Of a stretch of DNA of 64,000 bases, positions 1 to 64,000 are shown piece by piece (position 1 is the first letter of the stretch; the number at the start of each line of letters is the position of its first letter). The DNA is from Tardiphaga alba. Lineage in GTDB: Bacteria > Pseudomonadota > Alphaproteobacteria > Rhizobiales > Xanthobacteraceae. The DNA lies in NCBI RefSeq assembly GCF_018279705.1, contig NZ_CP036498.1:947001-1011000 (forward strand). The letters run 5' to 3'. A model generated the notes under the pieces. It ran no database searches. It was not told where the DNA came from and saw only the letters and a program-made list of their open reading frames with translations. The position numbers and the translations under genes were made by a program.

Positions 1-1
1 C

Positions 2-331
2 GGCTATTCCTCGCTCAGCTATCTGCGCAGCTTCCCGTTCGACAAGATCAAGATCGACCAGTCCTTCGTGCGCGATCTCGGCGCCAATCGCGATGCGCAG
101 GCGATCGTGTCGTCGATCATCAATCTCGGCATGGGCCTCGGCGTCACCATCACCGCGGAAGGCGTCGAGACCGAAGCTGAACTGGCCTGCCTGCGCAGCG
201 AAGGTTGCCACGAAGGGCAGGGCTTCCTGTTCAGCCGCGCGCGGCCGAATGACGAGATTGCGGAATTGCTGCGTGCGCAGGCCAATGTGACGCTTGGCAG
301 CGAAGCGTCGGCGCAGGCGCAAGTGGCATAG
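2..331 (+). CDS. EAL-domain protein, C-terminal end (partial)
   Basis: This is the last 109 codons of a gene that begins before the window. EAL domains hydrolyse the second messenger cyclic di-GMP to pGpG. The fragment reads [14 protein letters not shown] near its start and [11 protein letters not shown] further on, which are the conserved late EAL segments (the lysine-containing KIDQSFV loop and the EGVE glutamate). [12 protein letters not shown] matches the usual end of the domain. The tail after it is short and Ala-rich. Whether a GGDEF or sensor domain precedes it cannot be seen. The family call is firm; catalytic activity cannot be judged because the EAL motif lies outside the window. 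Confidence 0.9.
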
Positions 332-489
332 GCGCTGCTTACGGTCCGGCGGTCGCACGCCGATATGGTCATTTCATCCGCTGTAATAGTGAAGTGCGCA
401 GACAGCGCGTTCTCGTCGGCGGGACGATAGCGCAAGTTCCATTGGCAGATCGGGAATGGACCCGGTCATCCCATCCAGGAACGACTTCC

Positions 490-1107
490 ATGAAGCTCTA
501 TCATTTCGCCCTGTCGGGCCATGCCCATCGCGCACGCCTGTTCGCGTCCCTGCTCGGTTTGCCCCACGAGGTGATTGAGGTCGATCTCGCGTCGGGCGCG
601 CACAAGAAGCCTGAATTCCTGGCGCTCAATCCATTCGGCCAGGTGCCTGTGCTGGATGACGATGGCACAGTCGTCGCCGACTCCAATGCGATCCTCGTCT
701 ATCTCGCGAAGAAGTCGGGCCAGAGCCAGTGGCTTCCGGAAGATGCGGCAGGGAGTGCTGCCGTTCAGCGTTGGCTGTCGGTCGCTGCCGGTGAACTTGC
801 TTACGGGCCTGCAGCAGCGCGGCTGATCACCGTCTTCGGTGCCGGTTTCAACCCGCAAGAAGTAATTTCACGCGCGCATACACTGCTGGCGCGGATCGAG
901 GCACATCTCGCCGGTCGTGATTGGCTTGTCGGCAACGCCCCCACGATCGCGGATGTCGCGCTGTACAGCTATATCGCGCGCGCACCGGAGGGGAATGTCG
1001 ATCTCTCGGACTATCCCGCGGTGAAGGCCTTCCTGCGTCGGATCGAAGCTCTGCCGGGCTTCGTGCCTTTCACGGAGACCAAGGCTGGTCTGTCAGCTGC
1101 AGCTTGA
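490..1107 (+). CDS. Glutathione S-transferase family protein
   Basis: A 205-residue cytosolic GST. The N-terminal thioredoxin-like half starts [17 protein letters not shown] and carries the cis-proline element QVPVLDDDG and the glutathione-contacting DSNAIL. The C-terminal helical half has the N-capping box [14 protein letters not shown]. Length is normal for the family. The ATG at 490 is chosen because homology begins there; the longer open frame upstream looks non-coding. It lies on the same strand, 60 bp before the flavin/ferredoxin oxidoreductase at 1168. That suggests a shared redox or xenobiotic detoxification role, but the substrate is unknown. Confidence 0.9.
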
Positions 1108-1167
1108 TCATCCGCGTGTCGGGCACGTCTCGGCATGTGCCCGACACGCTTTCATGAGGGTAGACCG

Positions 1168-3258
1168 ATGACCGATCAGCACACACTGACGAAATTGGAT
1201 ATCTGGCATCCCGGCGAGAAGGCAATCCAGACCGCTGTCGGTGTGTCTGACTACATGGATGAACTCGGCAAGCGGATCGTGCGCGACTATATGCCGGCGC
1301 AACACCGGGATTTCTATGCTCAGATCCCGTTCATCGCAGTGGGCAGTGTCGATGCCTCGGGCGATGCCTGGGCGATGCTGGCCGTCGGCAAGCCAGGTTT
1401 CATCTCATCCCCGACCGAGCATGCGCTGGACATCGATGTCGCGCGGGATCCCAGCGATCCCGCCAGCGAAGGTATGCGCGAGGGAAATGCCATTGGCATT
1501 CTCGGCATCGGTTTCGATACGCGCCGCCGAAATCGGGTCAACGGCCTCATCGGGCACTCGCTGAATGGCGCGCTGCATTTCGAGGTCGATCAAAGCTTCG
1601 GCAATTGTCCGCGCTATATCGCGCTGCGCGACTATGAATTCGCCCGGGATCCGAAGGAGATTTTTGCGGGAGACGTCGAGGACAAGACAGCGCTCGATGC
1701 GCATGCGCGCGAAATGATCGAAACCGCGGACATGTTCTTTGTCGCGTCCTATGCCGAGCGCGAGGACCGGCGGCAGGTCGATGTCTCGAGCCGCGGCGGC
1801 AAAGCTGGATTCGTGCGCGTCGCCGAAGACGGTACGCTCACCATCCCGGACTTTGCTGGCAACTTGTTCTTCGCAACGCTTGGCAATATTCTGCTCAATG
1901 GCAAAGCCGGATTGATGTTCGCCGATTATGAGACCGGCGATGTCCTGCAGGTGACCGGCGACGCCACCGTGGTCCTGGAATCGCCCGAGATCGCGGCGTT
2001 TCAGGGCGCCGAGCGGCTTTGGACGTTCAAGCCGCGCCGTGTGGTTTTCAGGCGCGGCGTGCTGGCTTTGCGCTGGATTGCGCGGAAAGACGGGGAATCG
2101 CCGGCCTCTCTGATGACGGGAAACTGGCAGCAAACCGACGCGCGCTTGAAGGCCGCCGAGCTCGCCAATACATGGCGTCCGTTCAAGGTGACCGACATCG
2201 TCGAGGAAAGTGCCTCGATCAGGTCATTTCATCTTCAGCCCGCCGATGGCGTAGGCCTTCTCCATCATGATGCAGGACAATATCTGCCGATCAGGGTGAC
2301 AGTTGACGGCGCAGACAAGCCGGTCATCCGGACCTACACACTGTCGGTCGCGCCTTCGGATGATTTTTATCGCATCAGCGTGAAGCGCGACGGCCTTGTG
2401 TCGCAATGGCTGCATGATCACGTCAAGCTTGGCGACATCATCGAGGCCCGTGGGCCTGCGGGGGATTTCACCATCGATCCCGCACAAGAGCGGCCAGCCG
2501 TTCTGCTGGCAGGCGGCATTGGGATTACGCCCATGCTCGCGATGCTGCGGCATGTGGTTTATGAGGGAAAGCGCGTTCAAAAAGTGCGGCCGACGGTTGT
2601 CGTCCAGGCAGCCCGCTCGAAGGCGGATCGCGCCTTCCTCAATGAACTGCACGACCTCGAAGAGGCGGCTGGCGGAGCCGTGCGCATCCTCCGGGTTCTC
2701 AGTGATGTCTCGGATGCAGAGGAAGGCGCGGACTATGATGCCGCGGGACGCATCGATGCGGCGCTCCTGTCCCGCTTTATGCCGATCGCGGATTATGATT
2801 TCTATCTCTGCGGACCGCCGCCATTCATGCAGGCGATCTATGACGAGCTGAGAGCGTCGAAGATTCCGGACGCGCGCATCCATGCCGAAGCGTTCGGCCC
2901 GGCCTCGATGATACGCAAGGTCGATGGGCCGGCTCTGGCGCCGGCCCGCCGCCCACCGTCATCGGTGCCGGTCCATGTCGTGTTCACCGATTCCATGAAG
3001 GAGGCCACGTGGGCGCCGGGTTCGGGGACTTTGCTTGAACTCGCGGAGGCCCGTGGGCTCAGCCCGGATTATAGCTGCCGTGCCGGCAATTGTGGGACCT
3101 GCAAAGCGATGCTTCTGGCCGGCGACGTCACCTATACGACGGAGCCTTCCATCGAGCTGGCTGACAATGAAGTTCTGATTTGTTGTGCCGTTCCCGCGGG
3201 ACATGATGACCGGACGTCCGGGGATCAGGATGCCAGCCGCATTCACATCGCCATATGA
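1168..3258 (+). CDS. Three-module oxidoreductase: PNPOx-like, FAD/NAD reductase, 2Fe-2S ferredoxin
   Basis: A 696-residue fusion. The N-terminal third resembles the pyridoxamine-phosphate-oxidase-like FMN-binding split barrel. The middle is a ferredoxin-NADP-reductase-type unit with the flavin motif RTYTLSVAP (about residue 388) and the nucleotide motif GGIGITPMLAML (about 449). The C-terminus is a plant-type 2Fe-2S ferredoxin with Cys at about 637, 642 and 645 and a fourth in LICCAVP near 672. Electrons could pass from NAD(P)H through FAD to the iron-sulfur centre or the N-terminal flavin. The physiological substrate is unknown. The ATG at 1168 follows a GAGGG ribosome site. A small gene and a LysR regulator follow on the same strand. 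Confidence 0.87.
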   Translation: MTDQHTLTKLDIWHPGEKAIQTAVGVSDYMDELGKRIVRDYMPAQHRDFYAQIPFIAVGSVDASGDAWAMLAVGKPGFISSPTEHALDIDVARDPSDPASEGMREGNAIGILGIGFDTRRRNRVNGLIGHSLNGALHFEVDQSFGNCPRYIALRDYEFARDPKEIFAGDVEDKTALDAHAREMIETADMFFVASYAEREDRRQVDVSSRGGKAGFVRVAEDGTLTIPDFAGNLFFATLGNILLNGKAGLMFADYETGDVLQVTGDATVVLESPEIAAFQGAERLWTFKPRRVVFRRGVLALRWIARKDGESPASLMTGNWQQTDARLKAAELANTWRPFKVTDIVEESASIRSFHLQPADGVGLLHHDAGQYLPIRVTVDGADKPVIRTYTLSVAPSDDFYRISVKRDGLVSQWLHDHVKLGDIIEARGPAGDFTIDPAQERPAVLLAGGIGITPMLAMLRHVVYEGKRVQKVRPTVVVQAARSKADRAFLNELHDLEEAAGGAVRILRVLSDVSDAEEGADYDAAGRIDAALLSRFMPIADYDFYLCGPPPFMQAIYDELRASKIPDARIHAEAFGPASMIRKVDGPALAPARRPPSSVPVHVVFTDSMKEATWAPGSGTLLELAEARGLSPDYSCRAGNCGTCKAMLLAGDVTYTTEPSIELADNEVLICCAVPAGHDDRTSGDQDASRIHIAI

Positions 3259-3280
3259 GGCGGGCTTCCGGGAGAAGGGC

Positions 3281-3607
3281 ATGTCCGGTTTCATCATGGA
3301 CGAGCGCGTGTGTCGGTCCATTGCACTGGCCCTCACGGCGAACAGTGAGGACCTGCAGGACAGGCAGCAGCAGGAAGACGCTGCACGACAATCCGGCATG
3401 ACCGGCGCGGAGATCGACCTGGCGCGCCGGGGATCGAGCTTCGACGCTTTGACCTCATTCGCAATGGCCTTGGCCATTGCAGCGCGTTTCACCGATCCGG
3501 CCTTGATTGCAGCAACGCGGGACAAGGCCGTCAAAGCGGGTATATCGCCAGAGGTCTGCGCAGCGATCGAGGCCTTTGCCATCAAATCTTTCGATCCAAT
3601 CGCGTAG
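3281..3607 (+). CDS. Small helical protein of unknown function, possibly AhpD-like
   Basis: A 108-residue protein starting MSGFIMDERVCRS, 22 bp after the oxidoreductase stop. The chosen ATG has GGGAGAAGG just upstream; an earlier in-frame start would overlap the preceding gene. It is predicted almost all helical. The stretch GMTGAEIDLARRGSSFD followed by FAMALAIAARFTDP faintly resembles the helical pattern of AhpD/carboxymuconolactone-decarboxylase-like proteins, but the CxxC redox pair of true AhpD is absent. The resemblance is weak. Its position suggests co-transcription with the oxidoreductase. Confidence 0.6.
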   Translation: MSGFIMDERVCRSIALALTANSEDLQDRQQQEDAARQSGMTGAEIDLARRGSSFDALTSFAMALAIAARFTDPALIAATRDKAVKAGISPEVCAAIEAFAIKSFDPIA

Positions 3608-3662
3608 CATTGTGCTAGGGGCAGAAGCTCATTTGGGAATGGATCGATAGCAGGGACGAGAC

Positions 3663-4553
3663 ATGGATCGTTGGCAGGCGATGCGCATTTTCGTGAAGGT
3701 CGCCGAGACCGGCAGCTTTGCCGAAAGCGCGCGATCGCTTCATATGAGCGCGCCGGCCGTGACGCGCGCGGTGGCAGGTCTCGAGGAGACCATCGGGACC
3801 CGACTGTTCGTCCGCACCACGCGCTCCGTCAAACTGACCGAAGGGGGCGCCCGGTATTTCGAGGACTGTCGTCGCATTCTCAACGAGATATCGGAGGCGG
3901 AAGCTGCCGCTGCCGGCTCCTATGCGAAGCCGTCCGGCACGCTGACGGTGACCGCGCCGCTGATGTTCGGACAACTTCACGTCCTGCCGATCGTCACCGA
4001 ATATCTTGATGCCTATCCGACAATGGCCGGCAAGACCTTGTTCGTCGATCGCTCGGTGAACATTGTCGAGGAAGGCATCGATGTCGCTATCCGCATCGGG
4101 AATTTGCCCGACTCCGGCCTGATGGCGATCAAAGTCGGCACCGTGCGTCGCGTGATCTGCGGTGCCCCCTCCTATCTGGCTGAAAAGGGCATTCCCATCG
4201 AACCGGGCGATCTGAAAAGTCACCGGATCGTGGCGTCCACCAGCGCATGGGCATCGCCGGAATGGCGCTTTGCGGGCGACGAACGCGTCACCATTCAGCC
4301 GGTGCTTCAATGCAATACAAATGCGGCGGCGATTTCAACAGCGATATCCGGTTGGGGGCTGACGCGGGTGCTGCACTATCAGATCGGCCAGGCGCTACTG
4401 GATGGTAGCCTGAAGATCGTCCTTAGCGATTATGAGGAGCCGCCGTTGCCGATCTATGTGATCTATCCCGAAGGGCGGCATGTCCCTGCCAAGGTCCGCG
4501 CCTTCACCGATATGGCGGTGGCGCGCCTGCGCGAGAACCGCCTGCTCAATTGA
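3663..4553 (+). CDS. LysR-family transcriptional regulator
   Basis: A 296-residue regulator of normal LysR length. The N-terminal winged helix-turn-helix (about residues 1-60) reads MRIFVKVAETGSFAESARSL and LEETIGTRLFVRTTRSVKLT, diagnostic for the family. The remainder is the periplasmic-binding-like effector domain. It follows the GST/oxidoreductase group on the same strand and may control it, although LysR genes more often lie divergent to their targets. The effector is unknown. A strong hairpin lies just downstream. Confidence 0.93.
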   Translation: MDRWQAMRIFVKVAETGSFAESARSLHMSAPAVTRAVAGLEETIGTRLFVRTTRSVKLTEGGARYFEDCRRILNEISEAEAAAAGSYAKPSGTLTVTAPLMFGQLHVLPIVTEYLDAYPTMAGKTLFVDRSVNIVEEGIDVAIRIGNLPDSGLMAIKVGTVRRVICGAPSYLAEKGIPIEPGDLKSHRIVASTSAWASPEWRFAGDERVTIQPVLQCNTNAAAISTAISGWGLTRVLHYQIGQALLDGSLKIVLSDYEEPPLPIYVIYPEGRHVPAKVRAFTDMAVARLRENRLLN

Positions 4554-4592
4554 TGTGGATGGCGCAGGCTCGGGGAGCTTCGCACCAAACAA

Positions 4593-4620
4593 GAATCGCC
4601 CGGCCGGGGCCGGGCGATTC
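4593..4620. terminator. GC-rich hairpin between convergent genes
   Basis: A perfect 13-bp inverted repeat (GAATCGCCCGGCC and its complement, two bases between the arms) lies between the LysR stop on + and the binding-protein stop on -. Position and symmetry suggest a bidirectional terminator. The T-tract is poor on both sides. Confidence 0.6.
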
Positions 4621-4652
4621 TGTCGGAACGATACGAAGCCGAACGCGCCGGC

Positions 4653-5876
4653 TCAGTCCTTCTTCACATACTGGCAGCCGCCATCCTTCATGGGACGGAA
4701 CACCTGATCGCCGGGGACTTCCGCGAGGACCTTGTAATAGTCCCACGGATATTTCGACTCTTCCGGCTTCTTCACTTCCAGCAGGAACATGCTGTGCACC
4801 ATGCGGCCGTCCTCGCGCAGCACGCCGTTGTCGGTGAAGGCATCGCGGATCGGCGTTTCACGCATCTTGGCAAGCACCGGCTTGGTCGCGCGGGTGCCGG
4901 CGGCTTGCACCGACTTCAGATAATGCAGCACGCCGCTATAGGTCGCGGCCTGGTTCATGGTCGGCATCCGCTTCATCTTGTCGAAGAACTTTTTGCCGAA
5001 GGCGCGGGTGCGATCATTGAGGTCCCAGTAATAGGCTTCGGTGATGATCAGGCCCTGCGCCATCTTGAGGCCGAGCGAGTGGATGTCCGAGATGAACATC
5101 ACGATGCCCGCGAGCTTCTGGCCGCCGGCCACGATGCCGAACTCCGACGCCTGCTTGATGGTGTTGATGGTGTCGCCGCCGCCATTGGCCATGCCGACGA
5201 TCTTGGCCTTCGACGACTGCGCCTGCAGCAGGAAGGACGAGAAATCCGCGGTGTTCAGCGGATGCTTGGAGCTGCCGACGATCTTGCCGCCGGCCTTGCG
5301 GATCACGTCACCGGTATCACGCTCGATGGAATGGCCGAACAGATAGTCAGCCGTGATGAAGTACCAGCTATCCCCGCCCTGCTTGACGATGGCGCTGCCG
5401 ACGGTCTGCGCATTGCCATAAGTGTCGTAGGTCCAGTGCGCCGTATAGGGCGAGCAGGACTTTCCGGTGATATCCGACGATGCCGCGTCGGTCACGATCA
5501 TGATCTTTTCGAACTGCTTCGACATCTCCATGGCGGCGAGCGCGGTGGCGGATGTCGGCAGGTCGATGATCATGTCGACGCCTTCAGCCTCGTACCATCG
5601 CCGGGCGATGGTCGCCGCCGCGTCGGCCTTGTTCAGCGGATCGGCGGTGACGAGTTCGATCGGTCTGTCGAACATCTTGCCGCCGAATTCCTCGATGGCG
5701 ATCTTGGCCGCCTCGACATTGCCCTGGCCGCCGATATCGGCATAGACCGAGGCGAAGTCGGCGATGATGCCGATCTTGAGCGGTGCGTTATTAGCGGGCT
5801 GCTGGGCTCCGGCAGAAGCGCCGAAAAGCAATGAGACGGCAAATGTCGTCGCCGCCAGCGCACGATGCGCGGTCAT
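4653..5876 (-). CDS. ABC-transporter periplasmic substrate-binding protein (branched-chain amino-acid type)
   Basis: A 407-residue secreted protein of the Peripla_BP_6/LivK-like family. The start MTAHRALAATTFAVSLLFG is a signal peptide ending around ASAGAQQ. The mature part begins PLKIGIIADFASVYADIGG, the first strand and ligand loop typical of this family. The start at 5876 is preceded by GGGGAGGACACC, a strong ribosome site, so the longer upstream frame is rejected. No permease or ATPase genes are adjacent, so it is an orphan binding protein that must share a transporter encoded elsewhere. The ligand cannot be told from sequence. Confidence 0.9.
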   Translation of the reverse strand: MTAHRALAATTFAVSLLFGASAGAQQPANNAPLKIGIIADFASVYADIGGQGNVEAAKIAIEEFGGKMFDRPIELVTADPLNKADAAATIARRWYEAEGVDMIIDLPTSATALAAMEMSKQFEKIMIVTDAASSDITGKSCSPYTAHWTYDTYGNAQTVGSAIVKQGGDSWYFITADYLFGHSIERDTGDVIRKAGGKIVGSSKHPLNTADFSSFLLQAQSSKAKIVGMANGGGDTINTIKQASEFGIVAGGQKLAGIVMFISDIHSLGLKMAQGLIITEAYYWDLNDRTRAFGKKFFDKMKRMPTMNQAATYSGVLHYLKSVQAAGTRATKPVLAKMRETPIRDAFTDNGVLREDGRMVHSMFLLEVKKPEESKYPWDYYKVLAEVPGDQVFRPMKDGGCQYVKKD

Positions 5877-6020
5877 GGTGTCCTCCCCAAATTTCAAACG
5901 CGCCGTTTTCGGCGTCGTGGGAAGCAGAATGAGGGGAGGCGGGCGGGGTGGCAAGCATGATGTTTGAGCTGTCTCGCCGCAATGCATCGGATGTTGCGGC
6001 GGGCGGAATATCACACAATG

Positions 6021-6515
6021 CTAGCGGCTCGGGCGTGCCAGGCCCCATGCGGACTTCAGCCGTCGGAGCGTGCCGGGCTCGGATGCCCAGATCGCAAGCG
6101 CGATCAGCCATGCCAGGCACAGCAACGGCAGTGGATGCAGCAGGCTGCCCGTCGCCGGCCACAGCGCCCAGATCAGATAGGCCTGTGCAATTCCGGGCAG
6201 CAACAATGTCAGTAGCAGTGCCGACAGCAATGGCATCGTGCTCAAGGTGTGAACCAGGGTGCTGATCAAAATCAATCCCGTGAGCAGGCAAAGCCATGTC
6301 AGGCTGCTGCGCCAGAAGACATCGCCCAGCACGCGGGCCACGACATATGCGCCGATGAAGACGACCAGCATCGCGAGAAAGCCATTGAGACCGTAGTGAG
6401 CGGTCACGATGGCGGCAGTAAGCAGCGCGAAACCATCGACCACCCATTCGCGCACGCGGTCGTAGCCGCGCGCGGACTGGCTGGAGCAGGTCTCTGGACT
6501 GCGGTTTTCGCTCAT
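6021..6515 (-). CDS. Hypothetical multi-pass membrane protein
   Basis: A 164-residue protein with a short charged N-terminus (MSENRSPETCSSQS) and about four or five hydrophobic segments, for example DGFALLTAAIVTAHYGL, AMLVVFIGAYVVARVLG and LLSALLLTLLLPGIAQAYL. It ends with a basic tail. I do not recognise a family. The ATG at 6515 is preferred because the twelve residues upstream of it in the open frame add nothing membrane-like. It is separated from the binding-protein gene by 144 bp. Confidence 0.65.
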   Translation of the reverse strand: MSENRSPETCSSQSARGYDRVREWVVDGFALLTAAIVTAHYGLNGFLAMLVVFIGAYVVARVLGDVFWRSSLTWLCLLTGLILISTLVHTLSTMPLLSALLLTLLLPGIAQAYLIWALWPATGSLLHPLPLLCLAWLIALAIWASEPGTLRRLKSAWGLARPSR

Positions 6516-6612
6516 AGAGCATAGGTCACCCGGGAGAGCGAAACCGTTCATTCGACCGCCGTTGCGAGAGCGGTAGAGTTTTCGGTTCTGGCTAGCCTCA
6601 TGGAATGGAAGA

Positions 6613-6834
6613 CTATTCGGCAGCGTCGGATGAACGTGTGCCTGGAAGAGGAGCTTTTTGCCAATTGCCTGGGGCCAGCATCTTGCTCACGAAGAGGATT
6701 TCAATGCCAAGGATTTGCCCGTCTGCATTGAGGTCGTAGATAAAAGGACCGGCTTCTTCCGTTTGGTCCACTTTGCCCTTGCCGATACGAATATAGATCG
6801 CGTCGGCTTCCGGATCGTAGGTCATATCAGTCAT
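6613..6834 (-). CDS. DUF2283 family protein, possible antitoxin of a pair
   Basis: A 73-residue protein reading YDPEADAIYIRIGKGKVDQT and DLNADGQILGIEIL, the two strand motifs that define DUF2283. Its ATG overlaps the stop of the preceding DUF4258 gene by 4 bp (ATGA), so the two are translationally coupled. DUF2283 proteins often occur beside DUF4258 proteins, an arrangement suspected to be toxin-antitoxin-like but, to my knowledge, not generally proven. A cytosolic location is expected. Confidence 0.85.
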   Translation of the reverse strand: MTDMTYDPEADAIYIRIGKGKVDQTEEAGPFIYDLNADGQILGIEILFVSKMLAPGNWQKAPLPGTRSSDAAE

Positions 6835-7088
6835 GACTTGCGCCTCGCATTACGATCGAAGGTGATTGTTATAATCCGAATGTGGGAATCTGTCTCGACG
6901 CATGCGACACGAAGAACGCGCCCGCCAAAGTCGGAAATAGCGCGAAAGCGGCGCTCGACAGATGGCTCAGACGGTTCCGGTTCAATCCAATCGGGATGAT
7001 GGGCAGTTTGTTCAACCCATGACAGCGGGAGCTTCCGCTCCGCCATGCGAACACGCGCGTGATATGTCAGAACCAGTGGCTTTTGCAT
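6831..7088 (-). CDS. DUF4258 family protein, possible RelE-like partner
   Basis: An 85-residue protein starting MQKPLVLTYHARVRMAERKL. The TxHARxRMxER motif near the N-terminus and the C-terminal strand IRIITITFDRNARRK are the DUF4258 signature. The fold is expected to resemble small RNA-acting toxins, but that is inference. It is first in a two-gene operon with the DUF2283 gene. Toxin-first order and a 4-bp overlap are compatible with a compact addiction module. No toxicity can be inferred from sequence. Confidence 0.83.
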   Translation of the reverse strand: MQKPLVLTYHARVRMAERKLPLSWVEQTAHHPDWIEPEPSEPSVERRFRAISDFGGRVLRVACVETDSHIRIITITFDRNARRKS

Positions 7089-7171
7089 GCTGGCTGCCCC
7101 AAGGCTGGGGCAAACTTAGCAGCAGGTAGATTTGTAAGGCAAGTTGGCGGCTCTACGTGGATCTGAGGCCC

Positions 7172-8977
7172 TCAGCTATCCACCTTCAGCGCGGCAATAA
7201 ACGCTTCCTGCGGGATGTCGACCTTGCCGAACTGCCGCATCTTCTTCTTGCCTTCCTTCTGCTTCTCCAGAAGTTTGCGCTTGCGGCTGATGTCGCCGCC
7301 ATAGCACTTCGCGGTCACGTCCTTGCGCAGCGCGCGGACGGTTTCGCGGGCAATCACCTTGCCGCCGATCGCCGCCTGAATCGGAATGACGAACATGTGC
7401 GGCGGGATCAGCTCCTTCATCTTCTCGACCATGGAGCGGCCGCGGCCTTCGGCGCGGGTGCGATGGACCAGCATGGAGAGCGCATCCACCGGCTCGGCAT
7501 TGACGAGAATCTGCATCTTGACGAGATCCGCGGCGCGGTAGTCGGTGAGGTGATAGTCGAACGAGGCATAGCCCTTCGAGATCGACTTCAGGCGGTCGTA
7601 AAAATCGAACACCACTTCGTTGAGCGGCAATTCGTATTTCACCATCGCGCGAGTGCCGACGTAAGTGAGTTCCTTCTGGTTGCCGCGGCGCTCCTGGCAC
7701 AGCTTCAGCACGGAGCCGAGATATTCGTCGGGCGTGAGGATCGTCGCTTCGATCCACGGCTCGTGGATCTCGGAGATCTTCACCACATCCGGCATGTCGA
7801 TGGGATTGTGGATCTCGAGCTCGGTGCCGTCGGTCAGATACATGTGGTAGATCACCGACGGCGCGGTGGCGATCAGGTTGAGATCGAATTCGCGGGAGAG
7901 GCGCTCCTGGATGATTTCCAGATGCAGCAGCCCGAGGAAACCGCAGCGGAAACCGAAGCCGAGTGCGGCCGAGGTTTCCATTTCGAACGAGAACGACGCG
8001 TCGTTGAGGCGCAGCTTGCCCATGGCGCCGCGCAGCGTTTCGAAGTCGTCGGCATCCACCGGGAAGAGGCCGCAGAACACGACAGGCACGGCGGGCTTGA
8101 AGCCCGGCAGCATCTCGGTGATCGGCTTCTTGTCGTCGGTGATGGTGTCACCGACGCGGGTGTCGGCGACTTCCTTGATGGCGGCGGTGATGAAGCCGAT
8201 CTCCCCGGGGCCGAGTTCGTCCACATTGACCATCTTCGGCGTGAAATAGCCGACGCGCTCGATGTCATAGGCCGCATTGGTGCCCATCATGCGCACGCGC
8301 TGGCCCTTCTTGAGCACGCCATCGACCACGCGCACCAGCACGACGACGCCGAGATAGACGTCGTACCAGCTATCCACCAGCAGCGCCTTCAGTGTCGCAT
8401 CGCGATCGCCCTTCGGCGGCGGCAGGCGGGTGACGATGGCTTCCAGCACGTCTGGCACGCCAAGGCCCGTCTTGGCCGAGATCATCACGGCGTCGGAGGC
8501 GTCGATGCCGATCACGTCCTCGATCTGCTTCTTGACCTGGTCGGGTTCGGCCGCGGGCAGATCGACCTTGTTCAGCACCGGCACGATTTCGAGATCGGCG
8601 TCGAGCGCGTGATAGACATTGGCCAGCGTCTGCGCTTCCACGCCTTGCGAGGCATCGACCACCAGCAGCGCGCCTTCGCAGGCGGCCAGCGAGCGGGAGA
8701 CCTCATAGGCGAAGTCGACGTGGCCGGGCGTGTCCATCAGGTTGAAGATGTAATCCTTCCCGTCATGCGCCTTGTAATGCAGGCGGACGGTCTGGGCCTT
8801 GATGGTGATGCCGCGCTCGCGCTCGATGTCCATGGAATCGAGCACCTGCTCCTTCATCTCGCGCGCCTGCAATCCGCCGGTGATCTGGATCAGGCGGTCG
8901 GCCAGGGTCGATTTGCCATGGTCGATATGGGCGACGATGGAGAAGTTGCGGACGTTGGAAATCGGGGAGGTTGTCAT
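7172..8977 (-). CDS. lepA: Elongation factor 4 (LepA)
   Basis: A 601-residue translational GTPase that acts on stalled or mis-translocated ribosomes. The start [24 protein letters not shown] contains the G1 loop AHIDHGKST at residues 16-24. Later come DTPGHVDF (G3) and NKVDLPA (G4), and the LepA-specific C-terminal domain ends [20 protein letters not shown]. The length fits E. coli LepA (599). The ATG at 8977 is chosen over a longer frame because homology starts there. A long open frame on the opposite strand is a codon-bias shadow. Confidence 0.97.
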
Positions 8978-9117
8978 GCGCGCGCAATAGCATCCCGAGC
9001 CCTGATGCGGCAACCGAAATGGGGCTTTTCCGGCGGTTTCACGGGGCTATTCGGGGCGACGTCGCGATCAAGCCATTCTGATTTCACTTGCGGGGAAAAC
9101 AGGCTAGGCAGGGCCCC

Positions 9118-10769
9118 ATGAAAAGGCCCGAACGCAGTCGCAAATCCCCCGCCATCGCCACGCCCATCAAGCGCCGTAGCCTCGTTTCCAGGCTTCGCCG
9201 GGCCGGGGCGCGTGTGGTGGCTTGGGCCAGCGATCCGCAATTGGCGCCGGTATTGGTGGTCGGCTTTACCATTGCGCATGCGGTGCTCTGGACGGCCATC
9301 CTGACCCAGGTGAAGGCGGCACAGGACGTCCATTTCGACGTCGCCGAGGCCTATGCCTGGGGCAGAAGTTCCTGCTCGGCTATGGCAAGCATCCGCCGCT
9401 GTCGGGCTGGATTGCGGGTGCCTGGTTCAGCGTCTTCCCGGTGACGGACTGGTCGTCCTATGCGCTGGCCATGGCCACGGTCGGCATCGGCATGATCGCC
9501 TGCTGGGCGATCGCGCTGCATGTGGTGGATCGCCGCCGCGCCTTCTTCGTGCTGGTGATGGTCGCGCTCTATCCGATCTTCAATTTCAAGGGCTTCAAGT
9601 TCAACGCCGACCTCGTGCAGCTGATCACGCTGCCGCTGCTGGTGCTGGCCTATCTGCATGCGTTCGAGAAGCGGACCATCCGCTCCGGCGTGCTGCTGGG
9701 CCTCGCCGCTGCGGCGGCGCTGATGTGCAAATACTGGGTGGTGACGATGATCGGCGCCATCGGCCTCGCCGCGCTGATCCATCCTCAGCGGATGCTGTTC
9801 CTGCGCTCGCCAGCGCCCTGGCTGGCGATTGTCACCATGGTGGCGGCGATGATCCCGCATATCGACTGGGTGCGTGGCGTGGAGTTCGCGCCCTTCCGCT
9901 ATGCGACTGGCACCTACGTCATTTCGTCACGCTGGCAGAGCCTGCAACTGATCTGGGGTTACATCGGACACAATGTCGCGCTGCTGCTGTTGCCGCTGGC
10001 GCTTGCAGCCGCCGTGCTCGCCTGGGCGCCCCGTTGGTGGTCCCTCGCTGTGCGGGACCCGCGCGGCTTCGTGGTGCGGCCGTGGTCGATCCGGAACAAT
10101 CCGTCGGTCAACCGAGATCATGCGCTGAATATCTGGCTGATCCAGGCCATCGTCGCCATCGGCCCACCGGTCGGTGCGTTGATCTTCGATGTCTACATCA
10201 AGACCGACTGGGGCATTTCGCTGTTCTTCCTGGTGCCGCTCGCAGTCATCGCCATTCCGTCGCTGCGCATGCCGCGCGTGGCGCTGCCGCGGATCGCGGC
10301 GGTGTGGCTCGTTCTGTCGCTCGCGGTACTGGGCCTCGCACCGCAAATCGCCATTGCGAGCATGCCGCGCGACGAGAACGGCAACTTCGCCCATGTCTCC
10401 TACTCACAGCTCGCAAAGCAGCTCACCGAGATGTGGCATGTCCGCGCGCATGCGCGCTGGAGTGCGGTGGTCGGCTATGTGGAGGTGGCCGATCAGATGA
10501 CCTTCTATAGCGTCGATCATCCGCTCCCCTACATGCCGTTCGAAAAGATCGACGCCGGATTGCTGTCGCTCGAAGAGATCAAGCGCGCCGGTTATATCGG
10601 GATCTGCGATCCCACCGATGCCCGGTTCGAGATCTGTGAGTCATGGATGAAAGAGAATGCCGTGGGCGCCGAGCGCGTGGTGATCTCGACGCGGCGGTTC
10701 TTCCAGGGGCAGGCCGGGAGCTCGTCGCGCTGGCACGTGTATTTCGTGCCGCCGGCTGCGGTGAAGTAG
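9118..10769 (+). pseudogene. GT39/ArnT-type membrane glycosyltransferase, one frameshift
   Basis: A polytopic protein of the dolichyl-phosphate-mannose-protein mannosyltransferase type (PMT_2 / ArnT-like). These transfer a sugar from a lipid carrier on the outer face of the inner membrane. The N-terminal part (from ATG 9118) reads to HFDVAEAYAWG, including the acidic luminal loop motif. The protein then continues in another frame as QKFLLGYGKHPPLSGW. Adding one G to the run at 9359-9362 restores a single frame of about 550 codons ending at 10769. Many TM segments follow, then a soluble C-terminus. A single-base deletion in a homopolymer suggests a sequence error as readily as a real lesion. 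The acceptor is unknown. Confidence 0.85.
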
Positions 10770-10783
10770 CTCCGTTTTCCTTC

Positions 10784-10921
10784 CTTCTCCCCCTGTGGGA
10801 GAAGGTGGCTTCGCGAAGCGAAGACGGATGAGGGGTAATGCTGGGCTCGGAGCTTGCGGTACCCCTCGCCCGTCTCGAACGCTGCGCGTTCGATCCACCC
10901 TCTCCCACAAGGGGAGAGGGA
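10784..10921. repeat. Family A palindromic intergenic repeat, copy 1
   Basis: About 138 bp, bounded by cttctccccctgtgggagaa and ctctcccacaaggggagagg, with inner palindromes around cttcgcgaagcgaag. It fills the gap between the convergent glycosyltransferase and ptsH genes. Related copies lie at 29371, 35359, 38930, 47460 and 59714. Confidence 0.8.
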
Positions 10922-10928
10922 AAAGAAA

Positions 10929-11204
10929 CTACTCTTCGCCGAATTTGTCGATCACGAGCTGCGAGATCGCGTCCAGCGCTTCCTGGGCCTGCGGGCCCTT
11001 GGCGGACACCACGATGCTGGTGCCGATGCCGGCGGCCAGCATCATCAGGCCCATGATCGATGTGCCGCCGACCGTCTCGCCATTGCGGGTGACGGTGATA
11101 TCTGCGCTGAACTTCTCCACCATCTGAACGAATTTGGCGGAGGCGCGGGCGTGCAGGCCACGCTTGTTGGTGATGGGCAGTTCGCGGGAGAGGGTGTCGC
11201 TCAT
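10929..11204 (-). CDS. ptsH: HPr, phosphocarrier protein of the regulatory PTS
   Basis: A 91-residue HPr. GLHARASAKFV places the phosphoryl-accepting histidine at residue 18. GGTSIMGLMMLAAG contains the regulatory serine (residue 49) that HprK phosphorylates. In alphaproteobacteria without sugar PTS permeases, HPr passes phosphate from EI-Ntr to EIIA proteins and serves regulation. Its ATG overlaps the EIIA stop (ATGA), so the two are coupled. The start MSDTLSRELP is fixed by this overlap and by normal HPr length. Confidence 0.96.
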   Translation of the reverse strand: MSDTLSRELPITNKRGLHARASAKFVQMVEKFSADITVTRNGETVGGTSIMGLMMLAAGIGTSIVVSAKGPQAQEALDAISQLVIDKFGEE

Positions 11205-11602
11205 TTGCCGGCAAGCACGCGGCTGGCAATGGTCACGTATTTGCGGCCGGCTTCCTGCGCCATGGCGATCGCGTCGGGAAGCGTGCGTTCCTCGCGGACC
11301 TTGGCGAGCTTCACTAGCATCGGCAGATTGATGCCGGCGAGCACTTCGACCTTGGGCCGGCTCATGCATGAGATCGCAAGGTTCGACGGCGTGCCGCCGA
11401 ACATGTCGGTGAGAATCGCGACGCCGTCGCCGCTATCGACGCGGTTCACCGCTTCGATAATGTCGCTGCGACACAGGTCGGAATCATCTTCCGCGCCGAT
11501 TGTGACGGCTTCGATTTGTTGTTGCGGACCCATTACGTGTTCGAGCGCTGCCTTGAACTCGTCGGCAAGGCGCCCATGGGTCACAAGTACCAGACCAATC
11601 AT
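11201..11602 (-). CDS. PTS EIIA component, mannose-type fold
   Basis: A 133-residue EIIA of the mannose/fructose superfamily fold. It starts MIGLVLVTHGRLADEF with the phosphorylated histidine at residue 9, and continues ILTDMFGGTPSN, the conserved second loop. No EIIB, EIIC or EIID gene is nearby, so it is probably regulatory, an output of the PTS phosphorelay shared with HPr. The gene lies between hprK and ptsH on the same strand, 187 bp after hprK. It is called manX, ptsL or similar in relatives; I leave the symbol blank. Confidence 0.93.
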   Translation of the reverse strand: MIGLVLVTHGRLADEFKAALEHVMGPQQQIEAVTIGAEDDSDLCRSDIIEAVNRVDSGDGVAILTDMFGGTPSNLAISCMSRPKVEVLAGINLPMLVKLAKVREERTLPDAIAMAQEAGRKYVTIASRVLAGK

Positions 11603-11789
11603 CGGAAACTCCTCGTGGGCGCATTGGTGCACCGCACGAAAGGGCCACTTTGACCATCCAGAGCCGCCATGCAAGAGGGCTCTTCGCGAAAATCCCTTAA
11701 AATACGACCTTGGTCGGGGGAGGTCCTGCAGGTCTACTCAGTGGCGAGTGTGGGCTAATATGGTTACCAATTCCCTTCGGGCAATCGGC

Positions 11790-12257
11790 CTAACGTCGCA
11801 GCGGCGGAATGCCATCCGCGGTCGTCAGGTGGGCGACTATCAATGGTAGTGGGTTAAAGCTGGATTCAACCGGTATCCGCGGCAGCCGGATGCCATGGAG
11901 CTCGATCTGCAGGGCCTCGGCATCGGGCAGGCGAGCCGCATCGGGGGCGTCCAGATCGACCACCAGCCCGACGATGGCCGCCGTGGCGCAATCCAGCCGC
12001 CGGATGCCAAGGCCGCGTATCTCCAGCAGGCCGACCAGCTCCGGAACCGGGCGAACCCGCAAGCGCCCGTCGCTGGCCTCCAGATAGGCGCGGTCATCGG
12101 CCACCAGCATGGCTTCGGGGATCTGCCCGGCCTGGCTGGCCAGGATGAGCTCGAAGACCAGCCGCGATTTGCCAGAACCGGATGGCCCCCGGATCAGCAC
12201 GGCGCGATCGCCGATCAGGACGGCCGACGCATGCACGCTGGTCGGGGCGGGACTCAC
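11790..12257 (-). CDS. hprK: HPr kinase/phosphorylase, short alphaproteobacterial form
   Basis: A 155-residue protein equal to the C-terminal catalytic domain of Gram-positive HprK, the usual truncated form in this class. The Walker A motif GPSGSGKS is at residues 24-31 and the acidic VADDRAYL follows the second strand. It phosphorylates or dephosphorylates the regulatory serine of HPr according to metabolic state. The GTG start at 12257 overlaps the chvG stop by 4 bp (GTGA), which fixes the start and shows coupling to the two-component system. The long N-terminal domain of firmicute HprK is missing. Confidence 0.94.
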   Translation of the reverse strand: MSPAPTSVHASAVLIGDRAVLIRGPSGSGKSRLVFELILASQAGQIPEAMLVADDRAYLEASDGRLRVRPVPELVGLLEIRGLGIRRLDCATAAIVGLVVDLDAPDAARLPDAEALQIELHGIRLPRIPVESSFNPLPLIVAHLTTADGIPPLRR

Positions 12258-14059
12258 GTGGCCGGCAATCGCACGACGAACCGGGCACCGAGGATCGGGA
12301 CCTCGCCGTCCGGTTTGGCGGCGCCGATGCGGTTTTCGGCCCAGATCGTACCGCCATGCGCCTCGACGATCTGTTTGGAGATCGACAGGCCCAGGCCGGA
12401 ATTCTGGCCAAAACCCTGATGCGGTCGATCGGTGTAAAAGCGCTCGAAGATGCGCTCCAGTGCGTCCGGTCCGATGCCGGGTCCGTCATCGTCGACTACG
12501 ACCTCGATCTTTCCCTTCAGCCGGCGACAGGCAATCCGCACCTTGCCGCCGGGCTCCGAGAACGACTGGGCGTTGGTGACGAGATTGGTGATGACCTGGC
12601 CGAGCCGCGAGTCATGGCCGGGCACCGAGAAGGCGTCATTGGCCGCGCCGTCAAAGCGGATTTCGACGCCGACGTCATGACCGAGCTTGGTCTCGTTGGC
12701 GACGGCGGTCAGCGTGTTCAGCAGTTTCCGCATATCCACGGGGGCCGCGTCGTTGCGCTGCAGTTCGGCATCGAGGCGGCTGGCATCGGAAATATCCGAG
12801 ATCAGGCGGTCGAGCCGGCGGACGTCATGCTCGATCACTTCGAGCAAACGGCCGCGGCTGTTCTCGTTCTTCGCCAGCGGCAGTGTTTCGACGGCGGAGC
12901 GCAAGGAGGTCAGCGGGTTCTTCAATTCGTGCGACACGTCCGCGGCGAACATTTCGATCGCCTCGATACGGTTATAGAGCGCGCCGGTCATGTCGCGCAG
13001 CGCGCCGGAGAGATGGCCGATCTCGTCGCGGCGGTCGGTGAAATCCGGGATTTCCACGCGGGTGCGGATGCGGCGGCGGACGCGCTCGGCGCTGTCGGCG
13101 AGGCGGCGCACCGGGCCGGCGATGGTCGAGGCCAGCAGCAGCGACAGCACGACCATCACCGCCATGGCGACGGCGAAGACTTTCAGGATGGCGAGGCGCT
13201 CGGCGGTGACCATCTGGTCGATGTCGTCGCCTTGGGTCGATAGCATCAAGGCGCCATGCACCGCGCGAAAACGCTGCACGGGCACGGCGACCGATACGAT
13301 CACTTCGCCGCGGTCATTGATGCGCACCATGCTGCTCTTCATGCCGCTGAGCGACTGCTGCACTTCCTGATAGCCATTGCCGTTTTCCGGGCCGAGCTCG
13401 CGATACAGCGGCAGGTCGCCGCGATTGAGCCAGGTGCGGACGGCGATGGTTGCCTTTTCGACCAGGCCCGGCTTTTCGGTGGTCGGCGGCGGCAGTTCGA
13501 AGCGCAGCACGTCGCCGCGGCCATAGAGACTGCGGCTGTCGAGCAACAGCACGCCGTCGCGGTCATAGATGCGCGCGCGCGTCTTGGTGGGTGAGATCAG
13601 CCGGCGTAGCACCGGCGCGACGCGCTCGGGATTGATCGGGAAATCGAGATTGTTGAATTCGTCCGGCGCGCCGTAGCTTTCACCCGGCTTGAGGTCGAGC
13701 AGGCGGTCGGGATCGATGGTGATCGTATTGGTTTCGACCGTGGCCGACGCGGCGATGGCGCCGGCGATAATTTCCGCCTGCGTCAGCAGGCTCTGCGCAC
13801 GCGCATCGATCAGGCCGGCGCGGAATTGCGAGAGATAGAGCACGCCGGCGACGAGGGCGCAGAGGCCGGCGAGATTGAGCGAGACGATGCGGCGCGTGAG
13901 GCTGGAGAATGTGAGCGCTACAAAGAACTGCCGAACCCGGCGCAGCCAGTCGAGCGGGCGTCGCCAGCCGGCGATGGCGGTCTCGTCTGACGTATCGGAA
14001 TTCTGCGACGGCGAGCCGCCGGCGTCCCGTCGTCCATCAGGCTGCGTTCGATCCAGCAA
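12254..14059 (-). CDS. chvG: Sensor histidine kinase ChvG/ExoS type
   Basis: A membrane sensor kinase of about 600 residues. Order: cytoplasmic N-terminus; TM1 (LNLAGLCALVAGVLYLSQF); a large periplasmic domain; TM2 (LAILKVFAVAMAVMVVLSLL); HAMP; HisKA with VSHELKNPLTS (His near residue 373); HATPase with NLVTNAQSF and DDDGPGIG. In Agrobacterium, Sinorhizobium and Brucella the homologue senses acid or envelope stress and phosphorylates ChvI. The start is uncertain: the longest frame begins with a TTG at 14059 and a good ribosome site is not obvious. hprK follows with a 4-bp overlap. Confidence 0.93.
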   Translation of the reverse strand: MLDRTQPDGRRDAGGSPSQNSDTSDETAIAGWRRPLDWLRRVRQFFVALTFSSLTRRIVSLNLAGLCALVAGVLYLSQFRAGLIDARAQSLLTQAEIIAGAIAASATVETNTITIDPDRLLDLKPGESYGAPDEFNNLDFPINPERVAPVLRRLISPTKTRARIYDRDGVLLLDSRSLYGRGDVLRFELPPPTTEKPGLVEKATIAVRTWLNRGDLPLYRELGPENGNGYQEVQQSLSGMKSSMVRINDRGEVIVSVAVPVQRFRAVHGALMLSTQGDDIDQMVTAERLAILKVFAVAMAVMVVLSLLLASTIAGPVRRLADSAERVRRRIRTRVEIPDFTDRRDEIGHLSGALRDMTGALYNRIEAIEMFAADVSHELKNPLTSLRSAVETLPLAKNENSRGRLLEVIEHDVRRLDRLISDISDASRLDAELQRNDAAPVDMRKLLNTLTAVANETKLGHDVGVEIRFDGAANDAFSVPGHDSRLGQVITNLVTNAQSFSEPGGKVRIACRRLKGKIEVVVDDDGPGIGPDALERIFERFYTDRPHQGFGQNSGLGLSISKQIVEAHGGTIWAENRIGAAKPDGEVPILGARFVVRLPAT

Positions 14060-14111
14060 TGCCTACACTGCCCGCTTGTTGTCGATTGATCATGGCATCT
14101 CTGTATCACTT

Positions 14112-14194
14112 CGTCATGCCCGGCGAATGCCGGGTATCCACGCCTTTCGCCGCGAGAAAAGACGTGGATGGCCGGCACAAGGCCGGCCATGACG
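14112..14194. repeat. Family B palindromic repeat, copy 1
   Basis: About 83 bp. It starts cgtcatgcccggcgaatgcc and ends ggccggccatgacg, with inner complementary words around the sequence for tccacg and cgtgga. It sits between chvI and chvG. Other copies lie at 50381 and 57462. Confidence 0.8.
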
Positions 14195-14211
14195 ACAGAG
14201 GATAACTGCGA

Positions 14212-14913
14212 TCAGGTTTCCTTGAAGCGGTAACCGACGCCGTACAGCGTCTCGATCATTTCGAAGTCGTCATCGACGACTTTGAACTTCTTGCGCAGGC
14301 GCTTGATGTGGCTGTCGATGGTGCGGTCGTCCACATAGACTTGATCGTCGTAAGCGGCATCCATCAGCGCGTTGCGGCTCTTCACCACGCCGGGGCGGGT
14401 GGCCAGCGCCTGCAGGATCAGGAATTCGGTGACGGTGAGGGTCACCGCCTCGTTCTTCCAGGTGCAGGTGTGGCGCTCCGGGTCCATGCGGAGCAGGCCG
14501 CGATCGAGCGCCTTGGCATCGGTCTCCTTCGGCGCAGCCGCGGGATCCTTCGGGGCCGCACGGCGCAGAACGGCCTTGACGCGCTCCACCAGCAGGCGCT
14601 GCGAAAACGGTTTGCGGATGAAATCGTCGGCGCCCATCTTCAGGCCGAACAGCTCGTCGATCTCCTCGTCCTTCGACGTCAGGAAGATCACGGGCAGGTC
14701 CGACTTCTGGCGCAGGCGACGCAGCGTTTCCATGCCGTCCATGCGGGGCATCTTGATGTCGAGGATCGCTAGGTCCGGCTGGCTGGTGCGAAAACCGTCC
14801 AGCGCAGACGCACCGTCCGTATAGGTCATGATCCGGTAGCCCTCGGCTTCCAGCGCGATCGATACGGATGTGAGAATGTTGCGGTCGTCGTCGACCAAGG
14901 CGATTGTGGGCAT
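14212..14913 (-). CDS. chvI: Response regulator ChvI
   Basis: A 233-residue OmpR-type regulator. The receiver domain begins [17 protein letters not shown] and has the phosphoryl-accepting aspartate in [14 protein letters not shown]. The conserved Lys is in FIRKPF. The C-terminal winged helix carries [17 protein letters not shown]. Its partner is ChvG just downstream. In relatives ChvI controls envelope, acid and exopolysaccharide genes. The ATG at 14913 begins directly at the receiver domain, so the longer upstream reading is rejected. Confidence 0.96.
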
Positions 14914-15127
14914 TGAGCCTGCTTTCCGAAGCGGGATGGTCTGTACGGCGGGGGATGCATATTCCGCCGTATGAGGTGGCCTTAAGAACACAGTCAACCA
15001 GCAATGCAAGCTGGGCTGAAGTGTGGCCAAGTTCCCTAAACGCTTGAATGGGGCGCCGGTTCCACATTTATATACGCCCGTTGCAACCTCAGGCAAAGCC
15101 GTTTTTGGCAATGATTATCGGGATTTA

Positions 15128-15871
15128 ATGATGCAGCCGACCGCCGATTTCGACCCCTCGCGCGTCACCCGATCGCTTTTGCGGCGCAACAGGCAGGGCG
15201 CGCTTGCAACCCTGACCGTCGGCACCGGAGCCCCTTACTGCTCGCTGGTGAACGTGGCCAGCCATCCCGACGGTTCGCCGATTCTCCTGATTTCGCGTCT
15301 GGCGCTGCATACCCGGAACCTCTTGGCGGACCCGCGGGTGTCGTTGATGCTGGACGAGCGTGCGCCGGGGGATCCCCTGGAAGGCGCCCGGATCATGCTC
15401 GGTGGCACCGCCGAGGAGGCCGATGAGACCGAGCGCGATCTGCTTCGCCGGCGCTATCTCGGCGTCCACCCGACGGCGCAAGTCTTTGTGGATTTTAAGG
15501 ATTTCTCGTTCTTCCGGGTCAGGCCGACATCGCTGCACCTGGTCGCCGGCTTTGGTCGCATCATCGATCTTGCGCCTGAGCAATATCTCACCGATCTCAG
15601 CGGCGCCGAGAGCGTGCTGGAGGCGGAAGAAGGCGCTGTCGAACATATGAACGCCGATCACCGCGATGCGCTCAATCTCTACGCAACAAAACTACTTGGC
15701 GCAGAAGCAGGCGATTGGCGCTGCACCGGCTGCGATCCCGGTGGGATCGATCTGCAGAGCGAAACGTCCGGTGCACTCAGGCTGGATTTTCCGCGGCGGA
15801 TCGTCACGTCGATGGACTTGAGAAAAGTTCTTCAGGAACTGGCAGAGCAGGCCCGCACTTTGGATGGTTGA
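15128..15871 (+). CDS. HugZ/pyridoxamine-phosphate-oxidase-like FMN-binding protein
   Basis: A 247-residue protein with an N-terminal split-barrel flavin fold (RQGALATLTVGTGAPYCSLV, then SHPDGSPILLISRLALHTRN) and a C-terminal DUF2470-type domain containing EHMNADHRDALNLYA. This arrangement is seen in HugZ-type heme oxygenases and related heme-handling proteins. Whether this one degrades heme is inference. Tandem ATGs at 15128 and 15131 leave the start ambiguous by one codon. It is divergent from chvI and precedes pckA on the same strand. Confidence 0.85.
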   Translation: MMQPTADFDPSRVTRSLLRRNRQGALATLTVGTGAPYCSLVNVASHPDGSPILLISRLALHTRNLLADPRVSLMLDERAPGDPLEGARIMLGGTAEEADETERDLLRRRYLGVHPTAQVFVDFKDFSFFRVRPTSLHLVAGFGRIIDLAPEQYLTDLSGAESVLEAEEGAVEHMNADHRDALNLYATKLLGAEAGDWRCTGCDPGGIDLQSETSGALRLDFPRRIVTSMDLRKVLQELAEQARTLDG

Positions 15872-15900
15872 GCCATACCCATGGCCATGCTTGGAAGTAA

Positions 15901-15929
15901 CCAAGCCGGGCGAGGAGTGCTTGGCTTTT
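15901..15929 (+). terminator. Possible intrinsic terminator after the HugZ-like gene
   Basis: The arms CCAAGC and GCTTGG enclose a 12-base loop and are followed by CTTTTC. The stem is short, so confidence is low. Confidence 0.35.
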
Positions 15930-16053
15930 CACATCTTCGTCACTATTAGATCGCCCGATCAAGGCCGGACCGGTTATAGTGACGGCTACCGCTGCAATAT
16001 GGGGTTGGAGGCAACTTCATAGTCGAACAGCGGACTCTATGGAGGAACTATCC

Positions 16054-17666
16054 GTGCAAGAGACGGGCGTACGCAACAGTGCCTATGGCGCTGACAAATT
16101 CGGACTCAAAAACCTCAAAGCGGTAAACTGGAATCTCGGCGCGCCGCAGCTCTATGCGCACTCGCTGAAGAACGGCGAAGCCGAATTGTCGTCTGATGGC
16201 GCGCTCTGCGCAGACACCGGCGACTTCACCGGCCGCAGCCCGAAGGACAAGTTCACGGTCAAGGATGCGTCCACCGAGAACATGTGGTGGGCCGGCAATC
16301 AGTCGATCACCCCGAGCAGTTCGAAGCGCTCTACACCGATTTCAAGAAGCACGCCGAAGGCATGACCCTGTTCGCGCAGGACCTTTATGGCGGCGCCGAT
16401 CCTTCCTTCGCCATCAAGACCCGCGTGTTCACCGAACTCGCCTGGCACTCGCTGTTCATCCGCACGCTGCTGATCCGCCCGGAAGCAGCCGCGCTCGCCG
16501 ACTTCGTGCCTGAACTCACCATTATCGACCTGCCGAGCTTCCGCGCCGATCCGAAACGTCACGGCTGCCGCTCGGAGAACGTCGTGGCCATCGATTTCGC
16601 CCGCAAGATCGTCCTGATCGGCGGGTCTTATTATGCCGGCGAGATGAAGAAGTCGGTCTTCACCACGCTGAACTACTATCTGCCCGCCAAGGGCGTGATG
16701 CCGATGCATTGCTCGGCCAATGTCGGCCCGGATGGCGACAGCGCGATCTTCTTCGGCCTGTCGGGCACCGGCAAGACCACGCTCTCCGCCGATCCGAAGC
16801 GCACGCTGATCGGCGATGACGAGCATGGCTGGGGCAAGGACGGCATCTTCAATTTCGAAGGCGGCTGCTACGCCAAGACCATCAAGCTGTCGGAAGAAGC
16901 CGAGCCGGCGATCTATGCGGCGTCGAAGCGTTTTGGCGCCGTGCTCGAAAACGTCGTTCTGGACGAGAATACCAAGGTGCCGGATTTCGACGATGGCTCG
17001 AAGACCGAGAACACTCGATCGGCCTATCCGCTCGACTTCATCCCGAACGCCTCGCGCACCGGCCGCGCGCCGCAGCCGAAGAACGTGGTGATGCTCGCAG
17101 CCGACGCCTTCGGCGTGCTGCCGCCCATCGCCAAGCTCACCCCGGCGCAGGCGATGTATCACTTCCTGTCCGGCTACACCGCCAAGGTCGCCGGCACCGA
17201 GCGTGGTCTCGGCAATGATCCGGAGCCGGAATTCTCAACCTGCTTCGGCTCGCCATTCCTGCCGCTCGATCCATCCGTCTATGGCAACATGCTGCGCGAC
17301 CTCATCGCCAAGCACAAAGTCGATTGCTGGCTGGTCAACACCGGCTGGACCGGCGGCAAGTATGGCGTCGGCTCGCGCATGCCGATCAAGGTCACGCGCG
17401 CACTGCTGACGGCGGCCCTCGATGGCTCGCTGCGGAACGTCGAATTCCGCACCGACAAGTATTTCGGCTTCGCGGTCCCGACCGCACTGCCGGGCGTGCC
17501 GAGCGAGATCCTCGATCCCGTGAACACCTGGAAGGACAAGGCCGAGTTCGACGCCACGGCCCGCAAGCTGGTCGGCATGTTCCAGAAGAACTTTGCCAAG
17601 TTCGAAGCGCAGGTGGATGCGGAAGTGCGTGCAGCTGCTCCGGACGTGAAGATCGCGGCGGAGTAA
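16054..17666 (+). pseudogene. pckA: Phosphoenolpyruvate carboxykinase (ATP), one frameshift
   Basis: PckA converts oxaloacetate and ATP to phosphoenolpyruvate, CO2 and ADP in gluconeogenesis. The GTG at 16054 is preferred as start because GGAGGA lies 7 bases upstream; the ATG at 16039 lies ahead of that site. The first part reads to [12 protein letters not shown] and the rest continues in another frame as [16 protein letters not shown]. Adding one C to the run at 16310-16313 restores about 537 codons, a normal length. The kinase loop [13 protein letters not shown] and the later [10 protein letters not shown] are intact. The single homopolymer deletion looks like a sequencing error, but a real lesion is possible. 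Confidence 0.93.
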
Positions 17667-17719
17667 GCTGCGTCACAGCCTGAACACGAAAGGGCGGCCG
17701 CGAGGCCGCCCTTTTTGTT
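17591..17719 (+). repeat. Direct repeat copy A: pckA 3' end plus terminator
   Basis: 129 bp covering the last 25 codons of pckA (stop included), its 3' flank and the hairpin terminator. It recurs at 18617-18745 with six mismatches. Every mismatch inside the coding part is synonymous, and the stop differs TAA/TGA. Confidence 0.92.
17692..17717 (+). terminator. Rho-independent terminator of pckA
   Basis: The stem GGGCGGCC-GCGA-GGCCGCCC is followed by TTTTTG. An identical hairpin lies in the second repeat copy at 18718. Confidence 0.9.
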
Positions 17720-17804
17720 GAACGTCACTGTTCAAGCAGGTAAGTAAACGGATTAATCCAGAGATTGTTTCGTTGGTTTTATTTCTCTAAGGTTGAGCTT
17801 TGTT

Positions 17805-18581
17805 ATGAGCGATCAACTGCAGAATTTCGGCGGTACGGCAAAATCGCTAGCGCGTAGCCCGTTGGGTATCATCGCGCTGTTCATTGTGCTCGTGTATGGC
17901 TTTGCATCACTCACGACAATCTTTGCCGCTTCATTTACGCCATTCGAGCGGATGCCATTGATCTGCTTCTTGGTCGTCTTTCCTGTCCTCGTACTTGCTG
18001 TGTTCGCTTGGTTGGTAAGCCATCACTATGAAAAGTTGTTTGGTCCAGGCGATTTCAGGGATGAGCAGAACTATGTGAAGATGCGCATGGCCGTTGTTGC
18101 ATCATTAACTGCGGCGACGACGAAGTCTGATGCCGTATCTCCCGCCGAATTGGGACAAATTGTAGAAACGGCTCAGGCGATTAGACCAAGCCGATCCAGA
18201 TCAGGCAACGGCCGGAAAAATCATATTCTGTGGGTCGACGATCGTCCGCAAAATAATGTTTACGAGCGACAGGCTTTCGAAGCTGTCGGCCTGCAATTCA
18301 CCTTGGCCTTATCGACCGATCAAGCATTAGAGCAGCTATCGTCCAAAAAATACGCGGCGATCATTTCGGATATGGGCAGAAAAGAAGGGCCAAGAGAGGG
18401 CTATGTGCTGCTTGATAGATTGAGGACCGAAGGAGATCTGACGCCATTGTTCTTCTACGCTTCGTCTAACGAGCCGGAACATAAAAAAGAGACCCTGCGT
18501 CACGGCGGGCAGGGGTGTACGAACAATGCTCAAGAACTTTTTGAAATGGTGACAAAGGCAATTGTCATGGGGCAGTCTTAG
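17805..18581 (+). CDS. Two-TM protein with a receiver-like domain, carried on a pckA-flanked insert
   Basis: A 258-residue protein. Two hydrophobic segments (LGIIALFIVLVYGFASLTTI and LICFLVVFPVLVLAVFAWLV) are followed by a cytoplasmic linker. A CheY-like domain then starts HILWVDDRPQNNVYERQAF; the acidic pair is in VDD and the probable phosphoryl-accepting aspartate is in AAIISDMGRKEGP. GYVLLDRLR and PLFFYASSNEPEHK fit later receiver strands. No kinase or DNA-binding domain is present. Base composition is visibly more AT-rich than its neighbours, which suggests transfer. The ATG at 17805 is preferred; a TTG at 17793 is possible. The gene is alone between two pckA 3'-end copies. Its role is unknown. 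Confidence 0.75.
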   Translation: MSDQLQNFGGTAKSLARSPLGIIALFIVLVYGFASLTTIFAASFTPFERMPLICFLVVFPVLVLAVFAWLVSHHYEKLFGPGDFRDEQNYVKMRMAVVASLTAATTKSDAVSPAELGQIVETAQAIRPSRSRSGNGRKNHILWVDDRPQNNVYERQAFEAVGLQFTLALSTDQALEQLSSKKYAAIISDMGRKEGPREGYVLLDRLRTEGDLTPLFFYASSNEPEHKKETLRHGGQGCTNNAQELFEMVTKAIVMGQS

Positions 18582-18616
18582 TCAGCACTAGAGCTGTTCG
18601 GTGTGTTTTAGGAGGT

Positions 18617-18745
18617 CTTTGCCAAGTTCGAAGCGCAGGTGGACGCCGAAGTGCGTGCAGCTGCTCCGGACGTGAAGATCGCGGCGGAGTGAGCTGCGTG
18701 ACAGCCTGAATATGAAAGGGCGGCCGCGAGGCCGCCCTTTTTGTT
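18617..18745 (+). repeat. Direct repeat copy B: second pckA 3' end plus terminator
   Basis: 129 bp that re-encodes the final PckA residues ([20 protein letters not shown] and on), with a TGA stop and the same hairpin, 1026 bp downstream of copy A. It has no upstream coding sequence, so it is a remnant or an attachment-like scar. Confidence 0.92.
18718..18743 (+). terminator. Second copy of the pckA terminator
   Basis: The stem GGGCGGCC-GCGA-GGCCGCCC is followed by TTTTTG, identical to 17692-17717. It now lies after the receiver-domain gene. Confidence 0.88.
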
Positions 18746-18757
18746 TGGCTCGATCTT

Positions 18758-18846
18758 GTAGCCCGGATGAAGCGAAGCGCAATCCGGGAATCAGAGCTTC
18801 CTCATATCGCCGGTCCCCGGATTTCGCTGCGCTCCATCCGGGCTAC
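18758..18846. repeat. Family C palindromic repeat, copy 1
   Basis: It starts gtagcccggatgaagcgaag and ends cgctccatccgggctac, a long imperfect inverted repeat of about 89 bp. Other copies lie at 40506 and 58555. Confidence 0.8.
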
Positions 18847-18862
18847 ACGCAGGTCATTACCC

Positions 18863-19300
18863 ATGAAAAACCTCACCCTTACCTGGCCGTTTTGGGCCGT
18901 CCTCTCCGCGGCCTTTGCTGCGCTCACGGCGATCTTCGCCAAGATCGGCATCGAGAATGTCAATTCCGACTTCGCCACTTTCATTCGCACCATCGTCATC
19001 CTGTTTGCGGCCGGGCTTATGGTGGTGGCCACCGGCAACTGGCAGTCGCCATCGACCATTTCAGGTAAAACGTGGATCTTCCTCGTTCTGTCCGGCTGCG
19101 CCACCGGCGCGTCGTGGATATGCTATTTCCGCGCGCTGAAGCTCGGTGATGCCGCGCGGGTGGCGCCGATCGACAAGCTCAGCGTGGTCTTCGTGGCCGT
19201 GTTTGCGGTGCTGTTTCTCGGCGAGAAACTGTCGCTGCCGAACTGGCTCGGCGTCATCCTGATCGCGACAGGTGCGGTGCTCGTCGCGTATCGGGCATGA
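18863..19300 (+). CDS. EamA-family transporter, half-length
   Basis: A 145-residue membrane protein with about five TM segments, half the size of a ten-TM DMT transporter. It starts MKNLTLTWPFWAVLSAAFAA and contains SGCATGASWICYFRALKLGD and the late-EamA pattern APIDKLSVVFVAVFAVLFLG. Such half-size members probably act as dimers. The substrate is unknown. The ATG at 18863 is chosen because the upstream part of the frame translates the family C repeat. A terminator follows. Confidence 0.88.
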   Translation: MKNLTLTWPFWAVLSAAFAALTAIFAKIGIENVNSDFATFIRTIVILFAAGLMVVATGNWQSPSTISGKTWIFLVLSGCATGASWICYFRALKLGDAARVAPIDKLSVVFVAVFAVLFLGEKLSLPNWLGVILIATGAVLVAYRA

Positions 19301-19306
19301 AACGAA

Positions 19307-19334
19307 AGAGGCGGCCGCAAGGCCGCCTCTTGTG
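19307..19334 (+). terminator. Rho-independent terminator
   Basis: The stem AGAGGCGGCC-GCAA-GGCCGCCTCT is followed by TGTG. The stem is strong but the T-tract is weak. It lies after the EamA gene and may also stop the opposing subtilisin transcript. Confidence 0.75.
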
Positions 19335-19373
19335 ATGCGCATCCCGTTTTACGTCAAAACGTGCTGTATAGTC

Positions 19374-21176
19374 TCACGCGTTAGGGCCGCGTGGCGCTCT
19401 CGCCTCCGACGGCAGGGTGTCGCGAATGGCCTGGATCAGGTCGCGGATTGCATCCGAGCTGAACTGGCGGGTGTCAGACGCCGGCGAAGGCTGTTGCGCA
19501 GTACTGATGCCCAGTGCCGTGGGAGACGACGGCAGGCCTGCGCCGGCATAGTCGCGCGGCATGCCGACGAATTGCGCGGCATCGATGATCAGTCCGAACA
19601 AGCGATCGACCCAGGCCGCGTTTCGCGCTTTCTCGTTTCTCAGCGCAGGATGATGTGCCGCGAGCAGTGCGCCAAGGCCGGTGAGATGCGGATCTGCCAT
19701 CGATGTCCCGTCCCATGCGGCGTAACCGCCGCCCGGGACCGACGAGATGATTCCGACACCGGGACCACAGACGCTCACTTCAGGGCCGTGGCATGTAAAG
19801 CGCGCGGGAAAGACCTGGCCGTTCGAGACATTGGCGCCGTCGGGGATCGTACGGGCATGGTAGGTGTCGCCGGGAAACATGCCGGCCTGCCCGATCGCGG
19901 ATACGCAAAGCACGCCGGGCACGACGGCCGGGAATTGCACGGATGTGCCTGAATTGCCGGCCGCAACGAACATGGCGACGCCGGCCTGCCGCGCGCGCTG
20001 AATGGCCTGCTCGACGAGCTCCGATCGCAGGCTTCCGCCCAGGCTGCAATTCACCACGTGAATCCTGTTGGCGATACAGTAGTTGATGGCAGCAGTGAGA
20101 TTGTTGAAGGCGCCGCCGGGAAAGACCTTGAGAATATGCATTTCGGCCTGCGGTGCGAAGCCGCGGATATGACCGTCGCGGCCATTCCCCGCAATGATGC
20201 CGGCACAATGCGTGCCGTGGAAGATTTGATCTTCCCTCCAGGAGGAGGTGTCCGGCTGGTTGCGATCATGCTGGTTCGTGTAGTCGCGCCCGATCGAGAT
20301 ATGGGAGAGCGCGGGATGATTGGTGTCACATCCGCTGTCGATGATGGCGACGCGAACGCCGACACCCGTCTGGCGTTGCGGATCAAGGCCGAGGATGCCC
20401 ATCGCACGCTGGCCCCAGCCGATGAAAGCGGGGCCATTGGCAGCGGGGGACGCGTAACGTGCTGCGCCATATGACGCCAACGGCTGCAGTGTGATCGTGT
20501 TGACCCCGCTGGCGTCGAGCTCCGGGCGTTCCACGAAGTGCTCCCAGTAGTTCGCCGCCGGCTTGATATAAAGCGCCGCCGTCATGTTGAGATAGCCGCC
20601 ATAGACGTTGATCGTGACGTCGCCTTGATTGTCGGTCTCGCCTTTGTCCTCGTTGCCGAATTGCCCATACACAATCACGGTCGCATTCGCGATCCCGTGA
20701 CCGTCGCTATCCTGGACATGAAAGCGGACGGAAATCGGCGCCCGGGCCGCTTGTATCGATACGTTCGACGGCCTGACGAACTGAGGCTGGAAGCTGCCGA
20801 GATGCTCCAGCAAATGATCGCGCTCGACAATCAGAGTCGGGTCGCGCTGACGCATCGCTTCGATGTCGGCGACCCGCGCAGCCGATGATGTCCTGACAAC
20901 GACGATGTCGTCGCTGCTCGTGGTCGATGTCCCCATCAGATCCACATCCTGACTCTCGGATTCGACGACACGGACCAGCTCATAGTCAGGAAGTTCGTCG
21001 AAGCGCTTCGCCAGTTTTTGCGGATTGAAAAGGTTGGGGCCCGCGGCCATCGGCACGATGCCGTCGATCCGGCGGCGTCCGATCATATATTGCTTCTGCC
21101 GGCCTCCGATTTCCTTCGGCTCCGCGGCATGCGTGGTCTGTCCCGCTGGCCCCGGGGCCGGGTGTGTGTCGCTCAT
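19374..21176 (-). CDS. S8 (subtilisin-like) serine peptidase without signal peptide
   Basis: A 600-residue protein. The catalytic triad is visible: Asp in VAIIDSGCDTNHPAL, His in HGTHCAGIIAG and Ser in DGTSMADPHLTG. NCSLGGS and AAGNSG are the usual substrate and oxyanion regions. Before the catalytic domain come a propeptide-like stretch (ADIEAMRQRDPTLIVERDHL) and a beta-rich insert resembling a carboxypeptidase-regulatory fold (ATVIVYGQFGNEDKGETDNQ). The N-terminus is hydrophilic with no Sec signal, unusual for a subtilisin. GGGAGAG precedes the ATG. It is last in a three-gene cassette. The target is unknown. Confidence 0.88.
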   Translation of the reverse strand: MSDTHPAPGPAGQTTHAAEPKEIGGRQKQYMIGRRRIDGIVPMAAGPNLFNPQKLAKRFDELPDYELVRVVESESQDVDLMGTSTTSSDDIVVVRTSSAARVADIEAMRQRDPTLIVERDHLLEHLGSFQPQFVRPSNVSIQAARAPISVRFHVQDSDGHGIANATVIVYGQFGNEDKGETDNQGDVTINVYGGYLNMTAALYIKPAANYWEHFVERPELDASGVNTITLQPLASYGAARYASPAANGPAFIGWGQRAMGILGLDPQRQTGVGVRVAIIDSGCDTNHPALSHISIGRDYTNQHDRNQPDTSSWREDQIFHGTHCAGIIAGNGRDGHIRGFAPQAEMHILKVFPGGAFNNLTAAINYCIANRIHVVNCSLGGSLRSELVEQAIQRARQAGVAMFVAAGNSGTSVQFPAVVPGVLCVSAIGQAGMFPGDTYHARTIPDGANVSNGQVFPARFTCHGPEVSVCGPGVGIISSVPGGGYAAWDGTSMADPHLTGLGALLAAHHPALRNEKARNAAWVDRLFGLIIDAAQFVGMPRDYAGAGLPSSPTALGISTAQQPSPASDTRQFSSDAIRDLIQAIRDTLPSEARAPRGPNA

Positions 21177-21215
21177 TTCGCTCTCCCATGCTCCGGGAGC
21201 GCACGACGATGACAG

Positions 21216-21455
21216 TCAATATTGCAGCGGCGCGTTGGCATCGATGAGAAAGCGGTCGCCCAGACTCGCACGAAGCCTGGCGATTGCGCTTTCCGTAGCC
21301 TCGATCAGGGCAATGCGATTGCTCGCATCCCAATCGAGAAAGTCTGCACCTGGCGTCGCATCAATCTGCTGTCTGATCACGGCCACCGCTTGATGGGGCG
21401 GCATCGTGAAATCGCGTGGCGTCACGGTGAACTGTTGCTGTTGGCTGAATGTCAT
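21216..21455 (-). CDS. Small protein beside the subtilisin, possible propeptide-like inhibitor
   Basis: A 79-residue protein starting MTFSQQQQFTVTPRDFTM. The C-terminal third (AIARLRASLGDRFLIDANAP) resembles in pattern the end of subtilisin prodomains, where a helix is followed by a strand and a tail that enters the active site. I therefore suggest a free-standing inhibitor or chaperone for the peptidase; this is inference. The ATG at 21455 is preferred to an upstream TTG at 21524. It lies 39 bp before the peptidase start and 78 bp after the repeat-protein stop. Confidence 0.6.
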   Translation of the reverse strand: MTFSQQQQFTVTPRDFTMPPHQAVAVIRQQIDATPGADFLDWDASNRIALIEATESAIARLRASLGDRFLIDANAPLQY

Positions 21456-21533
21456 GGTTCGTCCGTTACCGGCCCGATCGATCTGGTGAGGTCCGATTGG
21501 GCCGGCAACCGTGATGGCGGTCAATCGGGAATG

Positions 21534-22145
21534 TCAGCGGAATTTCGGTATCGCGCTCTGTGGTAGCAGCTGCTCCAGCAGGCCGTTGACGATGTTCGGT
21601 ATCGCGCGTTTGGCCTCGTCCGTGACGATGCCGAGCAACGCGTCGAGATCGAAACCCTGCGGAGAGACGCCCGGCATCGAATCGAACACGCTGAACCCGC
21701 CGCTCAGGAACGGCAGATTGATGCCGGCGCTGATGAAGGATTGCGTGGATACGCCCTGGCTTTTCAGTTGCGGTCCGAGCACGGGGTGTGTCGATAGCGC
21801 TCCGATCAGCAGGCCGGGCACCATGCGTATGGCTTGATCGGCAATGTCCTTCAGGATCTTGCCGAAGTTGAAGCCGAGCGGATCGACGCGCGGTGATGTG
21901 TCGAACAGCTTGATGCCGACGCTGATGGATTGCGGGCTGGCGCCTTGCGATCTGAGTTGCGGTCCGAGTGTCGGATGGGTCGATAGCAGTCCGATCAAGA
22001 GGCCGGGGAGGGCTTTGATCGCCTGATCGGCAATCCCTTTGAATATCTCGCCGAAATCGAAACCCTGCGGGCTGAAGCCGCCCGGCGGGGGCGCATTGAA
22101 CGGGATGTAGCCGGAATAGGCCGGTGCTTGGTTGAAGGTCGTCAT
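21534..22145 (-). CDS. Protein with three internal helical repeats, subtilisin cassette
   Basis: A 203-residue protein I do not recognise. After a Pro/Gly-rich N-terminus (YIPFNAPPPGGFSPQ) it contains three units of about 65-75 residues. Units 1 and 2 are very alike: FGEIFKGIADQAIKALPGLL with STHPTLGPQLRSQG, and FGKILKDIADQAIRMVPGLL with STHPVLGPQLKSQG. Unit 3 (LDALLGIVTDEAKRAIPNIV) is more diverged and truncated. Each unit predicts an amphipathic helix pair with a hydrophobic PGLLIG core. No signal peptide is seen. GGGAGA precedes the ATG. It is first in the cassette with the small protein and the S8 peptidase, and may be its substrate or partner. Confidence 0.7.
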   Translation of the reverse strand: MTTFNQAPAYSGYIPFNAPPPGGFSPQGFDFGEIFKGIADQAIKALPGLLIGLLSTHPTLGPQLRSQGASPQSISVGIKLFDTSPRVDPLGFNFGKILKDIADQAIRMVPGLLIGALSTHPVLGPQLKSQGVSTQSFISAGINLPFLSGGFSVFDSMPGVSPQGFDLDALLGIVTDEAKRAIPNIVNGLLEQLLPQSAIPKFR

Positions 22146-22321
22146 CGCAATCTCCCTGATACTTTTGACACGGCAAGCCTCTGGCTGGCGCGAGAAGCGT
22201 CGGCCGCGGATGGGGGTGGTCGAAGTGAGGAGTGTGTTGTCGATCTAACGATTGCAACCTATGAGGGCGTTCTATCAAAGTAAAGCTAAATTTTTCTCGC
22301 AATGGTTGTGTTTGTGCCATG

Positions 22322-22356
22322 AAAGAAACCCTCGCCGAATGTGATCGGCGGAGGTT
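22322..22356 (-). terminator. Terminator of glgP
   Basis: Read on the minus strand, AACCTCCGCCGA pairs with TCGGCGAGGGTT (one mismatch, six-base loop) and is followed by TCTTTC. It lies downstream of the glgP stop and ahead of the subtilisin cassette, separating the two transcripts. Confidence 0.6.
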
Positions 22357-22394
22357 TGGGGATGCTCAGTGATCTGACGGGTTTGGATGTCGGC

Positions 22395-24926
22395 TTAGTT
22401 CGATTTGCGAACCTGCAGTCCAAATGTCGGCGGCAGTTGTCCCGCGACCGGAACGTGCCAGATATCCTCGGCATATTCCCGGATCGTGCGGTCCGATGAG
22501 AACCAGCCCATCCGTGCGGTGTTGAGGATCGCAGCACGGCTCCACGCCGAGCCGGCCTTCCAGCGCGTATCGACACCGCGTTGCGCATCGTAATAGGAGT
22601 CGAAGTCGGCACTGACCATGTAATGGTCGAGATGGCGCAGCGCGTGGCCGATGGCGGCGAAACGGCCGGGCTCGTCCGGCGAGAAGAAGCCGCTCTCGAT
22701 CGCATAGATGGCGCGGCCGAGATTGGGCGACTTCGTAATCACATCCGATGCGTCGAGGCCGCGATTGCGGCGTGCGACCACTTCGTCGGCGGTCATGCCG
22801 AAAATGGCGATGTTCTCCGGACCGACATTGTCGCGGATTTCGATATTGGCGCCGTCCAGCGTGCCGATGGTCAATGCGCCGTTCAGCGACAGTTTCATGT
22901 TGCCGGTGCCGGACGCTTCCATGCCGGCCGTGGAAATCTGCTCGGACAGATCGGCGGCCGGAATGATCACTTCGGCGAGGCTGACATTGTAGTCGGGCAG
23001 GAACGCGACCTTCAGCTTGCCCTGAATGCTGTCATCGTTGTTCACGAGCGTCGCGACATCATTGATCAGGCGGATGATCAGCTTGGCATAGCGGTAGCTT
23101 GCAGCAGCCTTGCCCGCAAAAATCTTCACGCGCGGCACCCAGTCCGCGTTCGGATTGTCCTTGATGGCCTGATACAGCGCGACGGTTTCGATGATGTTGA
23201 GTAGCTGACGCTTGTATTCGTGAATGCGTTTGATCTGGACGTCGAACAGGGCCGACGGATCGGCCTGTACACCCAGCTTCTCGCCGATCACGCGTGCGAG
23301 CGCGATCTTGTTCTGATGCTTGACCTTGCGGAACGCCTGCTGGAAGGCGGCATCTCCGGCAAAGGCTTCCAGCTTCACCAGGCGGGTGGGATCATCAAGC
23401 ACCGCTTCGCCGCAGGTGGCGCGGAGCAGGTCGGTGAGCTTCGGATTGGCGAGCATCAGCCAGCGGCGGAAGGTGATGCCGTTGGTCTTGTTGGTGATGC
23501 GGCCGGGATAGAGCAGGTTGAGATCGTGGAACACGGTCTCCTTCATCAGCTCCGAATGCATCGCGGAGACGCCGTTGATGCGATGCGAGCCGATAAAGGC
23601 GAGATTGCCCATGCGGACGCGGCGGCCCGACGTCTCGTCGATGATCGAGACCGAGGCACGGTAGCCGTTGTCGCCTGGGCGCGTCGCATCGGCGCGGTCG
23701 AGATGCGCTTCATTGATGCGGTAGATGATTTCGATATGGCGAGGCAGCAGCCGTTCGAACAGCTCGACAGGCCACGTCTCCAGCGCTTCGGGCAGCAGCG
23801 TGTGATTGGTATAGGAGAGCGTCGCCGTGGTGATCTGCCAGGCCGCGTCCCAACGCATATTGTGCACGTCGACCAGGATGCGCATCAGCTCGGCAATGGC
23901 CAGGCTCGGATGCGTATCGTTCATCTGCACCGATGCCTTGTTGGCGAGGCCGCGCAGATTGCCGTCGGATTCCAGGTGCCGCTTGACGAGATCCTGCAGC
24001 GAGGCGGAGACGAAGAAATATTCCTGGCGCAGCCGCAATTCGCGGCCGGCCGCGCTCTCGTCATTCGGGTACAGGAACTTGCAGATCGCCTCGGCACGCG
24101 CCTGTTCGGCGCTCGCGCTCACATAGTCGCCGGTGTTGAACACATCGAGTTTGAGCGGATCGGGCGCGCGGGCCGACCACAGCCGCAGCGCATTCACATG
24201 CTGGCCGCGCCAGCCCACGATCGGCGTGTCATAGGCCACGGCCTCGACGGTTTCGCCGGGGTGCCAAACCACATGCATGCGGCCCTTCCCGTCATCGACG
24301 GTTTCGGTGCTGCCGCCGAAATACACGTTATACGTGACCTCGCGTCGCGCCAGTTCCCACGGATTGCCGAAGCCGAGCCACTCGTCCGGATATTCCTGCT
24401 GCACGCCGTGGGAGATGACCTGCTTGAACAGGCCGAAGTTGTAGCGGATCCCGTAGCCAAAGGCCGGGATCGCCAGCGTCGCCATGCTTTCCATGAAGCA
24501 GGCGGCGAGGCGTCCGAGGCCGCCATTGCCAAGCGCCGCGTCAGGTTCGCATTTGCGCAGTTCATCCAGGCCCACGCCGAGATCGCCGAGCGCCGCATCG
24601 AACAGCGGCAGCAGGCCCATATTGTTGAGCGCATCGGTGAACAGGCGGCCGATCAGGAATTCGAGCGAGAGGTAATAGACGCGCTTGCGGCCAGCGTCAT
24701 AGCTCTCCTTGTCCGACATCAGCCAGCGATGGACCATGCGGTCGCGCAGGGCCAGCGCGGCGGCCTTGTACCAGTCGTGCTTGGTGGCGAAGGAGGCTTC
24801 CTTGCCGATAGCCAGCGTCAGCTTGACGAGAATGGCGCTCTTGATTTCGGCCAGGGCGAGTTCATCGACCGGCACGTTCTCGGGCTGGAATTTTGCTGGC
24901 ATTGGTTGATCTGACAAACCGTCCAT
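22395..24926 (-). CDS. glgP: Glycogen/starch phosphorylase
   Basis: An 843-residue GT35 phosphorylase that releases glucose-1-phosphate from alpha-1,4-glucans. Conserved parts include YYLSLEFLIGRLFTDAL, the active-site region RIHEYKRQLLN, and the pyridoxal-phosphate site EASGTGNMKLSLNGALTIGT. The start MDGLSDQPMPAKF at 24926 is preceded by a modest AGATCAGG site; an alternative ATG is at 24902. Length fits bacterial homologues. No other glycogen genes are adjacent, so it is transcribed alone. Confidence 0.95.
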   Translation of the reverse strand: MDGLSDQPMPAKFQPENVPVDELALAEIKSAILVKLTLAIGKEASFATKHDWYKAAALALRDRMVHRWLMSDKESYDAGRKRVYYLSLEFLIGRLFTDALNNMGLLPLFDAALGDLGVGLDELRKCEPDAALGNGGLGRLAACFMESMATLAIPAFGYGIRYNFGLFKQVISHGVQQEYPDEWLGFGNPWELARREVTYNVYFGGSTETVDDGKGRMHVVWHPGETVEAVAYDTPIVGWRGQHVNALRLWSARAPDPLKLDVFNTGDYVSASAEQARAEAICKFLYPNDESAAGRELRLRQEYFFVSASLQDLVKRHLESDGNLRGLANKASVQMNDTHPSLAIAELMRILVDVHNMRWDAAWQITTATLSYTNHTLLPEALETWPVELFERLLPRHIEIIYRINEAHLDRADATRPGDNGYRASVSIIDETSGRRVRMGNLAFIGSHRINGVSAMHSELMKETVFHDLNLLYPGRITNKTNGITFRRWLMLANPKLTDLLRATCGEAVLDDPTRLVKLEAFAGDAAFQQAFRKVKHQNKIALARVIGEKLGVQADPSALFDVQIKRIHEYKRQLLNIIETVALYQAIKDNPNADWVPRVKIFAGKAAASYRYAKLIIRLINDVATLVNNDDSIQGKLKVAFLPDYNVSLAEVIIPAADLSEQISTAGMEASGTGNMKLSLNGALTIGTLDGANIEIRDNVGPENIAIFGMTADEVVARRNRGLDASDVITKSPNLGRAIYAIESGFFSPDEPGRFAAIGHALRHLDHYMVSADFDSYYDAQRGVDTRWKAGSAWSRAAILNTARMGWFSSDRTIREYAEDIWHVPVAGQLPPTFGLQVRKSN

Positions 24927-25202
24927 CCTGATCTTTGTCACGGCACGAAAGCATACGCGCATTCTGGCGTCGCCGGAACCCGCGGGGGTGGTGAGCTTTT
25001 GCCACCGCGATGCCGTGCATTTGGGCAACATATCTGCGGGAACCGCACCTTCGATGACGTTGCTGGCGGGAATGCGGCCTTAACGCATCGTTATCCGTCG
25101 TGAACAAATAAAGAACAAAATCGCAAGTAACTGATATATCATTCCGATTCGGTGGATTTAGGTCCGCCAGATCCATATGCCGTTCATGCCTGCGAGGACG
25201 AG

Positions 25203-25634
25203 ATGTCCACCATTGCTTTTGATCAGTTCGCTCTCACCCGGATCGCGGATTTTGCGCGGTCGCTGTCCCGTCTGCACCGCACGGCGCAGCGACATCTCGT
25301 CGATGACGACCAGATCGACCGCGAGTTCAATGCCGTATGTCTGTCGGTGTGGGGCTATACGACCGATGACGTGAGCGATGACCTGTTCTCGCTCGCGGAT
25401 CATGCATGGCTGGATGCGCTGGATGAAGCCCATGCACGGATCTTTGCAGCCGAGCAGGGTTACGACCTCGTCGACGATGGCGGCATGCTCACCGACTGGT
25501 GGGGCTATTGCTGGATGATCCTGGCCGAGAAACGCGGACTGTTGACCCCCGAGAACCGCGCCGCCGCGCGCGCCGAGATCGAACAGAAATATCTGTCCGC
25601 GGCGAATGTCGTTGGCGTGATTATCGGACGCTGA
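25203..25634 (+). CDS. Hypothetical protein, acidic and helical
   Basis: A 143-residue protein starting MSTIAFDQFALTRIADFARS. It is acidic and predicted mostly helical, with a Trp-rich centre (MLTDWWGYCWMILAEKRG). No signal peptide or TM segment is seen. The ATG at 25203 follows GAGGACGAG. I recognise no family. It is divergent from glgP and convergent with the DUF2865 gene, ending 7 bp before that gene's stop. Confidence 0.7.
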   Translation: MSTIAFDQFALTRIADFARSLSRLHRTAQRHLVDDDQIDREFNAVCLSVWGYTTDDVSDDLFSLADHAWLDALDEAHARIFAAEQGYDLVDDGGMLTDWWGYCWMILAEKRGLLTPENRAAARAEIEQKYLSAANVVGVIIGR

Positions 25635-25641
25635 CGCGCAA

Positions 25642-26460
25642 TCAGTTCAGTTCGGCGCGCTTGGCGGCCGGTGCGGACACGCGCTTCGGTGCGATGGTGG
25701 TGGCTGCCGGCAGCGGCGCGATTTCGCGCGGCGTCTCGGCCATCGGCGCTTCGTCGGTGATCATCTCGGCCGCCACCGGCGCGACCTTCATCTCGCCGAG
25801 CCTTGCACGCACATCGGATGTCAGGCCGGGATAGGAGGCGACCGGCGTGAACTCGGCCGCCTGCGTATTGCCGGTGCGCATGCCGTTGAACGCGACAAGG
25901 CCGTTGGTGGTCGCCACCACGTCGCCGGGGCGCAGCGATGTATCCAGCGTGAGATCGACGGGTGCGAGGCCGGCGGGGTCGCGGCCATTGCAGGTGCAGT
26001 CCGCCTTCAGCGCCTTGCGATAGGCAAACGCGTTCGGCATGTCGGCATAACGCTCGCCGGTTGATGACGCGGCATAGTCGATATTGCTGCCGAAGAAGAC
26101 CTTGGTGGTCGAAGCCGGGCAGAAGGCCTGGCACATCTGCGCCGGGCTCGCGCCGCCGCGGGTCAGCGGGAAATACTTGCCGTCACAGGTACGGACGCAA
26201 AAGGCAGCACCGGAGCCCCCGCCTGCGCTGCGTTGCGGAGCGGGTTGTTCGGCCGGCGTGTTGAGGCCGAACGGATCGAAGAAGCTGGATTCAGCAGGCG
26301 CGCCACGGCGCTGCTGTTGCTTCTGCGGCTGGCCGCCGCCGAACAGGAAATCGAAGAAGCCCTGAGCCGCGGCCATCTCGGGGATGACAGCGACAGACGC
26401 AATCACACCGAAGGCGAGAAGGGGCCGACGCACGCGCGACATGGGACGATTGTGACGCAA
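25642..26460 (-). CDS. DUF2865 family secreted protein
   Basis: A 272-residue exported protein with an N-terminal signal (RRPLLAFGVIASVAVIPEMA, cleavage near AAAQG). A Gln/Pro-rich linker is followed by the Cys-rich DUF2865 core: FCVRTCDGKYFPL, CQAFCPAS and CTCNGRDP. The cysteines probably form disulfides in the periplasm. Function is unknown. The start could be at 26460 or at an internal ATG at 26442. Confidence 0.85.
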   Translation of the reverse strand: MRHNRPMSRVRRPLLAFGVIASVAVIPEMAAAQGFFDFLFGGGQPQKQQQRRGAPAESSFFDPFGLNTPAEQPAPQRSAGGGSGAAFCVRTCDGKYFPLTRGGASPAQMCQAFCPASTTKVFFGSNIDYAASSTGERYADMPNAFAYRKALKADCTCNGRDPAGLAPVDLTLDTSLRPGDVVATTNGLVAFNGMRTGNTQAAEFTPVASYPGLTSDVRARLGEMKVAPVAAEMITDEAPMAETPREIAPLPAATTIAPKRVSAPAAKRAELN

Positions 26461-26562
26461 CGCAAAGCTCCGCGACGCATGACCGAGGGCCGGGATGACA
26501 CCATCCCGGTTCGCGGGTGACGTTAGGCCGTTATGGTAAACGCGGAGTAACCAGTGCTGGCG

Positions 26563-27996
26563 TCAGATGAAAAACACCCAGGTGGCAAGCAGGAAAACCG
26601 GGATCAGCACGGCGCCGGACCACAGCATGTAGCCGAAGAAGCTCGGCATCTTCACACCGGCATCGCGTGCAATGGCATAGACCATGAAATTGGGCGCGTT
26701 GCCGATATAGGTGTTGGCGCCCATGAACACCGCGCCGGCCGAGATCGCGGCGAGCGTCGCCGCCCCCGAAGTCATCAGCGCCTTGGCGTCGCCGCCCGCG
26801 AGTTCGAAGAAGACGAGATAGGTCGGTGCATTGTCGAGGAACGACGACAGGCCGCCGGTGAGCCAGAAATAGGCGGCGTTGTTCGGCGAACCATCGGCAT
26901 GGCTGACAAGCGCGACCAGCGGCGCGAATGGCCCGTTCGCACCGGCCTGCAACATCGCCATGACGGGCACGATGCAGATGAAAATGCCGGCGAACAGGAT
27001 CGCCACTTCCTCGATCGGTCCCCATTTGAAATCATTGGCCTTGCGATGCTCGGCTTTCGTCAGCGCCAGCGAGGCGAATGTGACAAGAACCAGGATCGCG
27101 TCTCGCAGCAGGTTCTGCAATTCGACCGGGGTGCCGAGCACGGTGAAGGAGATGCCGGGCTTCCAGCTGCCGCTCATCAGGATCGCCGCGATGATGACGA
27201 TGAGCAGCGCGAAATTGGCCTTGCCATGCAGGCGCAGCGGCGAGTCCGGAGTGGGATCCTTGATCTTCGGAAGCTTGTCCTCGCGGCGATGCAGATAGAT
27301 GTCCAGCACCATGAAGATCGCCAGCACGATGCAGGCGACGAACAATGTGTCGCGCCAGAGGTGTTGCGTGGTCCAGAAGAACTCCACGCCGCGCAAAAAG
27401 CCGAGAAACAACGGGGGATCGCCGAGTGGCGACAGCGAGCCGCCGATGTTCGAGACCAGGAAGATGAAGAACACGACGACATGGACGTTGTGGCGTCGGT
27501 CGTCATTGGCGCGCAGCAGTGGCCGGATCAGGATCATCGAGGCGCCGGTGGTGCCGACGATGCTGGCCATCAGTGTTCCGAAAGCGAGCAGCACCGTGTT
27601 GGTGAACACGCTGTCATGCAGGTTGCCCTGCAGATAGATGCCGCCCGAGACGGTGAACAGCGCCAGCAGCAATAGGATGAAGGGGATGTATTCGAGCAGC
27701 GCGGTATGGGCCAGCGTATGCGCCGTCACCGTAGTGCCGGTGGTGAGCCAGAGCGGCACGATCACGAGCGCCGCCCAGAAGGCGGCGAGCTTGCCGAAAT
27801 GATGCTCCCAGAAATGGTGATACAGCACCGGCCCGGTGGCGATGCTGAGCAGGATGCCGGCAAAGGGCAGCGCCCACAGCGGCGACAGCTTTGCGCCGTC
27901 GAGGCCTTCCGCCGCAAAAGCGGCGTCGGGTGCAAGGCTTAAAGCCGCGATGCAGAGCGCGAGGGAAGCGAAACGAAGCAAGATGGAGCCTTTCAC
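26563..27996 (-). CDS. Sodium:proton antiporter, ion-transporter superfamily (NhaD/CitM-like)
   Basis: A 477-residue inner-membrane protein with about a dozen TM helices. It starts with a cleavable or anchor segment (ASLALCIAALSLAPDAAFA). Features typical of this group are NIGGSLSPLGDPPLFLGFL and GGLSSFLDNAPTYLVFFELA, two related motifs in the inverted halves. GANTYIGNAPNFMVYAIA lies near the end. It probably exchanges Na+ for H+. It starts 39 bp after the pyrE stop on the same strand. Confidence 0.88.
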   Translation of the reverse strand: MKGSILLRFASLALCIAALSLAPDAAFAAEGLDGAKLSPLWALPFAGILLSIATGPVLYHHFWEHHFGKLAAFWAALVIVPLWLTTGTTVTAHTLAHTALLEYIPFILLLLALFTVSGGIYLQGNLHDSVFTNTVLLAFGTLMASIVGTTGASMILIRPLLRANDDRRHNVHVVVFFIFLVSNIGGSLSPLGDPPLFLGFLRGVEFFWTTQHLWRDTLFVACIVLAIFMVLDIYLHRREDKLPKIKDPTPDSPLRLHGKANFALLIVIIAAILMSGSWKPGISFTVLGTPVELQNLLRDAILVLVTFASLALTKAEHRKANDFKWGPIEEVAILFAGIFICIVPVMAMLQAGANGPFAPLVALVSHADGSPNNAAYFWLTGGLSSFLDNAPTYLVFFELAGGDAKALMTSGAATLAAISAGAVFMGANTYIGNAPNFMVYAIARDAGVKMPSFFGYMLWSGAVLIPVFLLATWVFFI

Positions 27997-28035
27997 ACGG
28001 AGCCGAAACCGGTCTCGCGTGGAGGCCGCAACGGC

Positions 28036-28599
28036 TCAACCTTTCAAAAATTCCGACGCCTTGTAAAGCGAGCGAAATGGCACACCGGCGGCGGCAAATG
28101 TCTCACTGGCGCCTTCGTCGCGGTCCACCATGGTGAACACCAGCGCCACTTCGGCGCCGGCCTCACGCACGGCGTCGAGCGCCTTCACGGCCGAGCCGCC
28201 GGTGGTGGTGACGTCCTCGACGATGACGATGCGCTTGCCGGCGAGCGACTCGGTCTTGGTGAGACCCTCAATGGCGAGGCGGGCGCCGTGTTCCTTTGGC
28301 TTCTTGCGCACGAAGAAGGCGCCGATCGGTGCGCCCTTCATCCAGGACAGCTGCGCCAGCGCGCCGGCCAGCGGGACCGCGCCCATTTCCAGCCCGCCGA
28401 CATAATCGAGCTTGTCGTCCTTCAGCGCCTCATAGGTCAGCTCGGCCAGCAGGGCCGCGCCTTCCGGGTCGCACATGGTGGGCTTCAGGTTGAAGTAGAA
28501 ATTGCTCTTGCGGCCCGAGGCGAGCGTGATCTCGCCATAACCGAACGAACGGTCGCGGATGATCTCGTGCAGGCGGGCGCGGGCGGTTGTGTTGGACAA
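28036..28599 (-). CDS. pyrE: Orotate phosphoribosyltransferase
   Basis: A 187-residue enzyme that joins orotate and PRPP to form OMP in pyrimidine synthesis. [20 protein letters not shown] is the N-terminal signature. [15 protein letters not shown] is the PRPP-binding loop. No ATG is available near the N-terminus; a TTG at 28599 giving SNTTARARL matches the family length and has GCGAG about 8 bases upstream. A longer TTG start at 28665 is less likely. Confidence 0.94.
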
Positions 28600-28741
28600 G
28601 GCGATCTCGCTTTCAGGTAAACCGCCGCAATTTACCGGCCCAGGAGCGGATAGGCCAGAGCGCAAGCTGCCTCTTCAACAGCCGTCATTTGCGGGGCGGG
28701 CGGACGATGATACAGGTTGGGAAAATCGAAAAGGGAAACGC

Positions 28742-29368
28742 ATGACCATCGAGCTGCACACCTGGAATACGCCGAACGGCCGCAAGATCTCTGTGGCGCT
28801 GGAGGAAATGGGCCTGCCCTACAAGGTGTTCCCGGTGAATATCGGCAAGGGCGAGCAGATGAAGCCCGAATTCCTCAAGATCAGCCCGAACAACAAGATT
28901 CCGGCCATCGTCGATCCCATGGGGCCGGATGGCAAGCCGGTCAGCGTGTTCGAATCCGGTGCCATCCTGCTCTATCTCGGCGAGAAGACCGGACAATTCC
29001 TGCCGAAATCGCTCGGTGATCGCATTCCGGTGCTGGAATGGCTGATGTGGCAGATGGGCGGCTTCGGCCCGATGCCCGGTCAGGTCCATCACTTCATCGC
29101 ACTGGAGAACGAGGCGGACCGCGCCTACGGCCTCAAGCGCTTTTCCGACGAAACGCGCCGTCTCTACGGCGTGCTGGATCGCCGCCTTGCCGATCACGAA
29201 TTCGTCGCCGGCGCGCTGTCGGTGGCCGATTTCGCCATTCTCGGCTGGGCCTGGCGCCACCCGCGCCACAAGGTGGCGCTGGAGGACTTTCCGAACGTGA
29301 AGCGCTGGTACGAGCAGCTGATGGCCCGCCCGGCGGTGCAGCGGGGGTTCGAGGTGAAGCTGGATTGA
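28742..29368 (+). CDS. Glutathione S-transferase, Nu/YfcG-like
   Basis: A 208-residue GST. It starts MTIELHTWNTPNGRKISVAL, where TPNGRK is the active-site strand-loop of YfcG/YghU-type enzymes that often act as disulfide reductases with two bound glutathiones. NNKIPAIVDP is the cis-Pro element and FESGAILLYLGE the glutathione gamma-glutamyl site. GALSVADFAILGW is the C-terminal N-capping region. The ATG follows AAAGGGAAACGC. It is divergent from pyrE. Confidence 0.9.
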   Translation: MTIELHTWNTPNGRKISVALEEMGLPYKVFPVNIGKGEQMKPEFLKISPNNKIPAIVDPMGPDGKPVSVFESGAILLYLGEKTGQFLPKSLGDRIPVLEWLMWQMGGFGPMPGQVHHFIALENEADRAYGLKRFSDETRRLYGVLDRRLADHEFVAGALSVADFAILGWAWRHPRHKVALEDFPNVKRWYEQLMARPAVQRGFEVKLD

Positions 29369-29370
29369 TC

Positions 29371-29535
29371 TTCTCCCTCCCCCAAGCGGCGAAGCCGCGC
29401 CGTGGGGAGGGTGGATCGACGGCGCAGCCGTCGAGACGGGTGGGGTGCTTCCCCACGCTCCGACGTCACGTGGGGAGAAACCCCACCCGGCGCTACGCGC
29501 CACCCTCCCCATTCGCTTCGCTCCGGGGAGGGAGA
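29371..29535. repeat. Family A palindromic repeat, copy 2
   Basis: About 165 bp, bounded by ttctccctcccccaagcggc and ctccggggagggaga, with nested palindromes (cggcgaagccg, gacggcgcagccgtc). It fills the gap between the convergent GST and polA genes. Confidence 0.8.
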
Positions 29536-29553
29536 CCACTAGCGTTGGCGCGC

Positions 29554-32500
29554 TTAATGCGCCTCTTCCCAGTTCTCCGCCGCGCGTGCATCCACCTGCA
29601 AAGGCACCGACAGCAGCACCGCCGGGAATGGCGCATCCTGCATCACGTGCTGCACCACCGGCAGCGTCGCCGCCACCTCGTTGTCGGGCACCTCAAAAAT
29701 CAGTTCGTCATGCACCTGCAGCAGCATCTTTGCCGAGAGCTTCTTCTCGGCCAGCGCATCTTCCATCCGTGCCATGGCACGGCGGATGATATCTGCTGCC
29801 GTGCCCTGCAGGCGCGCATTGATCGCCGCGCGCTCGTTGAACGCGCGCACCGACGGATTGCTCGCCTTGATCTCCGGGTAATGACACTTGCGGCCGAACA
29901 ATGTGGTCACGTAGCCATGTTCGCGGCAGAAGTCGCGGGTCGCGTCCATGTAAGCGCGGATGCCGGGGAAGCGCTCGAAATACTTCTTGATATAGGCGCC
30001 GGCTTCCTCGCGGGGGATGCCGAGCTGGTTGGCGAGGCCGAAGGCCGAGATGCCGTAGATGATGCCGAAATTGATCGCCTTGGCGCGGCGGCGGATTTCA
30101 GCCGGCATGTCCTTCACCGGCACGCCGAACATTTCCGACGCCGTCATGGCGTGAATGTCGAGCCCGTCCTGAAACGCCTGTTTCAGCACCGGGATATCGG
30201 CGATCTCCGCCAGCAGGCGCAATTCGATCTGCGAATAGTCGGCCGAGACCAGCTTGTGGCCCTCGCTCGCCACGAAAGCGCGGCGGATCTTTCGCCCGTC
30301 TTCGGTGCGCACCGGAATGTTCTGCAGGTTGGGTTCGTTCGACGACAGGCGGCCCGTGGTGGTAGCCGCGAGCGCGTAGGTCGTATGGACGCGATGCGTC
30401 TGCGGATGCACGTAATTCGGCAGCGCATCCGTATAGGTCGAGCGCAGCTTCGACACCTGCCGCCAGTCGAGAATCTTGCGCGGGAATTCGTGGCCCTGTT
30501 CGGCGAGCTCATCCAGCACCTGCGCCGAGGTCGACCAGGCACCGGTCTTGGTCTTCGAGCCACCGGGCAAGCCCATCTTGCCGAACAGCACGTCGCCGAG
30601 CTGCTTGGGGCTGCCGATATTGAGATCCTCGCCCGCGATCTCCTTGATCTCCGACTCGATGCGCGCCGCCGTCTGCGCGAAATCCGCCGAGAGTTTTGAC
30701 AGCACCTGCCGGTCGATGGAAATGCCGCGCCGCTCCATCCGGGCCAACACGGAAATCAGCGGCCGCTCCAGCGTTTCATAGACCGTGTTCATCTGCTCCG
30801 CGGCGAGGCGCGGCTTCAGCACGGTCCACAGACGCAGCAGGACGTCGGCGTCTTCGGCGGCATATTCGGTGGCGCGCTCGATCTTCACCTGCTCATAAGT
30901 GAGCTTGCCTTTGCCGGAGCCGATGATCTCGCCATGGGTCAGCATCGCATGGCCGAGCCAGCTATCCGCCAGCGCGTCCAGCCCATGCGCGTTGCGCCCG
31001 GCATCGAGCGCATAGGACATCAACTGCACATCGTCATGATTGCGCAGCGTGACGCCATGCTGGGCCAACAGCACCGCGGTGAATTTGATGTTGAAACCGA
31101 TCTTGAGAAGCCCCGTCGTTTCCAGCAGCGGCTTCAGCGCCTCCAGCGCATCGGCGGTCTTGAGCTGATCGGGTTCGAGATCGGCGGCGAACAATCCAGC
31201 GCCATCGCCGGACTGGCGATGCGCGAAGGGGATGTAAGCGGCGTCATTTGGACCCAGTGCGAGGGCGATGCCGATGATATCGGCCTGCATCGGATCGATA
31301 GAACTCGCTTTGGCTTCAAACGCGACATGGCCGGTATCGAGAATACGCGCGATCCATGTGTCGAGGTCGGCGTGGCTGCGGATCGTCTTGTAGCCATCGC
31401 GCTTCACGGGCGTGTTGCGCGCGGCTTCCGCACGCGCCTTGGCGAAGGCCATGGGTGTCAGGACATCCTTGCCGCCTGGGCCCGTCGCATGGGCGCCGGT
31501 GCCATTGGCTTTCTTTTTCGCCACAGATGCCTGTTCGGTGTCACCAAACAGATCGCCGCCCTGGCCGCCCGCTTCACCGCGGCCCTTGGCAGCCGGCTTC
31601 CCAGAGCCGCCTTCTCCTTCCGCCTGCACATCCGCCACATCGATATGCGCATATTCAGCCACGCGGCGGGTGAGGGTGGTGAATTCCATCCGCTTCAGAA
31701 ACGCGATCAGCTTTCGCGCATCTGGCTCATGGACCGCCAGATCGTCCAGCGGTACGTCGAGCGCCACCTTGTCGTCGAGCAGCACCAGTTGGCGCGAGAT
31801 GCGGGCCTTCTCGGCATGCTCGATCAGCGACTCCCGCCGTTTCGGTTGCTTGATCTCGCTCGCGCGGTTCAGCAGCGATTCCAGATCGCCATATTCGGTG
31901 ATCAGCTGTGCCGCTGTCTTGATGCCGATGCCCGGTACGCCCGGCACATTGTCCACGCTGTCGCCGGCCAGAGCCTGCACCTCGACCACCTTCTCCGGCG
32001 GCACGCCGAATTTCTCGATCACCTCGGCAATGCCTAGGCGGCGATCCTTCATGGTGTCGTACATCACCACGCAGTCGGTCACGAGCTGCATCAGGTCCTT
32101 GTCGGACGACACGATCGTGGCGCTGGCGCCGCGCTCGCAGGCCTGCCGCACATAGGTGGCGATCAGGTCGTCAGCCTCGAAGCCGCCCTGCTCGATGCAG
32201 GGCAGGTCGAAGGCGCGCACGGCGTCGCGGATCAGCGCGAATTGCGGGATCAGGTCGTCTGGCGCCGGCGGGCGGTGCGCCTTGTATTCCGGATACAGCT
32301 TGTTGCGGAACGTGATCTCGGATTTGTCGAAGATGATCGCCAGATGGGTCGGCCGGTTGTCCGCCGGCATGTCGCGCATCAGCTTCCACAGCATGTTGCA
32401 GAAGCCGAGCACCGCATTGACCTGCAAGCCGTCGGATTTGCGGTTCAGCGGCGGCAGCGCGTGATAGGCACGAAAAATGTAGGACGAGCCGTCCACCAGA

Positions 32501-32583
32501 AAGACGTGATCACCCTTGCCTGCAGCTTGCGGGGACAAGGCGGTGGCGGGATCGGCGGAGGTTTTCGCGGGGGCTTTCGACAT
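29554..32583 (-). CDS. polA: DNA polymerase I, with a degenerate 3'-5' exonuclease site
   Basis: A 1009-residue protein. The N-terminal 5' nuclease begins VFLVDGSSYIFRAYHALPPL and has the helix-hairpin-helix GVPGIGIKTAAQL. An Ala/Gly/Lys-rich linker follows. The C-terminal polymerase includes ADYSQIELRLLAEI, RAKAINFGIIYG and LQVHDELIFEVPD. In the proofreading domain the E. coli metal-binding Asp-Thr-Glu is replaced by FEAKASS and the next aspartate position reads KFTAVLL, so exonuclease activity is probably lost; AEDAD remains. It acts in Okazaki maturation and repair. Confidence 0.96.
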   Translation of the reverse strand: MSKAPAKTSADPATALSPQAAGKGDHVFLVDGSSYIFRAYHALPPLNRKSDGLQVNAVLGFCNMLWKLMRDMPADNRPTHLAIIFDKSEITFRNKLYPEYKAHRPPAPDDLIPQFALIRDAVRAFDLPCIEQGGFEADDLIATYVRQACERGASATIVSSDKDLMQLVTDCVVMYDTMKDRRLGIAEVIEKFGVPPEKVVEVQALAGDSVDNVPGVPGIGIKTAAQLITEYGDLESLLNRASEIKQPKRRESLIEHAEKARISRQLVLLDDKVALDVPLDDLAVHEPDARKLIAFLKRMEFTTLTRRVAEYAHIDVADVQAEGEGGSGKPAAKGRGEAGGQGGDLFGDTEQASVAKKKANGTGAHATGPGGKDVLTPMAFAKARAEAARNTPVKRDGYKTIRSHADLDTWIARILDTGHVAFEAKASSIDPMQADIIGIALALGPNDAAYIPFAHRQSGDGAGLFAADLEPDQLKTADALEALKPLLETTGLLKIGFNIKFTAVLLAQHGVTLRNHDDVQLMSYALDAGRNAHGLDALADSWLGHAMLTHGEIIGSGKGKLTYEQVKIERATEYAAEDADVLLRLWTVLKPRLAAEQMNTVYETLERPLISVLARMERRGISIDRQVLSKLSADFAQTAARIESEIKEIAGEDLNIGSPKQLGDVLFGKMGLPGGSKTKTGAWSTSAQVLDELAEQGHEFPRKILDWRQVSKLRSTYTDALPNYVHPQTHRVHTTYALAATTTGRLSSNEPNLQNIPVRTEDGRKIRRAFVASEGHKLVSADYSQIELRLLAEIADIPVLKQAFQDGLDIHAMTASEMFGVPVKDMPAEIRRRAKAINFGIIYGISAFGLANQLGIPREEAGAYIKKYFERFPGIRAYMDATRDFCREHGYVTTLFGRKCHYPEIKASNPSVRAFNERAAINARLQGTAADIIRRAMARMEDALAEKKLSAKMLLQVHDELIFEVPDNEVAATLPVVQHVMQDAPFPAVLLSVPLQVDARAAENWEEAH

Positions 32584-32666
32584 GGCCGCAATTTAAGGAT
32601 TTTTGCGACGAATGACAGTCCTAACACCTGCTGGATTGCCCGCGAAAGCGGGCAATCCAGCAGAGG

Positions 32667-33731
32667 TCACTCCGCGGCTTGCAGCCGTGCACCCTGCTTT
32701 TTCGGCGCAATCCAGAAGGCTGCCGGACGTTCGAACAGGAAATTGGCGTGGACCCGCAATGCCAGCCACCAGATCATCAGCGCGCCAACGATACCGCTGA
32801 TCGTGACCAGCAGCGAAATCGTGCCGATGTCGAACGGGGCGAATTTCAGCAGCACGGCGCGCGACGTCGCCATCGGCAGGAAGAAAGCGAGATAGATGAC
32901 GATGGAATGTTCGCCGAAGAAGCGGATCACAGTGAGCCAGCGCATCTTGGCCAGCAGCGTGCCGCCGACGATGATCGCGACTGCGCCGGCAAAGCCGAGC
33001 GCGAGCGAGACGACGGGAAGCTCGCTGGCCCCGCCATAAACGAGAAGCGTATTGACCACGGCCCATGCGGCGAGGCCGATCAAGGCGAGGATCGGCCTGG
33101 CCCGTGCCTGATCCGACAACGCGAAGACCTGTCGGGCGAACAGATAGCCGGAATAGAAATAGACGAAGCGCGCGCAGAATTCGTCGATCATCGTCCATCC
33201 GGTGGTGATGGGCGCGATTTCGAGCAATGCGGCGATGGTCCAGATCAGCAGCGGCGATACGTTGCGGGTCGCCTTGGTCAGCACGAAGAACACCGGCAGC
33301 ATATAGATGAACCACAGCGTGCCGAACGGCTCGACGAAGGACATCAGATAAAGTTGCGCGACATAGGGCCAGCCATGTTCGGCGGCGAAGCCCGGCGCCT
33401 TGAAGCCGAACTGGATGGTGACCCACAGCAGGTAGAAATACAGAAAGTGGATGACCTTGCGGTCGAGATAAGTGCGCCAGTCGCGGTCGATCACGACGGC
33501 CAGGAACAGGCCTGAGATCAGGAAGAAGTCCGGCATCCGGAACGGTTTGGCGAATTCGACCAGATGGTGCATGTAGCCGGTCTGGCCGGCGGCGATCTCG
33601 ACGCCCAGCACCGAATGCATCATCACCACCATGATGATGCAGATGCCCTTGGCGTAATCGACCCAGTCGATCCGCTCCGGCGAAGACTGAGCCGCGCGTT
33701 GCGCAGTCGCGGATGTGCCGCTGATGGTCAT
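32667..33731 (-). CDS. Acyltransferase 3 family membrane protein
   Basis: A 354-residue polytopic protein of the acyltransferase 3 / OpgC-like group. The N-terminal RIDWVDYAKGICIIMVVMMH is the classic first helix with its Asp and His. FRMPDFFLISGLFLAV is the second conserved region, and GTLWFIYMLPVFFVL follows. About ten TM helices are likely. These proteins acylate surface polysaccharides or lipids; the substrate is unknown. It lies 84 bp upstream of polA on the same strand. Confidence 0.85.
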   Translation of the reverse strand: MTISGTSATAQRAAQSSPERIDWVDYAKGICIIMVVMMHSVLGVEIAAGQTGYMHHLVEFAKPFRMPDFFLISGLFLAVVIDRDWRTYLDRKVIHFLYFYLLWVTIQFGFKAPGFAAEHGWPYVAQLYLMSFVEPFGTLWFIYMLPVFFVLTKATRNVSPLLIWTIAALLEIAPITTGWTMIDEFCARFVYFYSGYLFARQVFALSDQARARPILALIGLAAWAVVNTLLVYGGASELPVVSLALGFAGAVAIIVGGTLLAKMRWLTVIRFFGEHSIVIYLAFFLPMATSRAVLLKFAPFDIGTISLLVTISGIVGALMIWWLALRVHANFLFERPAAFWIAPKKQGARLQAAE

Positions 33732-33852
33732 ATCGATCGCTCTCCGGCGCCTCTTTCGGGCAGCATCATCGGCATAATCGGTTGCAATTGCCTTGCAGTC
33801 GCCGCGGAAAATGTCGATCGCATGGTCACGCTTGCGCGAGTTCCGCCGGCTG

Positions 33853-33868
33853 GTTAATGGGCGTTAAC
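33853..33868. promoter_or_regulatory. Short inverted repeat ahead of hrpB
   Basis: GTTAA-6-TTAAC lies 14 bp before the hrpB ATG. It looks like a small operator, but no specific regulator can be assigned. The 6-base spacing differs from the 7 bases of CtrA boxes. Confidence 0.25.
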
Positions 33869-33881
33869 ACATGCGAGCGAC

Positions 33882-36459
33882 ATGACCCGGACTTTCGATA
33901 CATCCCTACCGATCGACGCCGTGCTGGGCGAGCTGGCAGGTGCATTGCACGCGAGCAATGCTGCCGTGCTGGTGGCGCCGCCCGGCGCCGGCAAGACGAC
34001 GCGCGTGCCGCTGGCGTTGCTCGATGCGCCGTGGCTGGCGGGCAAGAAGATCATCATGCTGGAACCGCGCCGCATCGCCGCGCGCGCCAGTGCTGAGCGG
34101 ATGGCGAAAACGCTGGGCGAACGCGCGGGCGACACGGTGGGCTACCGCGTCCGCTTCGGTTCCAAAATCTCGCGGAAGACCCGCATCGAAGTGGTCACCG
34201 AAGGCATTTTCGCGCGGCAGATTCTCGACGATCCCGAACTGTCGGATGTCGGTGCGGTGCTGTTCGACGAATTCCACGAGCGCTCGCTCGATGCCGATCT
34301 GGGCCTCGCGCTCGCGCGTGACGCGCAGACCGGATTGCGCGAGGATCTGCGCATCCTCGTGATGTCCGCGACCATCGACGGCGCGCGGATCGCAAAGCTG
34401 CTGGGCGACGCGCCTGTCATCGCCAGCGAAGGCCGCGCTTTCCCGGTGGAAACGCGCTATCTCGGCCGCAAGCCGGATCAGCAGATCGAACGCCAGATGG
34501 CCGATGCCATCGCATCGGCATTGCGGGCGGATACGGGCTCGGTGCTGGCCTTCCTGCCCGGCGCGGCCGAAATCCGCCGCACGCAGAATTTTCTCACTGA
34601 GCGCGTGCAGGATGCGTCCATCGAGATCGTGCCCCTGTTCGGCGCACTCGATGCCGCCGTGCAGGATCGCGCCATCCAGCCGGCGCCGAAGGGCCAGCGC
34701 AAGGTGGTGCTGGCAACGTCCATTGCCGAGACCTCGCTGACCATCGAGGGCGTGCGCATTGTCGTCGATTGCGGTCTCGCGCGCGTGCCGCGCTATGAGC
34801 CGGATATCGGCCTGACGCGGCTGGAAACCGTGCGCGCCTCGCGCGCTGCCGTCGACCAGCGCCGTGGTCGTGCCGGTCGTACGGAGCCTGGCATCAGCTA
34901 TCGGCTGTGGGACGAGCCGCAGACGGCCTCGCTGCCCGCCTATACGCAGCCCGAAATCCTCAGCGCCGACCTGTCCACGCTGCTGCTCGATTGCGCGCAA
35001 TGGGGCGTCAGCGATCCCGCGCAGCTCACCTTCCTCGATCCGCCGCCGCAGCCTGCGCTGAAGGAAGCGCGCAGCCTGTTGGTCGAGCTCGGTGCGCTCG
35101 ATGCCGATGGCCGGATCACCGAGGAAGGCCAGTCGCTGCGTGCCCTCGCGCTGCCGCCGCGTCTCGCGCGCATGATCGTGGATTCCGCGCGCTTCGGTTA
35201 TGGCGAGGAAGCCGCCGAGATCGCTGCCATCCTCACCGAACGCGGTCTCGGCGGCGACAGCGTCGATCTCGACCATCGTCTCGATCAGTTCCGCCGCGAT
35301 CGCTCGCAACGCGCATCGAGCGCGCGGCAGCTCGCCGAGCGCTGGGCAGGGCAGGTGTCTTCTCCCTCCCCCTTGCGGGGAGGGTGGCCGGCCGAAGGCC
35401 GGACGGGTAGGGGTGCCCCACGTGACGTCGGAGTGCGTGGCACCCCCACCCCGGCCCCTCCCCACAAGGGGGAGGGGGTCATCTACAGAGCCCCTCTCCA
35501 CCGGCACCATGCTCGCATTCGCCTTCCCGGATCGCGTCGCCAAAAACCGCGGCAATGGCAGTTTCGTGCTCGCCAATGGCCGCGGCGCCTCCGTCGAACA
35601 AAGCGCCGGTCTCGCCAAGGCGCCTTACATCGCCGTGGGAGAACTCACTGGAACCGCCGCCAATGGCCGCATCCTGCTTGCTGCGCCCATTACGCATGCC
35701 GAGATCGAAACCCGTTTTGCTGACCAGATCACCGACGCCGACGAGATCAGTTTCGACCGCGCCTCGACCTCGCTGCGCGGTCGCCGCAAGCGCGCGCTGC
35801 ATGCCATCACCTTCTCCGAAGCGCCGCTGACGGTCACCGCGTCCGAGGCCGCCGCGCGCGTCTTCGCCGATGGTCTCGCCACGCTTGGCCTAGATCGGTT
35901 GCCATGGTCGAAAGCCCTGCAGCAGTGGCGTGGCCGCGTGATGTTTTTGCGCGCGTCAGAGGGCGACGCCTGGCCCGATCTGTCCGATCAAGCGCTGGTC
36001 GAGACCCGCGAGACCTGGCTGATGCCGGCGCTGTTCGGCAAAACCTCGCTGCGGGATGTGTCCGCCGGCGATCTGTCCGATGCCATCATGAACCTGCTGC
36101 CATGGGACCAGCGCGCCCGTCTCGACCGGGAGGCGCCCACCCATTTCGAAGCGCCGACCGGCAGCATGTTGGCGATCGACTACGAAGCCGAGCAGGGGCC
36201 GACCATCGCGGTCCGCCTGCAGGAGCTGTTCGGCCTCGGCACCCATCCTTCCGTGGCCAAGGGCAAGGTCCCGCTGGTGCTGGAATTGCTGTCGCCCGCC
36301 CAGCGCCCGGTGCAGGTGACGCGGGATCTGCCCGGCTTCTGGCGTGGCAGCTACCAGGATGTCCGCTCCGACCTGCGCGGCCGCTATCCGCGCCATCCCT
36401 GGCCGGACGATCCCGCGACAGCCATGCCGACACGGCGGGCCAAGCCGCGCGGGACGTGA
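33882..36459 (+). pseudogene. hrpB: ATP-dependent helicase HrpB, split by a palindromic repeat
   Basis: A DExH-box helicase. The N-terminal part (from ATG 33882) has Walker A PPGAGKTT at residues 33-40, DEFHERSLDADL, SATID and DQRRGRAGRTEPG. At about 35358, after AERWAGQ, a family A repeat of some 122 bp interrupts the gene. The C-terminal HrpB domain continues in a different frame from STGTMLAFAFPDRVAKNRG to 36459 (DLRGRYPRHPWPDDP). Both frames are open through the repeat, so one or two small indels in its G/C runs would restore a single protein with an in-frame insert. It is either a real pseudogene or a sequence error; the RNA substrate is unknown. Confidence 0.85.
35359..35480. repeat. 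Family A palindromic repeat inside hrpB, copy 3
   Basis: About 122 bp, bounded by tctccctcccccttgcgggg and cacaagggggagggggtc, with the inner palindrome ggccggccgaaggccgg. Unlike the other family A copies it lies within a coding region. Confidence 0.85.
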
Positions 36460-36467
36460 AACACCGC

Positions 36468-36590
36468 TTGTCATCGCCCGGCCGTGCGCGCAATTGCGCG
36501 CTAGGACCGGGCGACCCAGTAAACTCCGACCCTTGTGATGGAGCCGCGGCGCCAGCGTCTACTGGGTCCCCCGCTTTCGTGGAGGACGAC
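36468..36590. repeat. Family D palindromic repeat, copy 1
   Basis: Contains tgcgcgcaattgcgcgct and gggcgacccagtaaac, with the matching actgggtc arm downstream. It lies between hrpB and the aspartic protease gene. Related copies lie at 52162 and 55601. The remaining ~140 bp of this gap holds nothing else I can identify. Confidence 0.75.
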
Positions 36591-36729
36591 ATCGGCGTGT
36601 ACGGCTCCGCTTTAACCCTTCGCTCATCCTTTTCGCGAAAATAGCACCTTGTCCCGTCGTCCCGAACGGACGGTGGCGGGGATCCGTGCTCGATTGCGGT
36701 TCCCCCGGGTGTGTCAGTGAGGGTTGCGT

Positions 36730-37251
36730 ATGCGTAGCATCATGTTTCTTGCGGCGGTCCTGATCGGTCTCGGCACCGTGATGGCGCAGGTTGCCGACAA
36801 GATGACGGCGACGCCAGCCATGGCGCGCACGGAAACCACGCCTGTCCGCATCGCGGCGCTCAGCAATCCGCAGGCCGGCATCCGCAGCCTCGCCATCCCG
36901 CGCGATGCCCGCGGTCATTTCCAGACCGAAGCGCGCATTGAAGGCCAGCGCATCGGCTTCATGGTGGATACCGGCGCATCGGTGATCGCGCTCAACGAAA
37001 AATCCGCTGCCCGGTTCGGCCTGCGTCCGTCGCGCGCTGAATATAACGCTACGGTGACAACCGCGAATGGGAAGCTGATGGCCGCGCGCGCCAAACTACC
37101 GATGGTGCAGGTCGGCGAGATCACCGTGCGCGATGTCGATGCCATGGTGCTGCCGGATGAAGCGCTGTCGGAGAATTTGCTCGGATTGTCGTTTCTCTCC
37201 AAGCTGAAGCGGTTCGAATATTCCAACGGCCAGATGATTCTCGAGCAGTAG
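36730..37251 (+). CDS. Clan AA aspartic protease, TIGR02281-type
   Basis: A 173-residue protein with an N-terminal membrane anchor or signal (MRSIMFLAAVLIGLGTVMAQ). A single retropepsin-like domain has the catalytic Asp in GFMVDTGASVIAL and a later ENLLGLSFLSKLKRFEY, which supports a homodimeric active site. It is probably periplasmic or membrane-attached. The ATG at 36730 follows GAGGG; a TTG six bases upstream is rejected. The substrate is unknown. Confidence 0.87.
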   Translation: MRSIMFLAAVLIGLGTVMAQVADKMTATPAMARTETTPVRIAALSNPQAGIRSLAIPRDARGHFQTEARIEGQRIGFMVDTGASVIALNEKSAARFGLRPSRAEYNATVTTANGKLMAARAKLPMVQVGEITVRDVDAMVLPDEALSENLLGLSFLSKLKRFEYSNGQMILEQ

Positions 37252-37389
37252 TAACCTTGCTGCTTAACGCTGCGGCCTAATTTCTAACAAACTCGACCTC
37301 TTCAATGCCTACGTGCCTACCAGATGGCACGCGCGCGGCCGCCACGGCTGTGCTATCAAAAAAATCCAATCATTCGCGAGAGGTCGTCG

Positions 37390-38889
37390 ATGTTTCCGAA
37401 GCCGAAACCCTTGCTCGTGCCCAACACCTACGCTTACGAATCCGAGCCGATGGTGAAGGCCACGGGTTTTCGCGAATATGATGCGCGTTGGCTGTTCGGC
37501 AAGGAAATCAACCTGATGGGCATTCAGGCGCTGGGCATGGGGCTCGGTGCGCTGATCGCTGAGCTGGGCCAGAAGCAGGAGATCGTCACCGGCCACGATT
37601 TCCGTGGTTATTCCGCCTCGATCAAATACGCGTTGATGACGGGCTTGATGGCGGCCGGATGTAAGGTTCATGACATCGGTCTTGCGGTCACGCCGATGGC
37701 CTATTTCGCGCAGTTCGATCTCGATGTGCCGTGTGTCGCCATGGTGACGGCGTCGCATAACGACAATGGCTGGACCGGCGTGAAGATGGGCGCCAACAAG
37801 CCGCTGACATTCGGGCCGGACGAGATGACACGATTGAAGGAGATCGTGCTGAATGCCGAGTTCAAGAACAAACCCGGCGGCTCCTATCATTTCCACGAGA
37901 ACTATCCAGCGCGTTACATCGCCGACCTCACCAATCGTCCGAAGTTGAAGCGCAAGCTCAAGGTCGTCGTCGCCTGCGGCAATGGCACGGCAGGCGCCTT
38001 TGCACCGCAGGTGATGGAAGCGATCGGCTGCGAGGTCATCCCGCTCGATGTCGAGCTCGATCACACTTTCCCGAAATACAATCCGAACCCCGAAGACATG
38101 GAGATGCTGCACGCGATCCGCGATGCAGTGCTGGCACACAAGGCCGATGTCGGCCTCGGCTTCGACGGCGACGGTGATCGCTGTGGCGTCGTTGACAATA
38201 CCGGCGAGGAAATCTTCGCCGACAAGGTCGGCGTCATGCTGGCGCGCGACATGTCGGCCGTTCACAAGAATGCGGAATTTGTCGTCGATGTGAAATCGAC
38301 CGGTCTGTTCGTGACCGATCCCGTTTTGCAGCAGCAGAACGCCAAGACCACCTATTGGAAGACCGGCCATTCCTACATGAAGCGCCGCACCCATGAGCTG
38401 AAGGCGCTGGCGGGCTTCGAGAAGTCCGGCCATTTCTTCTTCAATGCCCCGGTCGGCCGTGGCTATGACGACGGTCTCGTCTCTGCCATCGCGATCTGCG
38501 AAATGCTCGATCGTGCGCCCGGCAAGACCATGGCCGACCTCAAGGACGCACTACCCAAGACCTGGTCATCGCCGACCATGTCGCCGCATTGCGACGACGA
38601 AAAGAAGTATGGCGTCGTCGATGCCGTGGTGAAGCATTTCGAGGCGGCGCAAAAGAATGGCGACAAGGTCGCGGGCCAGCCGGTCCGCGATCTCGTTACG
38701 GTCAACGGCGTGCGCGTTACCTGCGAGGACGGCAGCTGGGGTCTGGTGCGCGCGTCGTCGAACAAGCCTGAGCTGGTTGTCGTGGTCGAGAGCCCGGTGT
38801 CGAAGCAGCGCATGCACGACATGTTCGATGCCATCAATGCGGTCCTGAAGACCCATCCGGAAGTCGGGGCGTATAATCAGACTATCTGA
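37390..38889 (+). CDS. Phosphomannomutase/phosphoglucomutase
   Basis: A 499-residue alpha-D-phosphohexomutase that interconverts hexose 1- and 6-phosphates. The phosphoserine loop is TASHNDNGWTGVK, the metal loop is GFDGDGDRCGVVD and the sugar-specificity region is KSGHFFFNAP. YDARWLFGKEINLMG matches the N-terminal domain. Glucose versus mannose preference cannot be set from these motifs. The ATG at 37390 is chosen at the start of homology. It appears to be monocistronic. Confidence 0.92.
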   Translation: MFPKPKPLLVPNTYAYESEPMVKATGFREYDARWLFGKEINLMGIQALGMGLGALIAELGQKQEIVTGHDFRGYSASIKYALMTGLMAAGCKVHDIGLAVTPMAYFAQFDLDVPCVAMVTASHNDNGWTGVKMGANKPLTFGPDEMTRLKEIVLNAEFKNKPGGSYHFHENYPARYIADLTNRPKLKRKLKVVVACGNGTAGAFAPQVMEAIGCEVIPLDVELDHTFPKYNPNPEDMEMLHAIRDAVLAHKADVGLGFDGDGDRCGVVDNTGEEIFADKVGVMLARDMSAVHKNAEFVVDVKSTGLFVTDPVLQQQNAKTTYWKTGHSYMKRRTHELKALAGFEKSGHFFFNAPVGRGYDDGLVSAIAICEMLDRAPGKTMADLKDALPKTWSSPTMSPHCDDEKKYGVVDAVVKHFEAAQKNGDKVAGQPVRDLVTVNGVRVTCEDGSWGLVRASSNKPELVVVVESPVSKQRMHDMFDAINAVLKTHPEVGAYNQTI

Positions 38890-38929
38890 GGCCGATCCGC
38901 CAAGGTTGAATCCATCGGTCGCGCTCGAA

Positions 38930-39084
38930 CACCTCTCCCCACCGGGGAGAGGTCGGATTGCCCTTTGATGCGCAGCATCGATGGGCAAGCCGGGTGAGGG
39001 GGGCGTGGCGGGCGCCATCGCTTGTGGAAGCCCCTCACCCGCTCCGGCTCCGCCGGATCGACCTCTCCCTGGAGGGGAGAGGTG
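38930..39084. repeat. Family A palindromic repeat, copy 4
   Basis: About 155 bp bounded by acctctccccaccggggaga and acctctccctggaggggaga. It occupies most of the gap between the phosphohexomutase and ampG. Confidence 0.82.
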
Positions 39085-39132
39085 TCGCGCTCGTCAGCGG
39101 CGTATGAGATGCGAATCTGCTAGCACTCGCAG

Positions 39133-40494
39133 ATGACCAGCGCGCCCGATACCTCCGATGTGTCTCTCAAGCCTCGTGCCTCCCTGCGCGAGAGCATGGC
39201 GGTCTATCTGCAACCGCGCGTGCTGATCGTGCTGATGCTCGGGCTGTCGTCCGGGCTGCCGCTGGCTTTGTCCGGCTCCACGCTGCTGGTCTGGATGCGC
39301 GAGAGCGGCGTCGATCTCGGCACTATCGGCCTGTTCGCGCTGGTCGGCACGCCCTACACGCTGAAATTCCTCTGGGCGCCGCTGGTCGATGCGCTGCATG
39401 TGCCGTTCTTCACCCGCGCCTTCGGCCGGCGCCGCGGCTGGCTGGTGTTTTCGCAATTGCTGCTGATTGCCGCGATCCTGCTGCTGGCACTCACCGATCC
39501 CGCGCGTTCGCCGCTATTCGTGGCGCTCGGCGCGCTGCTGGTGGCGGCCATGTCCTCGACCCAGGACATCGTGGTCGATGCCTTTCGCGTCGAGAGCCTG
39601 CCGGAAAGCGAGCAGGCGGCCGGCATGGCCTCCTATGTCGCGGCCTATCGGATCGGCATGCTGATCTCCACCGCCGGCATCCTGTTTCTGGTCAGCGCTT
39701 TTGAATCCACCGGCATTGCGCGGTCATCTGCATGGATGTGGGGCTATGTGGCGATGGCAGCGATGGTGCTGGTCGGCACGGTGACGGCGCTTGTTGCCAC
39801 CGAGCCCGAGCAGTCCGTGCAGGCGGAAGCTGCCACCGCAGGCGAGAGCGCCTTCCAGCGCGTGCTGCGCGCTGCCATCGGCGCCTTCTCGGAATTCCTG
39901 TCGCGCAAGGACGCCTGGGCGGCGCTGGCCTTCGTGGTGCTGTTCAAATTCACCGACGCCTTTTCCGGCACGATGACCGCACCTTTCGTCATCGATCTCG
40001 GCTTCACGCGCAATGATTACGCAGCGATCGTCAAAGGCGTCGGCCTTGCCGCCACGCTGATCGGCGGCTTTGCCGGCGGCTTCGTCGCCCGGCGCTATTC
40101 GCTGGCGGCGAGCCTGTGGATCGGCGCCGTGCTGCAGGCGGTGTCGAATCTTGCTTTCGCGTGGCTGGCACTGGTCGGCGTTAATCAATGGGCGCTCGCG
40201 CTCGCGATCTCGGTGGAGAATTTTACCGGTGCGATCGGCACGGTGATCTTCGTCGCTTATCTCTCCGCGCTTTGCAAAAACCCGCTGCACACCGCCACGC
40301 AATATGCGCTGCTCACGGCACTTGCGGCAGTGGGGCGGACCTATATGTCAGCCGGTGCTGGCTATGTCGCTCAGGCGACGGGGTGGCCGATGTTCTTCGT
40401 GATCAGCATGATGGTGGCCGTGCCGAGCCTTGTATTGCTGCTCTGGCTGCAGCGACGTGGGCATTTTTCGGCGCTGGGGCCGGTGAGGGTTTAA
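39133..40494 (+). CDS. ampG: AmpG-like MFS muropeptide permease
   Basis: A 453-residue major-facilitator protein with about 12 TM helices. It starts ahead of a hydrophobic SSGLPLALSGSTLLVWMR and has GTPYTLKFLWAPLVDALHV and STQDIVVDAFRVESL, both typical of AmpG. In Enterobacteria AmpG imports anhydro-muropeptides for cell-wall recycling and influences beta-lactamase induction. No ampR, ampC or ampD gene is nearby, so the exact substrate is inferred from family only. Confidence 0.88.
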   Translation: MTSAPDTSDVSLKPRASLRESMAVYLQPRVLIVLMLGLSSGLPLALSGSTLLVWMRESGVDLGTIGLFALVGTPYTLKFLWAPLVDALHVPFFTRAFGRRRGWLVFSQLLLIAAILLLALTDPARSPLFVALGALLVAAMSSTQDIVVDAFRVESLPESEQAAGMASYVAAYRIGMLISTAGILFLVSAFESTGIARSSAWMWGYVAMAAMVLVGTVTALVATEPEQSVQAEAATAGESAFQRVLRAAIGAFSEFLSRKDAWAALAFVVLFKFTDAFSGTMTAPFVIDLGFTRNDYAAIVKGVGLAATLIGGFAGGFVARRYSLAASLWIGAVLQAVSNLAFAWLALVGVNQWALALAISVENFTGAIGTVIFVAYLSALCKNPLHTATQYALLTALAAVGRTYMSAGAGYVAQATGWPMFFVISMMVAVPSLVLLLWLQRRGHFSALGPVRV

Positions 40495-40505
40495 ACGCCA
40501 AAGCC

Positions 40506-40595
40506 GTAGCCCGCATAGAGCGAAGCGTCATGCGGGGACAGCAGATCTAACTGAAACGCTGGTTCCCGGATTGCGCTGCGCTCCATCCGGGCTAC
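40506..40595. repeat. Family C palindromic repeat, copy 2
   Basis: It starts gtagcccgcatagagcgaag and ends gctccatccgggctac. It lies between the convergent ampG and hypothetical gene and may serve as a terminator for both. Confidence 0.78.
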
Positions 40596-40606
40596 GGCAG
40601 CGGAGC

Positions 40607-41050
40607 TTAGTTCTTCCCCACCAGGCTCCACTTCGTCACCAGCGCTTCGCTCATCTGGCCGGCTTGCTCGGCGCAAGTCACCGCGGCAACCTTGAACGCG
40701 ACATCCTTGCCGATGAGGCGCTTTAACTGTGCGGCCTGAGCTTCGCCATCGACAACGATCTCGAACGTCTCCGGTCCGGTCTCCAGATTGCAAAGCCCCG
40801 CTGGCGCCGGCAGGCGGCGGGGTTCGGTGACGACCTGATAGACATCCACGCGCTTGCCCTTGGCGTCGCGGCTACGCATGGCGTTGAGCTGGCCGTGAAG
40901 CACGTCGCCGAGCTTCATGTCCTTCGGCGCCACCGGCTTGGCTGGCGCTTCAACCGCATCAGAGGCCGCATAGGCTGCCGTTGTCATCGCACCGGCAATA
41001 ATCAGCAGCGCGGCGCTGCTGAACTGCGCCTTCCATCCATGTCGTGTCAT
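40607..41050 (-). CDS. Hypothetical exported protein
   Basis: A 147-residue protein with a signal peptide (AALLIIAGAMTTAAYAASDA). The mature part contains PAPAGLCNLETGPETFEIVV and IGKDVAFKVAAVTCAEQAGQ, with two cysteines likely to pair in the periplasm. I recognise no family. The ATG at 41050 is placed at the signal peptide. It follows recR by 16 bp and is probably the last gene of the dnaX-ybaB-recR operon. Confidence 0.75.
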   Translation of the reverse strand: MTRHGWKAQFSSAALLIIAGAMTTAAYAASDAVEAPAKPVAPKDMKLGDVLHGQLNAMRSRDAKGKRVDVYQVVTEPRRLPAPAGLCNLETGPETFEIVVDGEAQAAQLKRLIGKDVAFKVAAVTCAEQAGQMSEALVTKWSLVGKN

Positions 41051-41066
41051 CAAAAGAGTCCCGTCT

Positions 41067-41669
41067 TTAGAACAGTGTGCGCTGTCGCATCGCCGCCGAC
41101 AGCGTGCCTTCATCGAGGTAGTCCAACTCGCCGCCCACCGGCACGCCATGCGCCAGGCGGGTGACTTTCACATTGGCCTCCTGAAGAAGGTCGGTGATGT
41201 AATGTGCTGTCGTTTGTCCATCCACGGTCGCGTTCAGCGCCAGGATGATTTCAGTGACCTCTGGCTCATGCGCCCGCGCCACCAGCGCATCGATGGTCAG
41301 GTCACCCGGACCAACGCCATCGAGCGGCGACAGCGTGCCGCCGAGCACATGATACTTCCCCGGCGCGGCATTGGCGCGCTCCAGCGCCCAGAGATCGGCG
41401 ACATCGGCGACCACTACAATGGTCGTCGGATCGCGCCGCGCATCCGTACAGATCGTGCATGGCGATTGCGTGTCGATATTGCTGCACACCTTGCAGACCT
41501 GCACGCGATCGATGGCCAGTTGTAGTGCACCGGCCAGCGGCGTCATCAGTGCGTCGCGCTTCTTGATCAGATGCAGCGCTGCCCGCCGCGCCGAGCGCGG
41601 CCCGAGTCCGGGCAAGCGCGCCAGCAACTGGATCAGGCGCTCGATTTCAGGTCCGGCAACGGAGGCCAT
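41067..41669 (-). CDS. recR: Recombination mediator RecR
   Basis: A 200-residue protein. The helix-hairpin-helix is [16 protein letters not shown], the zinc finger [16 protein letters not shown] (about residues 58-73), and the Toprim domain [16 protein letters not shown] with [12 protein letters not shown]. RecR works with RecO and RecF in loading RecA on gapped DNA. It lies 16 bp after ybaB on the same strand, the usual dnaX-ybaB-recR order. Confidence 0.97.
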
Positions 41670-41685
41670 TTAGCCAAGCCTCTGG

Positions 41686-42006
41686 TTAGCCGAGGCCCAT
41701 CCCCGGTGGCAGGCCGAGGCCGCCTGTCAGCGACTGCATCTTCTCCTGCATGGCGGCTTCCGCCTTGCGGCGGGCATCGCCGAGCGCGGTGACGAGCAGG
41801 TCCTCGAGGATCTCGACGTCTTCCGGCTTCACCAGCGACGGATCGATCTTCACGGCCTTCACTTCGGTCTTCGCCGTCATGCGCACCGAAACAAGACCGC
41901 CGCCGGAAATGCCCTCGACCTCCACATGGTCGAGCTCTTCCTGCATCGCCTTCATCTTCGACTGCAGCTGCGCCGCCTGCTTCATCATGCCGAGAAAGTC
42001 AGCCAT
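41686..42006 (-). CDS. YbaB/EbfC nucleoid-associated protein
   Basis: A 106-residue DNA-binding dimer. [20 protein letters not shown] is the N-terminal coiled helix, [20 protein letters not shown] the central beta sheet and [17 protein letters not shown] the C-terminal helix. The conserved position between dnaX and recR supports the call. It starts 67 bp after the dnaX stop, a gap filled by a family E repeat. Confidence 0.95.
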
Positions 42007-42025
42007 GGATTTTCCTTTAATTTGC

Positions 42026-42070
42026 GCATGATCTGATCCCGAAAGCGGTATCCACTTTTCGGATCATGCT
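42026..42070. repeat. Family E short palindromic repeat, copy 1
   Basis: It starts gcatgatctgatcccgaaag and ends cttttcggatcatgct, an imperfect inverted repeat of 45 bp. The second copy lies at 45758. It sits between dnaX and ybaB. Confidence 0.8.
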
Positions 42071-42073
42071 TGT

Positions 42074-43951
42074 TTAATCATCGTCGCCGGGATCGGCGCC
42101 GTCATCGGTAATCAGGGCGTCGTCGTCGCCTTCCGGAATTTCAGGTGCGAGCAAGCGCACTTCCATCTTGGCGCCAGGGAATTTCGCAAACACCGCCTGC
42201 ACGCGTGGATCGGCCTCGGCGATGCGCTGGCGTTCGTTCTTCTGCTCGGCAATCTGCTCGCGGACCGTCGCCTGGCCCTGTTCGTTGGACACGATCACGG
42301 CCCAGCGGCGGCCGGTCCACATTTCCAGTTTTCGCGCCAGATCATTGATCAGGGTGCGCGCAGCGGTGCGCTCCATCGCGAGTTCGAGCCGGCCATCCTC
42401 GATCCGGATCAGCCGCACATCGGCTTCCAGCGCGCCGCGCACCATCAGGTCGCGCTTCTCGCCGGCCAATGCGATCAATTCAGGATAGGTCGAAATTTTC
42501 CGCACCGTCACCGGCGCAGCTTCGGCCATGCGGACCTGCGGTCGCGGCATCGGCTCGGCATTGCCACGCTGCATGGTCGGGCCACGCGGCGCGCTCATGG
42601 TCGGTGCCGAAGGCGGCATTGCGGATGGCATTTGCACGGAGGACTGCGCAGATGGCGCGTTCAGCATCGGAGCGGCCCGGCCGCCGCCATTGCCATTCCC
42701 TTGGCCGATCACGGGCGACGAACCGCCGCCCTGTTCGATCATGCGGATGGCTTCATCCGGTGTCGGCAGGTCGGCGACATAGGCGATGCGCACCAGCACC
42801 ATTTCGGCCGCGGCGGCGGGGCGTGTCGCACCCTGCACTTCGGTGATGCCCTTGAGCAGCATCTGCCACATCCGCGATAGCACGCGCATCGACAGTTTCG
42901 ACGCGAAGTCGCGAGCGCGCAGACGCTCGGTTTCACCGAAGGCGACATTGTCGGCGGTGGCCGGCACGATTTTGACGCGGGTGACGAAATTGACGAATTC
43001 GGCGAGATCGCTCAGCACCACAACGGGATCGGCGCCGACATCATACTGCTCGCGGAATTCCTTGAAGGCCGCCGCGATATCGCCGCGCGCCAGCGAATCG
43101 AACAGGTCGATGACGCGGGTGCGATCGGCGAGGCCGAGCATCTGCCGGACCGCATCGGCCTTCACGAGACCGGCGGCATGGGCAATCGCCTGATCGAACA
43201 GCGACAGCGAATCGCGCACCGAGCCTTCCGCAGCGCGCGCGATGATGCCGAGCGCTTCGGACTCGACCTCGACGCCTTCCTTACCCGCGATGTTGGACAG
43301 GTGCTGCATCAGCACGTCGGCATCGACACGGCGCAGGTCGAAACGCTGGCAGCGCGACAGCACCGTGATCGGGACTTTGCGAATTTCCGTGGTGGCGAAC
43401 ACGAATTTGGCGTGCTCCGGCGGCTCCTCCAGCGTTTTCAGAAACGCGTTGAAGGCCGCCGTCGACAGCATGTGGACTTCGTCGATGATGTAGACCTTGT
43501 AGCGCGCGGAGGTCGGCGCATAGCGCACGCTGTCATTGATCTGGCGGACGTCATCGACGCCGGTATGCGACGCGGCATCCATTTCCAGCACGTCGATGTG
43601 CCGGCTTTCCATGATCGCCTTGCAGTGGACGCCATGGGTCGGCATCTGGATGGTCGGCCCCTTCACCGAGCCATCGGCCATCTCGTAATTCAGCGCCCGC
43701 GCCAGAATGCGCGCCGTGGTCGTCTTGCCGACCCCGCGCACGCCGGTGAGAATCCAGGCCTGCGGAATGCGACCAGTCTCAAACGCATTCGAGACGGTGC
43801 GGACCAATGCTTCCTGGCCGATCAGATCGTCGAAATTTCCGGGGCGGTATTTTCGCGCAAGCACGCGATAAGGCGTTGCTGCTGCGGGCGCAGCCATTTC
43901 GAAACCGGCTTGGGTGTCGTCATCGGGAGGGGACATGCCAGCATCGGTCAT
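42074..43951 (-). CDS. dnaX: DNA polymerase III subunit gamma/tau
   Basis: A 625-residue clamp-loader ATPase. Walker A is GVRGVGKTTTARILARAL. DVLEMDAASHTGVDDVRQI, VYIIDEVHMLSTAAFNAFLK and FATTEIRKVPITVLSRCQRF follow. The C-terminal tau region begins after a Pro/Gly/Met-rich linker and ends very acidic (DDDALITDDGADPGDDD). The zinc-binding module that normally carries four cysteines here reads PTHGVHCKAI with one. No A-run for programmed frameshifting is seen, so a separate gamma form is not predicted from sequence. Confidence 0.96.
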   Translation of the reverse strand: MTDAGMSPPDDDTQAGFEMAAPAAATPYRVLARKYRPGNFDDLIGQEALVRTVSNAFETGRIPQAWILTGVRGVGKTTTARILARALNYEMADGSVKGPTIQMPTHGVHCKAIMESRHIDVLEMDAASHTGVDDVRQINDSVRYAPTSARYKVYIIDEVHMLSTAAFNAFLKTLEEPPEHAKFVFATTEIRKVPITVLSRCQRFDLRRVDADVLMQHLSNIAGKEGVEVESEALGIIARAAEGSVRDSLSLFDQAIAHAAGLVKADAVRQMLGLADRTRVIDLFDSLARGDIAAAFKEFREQYDVGADPVVVLSDLAEFVNFVTRVKIVPATADNVAFGETERLRARDFASKLSMRVLSRMWQMLLKGITEVQGATRPAAAAEMVLVRIAYVADLPTPDEAIRMIEQGGGSSPVIGQGNGNGGGRAAPMLNAPSAQSSVQMPSAMPPSAPTMSAPRGPTMQRGNAEPMPRPQVRMAEAAPVTVRKISTYPELIALAGEKRDLMVRGALEADVRLIRIEDGRLELAMERTAARTLINDLARKLEMWTGRRWAVIVSNEQGQATVREQIAEQKNERQRIAEADPRVQAVFAKFPGAKMEVRLLAPEIPEGDDDALITDDGADPGDDD

Positions 43952-44104
43952 CGAGGAATCCGCAATCTATCTTCTCGTAAAGCCGGGTTGCGGAACATCG
44001 GGCGGATCGACCGACTGGACACCGAGCCGGGTTCCTGCCGGGATACCGCCTGTCCACCGGGCAAAATCAAGCACTGAGTGCCAAATTTGCTCGATAAAAC
44101 AAGT

Positions 44105-44200
44105 AGGAGACTGACGAGCGACCCGATCCGGATCTCGTTAGGGCTGCTACCTTCCGGTCCTGACCCGATTGGCGAGTGGCTCGTCCACCGCCAATCTCCC
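44105..44200 (-). ncRNA. ffs: Signal recognition particle RNA, small (4.5S) type
   Basis: On the minus strand, GGTCAGGACCGGAAGGTAGC (then AGCC) is the conserved SRP domain IV with its GGAA tetraloop and Ffh-binding symmetric loop. The flanks GACGAGC/GCTCGTC and outer GGAGA/TCTCC pair to form the long hairpin of about 96 nt. Its location just upstream of dnaX on the same strand is usual in this class. The exact ends are estimated from pairing. Confidence 0.9.
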
Positions 44201-44206
44201 GGTGCC

Positions 44207-44235
44207 TATTTGGGGCCAAACCGGCCGGAAAGCAA
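44207..44235 (-). promoter_or_regulatory. Putative promoter of the SRP RNA
   Basis: On the minus strand, TTGCTT (44235-44230), a 17-base spacer and CAAATA (44212-44207) lie about 7 bases before the predicted RNA 5' end. The match to the sigma70 consensus is partial. Confidence 0.45.
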
Positions 44236-44378
44236 GCGCAGCGCGTGCCGCAAGTTTGCCTCCAGATTTGCCTCGTCCTGCCGCAAGAAATCGTGGCGGA
44301 TATCAGCAAAAGCATGCACCACGGAGTTGTCCGCGCGGCCACTTCCTGCGACGCTGCGCGTTAAAATCGAGAGACCGA

Positions 44379-44801
44379 ATGGCCACCACTCCCTCCTTCG
44401 AGCTGCACACGCAGCTTCAGCAAGACACTATCGACATCGGCGATCTGCCCCTCAGCCGCGTGCTGGTGGTCAAGGATGCGCATTATCCTTGGCTCATGCT
44501 GGTGCCGCGCCGCCCCGACATCATCGACATCATCGACCTCGACGAGGTCGCGCAGGCGCAGCTCATGACCGAGATCAATCGCGTCGGGCGTGCGCTGAAA
44601 GAGGTCACCCGCTGCGACAAGCTGAATATCGCAGCGCTTGGAAATGTCGTGCCGCAGCTTCACGTCCACATCATCGCGCGTCGCAAGACCGATGCAGCCT
44701 GGCCGCGCCCGATCTGGGGCGTGATGCCACCGCTCGCCCATGATGCCGAAGAAGTGCAGCGTTTCATCTCGGAACTCCGTCGCAAGATCTGGCTCGGTTG
44801 A
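44379..44801 (+). CDS. HIT-family protein
   Basis: A 140-residue histidine-triad nucleotide hydrolase-like protein. The HIT motif reads VPQLHVHIIARR: the first His of HxHxH is Gln, while the catalytic HVH is kept. PWLMLVPRRPDIIDIIDL fits the family N-terminus and AWPRPIWG the end. It probably acts on nucleoside monophosphate derivatives. ATG 44379 follows GAGAGACC. nudC starts 6 bp after its stop, so the two likely form an operon. Confidence 0.88.
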   Translation: MATTPSFELHTQLQQDTIDIGDLPLSRVLVVKDAHYPWLMLVPRRPDIIDIIDLDEVAQAQLMTEINRVGRALKEVTRCDKLNIAALGNVVPQLHVHIIARRKTDAAWPRPIWGVMPPLAHDAEEVQRFISELRRKIWLG

Positions 44802-44806
44802 ATCAC

Positions 44807-45745
44807 ATGACAAGCAAGTTGTTTCCCCTTGGCCAGCCGGCCTTCATCTCCAACACGCTCGATCGTGCGGCGCATCTGCGTTTCAATGACGAGAAACTGT
44901 TTGCTCTGGAAAACAAGAGCGACAGCCGCGCTTACGTGATCTATCGTGACTCGCTGGTGATGAAGAAGGACGGCGACAATGTTCGCGCGCTGCTCTCCAT
45001 CGATGAGGCCGTGAAATTCGGCGCCAATCCCGGCACCATCTTCCTCGGCCTGCGCGATGGCGCGGCGGTGTTCGGCATGGGCATCTCGGCGCAGGCCGCT
45101 GAAAAGCTGGTCGGTCGTGAGGATGTTGCTGTGTCCGAACTGCGTGGCATGGCCATGCAAGGCGTGGTGCCTCCCGATCAGCTCTCGGCGATCGCACAAG
45201 CGAAGTCCATGGTGTCGTGGCATCAGCGCCATGGCTTCTGCGCCAATTGCGGGGCGAAATCGTCCATGGCCGAAGGCGGCTGGAAGCGCGTCTGCCCGAC
45301 CTGCAAGACCGAGCATTTCCCGCGCACGGATCCCGTCGTCATCATGCTGGTGGAAAAGGGCGACAAGTGCCTGCTCGGCCGCCAGAAGCAGTTCGCACCC
45401 GGCATGTATTCATGCCTCGCCGGCTTCGTCGAAGCCGCCGAGACCATCGAGGATGCCGTCAAGCGCGAGATATTCGAGGAATCCGGCATTCGCTGCACCG
45501 ATGTCACCTATTACATGACGCAGCCTTGGCCCTATCCGTCATCCCTGATGATCGGCTGCTCGGCGCGGGCGCTGACCGACGAAATCGTTATCGACAAAAT
45601 GGAACTCGAAGACGCCCGGTGGTTTGACCGTGACGAGGCGATGCTGATGTGGAAGCGCGAGCACCCGGACGGGCTCGCAGGACCGCATCCATTCGCCATC
45701 GCGCATCATCTGCTTGGACGGTGGCTGCATCCCGACCAAGCTTGA
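44807..45745 (+). CDS. nudC: NAD(+)/NADH pyrophosphatase
   Basis: A 312-residue Nudix hydrolase that splits NAD(H) to NMN(H) and AMP and can act on NAD-capped RNA in E. coli. Zinc cysteines are in CANCGAK and CPTCKTEHFPR. The Nudix box is GFVEAAETIEDAVKREIFEE followed by SGI. The NADH-type signature TQPWPYPSSLM follows. The ATG at 44807 is preferred to a TTG that would overlap the HIT stop. Confidence 0.94.
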   Translation: MTSKLFPLGQPAFISNTLDRAAHLRFNDEKLFALENKSDSRAYVIYRDSLVMKKDGDNVRALLSIDEAVKFGANPGTIFLGLRDGAAVFGMGISAQAAEKLVGREDVAVSELRGMAMQGVVPPDQLSAIAQAKSMVSWHQRHGFCANCGAKSSMAEGGWKRVCPTCKTEHFPRTDPVVIMLVEKGDKCLLGRQKQFAPGMYSCLAGFVEAAETIEDAVKREIFEESGIRCTDVTYYMTQPWPYPSSLMIGCSARALTDEIVIDKMELEDARWFDRDEAMLMWKREHPDGLAGPHPFAIAHHLLGRWLHPDQA

Positions 45746-45757
45746 ATAGGCTTTTTT

Positions 45758-45808
45758 GGAGCATGATCTGATCCGAAAACCGGTATCTACTTTTCGGGAT
45801 CATGCTCC
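45758..45808. repeat. Family E short palindromic repeat, copy 2
   Basis: ggagcatgatctgatccgaa ... ttttcgggatcatgctcc is an almost perfect inverted repeat of 51 bp between nudC and the kinase gene. It may act as a terminator or a RNA-stabilising hairpin. Confidence 0.8.
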
Positions 45809-45826
45809 GGACCAACGGGGATTTCC

Positions 45827-46759
45827 ATGACTGACCAGCCCAAGCGCGTAGTGTGCATCGGCCTGCCTGTGCGCGACCTGACCTTCGCCGTCGAATCCGT
45901 GCCCGGTCGCGGCCAGAAATTTCCTTCCCAGCGCTTCGCGCAGATCATCGGTGGCAACGCGCTGAACGCGGCCATCGGCGTCAGCCGCCTTGGCGGCAAG
46001 GCTGTGATGACCGGTCCGATGGGCGACAAGAGCGAAACGTCGGATCAGTTCCTGCTCGACGATCTTCACAAGGAGCATATCGACTCCTCGCATCTCGTGC
46101 ATATGCCGGGGCTGGTGACGCCGATCTCGGCGGTGATGATCGATCCCACCGGCGAGCGCACCATCGTCACCTTCCGCGATCCCGAATTGTGGAAGGTGAA
46201 GCTGCCCGCCCATGACGTGTTGTTGAAGGATTGCGACGCGATCCTGATCGAAAGCCGCTGTGCCGGCTTCGCCACCGATCTGTGCATCGAGGCGCGCCAT
46301 CGCGGCATTCCCGTTGTCGTCGATATCGACAGCACGATCTCGCAGCATGAAGGCCTGCTGAATGCGTCCTCGCATCTGATTTTCTCGGATGACGCCCTGC
46401 AATCCACCGCCGGCATCCACGACAGTTTGAAAGCCCTGCAGAAGCTGTCGAAGCTGACACCGTCCTTCCTCGCGGTGACCCGCGGGCCGCGGGGCACGCT
46501 GTGGCTCGACGAAAACGGCGCCCCGAAGGAAACCCCGGCTTTCCCGGTCCATGTGGTCGATACGCTCGGGGCAGGTGATATTTTCCACGGCGCCTTCGCG
46601 CTGGAATTTGCGGCCGGAAAGACGGTGCCGGAGGCGCTGCGCTTCGCGTCGGCGGCAGCTGCACTGAAGTGCACGCGCTATGGCGGCGCCTTTGCCTGCC
46701 CGCAACGTGCTGAAGTTGAACAGCTTTTGCGGGACTCGAAAGTCGGCGCGTTGAGCTGA
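45827..46759 (+). CDS. PfkB-family carbohydrate kinase
   Basis: A 310-residue ribokinase-like sugar kinase. GGNALNAAIGVSRLGGKAVM is the N-terminal PfkB signature. VVDTLGAGDIFHGAFALEF is the C-terminal one, with the catalytic Asp in GAGD. The sugar is unknown; no transporter or catabolic partner is adjacent. The ATG follows GGGGATTTCC. Confidence 0.9.
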   Translation: MTDQPKRVVCIGLPVRDLTFAVESVPGRGQKFPSQRFAQIIGGNALNAAIGVSRLGGKAVMTGPMGDKSETSDQFLLDDLHKEHIDSSHLVHMPGLVTPISAVMIDPTGERTIVTFRDPELWKVKLPAHDVLLKDCDAILIESRCAGFATDLCIEARHRGIPVVVDIDSTISQHEGLLNASSHLIFSDDALQSTAGIHDSLKALQKLSKLTPSFLAVTRGPRGTLWLDENGAPKETPAFPVHVVDTLGAGDIFHGAFALEFAAGKTVPEALRFASAAAALKCTRYGGAFACPQRAEVEQLLRDSKVGALS

Positions 46760-46877
46760 AACATCGGGTGGGTTGAATGAAGGCACGCGGTGCCGGAGTG
46801 AAAACCTGCTGTTCCGACACATTGGGCGATGGGTTTTCGCTACGTACAACCCATCCTTCAAACGAAATCGTCTCGCC

Positions 46878-46906
46878 TTGATTTAGAAGATTGTTCCATA
46901 TATGAG
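46878..46906 (+). promoter_or_regulatory. Putative promoter of the lrp-like gene
   Basis: TTGATT, a 17-base spacer and TATGAG, ending 36 bp before the ATG. The surrounding DNA is locally AT-rich. Confidence 0.4.
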
Positions 46907-46925
46907 GTTATTCTGACCTTCAATT

Positions 46926-46938
46926 AGAACAAAGTTCT
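46926..46938. promoter_or_regulatory. Palindrome just ahead of the lrp-like gene
   Basis: AGAAC-AAA-GTTCT ends 4 bp before the ATG at 46943. Its position over the ribosome-binding region suggests an operator for autoregulation, as is common for Lrp/AsnC genes. Inference only. Confidence 0.35.
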
Positions 46939-46942
46939 TCTC

Positions 46943-47452
46943 ATGACCGATGTCGCTGACACCGCCACTGAATCCACCCGCCGCCTCGATGCGATCGACC
47001 GCAAGATCCTCACGGTCCTGCAGGAAGACGCTTCGCTGTCCGTCGCCGAAATCGGCGATCGGGTCGGCCTGTCCTCGACGCCGTGCTGGAAGCGCATCCA
47101 GCGCCTCGAGGCCGATGGGGTGATCCTGCGCCGGGTCGCGCTGGTCGATCAGAACAAGATCGGGCTGGGCATCTCGGTGTTCGTCTCGGTGGAGAGTTCT
47201 GACCATTCCGATGCCTGGCTGAAGAAATTCGCCGATGCGGTCAGCGCCATGCCGGAGGTGATGGAATTCTACCGCATGGCCGGCGACGTCGATTACATGC
47301 TCCGCGTCGTGGTCGCGGACATGCAGAGCTATGACGTGTTCTACAAGAAGCTCATCAGCGCCGTGGCGCTGAAGAATGTGACGTCGCGCTTTGCGATGGA
47401 GAAGATTAAGTCGGTGACGGCCCTGCCAGTGCCGCCAATGCCGGCCAATTAG
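46943..47452 (+). CDS. Lrp/AsnC-family transcriptional regulator
   Basis: A 169-residue regulator. The N-terminal helix-turn-helix reads LDAIDRKILTVLQEDASLSV and VGLSSTPCWKRIQRLEADGV. The C-terminal RAM domain includes EVMEFYRMAGDVDYMLRVVV. Such proteins bind DNA as octamers or dimers and sense amino acids. There is no co-transcribed neighbour. Its target and ligand are unknown, although autoregulation is common. Confidence 0.93.
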   Translation: MTDVADTATESTRRLDAIDRKILTVLQEDASLSVAEIGDRVGLSSTPCWKRIQRLEADGVILRRVALVDQNKIGLGISVFVSVESSDHSDAWLKKFADAVSAMPEVMEFYRMAGDVDYMLRVVVADMQSYDVFYKKLISAVALKNVTSRFAMEKIKSVTALPVPPMPAN

Positions 47453-47459
47453 CTCGGTT

Positions 47460-47590
47460 ATCTCTCCCCACCGGGGAGAGGTCGGATCGCACTTGCGATC
47501 CGGGTGAGGGGGCTTCCATAAGCTCCGTCGCCCGCGATTGCCCCTCACCCGCGCTAAAGGGCGCGCGGTCTCTTCCCGGAGAGGAGAAGG
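47460..47590. repeat. Family A palindromic repeat, copy 5
   Basis: About 130 bp from atctctccccaccggggaga to tcttcccggagaggagaagg, between the lrp-like gene and the YeiH gene. Confidence 0.8.
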
Positions 47591-47636
47591 GACTGTGCGA
47601 CTCTTGAGGAGGCGATGGCCCAATCAATCGTCTATC

Positions 47637-47649
47637 TCGATTGAATCGA
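47637..47649. promoter_or_regulatory. LysR-type T-N11-A palindrome upstream of the YeiH gene
   Basis: TCGATTGAATCGA is a perfect 6-bp inverted repeat around one central base and fits the T-N11-A rule for LysR sites. It lies 67 bp before the YeiH-family start, whose downstream neighbour is a LysR gene. Confidence 0.45.
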
Positions 47650-47715
47650 CCGAAATAATCAATTAGATTTATCGTCATCGCGGCATGATGGTGTGGCCAA
47701 ACAGGAGTTTGGCCC

Positions 47716-48753
47716 ATGACCGTGATTGCTGACCATGCGCACCCCACGCGCCCGCAGGCTGCGCGCAGCCTCGCTGTTCTTCCTGGGCTCGCCCTCACTG
47801 CGGCCATTGCCGGCGTGGCCTTTGGCTTACGCGAAATCCCCTATGCCGGCATCGTCAGTCCGATGATCCTGGCCATCGGCATGGGCATCACGCTGCAGAA
47901 CACGCTTGGCACCCCGGCGATCGCAAAGCCCGGCGTGACCTTCACCATGCGGCGCGTGCTGCGTTTCGCTATTATTCTCCTCGGGCTGCAGCTCACGGCG
48001 GCGCAATTGCTGGCCGTTGGTGGCTCGGGCCTCGCAATCATCGCTGCAACGCTGGTCGCCACCTTCGCCTTCACCACCTGGCTTGGCCGCGTGATGGGCG
48101 TCGAGCGCGGACTGACCCAGCTCATCGCCGCGGGCACCTCGATCTGCGGCGCCTCCGCTGTGATCGCTACCAACACTGTCACGCGCGCCGGCGACGAGGA
48201 TGTCGCCTATGCCGTGGCCTGCGTGACACTGTTCGGCTCGGTGGCGATGTTCGCCTATCCGCTGTTGGCCGCGCCGCTGCTGCTCGATTCCCATCACTTC
48301 GGCCTGTGGGCCGGCGCCTCGATTCATGAAATCGCGCAGGTGGTGGCCGCCACCTTCCAGCAGAGCCGCGACGCCGGTGAATTCGGCACCATCGCAAAGC
48401 TGTCGCGCGTGATGATGCTGGCGCCGATGGTGATCGCGCTCGGCGTGCTCGCCACGCGCCGCGCCCGCGCGCAGGGCGCGGAAGCGGGCGCGGCGAAGCC
48501 GCCGCTGCCATGGTTCGCCTTCGGCTTCGTGGCGATGGTGATCGTCAACAGCCTCGTCAGCATTCCGCACGAGGCGATGCAGGTGATCGTGCCGCTGACG
48601 ACCTTCCTGCTCACCATGGCGCTCGCAGCGATGGGGCTGGAGACCGATATCCGCAAGCTGCGCGCCAAAGGCCTGCGCCCGCTGTTGCTCGGTGCAGCGA
48701 GCTTCCTGTTCATTGCGTGCTTCAGCCTCGCGCTGGTGAAACTGATCGGTTGA
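47716..48753 (+). CDS. YeiH/UPF0324-family putative sulfate exporter
   Basis: A 345-residue membrane protein with about ten TM helices. Family features are the central [20 protein letters not shown] and [20 protein letters not shown], both with small polar residues inside helices. Members are annotated as sulfate or sulfite-related exporters on limited evidence. A LysR gene starts 10 bp downstream on the same strand. Confidence 0.9.
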
Positions 48754-48763
48754 TGGAGATGTC

Positions 48764-49651
48764 ATGACGCTCGAACAGCTTCGGATCTTTGTCGCCGTTG
48801 CCGAACACGAGCACATGACGCGCGCGGCCGAGAGTCTGCATCTCACGCAATCCGCCACCAGCGCCGCCATCGCGGCGCTGGAAACGCGCTATGCGACAAA
48901 GCTGTTCCACCGCGTCGGTCGTCGCATCGAGCTCACCGAGATCGGCCGCGCCTTTCTTGTCGAGGCGCGTGCGGTGCTGGCCCGCGCCGCGGCGGCGACC
49001 ACGGTGCTGACCGATCTCGCCGGCATGTCGCGCGGCTCGCTGGCGATCGCCGCGAGCCAGACCGTGGGCAATTATTTTCTGCCGCCGCTGCTGGCGCACT
49101 ATCGCCAGCGCTTCCCCGGCATCGCGCTGGATCTGCGCATCGGCAATACCGAGCAGGTGGCGAGCTGGGTCCGCGACGGCGAGGTCGATCTCGGTGTGGT
49201 CGAGGGCGATGTCGATGACGGCGCGCTCGCCGTTGAGACCGTTGGCGATGACGAGCTGGTGCTGGTGGTCGGTCGCGCGCATCGCTGGGCGGAGGCGGCG
49301 CGCGTGACGGGCGCGGATTTCGCCGACAGTGCCTGGGTGCTGCGCGAGGCGGGCTCGGGCACGCGGGCGATCGCGCAGGCGATCCTGACCGCGAACATGC
49401 CGGCGGACCGGCTGCGCATCGCGATGGAGCTGCCATCGAATGAAGCCGTGTGCGCGGCGGTGGCGGCCGGCGCCGGGGCGACCATCATGTCGCGGCTGGT
49501 GGCGGCGGCGCGCATCGCCAGTGGGGACTTGGTGGCGGTCGATGCCGCGTTGCCGACACGGCGCTTCGTGCAATTGCGGCACAAGGAGCGCTATCTGACG
49601 CAAGCGGCGCGGGAGATGTCGGAAATGATGACGGCGCGTGAGGGGTCATAG
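48764..49651 (+). CDS. LysR-family regulator, likely of the YeiH gene
   Basis: A 295-residue LysR protein. The N-terminal HTH is LRIFVAVAEHEHMTRAAESL and FHRVGRRIELTEIGRAFL. The effector domain has SRGSLAIAASQTVGNYFLPP, resembling the CysB/CysR-like group that often accompanies YeiH exporters. It lies 10 bp after the exporter on the same strand, an arrangement less usual than the divergent one; an operator candidate lies ahead of the exporter. Confidence 0.92.
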   Translation: MTLEQLRIFVAVAEHEHMTRAAESLHLTQSATSAAIAALETRYATKLFHRVGRRIELTEIGRAFLVEARAVLARAAAATTVLTDLAGMSRGSLAIAASQTVGNYFLPPLLAHYRQRFPGIALDLRIGNTEQVASWVRDGEVDLGVVEGDVDDGALAVETVGDDELVLVVGRAHRWAEAARVTGADFADSAWVLREAGSGTRAIAQAILTANMPADRLRIAMELPSNEAVCAAVAAGAGATIMSRLVAAARIASGDLVAVDAALPTRRFVQLRHKERYLTQAAREMSEMMTAREGS

Positions 49652-49717
49652 CGCCTCCACCGCTGATTCAGGAACAAAAAAAGAACGTGGCGCCGGCCGA
49701 ATGACAGAGACATATGG

Positions 49718-49781
49718 CTAACCAAAGCCTAACAATCTTGGTTAACAGACACCTAACAAACACGGTTACCATTCTGTTAAA
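49718..49781. promoter_or_regulatory. Three CtrA-like boxes at exact 24-bp spacing upstream of def
   Basis: Boxes at 49718 (CTAA-N7-CTAA), 49742 (TTAA-N7-CTAA) and 49766 (TTAC-N7-TTAA) each match the alphaproteobacterial CtrA pattern TTAA-N7-TTAA within one or two bases. They start exactly 24 bp apart, each preceded by GG. The array lies 67 bp before the def start and 66 bp after the LysR stop. CtrA control is inference. Confidence 0.45.
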
Positions 49782-49847
49782 CCGGTGTTCTGCAACAGCT
49801 CGATCCGCGCATTGACCGCGCAACACGCGCAGATTAAATCGCCCGCC

Positions 49848-50369
49848 ATGGCCATTCGTGAAATCATCATCCTGCCGGACAAACAGTTGCGGCTGATCTC
49901 CAAACCTGTCGAGACCGTCACCTCGGAGGTGCGCAAGCTCGCCGACGACATGTTCGAGACCATGTATGACGCCCCCGGCATCGGGCTGGCGGCGATCCAG
50001 ATCGCGGTTCCGCTGCGTCTGATCACCATGGATCTCGCCAAGAAGGATGACGAGGAAGGCGGCAAGCAGCCGCGCGTCTTCATCAATCCGGAGATCATTT
50101 CCGCATCGGAAGAGCTCTCGGTCTATGAGGAAGGCTGCCTGTCGATCCCGGAATATTACGAGGAAGTGGAACGCCCGGCGACCGTGCGCATCCGCTATCT
50201 CGATCTCGACGGCAAGACCGTGGAAGAGGACGCGAGCGGCTTGTTCGCGACCTGCATCCAGCATGAGATCGACCATCTCAATGGCGTGCTGTTCGTCGAT
50301 TATCTCTCCAAGCTCAAGCGTGATCGCGTGATGAAGAAGTTCACGAAGATCGCCAAGCGCGTGGGCTGA
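49848..50369 (+). CDS. def: Peptide deformylase
   Basis: A 173-residue metalloenzyme removing the formyl group from nascent peptides. All three motifs are present: [13 protein letters not shown] and QHEIDHLNG, supplying Cys and two His for the metal. The ATG at 49848 gives the normal length; upstream frame lacks homology. fmt follows on the same strand after a family B repeat, giving def-fmt-truA order. Confidence 0.97.
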
Positions 50370-50380
50370 TCGCTTTTCTC

Positions 50381-50461
50381 CGTCATGCCCGGCGCATGCC
50401 GGGTATCCACGTCTTGACTCAAGCAAAGACGTGGATGGCCGGGACGAGCCCGGCCATGACG
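50381..50461. repeat. Family B palindromic repeat, copy 2
   Basis: Starts cgtcatgcccggcgcatgcc and ends cccggccatgacg, between def and fmt. It does not appear to break the operon order. Confidence 0.8.
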
Positions 50462-50480
50462 GCGCTTTAGGAAGCCACCA

Positions 50481-51413
50481 ATGTCGCTTCGTCTGATCTT
50501 CATGGGCACGCCGGATTTCGCCGTGCCGACGCTGCTCGAACTCGTGGCCCACGGCCATGAGATCGTGGCCGTCTATACGCGCGAGGCGAAGCCCGCCGGA
50601 CGCGGGATGAAACTGCAGCCGACGCCGGTGGCGCGCGAGGCGGAGCGGCTCGGCATTCCCGTGCTGACGCCGAAGACGCTGCGCACCGAAGAGGCCGAGA
50701 CGCAATTCCGTGCCTTCGATGCCGATGCCGCCGTGGTCGTCGCTTATGGCATGATCCTGCCGCAGAACATTCTCGATGCCGTGCCGCTGGGCTGCTTCAA
50801 TCTCCATGGTTCGTTGCTGCCGCGCTGGCGTGGCGCCGCGCCGCTGCAGCGGGCCATCATGGCGGATGATGCCGAGAGCGGCGTCATGGTGATGAAGATG
50901 GATGTCGGCCTCGACACCGGCGATGTCGCCATGGCCGAGCGCCTGCCGATCACCGATAGCATGACGGCGATGGACCTGCATGATGCGCTGGCGCCGCTCG
51001 GCGCCGATCTGATGGTGCGTGCCATGGGTGCGCTCGATCGCGGCGGGCTGCAGCTTGTGAAGCAGAGCGAGCAGGGCGTCGAATACGCCGCCAAGATCGA
51101 CAAGGCCGAGGCCAGGATCGACTGGTCGAAGCCTGCCCGCGCGGTGTTGCGGCACATCCATGGCCTGTCGCCTTTTCCGGGCGCGTGGTGCGAGGCGGAT
51201 GTCGAGGGCGAGGTCGTTCGGCTGAAGATTCTCCGCTGCACGCTGGCGAGCGGATCGGGCGCGCCGGGCGATCTGCTCGATGATCGTCTCACCATCGCCT
51301 GCGGCGACGGCGCCATCCGCATCCTCGAACTGCAGCGCGCCGGCAAGCAGGCGATGAAGCCCGACGAATTTTTGCGCGGCACGGCGTTGAAGCCCCCAAT
51401 GCGGGTGGGCTGA
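50481..51413 (+). CDS. fmt: Methionyl-tRNA formyltransferase
   Basis: A 310-residue enzyme that formylates initiator Met-tRNA using 10-formyl-[18 protein letters not shown] is the N-terminal motif. [20 protein letters not shown] holds the catalytic Asn-His. [16 protein letters not shown] follows. The C-terminal OB-like domain completes the protein. The stop overlaps the truA ATG by one base (TGATG). Confidence 0.97.
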
Positions 51414-52153
51414 TGCCGCGCTACAAAATGATCATCGAATATGACGGCACGCCGTTCTCGGGCTGGCAGGTGCAGACTGATGCGACGCTGACCGTGCAGG
51501 GCGCGCTGGAGCGCGCCGCCGAGGCGATCTGCGGCGAGCCGATCCGTGTCCATGGCGCCGGCCGCACCGATGCCGGCGTGCATGCACTGGGACAAGTCGC
51601 GCATTGCGATGTGCCGAAGATCCTGGTGTCCGGCCGCTTCCGCGACGGCATGAATGCGCATCTGCGCCCGCATCCGGTGGCGGTGCTGTCCGCTGACGTG
51701 GTGGCGGATGATTTCGAAGCGCGCTTCTCGGCGGTGAAGCGGCACTACATTTATCGGATCGCGAATCGCCGCGCCAATCTCGCCATCGGCCTGAACCATG
51801 TGTGGCGCGTGCCGAAGCCGCTCGATGTCGCGCTCATGCGCGAAGGCGCCAAGCGGCTGCTCGGCCGGCATGATTTCACGACGTTCCGCGATACCGAATG
51901 CCAGGCGAAATCGCCGATCCGCACGCTGGATCAACTCGATGTGGATCAGGACGGCGAGGCGGTGACGATCCGCACCTCGGCGCGGTCGTTCCTGCACAGC
52001 CAGGTGCGTTCGATGGTGGGCTCGCTGGTGTGGGTCGGCCACGGCCGCTGGACGCCGGACGACATGAGTGCCGCGCTGGAAGCGAAGAACCGCGCCGCGT
52101 GTGGGATCGTGGCACCGCCGGACGGGCTGTATCTGGCGAAGGTGGATTACTGA
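51413..52153 (+). CDS. truA: tRNA pseudouridine synthase A
   Basis: A 246-residue enzyme that makes pseudouridine at positions 38-40 of the tRNA anticodon arm. The catalytic Asp is in [30 protein letters not shown] N-terminus ([15 protein letters not shown]) and [18 protein letters not shown] are conserved. It is coupled to fmt by a one-base overlap. Confidence 0.97.
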
Positions 52154-52161
52154 TCTCTGCC

Positions 52162-52286
52162 TGTCATCACCCGCCCTGGCGCGCAATTGCGCGCTTGGAG
52201 CGGGTGATCCAGTAAACACTGGCGATGCAATTTGAGCCGAGATATCGGCGTTTACTGGATCGCCCGGTCGAGCCGGGCGACGACAG
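52162..52286. repeat. Family D palindromic repeat, copy 2
   Basis: Contains ggcgcgcaattgcgcgcttg, gggtgatccagtaaac and the matching gtttactggatc arm. It lies between the convergent truA and MTAN-like genes, and may stop both transcripts. Confidence 0.82.
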
Positions 52287-52292
52287 TGAGAG

Positions 52293-52853
52293 TTAAGCCC
52301 TCACACCCTTCATCGCGTCCCAGAACAGGTCCTGTCCGTTGGCGACATTCGCCGTCCAATGTTCATGCGCGGCATCATTGGCGTCATCGGTGATGAATTT
52401 GAACGCGCGCCAGGGAATGTCGTGGCGCAGTGCTACCTGCGCGATGGCGAACAGCTCCATGTCCACCACATCGACCTTGTTGGCCACCAGCCACGGATCG
52501 GCGGACGTAACGAAACTGTCGCCAGTGCCGCAGATGAAACCGTCGCGACCTGACGTCAGGCGATCCAGCTCCGGCGAATAGGGCGTGGTGCCGCGCGGGG
52601 CCAGCGGCTCGGCATTCATGTCGCGCTGGATCACGTCGCTGATCTCGACAAGCCCATGGAGCGCGCTGTTGAGCTTGCCGGCGGTGCCGTAATTCACGAT
52701 CAGTTTTGGCTTCTCGGCGACGATCGCAGCCAGCGTCGCGATGGTGGTGTTGATTTTGCCGACGCCGGTGAAGACGACGCGAAAGCCTTTCGGCGCGCGC
52801 TCGACATCCAGTTCGCTGTCGAGGGCGGTGAGAACCAAAATGCCGTCGCTCAT
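52293..52853 (-). CDS. Nucleoside phosphorylase-like (5'-methylthioadenosine nucleosidase-type)
   Basis: A 186-residue phosphorylase-superfamily protein, somewhat short for the family. [18 protein letters not shown] and [20 protein letters not shown] match the purine/uridine phosphorylase core. [20 protein letters not shown] has the Met-Glu of the nucleoside site. [16 protein letters not shown] has the catalytic Asp region. It may salvage methylthioadenosine or S-adenosylhomocysteine. Its ATG overlaps the dapE stop (ATGA). Confidence 0.83.
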
Positions 52854-54004
52854 GCGAAATACCGATCCAGGACGCCGCGATAGATCTTTGTGAGTTGCTC
52901 GAGATCGGCGACAGGCGTGCGCTCGTCGATCTGGTGCATGGTCTGGCCGACGAGACCGAATTCGATGACCGGACAGTAGTTCTTGATGAAGCGCGCATCC
53001 GACGTGCCGCCGCCGGTGTTGAGATCGGGCACGCGGCCGGTGACATCCTTGATGGCGGCGACGACCGTATCCGTGAAGGCGCCGGGCTTGGTGACGAAGG
53101 AGTCCGAATTGCTCGGCTCCCAGATCACATGCGCCTTGATGCGATTACCGGCTGCTGCCGCGACGCGCGCATCGATCAGCGAACGCAGGCTCTCCTGCGT
53201 GTGGTGATCGTTGAAGCGGATGTTGAATTTCGCCTTCGCCTGCGCCGGGATGACGTTGCTGGCGGTGTTGCCGACATCCACCGAGGTGAATTCGAGATTG
53301 GACGGCTGGAACTGCGCATTGCCCTGATCGAGCGGATCATTGCTCAGCGCCACGATCAGCGCGGCGATGTCCGGCACTGGATTGGAGGCGCGATGCGGAT
53401 AGGCGACATGGCCCTGCACGCCTTCCACCACCAGCGTGCCCGACTGCGAGCCGCGGCGACCGATCTTGATGGTGTCGCCCATCGCCTCGACATTCGAGGG
53501 CTCACCGACAATGCAGTGATCGAACTTTTCGCCGCGCTCGGCGGCCCAGGCGAGCAGCTTGATCGTCCCATTGACGGCGACGCCTTCTTCATCGCCGGTG
53601 ATGAGGAAGGAGATCGAGCCGTTGGGCCTGCCGTCGTTCGCAGCCAGATGGTCGAGCGTCGCAGCGACGGAGGCTGCGATGCCGCCCTTCATGTCCACGG
53701 CACCACGGCCATAGAGCAGACCGTCCTTCACCTCGCCGGCAAAGGCGCCGTGGCTCCATGCCGCCTCATCGCCGGGTGGGACTACATCGGTATGGCCGGC
53801 GAAACAGATATGCGGCGCCTCGGTGCCGATGCGGGCATAGAGGTTCTCGATATCGGCGTGGCCGTCCTCGCTGAATGTGACGCGATGGACGGTGAAGTCG
53901 GCATCGCCGAGCAGGCGCTCGAGCATAGCGAGCGCGCCGCCTTCGGCAGGGGTAACGGATGGGCAGCGAATGAGATCGCGGGCGATGGAAAGGGCGTCAG
54001 TCAT
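52850..54004 (-). CDS. dapE: Succinyl-diaminopimelate desuccinylase
   Basis: A 384-residue M20 metalloenzyme of lysine and peptidoglycan synthesis that removes succinate from N-succinyl-LL-DAP. Metal ligands are in [37 protein letters not shown] and the C-terminal [13 protein letters not shown]. The ATG at 54004 is preferred to a GTG two codons upstream. DapD, the enzyme that installs the succinyl group, is encoded just upstream. Confidence 0.96.
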
Positions 54005-54016
54005 GCCCACCGCATA

Positions 54017-54556
54017 TCATGGGTGCCGGGTTCCGGGCCAGCTTTGATCAGGCGAAGATCGCGCCACGCCGGGTCTTGGGCAGTGGGTCGGGGCCGTATC
54101 GATTGGCCCGCGGGTGCCGCGCAGGCAGTAGCCTTCGACGAACAGCCAGAGCAGCAACGCGCAAGTCAGAAGCTGCAATGCGCGCGCAAAGTAGCCGTCG
54201 TCGAGCATGTCGCCGAACTGGCCAAATGCGAGCGGAACGGCGGCAAGCGGAATCAGCCACCATCCGCTCTTGTTGCGGTCATGAAAGCGTTTCACCGAGG
54301 TCGCCGCGAAAGACCAGACCATCGGCACGTTGAACAGGAGCGTGAGAAACCACGACAGCAGGCCATAATGTGGCTGGCCGCTGATCTGCACGAAGCCACC
54401 GAGCACGACCGACGTCCGGCCGCGACCGTCGCCGAGCCATGATGCCACGGCCAGGATGAAGATGAACATCGCCAAGCAATAGGTCAGCAATGCGAGCCAG
54501 TATCTGGCGCGGCCAATGCGGCCGTCGAAGCCGAACCAAAATCCTCGGAAACCCAT
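54017..54556 (-). CDS. DUF805 membrane protein
   Basis: A 179-residue inner-membrane protein. FWFGFDGRIGRARYWLALL is the DUF805 N-terminal signature, SVKRFHDRNKSGWWLIPL the conserved central loop. About four TM helices are predicted. Function is unknown. It lies between dapD and dapE on the same strand. ATG 54556 is set at the DUF805 start. Confidence 0.87.
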   Translation of the reverse strand: MGFRGFWFGFDGRIGRARYWLALLTYCLAMFIFILAVASWLGDGRGRTSVVLGGFVQISGQPHYGLLSWFLTLLFNVPMVWSFAATSVKRFHDRNKSGWWLIPLAAVPLAFGQFGDMLDDGYFARALQLLTCALLLWLFVEGYCLRGTRGPIDTAPTHCPRPGVARSSPDQSWPGTRHP

Positions 54557-54665
54557 CTGCTCACTCCGGTCGCGTTGCGCGTGCAGGAGTGTGTCGTGGC
54601 TGGCGGGCGATGGTTCGAAGCAGGGAGCGTCGGGCGGCCTGTTGCGCAAGCCGCCCGTGTGCAGA

Positions 54666-55511
<846 letters not shown>

Positions 55512-55600
55512 GGGGCGGTCCTTGGGCGATAGAGTGGAAAGTTGGCGCTTTTGTCGGGATTTGGGGGCGGGGAGTCAAGAACAGAGCCTGAAACTCCACT

Positions 55601-55725
55601 TGTCATCACCCGCCCTGGCGCGCAATTGCGCGCTTGGAGCGGGTGATCCAGTATGCGGCGGCGGTCCGGCTCTGGCACTGCTGGCGGTGTTTACTGGGTC
55701 ACCCGGTCAAGCCGGGTGACGACAA
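55601..55725. repeat. Family D palindromic repeat, copy 3
   Basis: Same start as copy 2 (tgtcatcacccgccctggcg) with a matching gggtcacccggtcaagccgg arm. It lies between the pyrimidine nucleotidase gene and dapD. Confidence 0.82.
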
Positions 55726-55733
55726 GGGGGGGC

Positions 55734-56432
55734 TCACCGCCCCTTATTCATCTTCACCAGAAATCCCGTCAGATCATCCGTGACATGGTCCACATGCACG
55801 TCCTCGCGGCCTTCCAGTTCCCAGTCCTCACGGACCACCTCCTTGGCGCCGTCCGGCACCACCAGCACCGTCGTCATGCCCAGGCTGTGTGGCACCACGA
55901 GATTGCGCGACAGGTCTTCAAACATGGCTGCCTTCGCCGGGTTCACGCCGTGGTCGCGCAAGAACTTGTCATAGGTGCGCTGGGCCGGCTTCGGCTCCAG
56001 TTCGGCGGCGACGATGTCGAAGATGGCTTCGAACTGGTCGGCGAAACCGAGACGTTTCAGCACGGCGCCGGCATGGGCGACGGAGCCATTGGTGAGGATC
56101 AGCTTGCGGCCGGGAAGTTTTGCGATGGCCGCGCCCATGGTGGGGTTCGGCTCCAGCGGGGAGTGGTCGATCTCGTGCACATAAGCGAGGAAATCGTCGG
56201 CGCTGATGCGGTGCTCGGTCATCATGCCGCGCATCGTGGTGCCGTAGCGCTTGTAATAGTCCTTCTGGATCTTGAAGGCTTCTTCCGGCGTGACCTTCAG
56301 GAAATTCGCCACGAAGTCGCGGATGCGGACATCGACCTGCTGCCACAGATTGACGTGATGCGGATACAGCGTGTTGTCGAGGTCGAACACCCAGGTGTCG
56401 ACATGATCGAAGGCGCGCGGCGATTTGGTCAT
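55734..56432 (-). CDS. HAD-family pyrimidine 5'-nucleotidase
   Basis: A 232-residue hydrolase. HAD motif I is TWVFDLDNTLYPHHVNLW with the nucleophile Asp, motif II is KLILTNGS, and the late motif is AAMFEDLSRNLVVPHSLGM. These match the pyrimidine 5'-nucleotidase/SDT1-like subgroup, which dephosphorylates UMP and CMP. The ATG at 56432 is preferred; a TTG at 56462 would overlap the previous stop by 4 bp and cannot be excluded. Confidence 0.85.
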   Translation of the reverse strand: MTKSPRAFDHVDTWVFDLDNTLYPHHVNLWQQVDVRIRDFVANFLKVTPEEAFKIQKDYYKRYGTTMRGMMTEHRISADDFLAYVHEIDHSPLEPNPTMGAAIAKLPGRKLILTNGSVAHAGAVLKRLGFADQFEAIFDIVAAELEPKPAQRTYDKFLRDHGVNPAKAAMFEDLSRNLVVPHSLGMTTVLVVPDGAKEVVREDWELEGREDVHVDHVTDDLTGFLVKMNKGR

Positions 56433-56458
56433 TTCAATTGTCTCGTCAATTGTCTCGC

Positions 56459-57577
56459 TCAAGGCATCGCGAATCGTAGCGTCTTGCCGCCGGCGGTCAT
56501 GTCCACGGTCGCGTAGCCGGACGCGGTGAGGCCGCGCGCGGCGCAGTCGGTGTGTTCGCGGATCTCGAATTTACTCTCGCGCGTACACAGCGTGCGCGGG
56601 CCGCCCCAGTTCAGCGGCTGGTCACCGAGCCGGATGGCGCGGCCGGTGTCATCGACGGCTTCGGCGAAGGAGAGCAGCTGCTTCGGCTGGCCGGTGACAT
56701 CGGGGCGCAGGCATTTGCCGGGCTCGATGCGATACCAGCCGCGCGCGATGACGCCCTTGCCATCGTCGGTCGCGATGGAGGCCATCACTTTGTAGGATGT
56801 GTCGTTGCACCAGGTCAGTCCATTGGCGGACGGCGCCTGCACGCCCGTCACCATGGCCTCGAAGAAGTTCGGCGCATTGACGATATCGTCGGTGAGGCCG
56901 CGGCTCCTCAGGAAGGCGGCGAGGCCATTCCGCGTTTTCGGGCCGTCGACGCCGTCGATGGGTGTGGTGTCATAGCCGGCGATCGACAACAGGCGCTGGA
57001 TTGCGGCGAGCTTGGCTTGCTCGTCGTCATATTCGCTGTCTTCGGCGAGATAGGCGACCATGTGGCCGTCTTCGGTCTGTGATGGCTGGATGGTGGTGAA
57101 GGGCGCCAGCGTCTGCCCGGCACGGCACTGGCGCGCGGCGGCAATGACAAAATTGTCTGAAGCGATGCAAAGATTGTCGCTGCCGCTCTGCGCGGGGGCT
57201 GCGCCATAGAGTGGCAGCACGCGGGCATGCAGCAACAGGCGATCGGCAGCGATGGTGCCTTGCGCGACGACCTTGCATTGCGCGGGATCGATGCGAAACC
57301 AGCCGCGGGTGGCGGTCGCGCTCTTGTCATCGATGCCGATGGCGACATCGACGACATAGCTCATGCGGTTGCAGAGCTTGAGATCGGCGGAGGCGGTAGT
57401 AGTGAAGGCGGTCAGGAAGAAGCTGGCGCCAAGCAGTAGTGCGTGCCCGAAACTTTTCCCACCGTCATGGCCGGCCTTGTGCCGGCCATCCACGCCTTGG
57501 GTCACGCGTTGCCAGAAGACGTGGATGCCCGGGACAAGCCCGGGCACGACGGAGCTTCTGCTGCGCGACTTGTCCAT
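56459..57577 (-). CDS. DUF1036-type exported protein with an in-frame repeat at its N-terminus
   Basis: A 372-residue protein. Two DUF1036-like units are visible (LKLCNRMSYVVDVAIGIDD near the start; LTWCNDTSYKVMASIATDDG later), with a short peptidoglycan-binding-like stretch between (LSIAGYDTTPIDGVDGPKTR). A hydrophobic signal (HALLLGASFFLTAFTTTASA) is preceded by about 33 residues translated from a family B repeat, including VVPGLVPGIHVF. The ATG at 57577 overlaps the argB stop by one base (TGATG), which supports translation through the repeat. No start codon is evident between repeat and signal. It is probably periplasmic. Confidence 0.8.
   Translation of the reverse strand: MDKSRSRSSVVPGLVPGIHVFWQRVTQGVDGRHKAGHDGGKSFGHALLLGASFFLTAFTTTASADLKLCNRMSYVVDVAIGIDDKSATATRGWFRIDPAQCKVVAQGTIAADRLLLHARVLPLYGAAPAQSGSDNLCIASDNFVIAAARQCRAGQTLAPFTTIQPSQTEDGHMVAYLAEDSEYDDEQAKLAAIQRLLSIAGYDTTPIDGVDGPKTRNGLAAFLRSRGLTDDIVNAPNFFEAMVTGVQAPSANGLTWCNDTSYKVMASIATDDGKGVIARGWYRIEPGKCLRPDVTGQPKQLLSFAEAVDDTGRAIRLGDQPLNWGGPRTLCTRESKFEIREHTDCAARGLTASGYATVDMTAGGKTLRFAMP
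57462..57551. repeat. Family B palindromic repeat inside the DUF1036 gene, copy 3
   Basis: Starts ccgtcatggccggccttgtg and ends cccgggcacgacg. It keeps the reading frame open on the minus strand and adds about 30 codons ahead of the signal peptide. Confidence 0.82.
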
Positions 57578-58473
57578 CACTTGTGGATCAGCGTGCCCGT
57601 GCCCTGATTGGTGAAGAGTTCGAGCAGCACTGCATGCGGGGTCTTGCCGTCGATGATCACGACGCCTTCGACGCCCTGTTCCAGCGAATAGATGCAGGTC
57701 TCGACCTTCGGTATCATGCCGCCGGAAATGGTGCCGTCGGCGATCAGCTTGCGGGCATCCTTGATCGACAGTTCCGGGATCAGCTTCTTCGACTTGTCGA
57801 GCACGCCCGGCACGTCGGTCAGCAGCAGAAGACGCTTGGCCTTCAATGCGCCGGCGACGGCGCCGGCAAAGGTGTCGGCATTGACGTTGTAGGTCTTGCC
57901 TTCCTTGGATGCAGCGAGCGGCGCCAGCACCGGGATCAGTTCGTGGCCGATGAGCTGGTTCAGCAGCGTGAGATCGACCTTTTCGGGTTCGCCGACAAAG
58001 CCGAGATCAACCACCTTCTCGATATTCGAATCCGGATCGACCATGGTGCGCGTCGCCTTTGACGCGGTGACCATGTTGCCGTCCTTGCCGCAGAGGCCAA
58101 CGGCCTTGCCGCCGGCTTCGTTGATATAGCTGACGATCTGCTTGTTGATCGAGCCAGCCAGCACCATCTCGACGATCTCGATGGTCGCGGCGTCGGTGAT
58201 GCGCAATCCGGCGGCGAATTCCGACTTGATGCCGAGACGCGTGAGCATCTGCGCGATCTGCGGGCCGCCACCATGGACGACCACCGGATTGATGGCAGTC
58301 TGCTCGAGCAGCACGATGTCGCGGGCAAAAGCGCGGGCGGTATCTTCGGCGCCCATGGCGTGGCCGCCATACTTGATGACGATAGTTTCCTCGTCATATT
58401 GCTGCATATGCGGCAGCGCTTCGGAGAGGATGTGGGCCTTTTCGAGAGCACTGATGATGGGCGCGTCGGTCAT
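57577..58473 (-). CDS. argB: Acetylglutamate kinase
   Basis: A 298-residue amino-acid kinase, second step of arginine synthesis. [10 protein letters not shown] and [14 protein letters not shown] form the substrate and phosphate sites. [20 protein letters not shown] and [20 protein letters not shown] are conserved. The N-terminal helix before the catalytic core suggests the hexameric, arginine-inhibited form, which is inference. It is coupled to the DUF1036 gene by a one-base overlap. Confidence 0.96.
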
Positions 58474-58554
58474 GAAGCGGATCTCACGGTGAGCAATCTG
58501 CGCCGCGTTCTAGCTGATTGGCGGGAGGGGTGCAAAGGCCGAGGCCGCATGGGC

Positions 58555-58642
58555 GTAACCCGGATGGAGCGGAGCGCAATCCGGGGACCGGCGATGTGTT
58601 GAAGCTCTGATTCCTGGATTTCGCTTCGCTCCATCCAGGCTA
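58555..58642. repeat. Family C palindromic repeat, copy 3
   Basis: Starts gtaacccggatggagcggag and ends gctccatccaggctac. It lies between the DUF423 gene and argB. Confidence 0.78.
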
Positions 58643-58653
58643 CGGGACAGAGC

Positions 58654-59028
58654 CTATTTCCGCGGCCATGCCGCGGATACCGCCAGCGCAATCCAGCTGA
58701 CGATCATGAGCGTTCCACCGGTCGGCGCGGCCATGGGAAACAGGCCGTGGCCGATATATTGGCGCAGCGTTAGATCCCCCGCGAACAATGACGCGCCAAT
58801 GACAAGACCGAATGCCGCGGTCAGGCCGATCCGCAGATGCGCAATACCGCGCTCGATCAGCGCGACTGCGCCGAGAACCGCAGCGGCGTGAAACAGCAGC
58901 ATCGAGGATGCGGAGGCGAGGCGCGAGGCGTCGGGCTGATGCGCCGAGGCGGCAGCGAGAATTACGCCATCGGCACCCATGATGCCGGCACAGATGATCA
59001 CGATGCGAAACAGGGCCATACGGTTCAT
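58654..59028 (-). CDS. DUF423 membrane protein
   Basis: A 124-residue protein with four TM helices. SASSMLLFHAAAVLGAVALI and FGLVIGASLFAGDLTLRQYI are the DUF423 (YgdD/YwdK) signature. Function is unknown. The ATG overlaps the engB stop (TGATG), so translation is coupled. Confidence 0.9.
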   Translation of the reverse strand: MNRMALFRIVIICAGIMGADGVILAAASAHQPDASRLASASSMLLFHAAAVLGAVALIERGIAHLRIGLTAAFGLVIGASLFAGDLTLRQYIGHGLFPMAAPTGGTLMIVSWIALAVSAAWPRK

Positions 59029-59678
59029 CAGCTGCGCTCGTTGAGCAGGCGCATCATCGCGGCGCGTAGCTCGGCCATGCCGCCGCCGTCGCGCGAGGAC
59101 GTCACCAGGATTTCCGGGAAGGCAGCGGGATGCGTGCGCAGCGCGGCCTGGGTCTCTTCTTTCACTTTCTCAAGCTCGGCCTTCTTCACCTGATCGGCCT
59201 TGGTGAGGACGATCTGGTAGCTGACGGCGGAACGGTCGAGCGACTTCAGCACGTCGAGATCGACGTCCTTGAGGCCGTGGCGGCTGTCGATCAGGACATA
59301 GACGCGGGCCAGCGTCGCGCGGCCCTGCAGGAAAGAATAAATCAGCTTGGTCCAGGACGCGATCTTGGCCTTTGGCGCGGAGGCATAACCATAGCCCGGC
59401 ATATCCACGAGACGGAAATCGCCGTTGTTCGGGCCTTCGAAGAAGATCAGTTCCTGGGTGCGGCCCGGCGTGTGCGAGGTGCGCGCCAGCGCGTTGCGGC
59501 CGGTGAGCGCATTGATCAGGCTGGACTTGCCGACATTGGAGCGGCCGGCAAAGGCGACTTCCATCCCGGCCATGGGAGGCAGGGTCTCAAGCGAGGGGGA
59601 AGCCCAGATGAACTTCCACTCGCCTGCGAACATCAGGCGCCCCTGTTCGATCAGCTCCGCATCGGGTTCGGTGGTCAT
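59028..59678 (-). CDS. engB: Ribosome biogenesis GTPase YihA/EngB
   Basis: A 216-residue GTPase for late large-subunit assembly. G1 is GRSNVGKSSLINALTG, G2 region TSHTPGRTQELIFF, G3 DMPGYGYASAPK, G4 LTKADQVKKAEL. MTTEPDA is chosen as start because upstream sequence translates a family A repeat. It lies between yidC and the DUF423 gene on the same strand. Confidence 0.96.
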   Translation of the reverse strand: MTTEPDAELIEQGRLMFAGEWKFIWASPSLETLPPMAGMEVAFAGRSNVGKSSLINALTGRNALARTSHTPGRTQELIFFEGPNNGDFRLVDMPGYGYASAPKAKIASWTKLIYSFLQGRATLARVYVLIDSRHGLKDVDLDVLKSLDRSAVSYQIVLTKADQVKKAELEKVKEETQAALRTHPAAFPEILVTSSRDGGGMAELRAAMMRLLNERS

Positions 59679-59713
59679 GCGTGAGCTTTCCTTGTTCTCA
59701 GCGACGCTCAAAC

Positions 59714-59842
59714 ACCTCTCCCCACCGGGGAGAGGTCGCGCGCTCTTGCGCGCGGGTGAGGGGGCGCCGCAAGCTTTGTCCGAGTGTAGCCCCCTCACCC
59801 GGCTTGCTTCGCAATCCGACCTCTCCCCGGCGGGGAGAGGTG
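59714..59842. repeat. Family A palindromic repeat, copy 6
   Basis: About 129 bp from cacctctccccaccggggag to ctctccccggcggggagagg, between yidC and engB. If transcribed it would form a long hairpin inside the rpmH-yidC-engB transcript. Confidence 0.82.
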
Positions 59843-59868
59843 TCCTTGCGTCGTTGTGAATTCAGAGA

Positions 59869-61731
59869 CTAGCTCTTCTTCTCGGCGGGCTTCTTGCCGA
59901 ACGTCGACTTGATATTGTCGAACAGCTCAACCTTCACACCGTTCTTGTTCATGATGTAGGCCTGCTGCAGCACCGAGAGCAGGTTGTTCCAGGCCCAGTA
60001 GATCACGAGGCCGGCCGGGAAGCCCGCAAGCATGAAGGTGAAAATCAGCGGCATCCAGTCGAAGATCATCTTCTGGGTCGGATCCGGCGGCGTCGGATTC
60101 AGCTTCATCTGGAACCACATCGTGATGCCCATGATGATCGGCCAGATGCCGAGCGCGAGGTAGTGACCGAGAACAGGGATCGCCGTCGGATCGAACGGGA
60201 GCAGACCGAACAGGTTGAACAGGTTGGTCGGATCATGCGCCGACAGATCCTTGATCCAGCCAAAGAACGGCGCGTGGCGCATTTCGATGGTGACGAACAG
60301 GACCTTGTAGAGCGAGAAGAACACCGGGATCTGCAGCAGGACGGGAAGACAGCCGGCGACCGGATTGATCTTCTCCTTCTTGTAGATCTCCATCATTTCC
60401 TGCTGCTGCTTCATCCGGTCGTCCGGATAGCGCTCCTTGAGCGCCATTAGCTGCGGCTGGATCGCCTTCATCTTCGCCATCGAGGCGTAGGACTTGTTGG
60501 CGAGCGGGAAGAAGATGATCTTGACCAGCACCGTCACCAGCAGAATGGCGACGCCGAAATTGCCGAACAGGTGGAAGAACCAGTCGAGCGCCAGGAACAT
60601 CGGCTTGGTGATGAAGTAGAACCAGCCCCAGTCGATCAGCAGATCGAAGTGGTTGAGGCCGAGCGACTGATTATAGCCGCCGAGGCCGACCGCGATCGGG
60701 AAGTTGAGGCCGACGGTGGCGGCTTCCTTGGCGCCGGCGAACAGGCGCGCATTGGCCGATGTCGAAGCGCCGGGCGCGACGGTCTGCGCGTCCTGCAGAT
60801 AGTCGGTCTGATAGGTGCGGACGGTGCCGGCGAGGTTCGACGAGAAGCGCGCCTGCAGCTTCGCGGTGGTGTCGGGCAGCAGCGCCGAGGCCCAGTATTT
60901 GTCGGTGATGCCGAGCCACGCATTGGTGACGTTGAACGGGACCGACTTGGCTTCCTCGATCTTCTTGTAGCCGTATTCCTGCAGGCCCTGGTCGCCGAGA
61001 TAACCGACGAGACCTTCATGCAGGATGTAATAGCCTTCCACATGCGGCGTGCCGTGGCGCGAGATCAGCGCGAACGGGTACAGCGTGACCGGGTTGCTGC
61101 CGGCATTGGCGACGTCATCCTTGATCGAGAACAGGTAACGGTCGTCGATCGAAATGGTGCGGGTGAAGGTGAGGCCTTCGCCGTTGTTGTACTTCAGAAC
61201 CACCGGCGACGACGGGGTGAGGGCGTTGGTGCCTTCCTGCGTCCATTCGGTGTTGGCGTCGGGCAGCTTCGCGGTGGTGCCGGTGGCGCCGACCCAGCCG
61301 AATTCGGCGTAGTAAGGCGCGGCGGTGCCCGAGGGCGAGAACAGCGTGATCGGCGGCGAAGTCGGATCGACGGTCATGCGGAATTTGGTGAGCGCGATAT
61401 CGTCGAGGCGGGCGCCCTTCAGCGAGATCGAGCCTGCGAGGCGCGGCGTGTCGATCTTCACGCGCTTGGTGGACGAGATCGCCTGGTCACGGCTGACCGG
61501 CGCATTGGAGGGAGCGGCATTGGTGGGCGCACCAGCCGGCGTCGGGGCCGCCGAGCCCGGCTGCGGCGTGCTGCCGCCGGCCGCGGGTTGAGCAGGGTTC
61601 GCGAGCTGGGCCTGGGTGGCCTGCTGCGCCTTCTGCTTTTCCATCTGCGGGATGTTGTAGAAATATTGCCAGCCTATCAGCACCAGGCCGGACAGAACGA
61701 CGGCGATAATGGTGTTGCGATTGTCGGTCAT
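59869..61731 (-). CDS. yidC: Membrane protein insertase YidC
   Basis: A 620-residue insertase. TM1 near the N-terminus (TIIAVVLSGLVLIGWQYFYN) is followed by a long Ala/Pro/Gln-rich and periplasmic beta domain. The C-terminal core includes YKKEKINPVAGCLPVLLQIP and FTFMLAGFPAGLVIYWAWNN. It inserts membrane proteins with or without Sec. It follows rnpA by 84 bp in the conserved rpmH-rnpA-yidC order. Confidence 0.97.
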   Translation of the reverse strand: MTDNRNTIIAVVLSGLVLIGWQYFYNIPQMEKQKAQQATQAQLANPAQPAAGGSTPQPGSAAPTPAGAPTNAAPSNAPVSRDQAISSTKRVKIDTPRLAGSISLKGARLDDIALTKFRMTVDPTSPPITLFSPSGTAAPYYAEFGWVGATGTTAKLPDANTEWTQEGTNALTPSSPVVLKYNNGEGLTFTRTISIDDRYLFSIKDDVANAGSNPVTLYPFALISRHGTPHVEGYYILHEGLVGYLGDQGLQEYGYKKIEEAKSVPFNVTNAWLGITDKYWASALLPDTTAKLQARFSSNLAGTVRTYQTDYLQDAQTVAPGASTSANARLFAGAKEAATVGLNFPIAVGLGGYNQSLGLNHFDLLIDWGWFYFITKPMFLALDWFFHLFGNFGVAILLVTVLVKIIFFPLANKSYASMAKMKAIQPQLMALKERYPDDRMKQQQEMMEIYKKEKINPVAGCLPVLLQIPVFFSLYKVLFVTIEMRHAPFFGWIKDLSAHDPTNLFNLFGLLPFDPTAIPVLGHYLALGIWPIIMGITMWFQMKLNPTPPDPTQKMIFDWMPLIFTFMLAGFPAGLVIYWAWNNLLSVLQQAYIMNKNGVKVELFDNIKSTFGKKPAEKKS

Positions 61732-61815
61732 CGTTCAGGTCTCGTTATCCGAAATGCAGGTGCGGCGGGCCTGGGGCCGGCTGCGCGCTGCTTGTGGCAG
61801 GCCGGAGCCGTCAGG

Positions 61816-62187
61816 TCACGTCGTTTTTGCAGCAGTGATCTTTGAAGTCGCGGTTTTGGAAGATTGCCGTTCGAGCCTGTGCAGCGCCGAGCGGAGGTCA
61901 TCGAGCATGGTAGCAAAATCGCGCGTCAGCGCATTGCGACGGCCGACTAGCACATAATCGCTGTGGGCGCGCATAGACAATGGATCGACGCGCTTCACCA
62001 GTTCGCGAAGCCGGCGTTTGATCCGGTTCCGCTCGGGCGCGGTTCCATTCTTCTTGGTAACAGTAAAACCGACCCGGACCGGGCCGGTGTCATCACGGTG
62101 TCGCTGCTGCAGGACAAAAGCAGGGGCGTTCACGCGCAATGAAGCGGCGACAGCGAGGAAGTCCGCTCGCTGCCGTAACCGCTCCAT
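61816..62187 (-). CDS. rnpA: Ribonuclease P protein component
   Basis: A 123-residue basic protein that helps RNase P RNA trim tRNA 5' ends. VGFTVTKKNGTAPERNRIKR contains the conserved RNR-like segment, followed by RLRELVKR. The start MERLRQRADF at 62187 fits the family; the longer frame is a shadow of rpmH. rpmH ends 25 bp upstream. Confidence 0.95.
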   Translation of the reverse strand: MERLRQRADFLAVAASLRVNAPAFVLQQRHRDDTGPVRVGFTVTKKNGTAPERNRIKRRLRELVKRVDPLSMRAHSDYVLVGRRNALTRDFATMLDDLRSALHRLERQSSKTATSKITAAKTT

Positions 62188-62212
62188 GATGATGTCTCGG
62201 AAGGAGATCCGA

Positions 62213-62347
62213 TCAGGCGCTGAGGCGCTTGCGGCCACGGGCGCGGCGAGCAGCGAGAACCTTGCGGCCGCCAACGGTGGCGAGACGGGCACGGAAGCCG
62301 TGGCGGCGCTTGCGCACCAGTTTCGAGGGTTGATAAGTGCGCTTCAC
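62213..62347 (-). CDS. rpmH: Large ribosomal subunit protein bL34
   Basis: The 44-residue L34 reads [20 protein letters not shown] then ends [10 protein letters not shown]. The start is a GTG at 62347, the only one that gives the invariant N-terminus. It begins the rpmH-rnpA-yidC operon under the promoter at 62520-62548. Confidence 0.97.
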
Positions 62348-62792
62348 GGGTCGTACTCCGAAAGAACCGGGCAATAGACCGCCGTGCTGGCAATCGATCA
62401 CCAATTAAATTGAGATGTGCCCTAAGACGTTGACTTCGCGAGCCGTTTCCGGCTGCAAGCGCGTTCGACCCCTAAAGGCCGCCCCGACAAAAGCCGGGCC
62501 ATCGCGGACAGTTGGCCGGCTTATAAGCGAGCGTCCTGTTTTCGTCAATCTTGCCCGGTAACAACTTGCAGCATCGGCTGCGCGAATATCACAGCCATCT
62601 TGGCGGAAAACCTCAGATTTGGACAAGTTGACGGGCTGGGCCGCATGTAGTCTGGATGGCCGTCTGTTCGCTGGGCGGACGAGCGCCGTAGTGTGTTACT
62701 TTACCGTAACTATTCGTCGCTCGACCCGTATCGCCGAATAGTCCACTTACTAAAAGTCAGCGTCATAACGTCAGAAATTCGAGGCGCATCGC
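62348..62792. other. Intergenic region between divergent rpmH and sensor-kinase genes
   Basis: 445 bp without a convincing gene. It holds the rpmH promoter and a leader of about 165 nt for that operon. No DnaA-box cluster or dnaA/hemE context marks a replication origin. A promoter for the kinase gene is not clear. Confidence 0.6.
62520..62548 (-). promoter_or_regulatory. sigma70-type promoter of the rpmH operon
   Basis: On the minus strand TTGACG (62548-62543), exactly 17 bases, then TATAAG (62525-62520). This is the best housekeeping promoter in the window and points at rpmH. Confidence 0.75.
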
Positions 62793-64000
62793 GTGTCATC
62801 GGCGGACCAACGACCATCCATCCCAACGCTGGGTCTCGGCCCCTGGCGAAAGCTTGGTCTGTCCGGCAAGTTGCTGCTGCTGACCATTCCGCTCGTTTTG
62901 GCGGCTCAGATCCTGATTTACGTGCCCTCGATCGCCAATTTCCGCATCAACCGTCTCAATGACAAACTGGCGGCGGCCAATACGGCCGCGCTGGTGCTGG
63001 ATGCCGCCCCCTCGGCATGGTGCCGGAATCGCTGTCCCGGCAGATTCTCAGCAGTATCGGCGCGCGGGCCGTGGCCATCAAATGGGGACAGCAGCGCAGG
63101 CTTCTGGCCAGCGCCGACCTCCCGGCCCAGATCGATCACGATATCGACATGCGATCGATGACGGTGTGGTCCGCGATCATCGATTCCTTCCAGATGATGT
63201 TCGAAACCGGCAATCAGGCCATCCGGGTGATCGGCCCGGCTCCCGGCGGGGCTCAGTTCATCGAGGTGGTGTTCGACGAATTGCCGCTGCGGCAGGCGAT
63301 GTACCGGTTTTCCAGCAATCTGTTGTGGGTCTCGCTGGGGCTGGCGATCCTGTCCGCGGGGCTGGTCTATATTACCCTGCATTACCTGTTCGTGCGGCCG
63401 ATGCGGGGCTGACCGCAAATATGGTCGCATTTCACGAAAACCCCGAAAGTCCAGCACGCATCATAGTCCCCAGCCAACGCGCCGATGAAATCGGCGTGGC
63501 GGAGCGCGAATTGTCGGACATGCAGCGCGATCTGGTCTCGATGCTGCATCAAAAGAGCAGGCTCGCCGCGCTCGGCCTCGCCGTGTCGAAGATCAATCAC
63601 GATCTCCGCAATCTGCTGGCATCGTCGCAATTGCTGTCCGATCAGCTGAGCAGTGTGCCGGACCCGCGCGTGCAGCGCTTTGCGCCGAAGCTGATGCGCT
63701 CGCTGGAGCGCGCGATCGCCTTCTGTCAGTCGACGCTCTCTTATGGTCGCGCGCAGGAAGCAGCTCCGGATCGACGGCTGATCCTGGTCGAAACGGTCGT
63801 CAGTGATGTGCGTGAATCCGCGGGTCTTGCAGCCGATGCATCCATCGGTTGGATTGACGCCATCGAGCGCGGTCTGGTGATCGATGCCGATCCGGACCAG
63901 CTGTTTCGGATCCTGCTCAATCTGGTCCGCAATGCCGCGCAGGCCCTCGAAGGACAGCCGGACAGCGACGCAGCGCCGCCGCAGATTCGGATCACCGGGC
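62793..64000 (+). pseudogene. Sensor histidine kinase with two frameshifts, 3' end outside the window
   Basis: The GTG at 62793 starts a kinase with TM1 (LSGKLLLLTIPLVLAAQILI), a periplasmic sensor, and TM2 (SNLLWVSLGLAILSAGLVYI). A HAMP-like linker and a HisKA domain with KINHDLRNLLASSQLL follow, then an N-box NLVRNAAQAL. One reading frame is lost near 63014 (GG, expected GGG before ATGGTGCCGGAA) and again at 63405-63408 (GGGG, expected five). Restoring one G at each point joins the three pieces (DAAPSG-MVPESLSRQ and RPMRG-LTANMVAFHE). The NHDLR box replaces the common SHELR. Signal and partner regulator are unknown. Confidence 0.85.

Follow-up and report, generated by a model that had tools for sequence, protein, structure and literature searches.

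A one-gene insert flanked by two copies of the pckA 3′ end in Tardiphaga alba, best explained by recombination with a relative's DNA

In the stretch of Tardiphaga alba DNA analysed here (64,000 nucleotides, hereafter the window), the 3′ end of pckA is present twice, and a single foreign gene lies between the two copies. The insertion is real and uncommon, and it is best explained by recombination with DNA from a relative. The gene that it carries encodes a two-transmembrane (2TM) protein with an atypical receiver domain, and the architecture of related proteins suggests a single-gene immune-type system. The joint reading, in which a crossover with a relative's DNA made the insertion and the cargo is a one-gene immune-type defence, is given a probability of about 45%. 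The cargo family is the more interesting discovery of the two, with a function that we infer from its domain swapping. The features of the locus are as follows.

16054..17666, + strand: pckA, phosphoenolpyruvate carboxykinase (ATP) (PF01293, E 2.3e-188)
17591..17719, + strand: left repeat copy, the last 25 pckA codons with the 3′ flank and a terminator-like hairpin (repeat alignment)
17689..17714, + strand: terminator-like hairpin of the left copy (palindromic arm of an inverted pair, and sequence)
17720..18591, no strand: foreign insert, GC 48.9% (base composition; no match to the flanks of relatives)
17805..18581, + strand: cargo gene for a 258-aa two-TM protein with a C-terminal atypical receiver domain (ORF, Pfam, alignments)
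18592..18616, + strand: degraded pckA-like 25 nt (17/25, in-frame TAG) to the left of the right copy (repeat alignment)
18617..18745, + strand: right repeat copy, the displaced pckA 3′ end (TGA stop) with the 3′ flank and a terminator-like hairpin (repeat alignment)
18863..19300, + strand: EamA-type transporter gene, the usual downstream neighbour (PF00892, E 5.7e-24)

In the ORF list, the pckA open frame covers 16284-17666, the earlier part of the gene lies in another frame, and a single gene is present between the repeat copies. A direct-repeat search and alignment of 17591-17719 with 18617-18745 gave 6 mismatches in 129 bp at a spacing of 1026 bp, which reproduces, with exact coordinates, the recurrence of the pckA end described in an earlier sequence-only reading of this DNA. 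The coding part of each copy comprises 24 codons and a stop and encodes the identical peptide. The three coding mismatches between the copies are all silent, and the stop is TAA in the left copy and TGA in the right, as that reading had also stated. The right edge of the repeat is a sharp end just past the hairpin. On the left side, the repeat search stretches the pair by a further 25 nt, to 154 nt at 91% identity. In these 25 nt, which precede the right copy, 17 positions agree with pckA, a level that random regional 25-mer pairs reach in 7e-5 of draws. This arm carries missense changes and an in-frame stop (TAG) and is therefore not a preserved gene end. To place the repeat in context, the window, relatives' pckA flanks and a small number of further loci, 860 kb in all, were searched for pairs of direct repeats at least 70 bp long, at least 80% identical and 0.3-6 kb apart. 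Among the 11 pairs obtained, only two reach at least 120 bp at at least 90% identity, both at pckA: that of the window and that of a second genome, G239, which entered the scan because of its pckA repeat and had been fetched for that reason. A chance origin of the repeat pair is excluded.

The DNA between the copies differs from its surroundings. Its GC content is 48.9%, against 62.5% for the window, and lies below that of all 1263 windows of the same size; the earlier description of an AT-richer single gene thus holds, the insert exceeding every other part of the window in AT content. In the pckA flanks of 80 relatives, no match over 150 bp to the insert was found.

A pckA match is present in all 18 same-genus genomes (own included), and the pckA end aligns once in each of 16 same-genus pckA loci. 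A second pckA 3′ coding end is absent from the 15 same-genus flanks and from all 80 family flanks of which these form part (up to 9 kb each). Short extra matches of 20-41 bp occur in 4 of the 80; all lie downstream of the stop except that of 20 bp in L126, which is near the coding end. The full cargo gene was found in none of the 17 other same-genus genomes; its protein matches 2 of the 18 genomes of the genus, the window's own and one other (G002) in the membrane part only. Because the same-genus flanks hold no second pckA end and the same-genus genomes hold no full gene, the insertion is private to the window's genome among the genomes compared. The single-copy empty sites whose existence the sequence-only reading had left to be checked are thus found. 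Among 16 same-genus loci whose sequence extends at most 1.5 kb past pckA, 8 have the EamA stretch next to the gene. Across the family, the DNA downstream of pckA is highly variable.

A parallel case is provided by G239, which belongs to another genus of the family. Here, on one contig, about 1.36 kb of unrelated DNA separates pckA from a downstream 280-bp pckA end that is 94% identical. The cargo comprises two small genes without a Pfam match and differs from that of the window, so other cargo between pckA repeats, for which a search had been proposed, does exist. The right copy of G239 is nearest to G205, G219 and G137 (94.2-95.3%). For the pckA body, G121 (94.8%) and G212 (93.4%) come closest, with G219 at 92.9%. 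The left copy has four neighbouring diagnostic bases in common with G121 or G212; overall it is 90.9% identical to G121 and 90.2% to G212, which is not closer than G137 and G219 (92.0%). Between the two copies, 16 of 276 positions differ, including 4 amino acids, and the last 105 nt are nearly identical; the right flank resembles that of G219 in its first 10 nt only. Judged from these alignments, the two copies are distinct pckA alleles in a mosaic more complex than the product of one crossover. The presence of two distinct alleles around foreign cargo indicates recombination with DNA of a relative.

To account for the window, foreign DNA with one gene is proposed to have been joined beforehand to the pckA 3′ end of a close relative, probably on a circle or another recombining fragment. 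A single homologous crossover within the common pckA end would bring this DNA into the host. The incoming end would complete pckA as the left copy, leaving the 3′ end of the gene whole, and the host's own pckA end and downstream DNA would be pushed about 1 kb away as the right copy. An integrase would be unnecessary for such an insertion. We infer both the circle and the direction of insertion; a one-crossover circle model of the kind proposed for rhs genes fits the window and G239 cases alike.

Two other origins of the repeats were weighed against this proposal. If the repeats were the attL and attR sites of a small element that integrated site-specifically at the pckA 3′ end, its integrase being lost or supplied in trans, target-gene-end direct repeats at both borders and single-copy sites in relatives would be expected, and the restoration of the pckA end with silent changes only would follow naturally. 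The left edge of the repeat at 17591 is sharp, and the decayed sequence on its far side looks like an attP arm, which is also in keeping with such an element: the 25-nt arm has diverged at 8/25 positions, versus 6/129 for the repeat, and fits an att-like arm at least as well as a crossover. In addition, the same target, the pckA end, was hit in G239. However, the repeat lengths (129 and 280 bp) and the left edges differ between the two cases, only one gene lies between the window's repeats, and the coding end is repeated in none of the 80 other pckA flanks within 9 kb. Tyrosine integrase matches (PF00589) number 11 in the genome, none of them within the window's range; G239 has 10, and the sole match on the pckA contig lies at 5.5 kb, more than 80 kb from pckA at 88 kb. 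A sequence search with 9 integrase-candidate ORFs, selected by a crude motif and of which about five read as integrases, gave no match and is a weak test. Site-specific integration is consequently considered unlikely, and the earlier claim of an insertion at a gene 3′ end without an integrase is borne out, as far as tyrosine integrases are concerned, by the single-copy sites in relatives and by the lack of PF00589 in the window's range.

The remaining origin is local: a tandem duplication of the pckA end, or a duplicate left by a homology-assisted illegitimate insertion, followed by drift of the spare copy. The closeness of the copies speaks for it, as they are 6/129 apart, whereas the distance of either copy to all 15 same-genus relatives is at least 24 of 129 positions, and their coding differences number just three. 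The TGA stop, which occurs in 0 of the 15 same-genus relatives, yet in 14 of the 80 family flanks, is likewise compatible with drift. On the other hand, three random coding changes are all silent in 1.3% of trials (p = 0.013), the 25 nt beside the spare copy are far more decayed than the copy itself, and the copies of G239 are two distinct alleles. The silent-only differences favour both copies as former working gene ends, on three sites only. Taken together, these observations make a local duplication a somewhat improbable source of the repeats. Recombination with a relative's DNA, which the sequence-only reading had proposed as import from a related strain, is therefore retained as the better reading on account of the silent changes and the G239 alleles; it draws on only three mismatches, and the changes in G239 are partly non-silent. 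Neither copy in the window is closer to any of the 15 same-genus relatives, and the left copy is accordingly only a putative import.

The further idea that the site is a hotspot for small cargo was not supported. Among 391 family genomes and 265 genomes of one genus, only the window's genome and G239 were found to have a partial pckA 3′ end and an intact pckA together on one contig. These 2 of 391 family genomes (own included) do not differ significantly from a dapD control, in which, out of 371 genomes, only the fragmented G037 and G083 have extra matches, and none of the 305 good genomes does; the control was run at E<=1e-7 with up to 6 candidates scored per genome and is imperfectly matched to the pckA search. 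In the latter, at most 4 candidates were scored per genome, and short extra pieces may be missed. The search returned 28 two-match genomes (own included), of which 17 besides the window's own were re-queried; G039, G117, G172, G187, G202, G223, G230 and G260 were left out of the re-query. The search of the 265 genomes returned 14 with multiple matches, of which 11 were re-queried and three (G299, G332, G380) were already covered. Several candidates were rejected. In G011 and G014, the two matches are one gene split over contigs. In G299, G862 and G864, the extra ends lie at contig ends, in a genus that has genomes with two long pckA matches, and these were treated as ambiguous and not counted; the flanks of G299 and G862 match each other (92.6%) and not the four two-copy genomes checked, and the contigs of all three gave no PF00589 match. 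The insertion represents a clean entry of one gene behind a core gene whose 3′ end is undamaged, with no PF00589 match nearby, and such an event is seen twice in one bacterial family.

The cargo protein of 258 aa comprises two hydrophobic segments (identified by eye), a linker and a receiver-fold domain. The Pfam Response_reg model matches residues 141-238 with 29.1 bits, just below the cut-off of 30.2, and the PDB yielded three relatives at E<=1e-5, namely two RcsC receivers and one other receiver. The protein had been described from its translation as a two-TM protein with a CheY-like domain, and the two segments seen by eye together with this sub-cut-off match agree with that description. 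Asp145, Asp146 and Asp189, corresponding to the acidic pocket and the phosphoacceptor Asp, are invariant in 24 aligned relatives. In the register of the RcsC alignment, the Thr/Ser position is occupied by Ala in 22 of these 24 and by Ser in 2, and the Lys position by Lys in a single relative (P0079). As Lys and Thr/Ser are mostly absent, a standard phospho-switch is doubtful. No PADLOC family matches the cargo protein at E<=1. For cREC (PF20274), an E. coli homologue scores 18.0 of the 27 bits needed, and the window protein has no listed match.

The two halves of the protein are found in other combinations. In L095, L098 and L101, three of the 61 homologue loci described below, the same linker-receiver part lies behind a TIR domain (TIR_2 E 4.7e-20, 2e-12 and 1.7e-12, respectively), and the receiver part is 56% (L095) and 50% (L098) identical to that of the window protein. 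The membrane module is 46% identical in L111, which has another C-terminus, and it is joined to a winged helix in L102 and L105 and to pYEATS in L110. A PD-(D/E)XK domain read by eye in L104, L107, L109, L111, L113, L002 and L032 was rejected, as no such Pfam family was obtained in those scanned (all but L109). Membrane or TIR effectors swapped on a common switch, or a membrane module placed on several sensors, are a usual layout of bacterial immune and conflict systems. The domain swapping suggests a kinase-independent one-gene immune-type defence. In such a system, the receiver-fold module would sense or relay a danger signal without a histidine kinase and would open the two-helix membrane module or, in the sister proteins, switch on the TIR domain. 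The alternative of an ordinary response regulator, anchored in the membrane and belonging to a two-component system, rather than an immune-type protein, draws on the receiver-fold match and the intact Asp pocket and phosphoacceptor, but the Lys position is non-Lys in 23 of 24 relatives and the Thr/Ser position is mostly Ala, the gene stands alone among varied neighbours, and the same receiver module is fused to TIR; this alternative is therefore considered improbable. The wider form of the immune-type reading, namely a widespread, unnamed single-gene system in which a receiver lacking Lys and Thr would act as a kinase-independent switch for interchangeable effectors, either a two-helix membrane pore or a TIR domain, and which would travel as one-gene cargo, in the window by displacing a core-gene 3′ end, is put forward tentatively. 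With the receiver joined to 2TM or TIR, and 2TM joined to a receiver, a winged helix or pYEATS, the case for a single-gene immune protein is a testable one.

The family to which the cargo belongs is large and scattered, with 2650 proteins at E<=1e-3. The 120 members listed are 257-283 aa in length and, apart from the window protein itself, 69-77% identical. In species genomes, 61 loci (partial matches included) are spread over many phyla, from Acidobacteria to Firmicutes, Actinobacteria and an archaeal MAG. Within the family of the host, 86 of 391 genomes match the protein at E<=1e-3 (6 candidates scored per genome); the match is near-full-length only in the window's genome and G030 (51% identity), and the rest cover receiver or membrane parts. 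Matches at E<=1e-30 occur in 3 of 385 genomes of the class (own included). In E. coli, 26 of 5426 genomes match, all chromosomally, and in the two loci inspected the gene is flanked by yfgI and guaA, with an AAA ATPase and a transposase remnant next to it; the same AAA ATPase in L052 resembles the AriA and GajA models, among many. Five stretches of viral contigs fitted the search pattern, none of which encodes a relative of the cargo protein, and phages yielded two distant matches in Listeria phages, covering the receiver part only. A receiver 40% identical to the query is present in an SAV_2336-type protein beside a MoxR ATPase in R. phaseoli.

No constant partner of the gene was seen. From 128 neighbouring ORFs listed, 72 were scanned at 31 loci; among the 25 of 95 Pfam families listed, none occurs in more than two ORFs, most are metabolic or housekeeping families, and none is a histidine kinase. 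The neighbouring PADLOC families (25 of 43 listed) have one member each and include AriA, GajA, LmuB (ATPase-type), SoFic and mad3. The cargo therefore reads as a stand-alone gene. The protein search and neighbour list called for at the outset thus returned a large scattered family with varied neighbours, and because the neighbours vary from locus to locus, gene-neighbourhood searches could miss it. In L197, the gene is the only one between its two neighbours, and inspection by eye showed no repeat. In the open-licence literature searched, no paper was found that describes 2TM-REC or TIR-REC proteins as a stand-alone family.

Direct repeats were also sought around homologues. At a threshold of at least 60 bp and 79% identity, which was set post hoc after a first look, repeats bracket 4 of 36 near-full-length homologue loci, against 1 out of 117 control places taken from these loci (p = 0.011), and the other 32 loci have no bracketing repeat; the 36 loci exclude 25 of the 61, namely the partial matches L094-L116 and, in addition, L059 and L083. 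At a stricter setting of 60 bp and 85%, L069 is the one homologue that passes, and so do 2 of 149 control places, which makes the excess a lead rather than an established result. The L069 homologue sits in an array with attC-like ends (by eye), whose fold is not clearly better than that of shuffled sequences (z -1.22). Viewed by eye, the repeats of L081 resemble insertion-sequence ends, and those of L080 and L078 are mostly intergenic. As the homologue repeats, by eye, are not core-gene ends, the mechanism at pckA is not general for the family, and the gene may travel with various carriers instead of forming an element by itself.

Several known systems resemble parts of this locus. The e14 element and phage 21, at the 3′ end of E. 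coli icd, reportedly supply a substitute end for the housekeeping gene and leave the old end as a remnant. Both encode an integrase, unlike the insert in the window, which has no PF00589 match. The Dehalococcoides ssrA islands lie downstream of a gene and are bounded by direct repeats of its 3′ end, an integration module being reported for sixteen islands but not for all (PMC3146451). The placement of the insert and the nature of its borders are therefore alike, whereas the islands described there have 20-bp repeats, an identified serine recombinase and many tandem members (PMC3146451). Closest in layout is the C-terminal displacement proposed for rhs genes, in which a single recombination event with a circle that has a matching core shunts the old end downstream (PMC2935791). 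As in that proposal, the window would have received an incoming gene 3′ part, with the old end as a partial repeat downstream and cargo between; repeat length varies, and the exchange would be confined to close relatives. The rhs tips differ and diversify the gene, whereas the two pckA ends encode the same peptide and the gain is a passenger gene only (PMC2935791).

For the cargo, a figure legend of the DefensePredictor study names a receiver domain among the domains of validated defence systems, with architecture and sequence absent from that legend, and the receiver domain is the point of likeness to the cargo (PMC13092281). Receivers without histidine kinases, placed beside TIR or other effectors and proposed as nucleotide-responsive switches, are described in the reports on VMAP, iSTAND2 and TERNS3 systems and cREC (PMC7159879, PMC8195603, PMC7824862). 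In contrast to those multi-gene systems as they are presented there, the cargo of the window is a stand-alone 2TM-REC protein.

The DNA 3' of pckA differs frequently across the family, and also inside one genus, in the 80 pckA 3' flanks. Because the downstream content varies this often, the pckA 3' junction may be prone to frequent breakage. A second case of pckA 3'-end duplication is present in a genome from another genus of the same family (G239):

L210 (G239), 4487-5850: duplication of the pckA 3' end around other cargo

This duplication encloses two proteins: one of 104 aa with a single TM segment, and one of 96 aa that was assigned by eye as ribbon-helix-helix-like. In a Pfam scan, neither protein had a match. 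In addition, the pckA flanks L223 (G299, contig C16) and L225 (G862, contig C14) share a common 4-kb region (92.6% identity) that lies directly 3' of an extra pckA 3' end, at the contig end. This extra end may belong to a second gene copy or to an island.

Within the window, pckA spans two reading frames at 16284-16365: the N-terminal part is out of frame with 16284-17666. Same-genus relatives with full-length pckA matches have a single open frame of 541-670 codons. The two-frame reading reflects either a genuine frame break or a sequencing error. Shortly 3' of the right pckA-end copy, a REP-like inverted repeat with 32-nt arms (91%) is found at 18757-18847. The window also holds a further pair of direct repeats, 52162-52285 and 55601-55724 (124 bp, 80.6%).

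Both modules of the cargo protein recur with other partners. The receiver module is fused to TIR domains at L095, L098 and L101, and the two-helix membrane module carries different C-terminal domains at L102-L107, L109-L113, L002 and L032. These C-terminal domains are a winged helix, pYEATS and, by eye, a PD-(D/E)XK-like domain.

Two loci illustrate the surroundings of homologues of the cargo protein:

L054, 6018-8762: E. coli homologue locus, between yfgI and guaA
L069, 1-7000: repeat array holding a homologue, Ancylomarina euxinus

At L054, the homologue has an ATPase of the AAA type and the remains of a transposase as neighbours; the counterpart of this ATPase at L052 is similar to AriA/GajA-type models. 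Of 5426 E. coli genomes, 26 carry the homologue. At L069, six copies of a repeat of ~190-240 bp, with CCTAAC...GTTAGG-like ends, are separated by short gene stretches, and the homologue is one of these genes. This arrangement looks like an integron cassette array.
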